NCBI GenBank assembly: GCA_016931365.1
Contig: JAFGEY010000168.1
Coordinates: 1 to 15,290 of the forward strand
Origin: Anaerolineae bacterium
GTDB lineage: Bacteria; Chloroflexota; Anaerolineae; JAFGEY01
Direction: 5' to 3'
DNA length: 15,290 nucleotides
Shown in pieces: positions 1 to 15,290 of this stretch. Positions within the stretch are counted from its first letter, which is position 1. Each line of letters opens with the position of its first letter. A program made the translations under genes and the position numbers. A model generated the notes under the pieces. That model did not search any database. It saw nothing but the letters and a program-made list of their open reading frames with translations, and had not been told where the DNA came from.

Positions 1-650
1 CGCTTATCGCCGGCGATCCCGTAATGGGCGGCGTCGGCGCACTGGACAGGCCTGTTTCCGGCTGGCGTCGAACGGCACCCGGCATGGCCGGCACAGTTAA
101 AGGCAAGGCGGAAGACTCTGCCGCTTTCTTTTCCTCCTGGACAGCTCTAGCCGACGGCTCCGTCGGCACGGATGAAGGCGTTGTTCCCTCAGACGGCTTG
201 CGCTGCACGACAGGTGCAATTATCCCCGAGGCTCCTGTAACAGGTGACGTCGGCGCACTGGATGGGCCTGTTTCCGGCTGGCGTTGAACGACATCTGGCG
301 CGGCCGGTGCAGCCAAAGACAAGGCGGAAGACTCTGCCGCTTCCTTTTCCTCCAGGACAGCTCCAACCGGCGGCTCCGTCGGCGCACTGGACAGGCCTGT
401 TTCCGGCTGGCGTTGAACAACATCTGGCGCGGCCGGCACAGCTAAAGACAAGGCAGAAGGCACAACCACTTTCTTTTCCTCTTGGACAGCTTCAACCCGC
501 GGCTCCGCCGACACGGACAAAGGCGTTGTTTCCTCAGATGGCTTGCGCTGCACGACAGGCGCGATTATCTCTGGAACTTTTGTCATGGACGGCGTTGGCA
601 CACCGGGCGGGCCTGCTTCCGGCTGGCGTCGAACGGCAACAGGCGTAGCC
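1..650 (-). repeat. In-frame tandem repeats of 216 bp and one 129-bp unit inside the low-complexity gene
   Basis: The sequence ggcctgtttccggctggcgt and close variants recur with the same anchor base at 41, 257, 386 and 602, giving spacings of 216, 129 and 216 bases. All are multiples of three, so the units are 72, 43 and 72 codons. The short unit lacks 87 bases (29 codons), namely the segment holding IIAPVVQRKPSE. Each full unit encodes IIAPVVQRKPSE, then EEKK, then SAL.L..PA.P, then VVQRQPETG.SSAPT. More diverged copies extend to about 870. High identity between copies suggests recent duplication and expected length variation between strains. Confidence 0.85.
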
Positions 651-1846
651 AGTGCGGCCAAAGGCAAATCTTGCGACACGAACTCGTGCGGCGTAGACAC
701 CTGCCGCTCTTCTTGAATAACCCCGATTGGCGGCACAGGCAGTACAGTTGAAGGTGCTATTTCCTCAGACAGATCGGACTGCACGACAGGTACAGTTGTC
801 TCCGGCAGTCTTGTACCGGAGGGCATCGGCATATTGGATGGACTTGGTTCCGGCGGATGTTGATCGGCGAGAGGCAAAGCAGGTGGCACAATCGTTGGTC
901 CTGGCAGCGCAGCGATCTGCCACTCCCCTTGAACAACTCTGGTTGACGGCTCGGGCGACTCATGCGCAAGTATCGCATCCTTAACTGGCTCTCGCTGCGT
1001 TGTGGAAACGGAATCAACCGAAACTCGCTCTACAGATGGTTGACTCGGCAACATGGCCGGCTGCGTTTCAAATTCAATAGACTCCGACTCATCACTGCCT
1101 GTTTCACTCGGTGCCGGTTCCTGCCTCTGCGGCTGCGAGACTGGCACACCAGTCACCGAGGGCAACTCGACGCTCCCTTTGCCGCCAGCAGTCACTTCCT
1201 CAACCCTGGAATACAATCGAGGTCGGGAAGGCAATGTCTGGGATAGAGAGGAATCGCGCACAGACGGCGACTCTTCCCGTTGAACCGATGTCGGCGCCGG
1301 CGGCGGAAATCCGCTTGGAGGTATATCCCTGCCTTTTTCTTGCAGCATTTGTTTGATGGCAGCCAATGAAGGCGATTCGTCCCTGACCGGAGCAGATTGT
1401 CGTCTATGTCGTCCAGGCGCTTCGCCGAGTGCGCCCACCAGCACCAATTCAGTGGATTCATTATCGGTATCCAAAACCATCGGTTGGATATCGTATCGAT
1501 TTACTGTTTCGGGAAAACGGCTCACAATGTGCTCAGTGAACCGATCTACCGTCGCCGGGCCACGCGATCCGACATCGGGTTTCCACACTGTGCTACGTTC
1601 CGAAATTCGCTGTATGCGATTGATCAATGAGTCGGTGTCAGAAGCGCTCAAAGCAGCGCGAGCATAACGGCTCAATAGCCCGATCTGTTCGGCTTCAGGT
1701 CGCACACCATCCAGCAAATGCCGCTGAACCCACGGAGATACAACCTTGACACCCCACCGCGTTCGGGCAGCAACAGCAGCGAGCAGCGAGCGATCTTTTT
1801 GAGTGTTTTCTTGCTCCGGTGGGCGATCCGCCCAGTTCGTAACCAA
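1..1846 (-). CDS. Large proline/valine/glutamate-rich repeat protein of the injection-system operon, C-terminus outside window
   Basis: One frame stays open for about 615 codons, from a TTG at 1846 to the left edge. I chose TTG because GAGGTG lies just upstream, an in-frame TAG follows within 10 codons further upstream, and no ATG or GTG precedes the conserved-looking start (MVTNWADRPPEQ). Residues 1 to about 130 look folded (basic and hydrophobic stretches, e.g. WGVKVVSPWVQRHLLDGV). From about 130 on, the protein is low complexity, rich in P, V, E, S, T, A and Q, with recurrent VVQRxPE/VQEEKK motifs and long tandem repeats near the visible end, so probably disordered. It lies 21 bases after the third tube-like gene and is the last visible gene of the structural operon. 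I do not recognise its family. VQR-type linkers remind me of DUF4157-containing proteins in eCIS loci, but no HExxH motif is visible here. A fibre, tether or cargo role is equally possible. Confidence 0.8.
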   Translation of the reverse strand, partial: MVTNWADRPPEQENTQKDRSLLAAVAARTRWGVKVVSPWVQRHLLDGVRPEAEQIGLLSRYARAALSASDTDSLINRIQRISERSTVWKPDVGSRGPATVDRFTEHIVSRFPETVNRYDIQPMVLDTDNESTELVLVGALGEAPGRHRRQSAPVRDESPSLAAIKQMLQEKGRDIPPSGFPPPAPTSVQREESPSVRDSSLSQTLPSRPRLYSRVEEVTAGGKGSVELPSVTGVPVSQPQRQEPAPSETGSDESESIEFETQPAMLPSQPSVERVSVDSVSTTQREPVKDAILAHESPEPSTRVVQGEWQIAALPGPTIVPPALPLADQHPPEPSPSNMPMPSGTRLPETTVPVVQSDLSEEIAPSTVLPVPPIGVIQEERQVSTPHEFVSQDLPLAALATPVAVRRQPEAGPPGVPTPSMTKVPEIIAPVVQRKPSEETTPLSVSAEPRVEAVQEEKKVVVPSALSLAVPAAPDVVQRQPETGLSSAPTEPPVGAVLEEKEAAESSALSLAAPAAPDVVQRQPETGPSSAPTSPVTGASGIIAPVVQRKPSEGTTPSSVPTEPSARAVQEEKKAAESSALPLTVPAMPGAVRRQPETGLSSAPTPPITGSPAIS

Positions 1847-1867
1847 CTTGCACCTCTATCAAAATGC

Positions 1868-2332
1868 CTAGACATTGGTCCAGGCGGTCATTTCCATCCC
1901 ATGATGAACCAGTTCCAGGCTTTCAATTGCCACACCATTGCCGTCGGTTTTGAGGTCTGGCCCACTCCACTTGACCGGAAAGGCGTTGCTAAGGTTCCAG
2001 CGCTTGACTTTGGACCGATCCAGGTTGTACAACAGGATCGAGACCGCCTTCCGGCTGACCTTGCCGTCGTATAGCCCATCCTGGAACCATTGCCACAACG
2101 TTTCATCGGCAATGCCACGTTTCAGGGCAACACGAGGATACTTGACCCGATCGGGCAATTGGTGCACAAAGTCATTCGTGCCCCCTTCCTCATACGGGAG
2201 AACACTGCGCTCGACCGAAAGCCCGCTACACTCTGTAAACCAAGCGACCTTTTGGCCACCTAATTCGATGCCAAACCGAAAGCCGGCTACAGGATTGATC
2301 GCATCCGAAATCACCGGATTTGCAGGTGACAT
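1868..2332 (-). CDS. Phage tail tube-like protein (gp19/TIGR02241 type), third tube paralogue
   Basis: This 154-residue protein has the inner-tube fold signature of contractile tails: FRFGIELGG near residue 18, WFTECSGL near 31, then the block YEEGGTNDFVHQLPDRV, LKRGI, LWQWFQDGLYDGKV, and a C-terminal FPVKWSGPDLKTDGNGVAIESLELVHHGM. Length is typical for Afp1/Afp5-class tube proteins. The ATG at 2332 has a strong AGGAGGTGG just upstream. It is collinear with, and visibly similar to, the product of 2357-2968, and more distant from the main tube at 3653-4132. In Afp/PVC systems, extra tube paralogues are thought to form the tube base near the spike and baseplate, or to mix into the tube. Which role this one has cannot be told from sequence. 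Confidence 0.9.
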   Translation of the reverse strand: MSPANPVISDAINPVAGFRFGIELGGQKVAWFTECSGLSVERSVLPYEEGGTNDFVHQLPDRVKYPRVALKRGIADETLWQWFQDGLYDGKVSRKAVSILLYNLDRSKVKRWNLSNAFPVKWSGPDLKTDGNGVAIESLELVHHGMEMTAWTNV

Positions 2333-2356
2333 ACCACCTCCTCAAGTCTAGAAGGT

Positions 2357-2968
2357 TCACGACCTGCGCCCAACCGTTCGTTCGCGCTCACGCCCAAGTT
2401 CGTATCGCAACAGATCATAAACTTTCTTTGCTAACGCATCAACATCTATACCAGTCGTTGATCCCGCCTCTGTGTGCTCCGAGGATTCCCCGTTTGCTGC
2501 CCGTTGTACAAGACCAACAGACTCACCCGAGGCCGATCCACTTCCCCCGACGCCCTGGGCAATCTCGATCGACTCAACGGTGACTTGCGAATTGCCACTT
2601 TCAAGCATCGGGCCTGTCCACTTGACCGGATAAGCGTTAGTCAGACTCCATCGACGCACTTGGCTGAAATCGACGCCGTACAGGACAATCGATACATTGT
2701 GACGCGTCACCCGGCCATCATACAGCCCTTGTCGGAACCACTCCCAGAGTGACTGATCAGATATGCCCCGCTTAAGGGTGATATTGGTATGTGTGATCTG
2801 ACCAGGAAGTTGGTGTACATACTCGTTCACACCACCTTCCTCATGCGGAAAAACGGTGCGTTCAATGGTCAGCCCACCGCACTCGGTGAACCATCCCACG
2901 ACAAGGCCTTCCAACTCGACGCCAAACCGAAACTCGGCAGTTGGATCGCTTTGCTCACCCAATACCAC
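2357..2968 (-). CDS. Tube-like protein with a disordered linker and C-terminal helical tail, second tube paralogue
   Basis: The first 140 or so residues are a gp19-type tube domain (FRFGVELEG, WFTECGGL, HEEGGVNEYVHQLPGQI, LKRGISDQSLWEWFRQGLYDGRV, YPVKWTGP) closely matching the next gene. Unlike it, this protein continues with a Gly/Ser linker (GGSGSASGES), a VQRA motif, and a charged amphipathic tail (DVDALAKKVYDLLRYELGRE). I prefer GTG at 2968 (MVLGEQSDPTAEF) because GGAGG sits five bases upstream; a TTG at 2980 would put that Shine-Dalgarno inside the coding region. The C-terminal helix recalls similar tails seen on other eCIS proteins and may dock to a baseplate or chaperone partner. That role is inferred, not shown. 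Confidence 0.87.
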   Translation of the reverse strand: MVLGEQSDPTAEFRFGVELEGLVVGWFTECGGLTIERTVFPHEEGGVNEYVHQLPGQITHTNITLKRGISDQSLWEWFRQGLYDGRVTRHNVSIVLYGVDFSQVRRWSLTNAYPVKWTGPMLESGNSQVTVESIEIAQGVGGSGSASGESVGLVQRAANGESSEHTEAGSTTGIDVDALAKKVYDLLRYELGRERERTVGRRS

Positions 2969-3040
2969 TCGTGCCTCCAACAGAACCAGATATATGACAT
3001 ATCCACCGTCTGGTCATTATGCCAAGCTGCTGCAAGATGC

Positions 3041-3208
3041 TCAACGTTTCACTGCCTCATTTAGCCTGCGATTGATTTTTGCAATCTCTTCGGTCCACTT
3101 TTGCCTTTCACCGTGCTCGAGGCTCAAAATGTCCTCGCGCGGCCAGTGAAAGTGGTAAGCAATGTAGGCTACCTCCTCGTGCAGGCGATCGAGGGGGTAG
3201 CCTAAGAT
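3041..3208 (-). CDS. DUF6760-like segment, -1 frame extension of the tail-assembly-chaperone gene
   Basis: The 52 codons 3199-3044 encode YPLDRLHEEVAYIAYHFHW followed by a charged stretch ending LNEAVKR, then TGA at 3043-3041. From memory this matches the small DUF6760 proteins that sit next to tube genes in eCIS loci. No ATG, GTG or TTG precedes this block: upstream in frame are GGC, TTA, ATC, GGG, GGG, CCT and then TGA (3220-3218). The only late alternatives are a CTG or ATT inside the conserved block. It is therefore best read as a -1 frameshift product joined to residue 121 of the upstream protein through ATC-TTA-GGC, giving a fusion of about 176 residues. Coding is likely; the mode of expression is inferred. 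A missed indel in the six-G run could mimic this. Confidence 0.75.
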   Translation of the reverse strand: MLGYPLDRLHEEVAYIAYHFHWPREDILSLEHGERQKWTEEIAKINRRLNEAVKR

Positions 3209-3214
3209 CCCCCC
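3165..3214 (-). promoter_or_regulatory. Candidate programmed -1 ribosomal frameshift site: slippery heptamer plus stem-loop
   Basis: On the minus strand the zero frame reads CTG GGG GGA TCT TAG. G GGG GGA (3214-3208) fits the X XXY YYZ rule, so both tRNAs can re-pair after slipping one base back. Three bases later comes a stem: TAGGCTACCCCCTC (3204-3191) pairs with GAGGAGGTAGCCTA (3178-3165), 13 of 14 positions, with one C-A mismatch and a 12-base loop. The zero-frame stop is the first stem codon, and the -1 frame enters the DUF6760-like segment. The 3-base spacer is shorter than the usual 5-9 bases, but opening the weak basal U-A/A-U/G-C pairs would bring it to 6. Confidence 0.7.
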
Positions 3215-3570
3215 AGGTCAGCCAGATCAACCTCAATTTCAGTGTTGCACTGAGGACACTTGACCGCGATCCGGCTCGCTCCCTGCTCATTGATCTGGCG
3301 ATAAAAGGCCTGCAGGTAAGCCAGATCGGCCGCAAAAAGATTTTCGATCACGCCTGTCGTAACCTGCGACAAGGTGCCCAATTTGACAATGACCCGTGAT
3401 AGTAAAATGATCACCAGATAAGCCTGATTGGAACGCACACGCAGGTCGCGCAAGGGTGTGATCTCGTCCATTGCAGTGGCCAGACGCATCACGCCATAGC
3501 GATGAAGATTGCCATCTTGATCTATGTAGCCTTTAGGTAAGGTGAATTCAAACTCGGTCTGCAGGCTCAT
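3202..3570 (-). CDS. Tail-assembly-chaperone-like protein of the injection system
   Basis: This 122-residue protein starts at ATG 3570 with GAGGA seven bases upstream (MSLQTEFEFTLPKGYIDQDGNLHRYGVMRLAT). A helical middle follows (residues about 45-100, LVIILLSRVIVKLG), then a single CPQC knuckle near residue 108 and an acidic end. Proteins of this kind sit between tube and baseplate genes in eCIS loci and are commonly annotated as tail assembly proteins. The position, right after sheath and tube, is that of lambda gpG and P2 gpE. Only one CxxC is present, so a complete zinc ribbon would need a second pair from a partner molecule or from the -1 extension, which carries YHFHW. Its last three codons include the slippery sequence, so the ribosome probably makes a short and a long form. 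Confidence 0.8.
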   Translation of the reverse strand: MSLQTEFEFTLPKGYIDQDGNLHRYGVMRLATAMDEITPLRDLRVRSNQAYLVIILLSRVIVKLGTLSQVTTGVIENLFAADLAYLQAFYRQINEQGASRIAVKCPQCNTEIEVDLADLGGS

Positions 3571-3596
3571 TGTTTTTCCTCATCAGACAAGCTGGC

Positions 3597-3632
3597 AGCA
3601 TAGGGCCAAAGTTTGTCCTTTGGCCCTATGCT
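3597..3632 (-). other. Perfect 15-bp hairpin between tube and chaperone genes
   Basis: AGCATAGGGCCAAAG (3597-3611) is the exact reverse complement of 3618-3632, with a 6-base loop. It lies 21 bases after the tube stop codon and before the chaperone Shine-Dalgarno. No T run follows on the minus strand (GCCAGCTTG), so it is not a standard intrinsic terminator. A 3'-end stabiliser or processing site that keeps tube and sheath mRNA more abundant than downstream transcripts is the best guess. Confidence 0.65.
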
Positions 3633-3652
3633 CCGCCGGGAAACAACCCCAT

Positions 3653-4132
3653 CTACACGTCGCGAGACATTCCTTCATGCACGATCACAACCTCTTCGAC
3701 GCCAAACTCATTGCTGTCCGATTTGAGGCTGGGCCCGGTGACTTTGGACGGCCAGGCCTTCTGGAAACTCCATGAAGCAACCGGTGCCGAATAGTCACGG
3801 GCCATCATGTGGATCGAGCACGTGGTGCGCGCATCTGAAATTTTGCCCAGGACCACCATGTCTCGCCACTCCCAGATCGTCAGGTCCGACGTGATACCGC
3901 GCTTGAGGGTGATATCACCCCATTTCAAGCGACCAGGGATCTTGCGTAAAATCTCGTGGCCATTCTCATCCACGACCTTGTGATCGATCACCTCGTTCTC
4001 GGAGCCGATCCCGCTGCACTCGGTAAAATAGCCCACGGTTTTGCCTCCGAGATCGAGCTTAAAGGTAAATCCCAGTAGGGGATCCTCTGTGGTTGGAGAG
4101 TCATTGCCACTCAGATATGGATTTGCAGGCAT
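3653..4132 (-). CDS. Inner tail tube protein of the contractile injection system
   Basis: This 159-residue protein opens with MPANPYLSG and carries the tube-domain marks LLGFTFKLDLGGKTVGYFTECSGI (split over residues 19-42), LRKIPGRLKWGDITLKRGIT (about 61-80), IWEWRDMVV and WPSKVTGPSLKSDSNEFGVE near the end. The length equals that of the major tube subunits of Afp/PVC particles. ATG 4132 is preceded by a strong GAGGAGGT. It lies 57 bases after the sheath stop codon, the usual sheath-tube order, and is followed by a strong hairpin. It is the most likely major tube subunit, because the two other tube-like proteins resemble each other more than this one. Hexameric rings stacked inside the sheath are the known family architecture. 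Confidence 0.93.
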   Translation of the reverse strand: MPANPYLSGNDSPTTEDPLLGFTFKLDLGGKTVGYFTECSGIGSENEVIDHKVVDENGHEILRKIPGRLKWGDITLKRGITSDLTIWEWRDMVVLGKISDARTTCSIHMMARDYSAPVASWSFQKAWPSKVTGPSLKSDSNEFGVEEVVIVHEGMSRDV

Positions 4133-4189
4133 TGTATATTACCTCCTCTTTCAGGTTGCTGATACATTCACTCGGGTATGTGTCCCCAA

Positions 4190-5833
4190 TTATCCACCAC
4201 CAGCCCACTGGCTGATCCGGAAGATGACAAACTCGGCCGGCTTGACTGGGCACATGCCGATTTCAACGATCAGTCGCCCCAGATCGCGCGATTCTGGCGG
4301 GTTCAACTCGGCATCGCACTTGACATAGAACGCCTGGCCCGGACTGCTTCCAAACAACGCGCCGCTGCTCCAAATGGTGGTTAAAAAGGCCGAAACGTCA
4401 CGCTGCACGCGGAACCACAAGAATGGATCGTTGGGTTCAAAAACCACCCACTGTGTACCGTTTTCGATCGACTTTTCGACCATATTGAACAGACGACGGA
4501 CGTTCAGGTAACGCCATGACGGGTTGCTGGAAAGCGTGCGCGCGCCCCAAACACGGATGCCTCGTCCCGGGAAAGAACGAATGCAGTTGACACCGATGGG
4601 GTTGAGGGTATCCTGTTCACCCTTGGTGGTATTGTAGGACAGGCCAATGGCCCCCTGCACAACTTCGTTAGCCGGAGCTTTGTGGACGCCGCGCGAGTTG
4701 TCGTTACGCGCCCAAATGCCGGCCATGTGTCCCGATGGTGGAATGTAAATGGGTCGGTTCTGGATCGGGTCTTGAATCTGAATCCAGGGATAATAAAAAG
4801 TGGCATAGCTCGAGTCGTATCCGGCCGTTTCCATACGCCACTTTTTGACTTCTTGCGGCAGCATATTGGGCGGCGGATCGATGATCGCCACGCGGTCGCC
4901 CAGGCGCTCGCAGTGCGCGATCATGGCCGTTTGCACGGCTTTGACCATATTCAGATCCAAATCCTGTCCAGGTGGGACAGACATCAGGTCGGGAACAACC
5001 AGCATCGTCACATCATCAAGCGCTTCCACACCCTCGATGCCAGAGCGCTTGCTGACATCACCCTGGAACTCGCTGGATGTAGATGGCGACAACAGTTTCT
5101 GATCGAGCGTGAGCGACTGCTGCTGCACGCGCGGCCAGATTTTCTCCAACGGCCCCGCACTTTCGGGAACCACCAGTTCGATCCACTCTGGCAGCTTGTT
5201 GTTCTCATAAAGAACCTGAACTTGCTTGATACCCGCTTGCTCAATTTCTTCCAAAACAACATTGGAGCGCGTCTCCTGTACTTGCCACGCCCCGCCAACA
5301 CCCTGCCGCTCAATAGTTATATTGAATGGAGGATTCTTGCTCGCCGCAGGTGGCGGCGCGGCGCCTTCTTCTTTTTCACCGCCCTTTGCCTTGGCCGGCG
5401 GAGGTGCGGGCGCCTCCGGCACCTCGACATTGACTCGCAAGCGCAGCCCATCAAATCCAGACCGCTTGGCCCGCGCAAGCAGATGTGGCTTGCCATCCGC
5501 GCCTAAAAGGGCAGTTTGGGCCTTGCCAATCGTCTTGACGCTGACCACATAACACCTGGAGCCCCCATTGTTAAAATAGCCGTAAACGGCATGGGGCATA
5601 TAGGCACCCTCGACAAACTGCCCGAAGAGCTGAACATACTGGCTCCAGTTGGTGACAAGCTGGGACTGGTTGAGCAGGTCCTCGGTGATCATTTCGCCAT
5701 CAACCTCGCGTAGCCGCTCGGCTCTTTCAGTAAAGCCGATAAATGCAGGCATCGCTGTGCCGACAGCTTCGATCGGCTTGGGGCCTCGATCTATCTCTTC
5801 GACATAGACCCCCGGCGATAGATATTCAGGCAT
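4190..5833 (-). CDS. Contractile tail sheath protein
   Basis: The 547-residue product starts MPEYLSPGVYVEEIDRGPKPIE, the classical N-terminus of tail sheath proteins. It ends with the conserved C-terminal domain (PIGVNCIRSFPGRGIRVWGA at about 417-436, then YLNVRRLFNMVEKSIENGTQWVVFEPN and FVIFRISQWAGGG). Such subunits polymerise around the tube and contract to drive it through the target envelope. ATG 5833 has GGAGG five bases upstream. Residues about 138-170 are a Pro/Ala/Lys/Glu-rich insertion (APAPPPAKAKGGEKEEGAAP) within the surface-exposed middle domain, explaining a length at the upper end of the family. It is the first gene after an intrinsic terminator, so probably heads its own transcript. 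No other sheath paralogue is visible, whereas Afp has three. Confidence 0.96.
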   Translation of the reverse strand: MPEYLSPGVYVEEIDRGPKPIEAVGTAMPAFIGFTERAERLREVDGEMITEDLLNQSQLVTNWSQYVQLFGQFVEGAYMPHAVYGYFNNGGSRCYVVSVKTIGKAQTALLGADGKPHLLARAKRSGFDGLRLRVNVEVPEAPAPPPAKAKGGEKEEGAAPPPAASKNPPFNITIERQGVGGAWQVQETRSNVVLEEIEQAGIKQVQVLYENNKLPEWIELVVPESAGPLEKIWPRVQQQSLTLDQKLLSPSTSSEFQGDVSKRSGIEGVEALDDVTMLVVPDLMSVPPGQDLDLNMVKAVQTAMIAHCERLGDRVAIIDPPPNMLPQEVKKWRMETAGYDSSYATFYYPWIQIQDPIQNRPIYIPPSGHMAGIWARNDNSRGVHKAPANEVVQGAIGLSYNTTKGEQDTLNPIGVNCIRSFPGRGIRVWGARTLSSNPSWRYLNVRRLFNMVEKSIENGTQWVVFEPNDPFLWFRVQRDVSAFLTTIWSSGALFGSSPGQAFYVKCDAELNPPESRDLGRLIVEIGMCPVKPAEFVIFRISQWAGGG

Positions 5834-6105
5834 TTGAACCTCCTATCCCGAATGAATCGGAATTGAATGCGGATATATTACACCCGCCGGCTTCGCCACT
5901 CGGAAAATTCTTGCCCAGGCAATGAGTTCCATCGCATATGCAAGAACCTCACAGGATAGACCCTTCTTGGATCATGCCAAAGGCAGACGCCAATGGTTTG
6001 AATAAAATTTACCCAGTTCTACTTTAATATGGGCTGCCATCTCGATATTGTTATGGGTTATCCCGACCACCCTCCTTTCCAAACATACGGCGCAAGTTGC
6101 CTCCC
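5834..6105. other. Non-coding spacer before the structural operon
   Basis: These 272 bases lie between the terminator after the DUF4255 gene and the sheath start. No convincing gene is present. On the minus strand a GTG reading frame of 32 codons and an 11-codon ATG frame (MFGKEGGRDNP) occur near 6060-6090, but they lack proper spacing or length. The spacer contains a candidate promoter (5953-5980) and the sheath Shine-Dalgarno, leaving a leader of roughly 110 bases. Confidence 0.6.
5953..5980 (-). promoter_or_regulatory. Candidate sigma70 promoter for sheath operon
   Basis: On the minus strand TTGGCA (5980-5975) and TATCCT (5958-5953) are separated by 16 bases. Both boxes deviate from consensus, so this is only the best match in the spacer; its position after an intrinsic terminator makes a promoter here plausible. 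Confidence 0.35.
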
Positions 6106-6139
6106 AAAAAAATAACCGACAGGCACATATCGCGCCCGG
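6106..6139 (-). terminator. Intrinsic terminator after the ATPase/terminator-protein operon
   Basis: Just after the DUF4255 stop codon, the minus strand reads CCGGGCGCGATATGTGCC then TGTCGG, followed by TTATTTTTTT. The inner stem GGCGC/GTGCC includes one G-T pair and has loop GATAT; an outer CCG/CGG can extend it across a bulge. The seven-T run (6112-6106) is typical of Rho-independent termination. Confidence 0.65.
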
Positions 6140-6141
6140 CA

Positions 6142-6972
6142 TCACATATGTAAATCGTAATCAGTCGACGGAACCTGAATTTTGAAACGATGAGGTTTTT
6201 TCCCGTCTTCTGTCACTTCCAATGTGTACTCTCCCGCCCGAAGCCGGCCCACTGCAAACCGCCCCTCCGCCTGAAGCAGCACCTCGTCGCCCCGCTCGAC
6301 CAGGATCGCCCGCATCGTCTCCAGCGGACGATCGCTATGAAGTGTCCCACCAATAGTCCAGAACCGCTCTGCTTCAGTATCAAGTTGCTGCAACCACGGC
6401 AGTCCTGCCTGGCCGAAACGCAACTCGCGCGTCCGCACCAGCGGCCCGGTGATGGGCAGGTACGGATTGAGTGCCAGCGTGATCACACAGGCAATGGCTG
6501 GTCGAATTTCATTGTCAAGCACATTCCAGACATCGGTTGGGCTGCGAAATTCATCGATTTGCGCCACCATCAACGGCAGCGGGACGGGTTGCGCGTGCAA
6601 GCTCTCAGGCAAAACGCTTTCAGGGAGATGTGGGTAGCGAAACAAGGACATCAAGGCACGAGACAACAAGTGATGTTCGTCGTCCGGTTCTGCCGCCCAA
6701 GCGGTAATTATGTAATGCAAGTCCACCCGCACCGGTTTGCGGCGCTGCGTCACCGTGCCGTCCTCATTGCGCGTGGTCTCCCAGAGTGGTTGGGCCTGAC
6801 GCAGTTTTTGGTTTTCCCTCACGTCATAGAGAAACAGGTTCAGCGTCGGACGACTCAAGCGTGCCGACCATTCGCGTTTGGGTTGATCAAATGCGATGTC
6901 GATTTCGCCGTTTTTGATGGGCATTTCCTGGATCAGCAACTGCCGCAAGGCTTCGTCTAGATCGTCGATCAC
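6142..6972 (-). CDS. DUF4255 (Pvc16/Afp16-like) tail terminator protein
   Basis: The 276-residue protein matches the DUF4255/Pvc16 N-terminal family: IDDLDEALRQLLIQE at the start, DIAFDQPKREWSARLSRPTL, then the hallmark NLFLYDVRENQKLRQ, a basic stretch, LHYIITAWA (about 90-98), EHHLLSRALMSLFRYPHLP and a small beta-rich C-terminal domain (EYTLEVTEDGKKPHRFKI). Family members cap the tube and sheath end and set tail length (Afp16). The start is GTG at 6972, six bases after GGGAG; an overlapping ATG is immediately followed by TGA. It begins 18 bases after the ATPase stop, so the two are one transcript. An intrinsic terminator follows at once. The beta-rich C-terminal part is an addition beyond the core domain. 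Confidence 0.92.
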   Translation of the reverse strand: MIDDLDEALRQLLIQEMPIKNGEIDIAFDQPKREWSARLSRPTLNLFLYDVRENQKLRQAQPLWETTRNEDGTVTQRRKPVRVDLHYIITAWAAEPDDEHHLLSRALMSLFRYPHLPESVLPESLHAQPVPLPLMVAQIDEFRSPTDVWNVLDNEIRPAIACVITLALNPYLPITGPLVRTRELRFGQAGLPWLQQLDTEAERFWTIGGTLHSDRPLETMRAILVERGDEVLLQAEGRFAVGRLRAGEYTLEVTEDGKKPHRFKIQVPSTDYDLHM

Positions 6973-6990
6973 ATTTCACTCCCTACAGGC

Positions 6991-9186
6991 TTAACTTGGA
7001 ACAAACGTCATATCCTTTTCATTCACCAGCCGACCAATTTTTTGCAGTTCTCGTCGCGTGCCATGAAGCAGATGCGTCATCATAATTATGCGCCCATCCG
7101 CTGCGGCCAAGTAGGCCGCACTGACGATGATGTTGCGAATGTTGCCTCCGGCCAGCTTGAAGCGACGGGCCAACAAATCAAAGTCCACATCTGGGCTGCA
7201 AGGCACATTCGAGGGAAAGAGAGTTTGCCAGATGCGTAGCCGATATTCTTCCTCCGGGAAAGGGAAATCAACCGAAAATTGGAGCCGCCGCGTAAAGGCC
7301 TCGTCCAGATTTGCGCGCAGGTTTGTGGCCAAAATGGTGATCCCGTTGTAAATCTCCATGCGTTGCAGCAAATAGCTGATCTCAATATTGGCATAGCGAT
7401 CGTGGGCATCTTTGACCTCAGAGCGTTTGCCAAAAAGCGCATCGGCCTCATCGAAAAAGAGGATCGCATTGCTGCTCTGCGCTTCGTTAAAGATTTTTTC
7501 CAGGTTCTTTTCAGTCTCACCGATGTATTTGCTGACTACCGTCGAGAGATCGATCTTGTACAGGTCGAGTCCCAATTCGGCCGCAATCACCTCGGCGGCC
7601 ATCGTCTTGCCTGTGCCCGGCGGCCCAGCAAAGAGTACGGTAATCCCGGCATTGGAAACCAGTTTTCTCCTCAATCCCCACTCATCTAGCACAACAGCAC
7701 GCCCTCGTACCGTATCGACAATTTCGTGAAGCAAAGTCAATTGATCGTCGGGCAAAACAATATCCGCCCAGCCGTAGTGAGGCTCAATCTTGCGAGCCAG
7801 GCTGGATAGTTTGGGATTGGAATGCATTCGAGCCGAAACAAAGAGGTCATGAACCTGCAATGACCGCTGTTGCCGCACAGCAATATCTCTGGCCGAGGCA
7901 ACCGCATCGCGGATTTGCCCACTGCTTAACGCAAACTGACCGGCCAGCGCCTCAAGATTGTCCTGTTCTATTTCAGTTGGATACAAGTAATGCGCCCACA
8001 ACGCTGCGCGTTGAGCATAATTGGGAATATCAAACTCGAACCAGAACAACGGACGCTGGCGGTCGATACCTGTTGACTGCCACGCGTTTTGGCTGGCGAC
8101 AATGACCAAATCAGAAAAAGTGTACAATTCAACCAGCACAGCATGCAAAAGCGCATAATCGTCGCGGGCCTCAATGGCGTCCCAGCCCCATAAAAAGGGA
8201 ATCGCGCAGGTCAAGCGCGCATCTCGCAAGGCAAGGTGTACAACATAAGCAGCATCCAGGCCGCTGGCAAGAGCATCAGACAAATTCACGGTCAGCAGCG
8301 GGCGATCCATCCATGCTGTGCACAATCTTGCTGCAGCTTCCTGAGCAGTTCGATCTTGACCGCAAAAAGCAACAACCGGATACACAGATTCTGAAGAGGG
8401 TTTTATATCTGTCAGTTCGCCGACAACACCGCCCGCCAGCAGCTCATCTGTCTCGCTTTCCTGGGAGCGGCTTAATGTTGCATACGCCGCCAAATCAGCA
8501 TGCGGCTCATACCGGCCCAACAACCAGGCCACGATGGCATCGTCGGGCAGCAAGATCTGGCTTAGCAAGGACGTCTTGCCCGCGCCAGACTCAGAAACGC
8601 GCTCGATCAGCCGATATTTGATCAAAGGCGCATGATCGGCAAAATGTTCCAGGGCCAACAACCGTTGCAGACCCGGTTCGCACAACAGATCGAGCACCAA
8701 ATTGACCGTGGGATGCTTGCGTGTCACGTCGTCTTGCAAATAACCGTACAGACGCTCGTAGCGAAGATCGAGAGTGGGAGCCAGACAAATCAGAAAGGCA
8801 TCTAGCTCGAAACGATCCAGTCCGAATGTGGCCATCAAGTGGAGAAGCGGAGGAGTTTGCTCTGCCTGGCTGAACTGTTGAGCCAACAATTCAACTTGAT
8901 GCGCTGCTTGTTCTTCCGCCTGCGCAAAAACCTGGAACTCATCCGGAGGCAGGATTCCCGCATATCCCCAGTTGCTTCCCAGAGGACGCGCCAGCAGTTC
9001 CGCTGCTTCAGCGTCGGAAACATAGAGACCACGAAAAGCATCGTTGGGATCTTGCCCGGCGACTTGCCAGAGCCGAAACTGACGATGAATCCTCACATCG
9101 ATCCGCGCCAGTTCTGCCTGCAAATACGCCAGACAATCAACCGATGCATCACTATGAAAAGAGCTTACACTCACTCTTGATGACAT
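6991..9186 (-). CDS. AAA+ ATPase of the contractile injection system (Afp15/Pvc15 type)
   Basis: The 731-residue product carries a complete C-terminal AAA+ module: Walker A GPPGTGKT (521-528), Walker B ILFFDEAD (575-582), sensor 1 ILATN (618-622), arginine-finger region FTRRLQF (631-637) and sensor 2 GGNIRN (680-685). The N-terminal half has an alpha-helical region (1-200) and a degenerate AAA-like domain (about 265-400) without usable Walker motifs. This matches the large CIS ATPases adjacent to Afp16-like genes, which are needed for particle assembly or release, with the exact step unresolved. ATG 9186 is preceded by GAGG about seven bases away. A strong promoter with a palindrome lies 50-80 bases upstream. 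A single active module and the tail-gene context argue against a proteasome- or FtsH-type role. Confidence 0.93.
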   Translation of the reverse strand: MSSRVSVSSFHSDASVDCLAYLQAELARIDVRIHRQFRLWQVAGQDPNDAFRGLYVSDAEAAELLARPLGSNWGYAGILPPDEFQVFAQAEEQAAHQVELLAQQFSQAEQTPPLLHLMATFGLDRFELDAFLICLAPTLDLRYERLYGYLQDDVTRKHPTVNLVLDLLCEPGLQRLLALEHFADHAPLIKYRLIERVSESGAGKTSLLSQILLPDDAIVAWLLGRYEPHADLAAYATLSRSQESETDELLAGGVVGELTDIKPSSESVYPVVAFCGQDRTAQEAAARLCTAWMDRPLLTVNLSDALASGLDAAYVVHLALRDARLTCAIPFLWGWDAIEARDDYALLHAVLVELYTFSDLVIVASQNAWQSTGIDRQRPLFWFEFDIPNYAQRAALWAHYLYPTEIEQDNLEALAGQFALSSGQIRDAVASARDIAVRQQRSLQVHDLFVSARMHSNPKLSSLARKIEPHYGWADIVLPDDQLTLLHEIVDTVRGRAVVLDEWGLRRKLVSNAGITVLFAGPPGTGKTMAAEVIAAELGLDLYKIDLSTVVSKYIGETEKNLEKIFNEAQSSNAILFFDEADALFGKRSEVKDAHDRYANIEISYLLQRMEIYNGITILATNLRANLDEAFTRRLQFSVDFPFPEEEYRLRIWQTLFPSNVPCSPDVDFDLLARRFKLAGGNIRNIIVSAAYLAAADGRIIMMTHLLHGTRRELQKIGRLVNEKDMTFVPS

Positions 9187-9234
9187 AGACCAGCCTCAAT
9201 CCATAGCTCACCCCCCCAGGACAATGAACTATGA

Positions 9235-9264
9235 TCATGATATCATGAAAAGGCCCCTTGTCAA
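9235..9264 (-). promoter_or_regulatory. Promoter of the ATPase operon with a 14-bp palindromic operator candidate
   Basis: On the minus strand TTGACA (9264-9259, perfect -35) and TATCAT (9242-9237) are 16 bases apart. The perfect palindrome TCATGATATCATGA (9235-9248) covers the -10 and the end of the spacer. A repressor dimer bound there would block the polymerase. The distance to the ATPase start leaves a leader of about 45 bases. Confidence 0.55.
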
Positions 9265-9303
9265 CGCCTTTTGCGAGTTCTCACCAAGGATACGCGATCG
9301 AAT

Positions 9304-9777
9304 TCAAAAAAACACCAAATACAGCACCACAGCGGCGACGATCAAAAACACTGCAAGCAGTACGATCCACAGCACGAGCATTTGGAGACTTTTCTTCTTG
9401 GCCGTCGAGCCCGGAACCTGACCAAGCATCCCGACAAAGGTCACGTTGGTATTTGAAGAAGCCGTATGTTGGCGTTCTACTTGAATCAAATTGACGGCGA
9501 TGTCGCCGATTCGGAGCGGGTGCCCCCATCGCCACAGTGTTGGTACGTTGGGCTCCAGTCTAGCATCGCCCAGATAGGTACCGTTGGCGCTACCAAGGTC
9601 GGTTACGTAATAATCCTGGCCCTGGCACGTAATCCGGGCGTGGTTGCGCGAAACGACAGGATAAGCAAGAACCAAGTCACTTTCTGTGCCGCGACCAATC
9701 GTCAGCCCTTGTTGGGTCAAAGGGCGTACACGCTGAATGCCATTAGGCTCAACAATAGAGATCCGATCTTGGTTCAT
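9304..9777 (-). CDS. FHA-domain protein with a C-terminal transmembrane anchor
   Basis: I start at ATG 9777 (MNQDRISIVEPNGIQRV) because GGGAGG lies seven bases upstream; the frame is open further but encodes nothing FHA-like. The 157-residue protein has a complete FHA fold with phosphothreonine-binding signature GR (28-29), SRNHA (43-47) and NGT (65-67). A polar linker of about 30 residues follows, then KKK and a hydrophobic segment (LVLWIVLLAVFLIVAAVVLY, about 134-153) at the very C-terminus. This predicts a tail-anchored membrane protein with the FHA domain in the cytoplasm. FHA domains bind phosphothreonine peptides, so it could recruit a phosphorylated partner to the membrane. It lies 117 bases upstream of the ATPase gene in the same direction. 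A role in the injection system is inferred from location only. Confidence 0.9.
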   Translation of the reverse strand: MNQDRISIVEPNGIQRVRPLTQQGLTIGRGTESDLVLAYPVVSRNHARITCQGQDYYVTDLGSANGTYLGDARLEPNVPTLWRWGHPLRIGDIAVNLIQVERQHTASSNTNVTFVGMLGQVPGSTAKKKSLQMLVLWIVLLAVFLIVAAVVLYLVFF

Positions 9778-9825
9778 CACACTGCCTCCCTTTTTGTTGG
9801 TTGGGGTTTGTTTTAGTGTATATGA

Positions 9826-9840
9826 ATTCGCTATGCGAAT
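9826..9840. promoter_or_regulatory. Inverted repeat in the FHA/sugar-acid divergent region
   Basis: ATTCGC-TAT-GCGAAT is a perfect 6-bp-arm inverted repeat about 50 bases upstream of the FHA start. On the minus strand a TTGACT lies upstream and TATACA just downstream, though no pair with ideal spacing is present. It resembles a regulator site between divergent genes. Confidence 0.35.
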
Positions 9841-9942
9841 AAATAACGAGAAAGTCAACAGTCTCAATCTTGCGAGATGAAACCAAACCATGCGAGTACA
9901 TAGCTTACACTAACACAGATCGGGAAAAAATGCAATCCCTGT

Positions 9943-9971
9943 TTGCCACCGAACCACATTTTAGGTACAAT
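9943..9971 (+). promoter_or_regulatory. Sigma70-like promoter of the sugar-acid operon
   Basis: TTGCCA (9943-9948) and TACAAT (9966-9971) are spaced by exactly 17 bases, upstream of the 10039 gene. The start would fall near 9978, giving a leader of about 60 bases that ends in AAGGAG and ATG. Confidence 0.6.
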
Positions 9972-10038
9972 TCACGACTGACACAATACTTGTCCGCGCA
10001 GAAAGGCCTCACAATGAAAGCAATTAAGGAGAATACCC

Positions 10039-11052
10039 ATGTCCAAACCAAGAATCCCTGTAAAAGCTGGTCTGAAAATCGCCTACCAGGCTCCGCCGGA
10101 GCCGACCCAGGACGACATCAACTTTATCCGTCGTATGGGCATCGAATATGTGGTGCTGTGGACGCGCGCTGAAAAGGCCAGCGCCGAGTATTATGCCAGC
10201 CGCAAAGCCCTGTACGGCCAATACAGCATCAACGTCTACGGCTTTGGCGATACCGATGTCCACAATCAGGATGCGATCGTGCTCGGTCTGCCCAACCGCG
10301 ACGCCAAAATCGAGGAATACAAGCAGCATATCCGCAACCTGGGCGCGGCGGGCATTCCCTACACTACCTATGCTCACATGGCCAACGGCATCTGGAGCAG
10401 CGAAGCGGAGTCGACGCGCGGCGGCGCGCGCGCCCGCGCCTTTGACCTATCCCAAGCCCAGACCGGGCACTGGGCCGGCGAGAAATACAGCATGCCGCTC
10501 ACCCATGGCCGCACCTACACTGAAGACGAAATCTGGGCCAACTATACGTATTTTATCAAGCAGGTTGTGCCCGTCGCCGAGGAAGCAGGCGTGCGTATCG
10601 GCATCCACCCCGACGACCCGCCGGTGCCCGAATTGGGCGGCATCCCGCGCTGCATTTTCAGCTCCTTTGAGGGTTACAAGCGCGCGCTCGATATCGCCGA
10701 CAGTCCCAACGTGGGGATGTGTCTGTGCGTTGGCTGCTGGCTGGAGGGCGGCGACTCGATGGGCAAGGACGTGCTAGAGACGATCCACTATTTTGGTGGG
10801 TTGGGCAAGCTGTTCAAGGTTCACCTGCGCAACATCGACCAGCCACTGCCGCATTTTGTGGAGACCTTTCTCGACAACGGCTATTATGACCTCTACAAGG
10901 TAGTCAAGGCACTGCGCGAAGTCGAGTTCAGCGGTGTGCTGATCCCCGACCACATCCCCTTGATGGATGACGACCGCCGGGTCGGATCGGCGTACAGCAT
11001 CGGCTATATGAAGGCTCTGGTCGAGCGCGCCAATCAAGAGGTCGGCAGATGA
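10039..11052 (+). CDS. Mannonate dehydratase-family protein (UxuA-like TIM barrel)
   Basis: The 337-residue protein shows the UxuA signature IHPDDPP (189-195), a Cys-rich CLCVGCW segment (228-234), VHLRNI (261-266) and IPDHIP (302-307). H190, a Cys of that segment, H262 and D304 correspond in order to the His-Cys-His-Asp metal site of characterised mannonate dehydratases. Those convert D-mannonate to 2-keto-3-deoxygluconate using Mn2+ or a similar divalent ion. It is shorter than E. coli UxuA (394) and near the low end of the family, so a related sugar-acid dehydratase or epimerase activity is possible. ATG 10039 has AAGGAG eight bases upstream. It overlaps the next gene by ATGA, indicating translational coupling. 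Confidence 0.85.
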   Translation: MSKPRIPVKAGLKIAYQAPPEPTQDDINFIRRMGIEYVVLWTRAEKASAEYYASRKALYGQYSINVYGFGDTDVHNQDAIVLGLPNRDAKIEEYKQHIRNLGAAGIPYTTYAHMANGIWSSEAESTRGGARARAFDLSQAQTGHWAGEKYSMPLTHGRTYTEDEIWANYTYFIKQVVPVAEEAGVRIGIHPDDPPVPELGGIPRCIFSSFEGYKRALDIADSPNVGMCLCVGCWLEGGDSMGKDVLETIHYFGGLGKLFKVHLRNIDQPLPHFVETFLDNGYYDLYKVVKALREVEFSGVLIPDHIPLMDDDRRVGSAYSIGYMKALVERANQEVGR

Positions 11053-11810
11053 TCAAATTCTCAGGGCGAAACCAACCGCTGTACGCCAAGTATTCAATCC
11101 TCGACGCGTTAAAGGTGATCAAACGACTCGGCTTTGACGGCGTGGAACTCTGCCTGGAAGTCGATGAACTGGCCCCAAAGACGCTGACCCAGGCGCTAAT
11201 CGTTGCAATCCGCACAAAAGTCAACGCGCTTGACCTGTCGCCGCACGTGATCGGCTATCACAAAGACTATATCTATGACGACGACCTTTTTGCGCAAACC
11301 CAGATGGCGATCCGCCTCACGCCAGAGTTTGGCGCCAACATTTTGCTCTTTTCCGGCGCCACGGCGAAATCGGAGGATGCCTGGCCGAGGATGATCGCGC
11401 GCACGCGCGCCCTGGTCGCCCTGGCTGAAGAGTATGGTGTGATCCTGGCCCAGGAATTCGAGCCGAATTTCATCGTCGGCTCGACTGCCAACCTGCTGCG
11501 CATGTTCGACGAAATCCCATCGCCCAACCTGCAGGCCAACCTCGACCTGGGGCACGTCTTTTTGTGCGATCCCGACCCGCAGGCGGCGATCCGGCAGTTG
11601 AAAGGCCGCATCGTCCACGGCCACGTAGAGAATATGGCGGCCGGCGTCCACGACCACTTGCTGCCGCAAGAAGGCGATATGAACCTGAGCGTGTATTTGC
11701 GCGCATTGGTCGAAATCGGTTTTGACGGCGCACTGGCGCTCGACCTGTACAAGCAAGATTACGAGGCGGTTGCGGGGGAAGCAATTACCTATCTGAGAAA
11801 TTTGATGTAA
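11049..11810 (+). CDS. Sugar phosphate isomerase/epimerase-like TIM barrel protein
   Basis: This 253-residue protein belongs to the xylose isomerase-like TIM barrel superfamily (AP endonuclease 2 type). Evidence: IKRLGFDGVELCLEVDEL (25-41), catalytic-looking E136 in LAQEFEP, D166 and H169 in NLDLGHVFL, and H190/H192 in IVHGHVENM. The last usual metal-binding Glu appears to be Asp232 (ALALDLYK). The family interconverts keto/aldo sugars or epimerises them, with substrate not predictable from sequence. It begins inside the stop codon of the dehydratase gene (ATGA), so both are made together. A Gfo/Idh/MocA dehydrogenase follows 42 bases after its stop codon. The trio resembles catabolic loci for uronates or inositol-like sugars. 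Confidence 0.85.
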   Translation: MIKFSGRNQPLYAKYSILDALKVIKRLGFDGVELCLEVDELAPKTLTQALIVAIRTKVNALDLSPHVIGYHKDYIYDDDLFAQTQMAIRLTPEFGANILLFSGATAKSEDAWPRMIARTRALVALAEEYGVILAQEFEPNFIVGSTANLLRMFDEIPSPNLQANLDLGHVFLCDPDPQAAIRQLKGRIVHGHVENMAAGVHDHLLPQEGDMNLSVYLRALVEIGFDGALALDLYKQDYEAVAGEAITYLRNLM

Positions 11811-11852
11811 CGGTAAGGGCGTCATTACGCCGCCCCACAAAGCGAGGTGCCT

Positions 11853-12833
11853 ATGAAAACGATCCATTGGGGGATCATTGGCTGTGGCAGCGTGACCGAA
11901 GTCAAAAGCGGTCCGGCGCTGCAAAAGGCAGAGCATTCGGCGCTGGTCGCGGTGATGCGCCGCAACGGCGCGCTGGCCGAGGATTATGCCCGCCGGCACG
12001 GCGTGCCACGCTGGTACGACGACGCACAAAAGCTGATCGACGATCCCGAGGTCGACGCAGTGTACGTTGCCACGCCGCCATCGACACACGCAGAATACGC
12101 CATCCGTGTCGCCCAGGCCGGCAAGCCGGTCTATGTCGAAAAGCCAATGGCCCGCACCTACGCCGAATGCCAGCAGATGATCGCCGCGCGCGAAAAAGCG
12201 GGTGTGCCGTTGTTTGTGGCCTACTATCGACGGCGGCTGGCCCGCTTTCTCAAAGTCAAGGAATTGGTCGAAACCAGCGCAATCGGTGAGGTGCGCTTTG
12301 TGCAGATCACACTCTACCAAAGCCCACCACCAAAAGGCTACGACCCGGCCAACCTGCCCTGGCGCATCATTCCTGAAATCGCCGGAGGTGGACTGTTCCT
12401 CGACCTGGCCTCGCACGCCCTGGATGTGCTCGACGACATCCTGGGGCCAATTACCGAAGCTCAGGGCAGCGCATCCAACCAGGCAGAACTGTACGCGGCA
12501 GAGGACATCGTCGGCGGGATTTGGCGGCATCAATCCGGCACGCATGGCGTAGGAATATGGTGCTTTACGGCGGGCGATCAGGTCGATCTGATCGAGATCG
12601 TCGGTAACCGGGGCAAGATCACTCTCTCGACTTTTGGCACCGAGCCGGTACGTCTGATCACGCAAGAAGGCCTGATCGAGTTCGCGCTCGACACGCCGCA
12701 ACACATCCAGCAGCCGCTGATCCAGACGATAGTCGACGAGCTGAACGGCGTCGGACAATGTCCCAGCACCGGCGTCAGTGCAGCGCGCACCAGTTGGGTG
12801 ATGGATCAAATGCTGGCAGCATATCGCAAATAA
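11853..12833 (+). CDS. Gfo/Idh/MocA family NAD(P)-dependent oxidoreductase
   Basis: I choose ATG 11853 (MKTIHWGIIGCGSV), since the in-frame GTG at 11847 is itself part of the GAGGTG ribosome-binding site. The 326-residue protein has the N-terminal Rossmann motif GIIGCGSVTEVKSG (8-20), the diagnostic EKP motif (96-98), YYRRR near 124 and the C-terminal-domain LASHALDVLDDILG (185-198), where H188 and D191 fit the usual catalytic positions. Members oxidise or reduce sugars, inositols and their derivatives. As third gene of the operon it probably supplies the redox step for the same substrate. A palindromic repeat follows the stop codon and may end the transcript. Substrate cannot be named. Confidence 0.93.
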   Translation: MKTIHWGIIGCGSVTEVKSGPALQKAEHSALVAVMRRNGALAEDYARRHGVPRWYDDAQKLIDDPEVDAVYVATPPSTHAEYAIRVAQAGKPVYVEKPMARTYAECQQMIAAREKAGVPLFVAYYRRRLARFLKVKELVETSAIGEVRFVQITLYQSPPPKGYDPANLPWRIIPEIAGGGLFLDLASHALDVLDDILGPITEAQGSASNQAELYAAEDIVGGIWRHQSGTHGVGIWCFTAGDQVDLIEIVGNRGKITLSTFGTEPVRLITQEGLIEFALDTPQHIQQPLIQTIVDELNGVGQCPSTGVSAARTSWVMDQMLAAYRK

Positions 12834-12838
12834 AGGCG

Positions 12839-12903
12839 CACAGGATGAAACAGGATTCTCAGGATTGAATCATATCCATCCTGTTCATTTTGTTAATCCT
12901 GTA
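12839..12903. repeat. CAGGAT/ATCCTG palindromic intergenic repeat
   Basis: Between two convergent genes, three left-hand copies of (A)CAGGAT at roughly 10-base steps (ACAGGATGAA, ACAGGATTCT, CAGGATTGA) face right-hand copies of ATCCTG(T) (ATCCATCCTG, TTAATCCTGT). The whole can fold into an imperfect hairpin on either strand. From memory, similar elements are widely dispersed in several bacterial phyla. Likely roles are a bidirectional transcription end or a REP-like repeat. Confidence 0.7.
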
Positions 12904-12916
12904 CAGTGCTCTTTTC

Positions 12917-13210
12917 TCACCCCAGGCAAATCCAGGTTGCCTCGGTATTGGTGCGCAGGCCGTGCTCGATCCACGGATCGATGACGATCAGATCGCCGCT
13001 TTCGACTGAATGATCGACGCCATCCAGCGAGACGATCGCCTCGCCGGCAGTCAAAAACCACAGTTCGGATCGCTCGTGCTTGTGCGGATTGAACGGGTTA
13101 TCAGGCGTGGTCACGCGAGTAACAAAGTGCTTGACAACGATTTCGCGTCTACCCAGTTCATAAGGACGCCGCCCATTTTTCACCTCAATTTCACTGGCCC
13201 TGAGAATCAT
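12917..13210 (-). CDS. Small single-domain cupin protein
   Basis: I start at ATG 13210 (MILRASEIEVKNGRR), where GGAGG lies five bases upstream; the frame extends further but codes a Cys-rich, unlikely N-terminus. The 97-residue protein is a minimal cupin: motif 1 H43-K-H45-x3-E49 (PHKHERSELWFLTAGEA) and motif 2 DPWIEHGLR with H83, completing a 3-His/1-Glu metal site. Cupins of this size bind small sugars or act as isomerases or dioxygenases. It is convergent with the sugar-acid operon, so it may act on a related sugar, but it has its own promoter. It ends 14 bases from the palindromic repeat. Confidence 0.87.
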   Translation of the reverse strand: MILRASEIEVKNGRRPYELGRREIVVKHFVTRVTTPDNPFNPHKHERSELWFLTAGEAIVSLDGVDHSVESGDLIVIDPWIEHGLRTNTEATWICLG

Positions 13211-13240
13211 ACCAACCTCCAATTTTTCAAGTGCCCGACA

Positions 13241-13296
13241 CCTGTGACAGGCATCCACGACACAATAACATACCACGCGCCGGCCCGGTTTGTCAA
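13241..13296 (-). promoter_or_regulatory. Cupin promoter with a downstream palindrome
   Basis: On the minus strand TTGACA (13296-13291) and TATGTT (13272-13267) are 18 bases apart, upstream of the cupin start. A small palindrome CCTGT-G-ACAGG (13241-13251) lies just past the expected start of transcription and could be an operator. Confidence 0.5.
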
Positions 13297-13366
13297 CTCG
13301 AATGACAAGCGTTCGGAATGTTACACTAAAAAGCCAGTTTGGGCTTTAGCCCTCAACTCAACGAGT

Positions 13367-13395
13367 TTGACACCTCTTTTATTATGTGGTATGCT
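13367..13395 (+). promoter_or_regulatory. Sigma70-like promoter of the flavin/iron-sulfur oxidoreductase gene
   Basis: TTGACA (13367-13372, perfect) and TATGCT (13390-13395) are separated by 17 bases. Transcription would start near 13402, about 90 bases before the ATG at 13492. It diverges from the cupin promoter 70 bases away. Confidence 0.65.
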
Positions 13396-13413
13396 CTGAA
13401 ACATAAAGTGCAA

Positions 13414-13469
13414 TGGCGCACTGACAAGGAACGCGCCACAAGGGCCTCGGCCTTTCTCTGGCGCGTTCC
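13414..13469 (+). promoter_or_regulatory. Structured 5' leader with two mutually exclusive stems
   Basis: GGAACGCGCCA (13428-13438) pairs perfectly with TGGCGCGTTCC (13459-13469), an 11-bp stem with a 20-base loop that holds AAGGGCC/GGCCTTT. GCGCCA (13433-13438) can instead pair with TGGCGC at 13414-13419. No T run follows the main stem, so transcription termination is not obvious. A translational or stability role is possible, and I recognise no known riboswitch class. Confidence 0.5.
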
Positions 13470-13491
13470 GCTTTCAACAGGACAATCGAGG

Positions 13492-15290
13492 ATGGATCAA
13501 GCCGGGTATCGAATTCAAAATCATCCCATTTTGCCGGTGGAGCCGCGTCGAACGATCCCATTTCACTGGCAAGGCCTGGACATGATCGCACAAGAGGGCG
13601 AGACGATAGCGTCGGCCCTTTTTGCGTATGGGGTGCGGACGTTCGGCCATCACCCCAAAGACGGCGCGCCGCAGGGCCTGTTTTGCGCCAACGGCCAGTG
13701 CGCGCAGTGCCTGGTGCTCGCCGACGGGCAGCCGGTCAAGGCGTGTATGACCCTCGTCCGGCCCGGCATGCGCGTCGAGCCGATGGACGGGCTGCCCGCC
13801 CTGCCGCCGGTTCACAGCACCCCAGACGCAATGGCCGAGATCGAACGGATCGCCGTGCCGATCTTGATCGTTGGCGGCGGCCCGGCGGGGCTGTCGGCGG
13901 CCATCGAACTGGGCCGATTGGGCGTCGAAACGCTGCTCGTCGACGATAAACACCGTCTGGGAGGCAAGCTGGTGCTGCAAACACACCGCTTTTTCGGCTC
14001 GGTCGAGACGGTGTACGCGGGGACGCGCGGCATCGACATCGCCGCCAAACTTGAAACCCAGGTGCGCGCGCTGGACAGCGTCTACGTCTGGCTCGACAGC
14101 ACCGCGCTGGCCGTGTTCGCCGACCGGCAAGTGGGCATCCTGCGCAGCAGCGGCGGGGGTTCAGTCGCTGCCTATGTGCTGGTCGAGCCGCAGGCCTTGC
14201 TCGTCGCCACCGGCGCGCGCGAGCGGTCGCTGGCCTTCAAGGGCAACACCCTGCCCGGCGTCTACGGCGCGGGCGCGTTCCAGACGCTGGTCAACCGCGA
14301 TCTCGTCCGCGCCGCCGGGCGGCTGTTCATCGTCGGCGGGGGCAACGTGGGGCTGATCGCCGGCTATCACGCGCTGCAAGCAGGGATCGAGGTCGTCGGC
14401 CTGGTCGAGGCGCTGCCCGAGTGCGGCGGCTACAAGGTTCACCGCGACAAGTTGGCCCGCATCGGCGTGCCCATTTACACCTCACACACCATCCTCAGCG
14501 CAAATGGCACAGACCGGGTGGACTCGGTCACAATTGCCCAGGTTGACGAGCAATTTCATCCCGTCTCTGGCACCGAGCGTTCTTTTACCTGCGACACGGT
14601 GCTGATCGCCGTAGGGTTAAACCCGGTCGACGAGTTTGTCCACAAAGCGCGGCAGTTTGGGCTGGCGGTCTACAGCGCCGGCGACGCCGAGGAAATCGCC
14701 GAAGCTTCGGCGGCGATGCTGACCGGCAAAATCCGCGGCGTCGAGATCGCCCGCGCGCTGGGCTGCCCGGTCGAGCCGCCGCCCATCGCCTGGTACGAAA
14801 CGGCGGAAATGCTCAAGTCGAGGCCGGGCGCGACGGCGGCGGAATGCCGGCCCGAAAACAAGTCGGGCGTCGTGCCGGTGTTCCACTGCGCGCAAGAAAT
14901 CCCCTGCGATCCCTGCACCGCGTTGTGCCCCCGGAAAGCGATCCGAATTGACGGCGATATCCGCCAACTGCCCCATTTCGTCGGCGACGAGCACACCTGC
15001 ATCGGCTGCGAGCGCTGCGTGATCGGCTGCCCCGGCCTGGCCATTACCCTGGTCGATTACCGGCAGGACGCCGAAAGGCCCACGGTGTCGATCCCCTACG
15101 AGTTGGGCGCGGCGGTGGCCGCCGGCGATTGGGTGACGATGGTGGACACCGAGGGCCAGCCGTTGGGCCGGGCCCCCGTGGTCGGCGTGCGCGCGCCGCG
15201 CCGCGTCGACGACCGCACCTGGGTGATCCGCGTTCAAACGCCGGCGGCGTGGGCCTGCCGGGCGGCCGGAATCCGCGTGCAGCCGGAGGC
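13492..15290 (+). CDS. FAD/NAD(P)-dependent oxidoreductase with 2Fe-2S and two 4Fe-4S sites, 3' end outside window
   Basis: The frame is open from ATG 13492 (weak GAGG close by) to the edge, about 599 codons. Residues 1-100 form a sarcosine-oxidase-alpha-type 2Fe-2S domain (FGHHPKDGAPQGLFCANGQC; C65, C70, C73, C85). An FAD Rossmann motif ILIVGGGPAGLSAA begins at 124, and a second dinucleotide motif LFIVGGGNVGLIAG follows in the middle. Near 14886-15034 are two 4Fe-4S motifs: CDPCTALCP and CIGCERCVIGCP. The architecture resembles amine, proline or sarcosine dehydrogenase alpha-type subunits that pass electrons through iron-sulfur centres, often with a partner FAD subunit downstream. The domain order is complete, with further C-terminal sequence off the edge. 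Substrate is unknown. GC content is much higher than in the injection-system genes. Confidence 0.92.
   Translation, partial: MDQAGYRIQNHPILPVEPRRTIPFHWQGLDMIAQEGETIASALFAYGVRTFGHHPKDGAPQGLFCANGQCAQCLVLADGQPVKACMTLVRPGMRVEPMDGLPALPPVHSTPDAMAEIERIAVPILIVGGGPAGLSAAIELGRLGVETLLVDDKHRLGGKLVLQTHRFFGSVETVYAGTRGIDIAAKLETQVRALDSVYVWLDSTALAVFADRQVGILRSSGGGSVAAYVLVEPQALLVATGARERSLAFKGNTLPGVYGAGAFQTLVNRDLVRAAGRLFIVGGGNVGLIAGYHALQAGIEVVGLVEALPECGGYKVHRDKLARIGVPIYTSHTILSANGTDRVDSVTIAQVDEQFHPVSGTERSFTCDTVLIAVGLNPVDEFVHKARQFGLAVYSAGDAEEIAEASAAMLTGKIRGVEIARALGCPVEPPPIAWYETAEMLKSRPGATAAECRPENKSGVVPVFHCAQEIPCDPCTALCPRKAIRIDGDIRQLPHFVGDEHTCIGCERCVIGCPGLAITLVDYRQDAERPTVSIPYELGAAVAAGDWVTMVDTEGQPLGRAPVVGVRAPRRVDDRTWVIRVQTPAAWACRAAGIRVQPE

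Follow-up and report, generated by a model that had tools for sequence, protein, structure and literature searches.

The tail assembly chaperone (TAC) gene of an eCIS injection-system cluster in an Anaerolineae bacterium (Chloroflexota) very probably gives rise to two proteins, TAC and TAC-DUF6760, through a putative programmed -1 ribosomal frameshift. Five computed features carry this reading: a slippery site near the end of the TAC gene, its codon phase, the lack of a start codon for the DUF6760 block, a conserved downstream hairpin, and family relationships of the two halves with phage TACs and with GpE. From these we infer the ribosomal shift itself, its frequency and the roles of the two proteins. 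The analysis started from a window of 15,290 nt, i.e., the whole stretch of DNA examined (contig JAFGEY010000168.1), and was extended to related loci in other genomes.

Pfam searches show that the minus strand of the window carries an eCIS gene cluster. In gene order, it encodes an FHA protein, an AAA ATPase with a winged-helix match at its N-terminus (6991..9186; PF00004, 4e-29; PF22977, 7.1e-40), a Pvc16-like protein (6142..6972; PF14065, 6.8e-35), the tail sheath (4190..5833; PF04984, 8.4e-23; PF17482, 9.5e-19), a tube protein of the Phage_T4_gp19 family (3653..4132; PF06841, 2e-33), and, immediately downstream of this, the TAC. Two further tube-family proteins follow (2357..2941, start unsettled, PF06841, 2.6e-33; 1868..2332, PF06841, 1.2e-39). 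Assignment to the eCIS class rests on the co-location of sheath, tube, Pvc16-like and AAA ATPase genes within the window. No phage head genes were found in ten scanned stretches, and the cluster extends past the window edge at position 1. A long open frame with proline-rich near-repeats (2-1846) also continues off the window edge. Between the tube and TAC genes lies an inverted repeat without mismatches (3597-3632; AGCATAGGGCCAAAG / CTTTGGCCCTATGCT), with arms of 15 nt and a loop of 6 nt, which may serve in mRNA processing or attenuation.

The TAC ORF (3570-3202, minus strand; zero frame, 122 aa) matches PHROG 508, ‘tail assembly chaperone’ (2.9e-5), and has no Pfam match above the curated cut-off. 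Its 3' end reads ..GCT GAC CTG GGG GGA TCT TAG. The heptamer G GGG GGA that an earlier note had placed in zero-frame phase is indeed found at 3214-3208, and the zero-frame stop TAG follows one codon later (3204-3202), within the 5' arm of the hairpin. As that note had also claimed, the -1 frame opens after a TGA (3220-3218) and enters the DUF6760 block with no start codon on the way: from 3217 up to the YPLDR block, this frame contains no ATG, GTG or TTG. It reads PGGILGYPLDRLHEEVAYIAYHFHWP.. up to a TGA at 3043-3041. The DUF6760/GpE-like extension (3041..3208, minus strand; PF20546, 1.9e-16) comprises 55 codons from ATC (3208-3206) plus the stop, so that the predicted fusion has 121+55 = 176 aa, with CPQCNTEIEVDLADLGGILGYPLDR as the tryptic peptide expected across the junction. 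For L217-type actinomycete loci, a junction peptide such as LGGIVTYALPR was derived by hand.

A hairpin, the presumed frameshift stimulator, was identified by folding and covariation at 3165..3204 (minus strand; arms 3204-3190 and 3179-3165, 15 nt each; loop 10 nt). The spacer of 3 nt from the heptamer agrees with the earlier note, but the stem described there (14 positions, 13 pairs) is larger in fact, with 14 pairs and one mismatch over 15 positions. Compared with dinucleotide shuffles, a 91-nt segment gave z -2.0, with 8/200 equally stable; compared with synonymous shuffles, the 45-nt segment gave z -4.6, with 0/60 equally stable. An Rfam search of positions 2800-3700 returned no match up to E 1. 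We also considered the hairpin as an intrinsic terminator and rejected this, since a terminator scan of 2300-4200 gave one site, located elsewhere.

Related loci were collected by several routes. Protein searches yielded at least 7,996 relatives of the TAC (8,000 entries scored) as well as 509 DUF6760 proteins that stand alone. A genome scan supplied 80 loci, the best of 554 confirmed and hence biased toward close relatives, and a viral scan contributed five. Family searches, named by the inferred phylum of the seed genome, found matches in 12/198 actinomycete, 19/194 cyanobacterial, 10/196 archaeal, 80/187 Myxococcota, 4/198 Desulfobacterota-type and 6/299 Pseudomonadota genomes; 40 of the 57 Myxococcota matches listed without a locus were fetched, and 10 of 35 plasmid records with a match were opened. 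The census covered loci L001-L218 and the window (219 sources) and gave 219 DUF6760 hits, with none at L168; removal of a second alignment at L216 left 218, and removal of identical 150-nt regions left 207 distinct DUF6760 regions. A slip site was counted if it began with GGGG, lay in -1 phase, and fell between the opening of the DUF6760 frame and the TAC stop.

Such a site was present in 194 of the 207 regions, and because it recurs in phase to this extent, a junction arising by chance is implausible. The slippery site proposed from the window alone therefore passes the comparison with relatives, although not in the form described. G runs are conserved, most often with five Gs (140/194 loci) and otherwise six (18), seven (25), eight (8) or four (2), and one locus has no G run near the domain. 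The canonical tandem heptamer occurs at only 49 loci, whereas 143 have a site at which only the P-site codon can re-pair exactly and two have other types. That the commonest site, GGGGGAA/G, is not the canonical tandem heptamer counts against the frameshift reading. Judged by record titles, the G-run form occurs in Chloroflexi, Actinobacteria, Cyanobacteria, Myxococcota, Nitrospirota, delta-type groups, Pseudomonadota, KSB1, Paenibacillus, Treponema, and the archaeon Methanoperedens, some of these sources being metagenome bins that may be mis-binned. Two of the 194 loci are atypical: L102 has no TAC hit, and L164 (on CCCCCCGGGG) was counted through GGGGTAG, though its slip site may instead be CCCCCCG. 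On a Treponema plasmid (L216:2331-4016), an ISAs1-family transposase gene appears to interrupt a TAC-like gene, and the GGGGGAA junction is intact.

The 13 other regions comprise six haloarchaeal junctions, one with TTTTTTA (L208), one in-frame fusion and five of start-codon type. All six haloarchaeal junctions (L127-L131, L213) carry GGGAAA(T/C) in phase in place of the G run, and L226, a locus of the Pseudomonadota set, shows by eye an in-phase GGGAAAG, which we take to be the lambda heptamer type. The presence of X XXY YYZ heptamers where the G run is gone supports the frameshift reading. The five start-codon regions (L101, L103, L105, L106, L203) have no slip site and an ATG or GTG a few codons ahead of the domain. 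Relative to the TAC HMM match, and with L216 counted twice, 212 out of 219 hits had the DUF6760 frame at -1; it was frame 2 for four, the same for two (L103, L167) and without a TAC match for one (L102). For three of the frame-2 cases (L122, L124, L126) the top hit was an upstream TAC copy, and by eye the adjacent TAC is in the expected frame; in the fourth, L109, the TAC is split between frames.

We also approached the junction from the TAC side. An alignment search of 151 Chloroflexota genomes gave 20 loci, of which ten have DUF6760 in the -1 frame, each with a G run by eye (10/10), nine lack both DUF6760 and the G run, and one, L249, is an in-frame fusion; a few of the ten duplicate loci collected earlier. 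The Chloroflexota TACs of L240, L242-L248 and L250 have differing tails, no DUF6760 and no nearby G run. Among the Pseudomonadota loci, L227 shows GGGGGAG by eye and L228 a fusion in frame; L230 has a DUF6760-like match without a TAC, and L229 has neither. L167 is likewise one in-frame TAC-DUF6760 ORF. Each of these three fusions (L167, L228, L249) is one ORF that holds, besides TAC-like domains and paired-cysteine motifs, a DUF6760-like domain at its C-terminus. Like the joint occurrence of DUF6760 and the G run in the TAC-side sample, they favor the frameshift reading. T4_baseplate (PF12322) is matched by L167 and L249, and L167 further matches DUF6760 (2.3e-5) and Phage_TAC_7 (0.0022), both below cut-off.

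The hairpin is selected beyond what the protein needs. For each of the 194 loci, we folded the 45 nt of the hairpin segment and compared it with 60 synonymous recodings. The median z was -3.82, with 176/194 loci below -2 and 155/194 more stable than all 60 recodings; the next two 45-nt segments, used as controls, gave medians of -0.15 and -0.62, with 10/194 and 23/194 below -2. Synonymous-site conservation, which the earlier note had proposed as a check, is centered on the slip site and the hairpin arms. Near-fixed codons occur at the site (GGG 0.98, expected 0.21; CTG ahead of the run 0.92, expected 0.35) and in the arms (GTA 0.92, expected 0.13; CCC 0.89, expected 0.26; AGC 1.00, expected 0.20), while most columns past the hairpin are nearer expectation, apart from some such as a Leu (0.50 vs 0.27) and a Ser column (0.48 vs 0.19). 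Among loci with other heptamers, z fell below -2 in only 2/9, which is a point against the frameshift reading. As a selected hairpin is typical of G-run loci and mostly lacking elsewhere, the hairpin goes with that form and may be dispensable at other slip sites. Upstream of the G run, in the segment from about 1 to 28 nt before it, there is an excess of Shine-Dalgarno-like sequence (118/193 loci with at least five matched bases, 71.6 expected; controls on 194 loci, 9 vs 22.7 and 14 vs 9.1 expected; one motif only), possibly an upstream stimulator.

Base-pair covariation was assessed after omission of 19/194 loci with ACGTAC, i.e., the actinobacterial hairpin, because its stem lies in a shifted register; every second of the 163 distinct 45-mers was used (82 sequences). 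The proposed partners were paired in 87.9% of cases, compared with at most 58.8% for slid partners. Pair covariation was 0.187 vs 0.129, higher than in every slid version and a value that 0/500 shuffles reached, although the sequences are related and the shuffles ignore this, so that shuffle counts are not probabilities. A second measure, further pair types across the 82 sequences, did not exceed the shuffles (130/500) and weighs against the frameshift reading. When pairs were taken singly, -3/32 and 8/21 were above all 2000 shuffles and -4/33, 7/22 and 9/20 were not, and for some pairs slid partners paired equally or more often. The Treponema plasmid L216 has GCUACC/GGUAGC swapped for GCCGCC/GGCGGC, and in actinomycete loci (L036, L041, L046, L217 and similar) the hairpin is rebuilt in the shifted register as GUACGC..GCGUAC, using other codons.

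Profile comparisons connect the two halves to phage tail proteins. An alignment of 49 DUF6760 sequences matched an alignment of 22 P2 GpE sequences over 29 columns (hhalign probability 90.1, E 1.6e-6), in line with the likeness to phage TAC frameshifts that the earlier note had drawn. P2 E' matches PHROG 1756 and PHROG 10636, to which DUF6760 members show weak matches at E up to 0.1 (9/49, best 0.01, and 20/49, best 1.3e-4, respectively). PHROG 508 was matched by 46/46 aligned TAC relatives. The TAC had no relation to P2 E detectable by hhalign, which tells against the frameshift reading, and tblastn of DUF6760 against the phage collection gave no match. Against PDB sequences, the TAC profile had one chance-level hit and the DUF6760 profile none. 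A structural model of the TAC (mean pLDDT 84) matched no PDB fold at E <= 0.001 and four viral folds at E <= 0.001, two of them named baseplate proteins (one T4-like); Mu FS-gp41 ranked lower, at E 0.22.

The closest known system is E/E+E' of phage P2 (PF10109, Phage_TAC_7; PF06528, Phage_P2_GpE). As here, the gene adjoins the tube gene; its -1 frameshift, annotated as such in the P2 record, lies near the 3' end, as is proposed here, and the extension, GpE, aligns with DUF6760; like DUF6760, GpE is listed in databases as a stand-alone protein. The systems differ in that P2 is a phage with a T run as slip site and the eCIS site is a G run, the TAC halves have no detectable similarity, and the near-invariant hairpin is a feature of the eCIS site. 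Phage lambda has a non-contractile tail. Its G/GT similarly yields a short and a long chaperone through a -1 frameshift, both missing from the finished tail according to the accessible text of PMC5009743. The same text describes haloarchaeal viruses (HCTV-1, -5) that use G GGA AAC / G GGA AAG for g-t frameshifts; these sites resemble the GGGAAA(T/C) of the six haloarchaeal eCIS-type regions, where the extension is DUF6760. T4-like baseplate hub assembly proteins (PF12322) are matched by the in-frame fusions L167 and L249; in these, unlike in the window, two TAC-like domains lie in a single ORF and there is no frameshift.

We propose that ribosomes on CTG GGG GGA would pause at the hairpin 3 nt downstream and that the tRNAs paired with the run of Gs would, in some of the passes, re-pair one base back. 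Translation would then continue in the -1 frame and avoid the stop one codon on, and one mRNA would yield both TAC (122 aa) and TAC-DUF6760 (176 aa). In the window, the P- and A-site tRNAs could both re-pair (G GGG GGA); in most relatives (143/194), exact re-pairing would be open to the P-site codon only, with an A-site G-U pair perhaps contributing. If lambda G/GT and P2 E/E+E' serve as models, the TAC may bind the length-determining protein and the GpE-like DUF6760 part may recruit the tube protein. The earlier suggestion that an eCIS makes forms of about 122 and 176 residues in this way is thus supported, as a prediction of the products, by slip-site recurrence, missing starts, codon conservation, and the GpE alignment.

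A separate DUF6760 protein might instead be made by coupled termination-reinitiation, with the G run serving as a Shine-Dalgarno sequence for an overlapping or non-standard start (GTG, ATG or ATC/ATA), a route that we regard as improbable. The missing start seen in the window recurs: at 92/194 G-run loci, window included, no ATG, GTG or TTG lies between the upstream stop and the domain, and at 141/194 none lies within five codons of it. At the other 53 an ATG or GTG is this close, which speaks for reinitiation and against the frameshift, and separate initiation could occur at these loci. A GTG six bases before the domain was found 36 times, 30 of them forced by the zero-frame TGA stop and six not. 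All seven table-11 starts are missing from the four codons after the site at only 37/194 loci, and rare starts (ATC, ATA) are therefore not dismissible by codons alone. Public annotation of six plasmid DUF6760 genes does place starts here, at GTG (twice), ATG, ATA, ATT and TTG (inside the domain), and in the lineages of the five regions with ATG or GTG right before the domain and no slip site, separate initiation probably operates. However, a hairpin would hinder initiation, yet it is selected at the G-run loci; the four start-codon-type loci that were folded have no selected hairpin; and reinitiation leaves the phase-keeping heptamers of the haloarchaea, L208 and L226 unexplained. Among 120 DUF6760 entries listed, 107 have at least 12 residues ahead of the YP pair, each with GG directly before it, and the N-termini of the entries compared are -1 readings of the TAC 3' end (MQCRVRDRSG..GGIVGYPLER); judged by sequence, their starts are chosen within the other gene. 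The claim that the whole DUF6760 class is mis-annotated nearly holds, the exceptions being the five start-codon regions and some distant in-frame fusions.

Slippage of RNA polymerase on the G run would generate a mixed mRNA pool with some messages in frame, and the same long protein would result by either route. Runs of five to eight Gs, present at 191/194 loci, are compatible with this. Polymerase slippage usually needs longer A/T runs, though, and most of the runs here have just five Gs, the GGGAAA(T/C) and GGGAAAG sites have no long homopolymer, and conservation of both the codon phase of the run and a downstream mRNA hairpin fits a paused ribosome better; we consider this origin highly unlikely. 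The least credible origin is a miscounted G run or a broken fusion gene, in which the halves would form one open frame. G runs are error-prone and in-frame fusions exist in distant relatives, but hundreds of regions from separate assemblies, complete chromosomes and plasmids among them, show the same -1 relation. The earlier note had named runs of 5 or 7 Gs as what would betray a simple fusion; the DUF6760 frame is in fact -1 at five, six, seven and eight Gs, and therefore neither fusion nor a G-count error explains it. For the family, this recurrence excludes sequencing error and gene breakage.

The programmed frameshift is itself already known from phages. In the open-licence literature we found no description of its use in eCIS, of what DUF6760 is, of the G5 site or of the conserved hairpin, subscription papers lying outside the scope of the search. 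Within open-licence PMC literature, DUF6760 is unmentioned and eCIS and ribosomal frameshifting do not occur together; eCIS and tail assembly chaperone are joined only in PMC13222765, in the available text through Vladimirov 2022 in its reference list, and the word ‘frameshift’ is absent from the available main text of some open-licence CIS papers.

Taken jointly, the results make it likely that DUF6760 is mostly not a gene of its own but a GpE domain that frameshifting adds to the eCIS assembly chaperone. The signal, CTG followed by a G5-G8 run and by a hairpin in the codons of the extension, would be of the kind used for phage tails and kept across about ten bacterial phylum-level groups and archaea, and the usual GGGGGAA would be a little-known slip site of the P-site re-pairing kind, perhaps aided by an A-site G-U pair. 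This reading gives DUF6760 an identity, as the GpE-like end of a two-form chaperone, and accounts for its invented or non-standard starts in databases. It would extend to eCIS the principle, known from phages, of a set ratio between chaperone forms, and if an eCIS cluster were recoded or its genes expressed one at a time, the long form would be lost without notice. It also makes length control in eCIS directly testable, as the junction peptide can be searched for in existing Streptomyces CIS proteomics.
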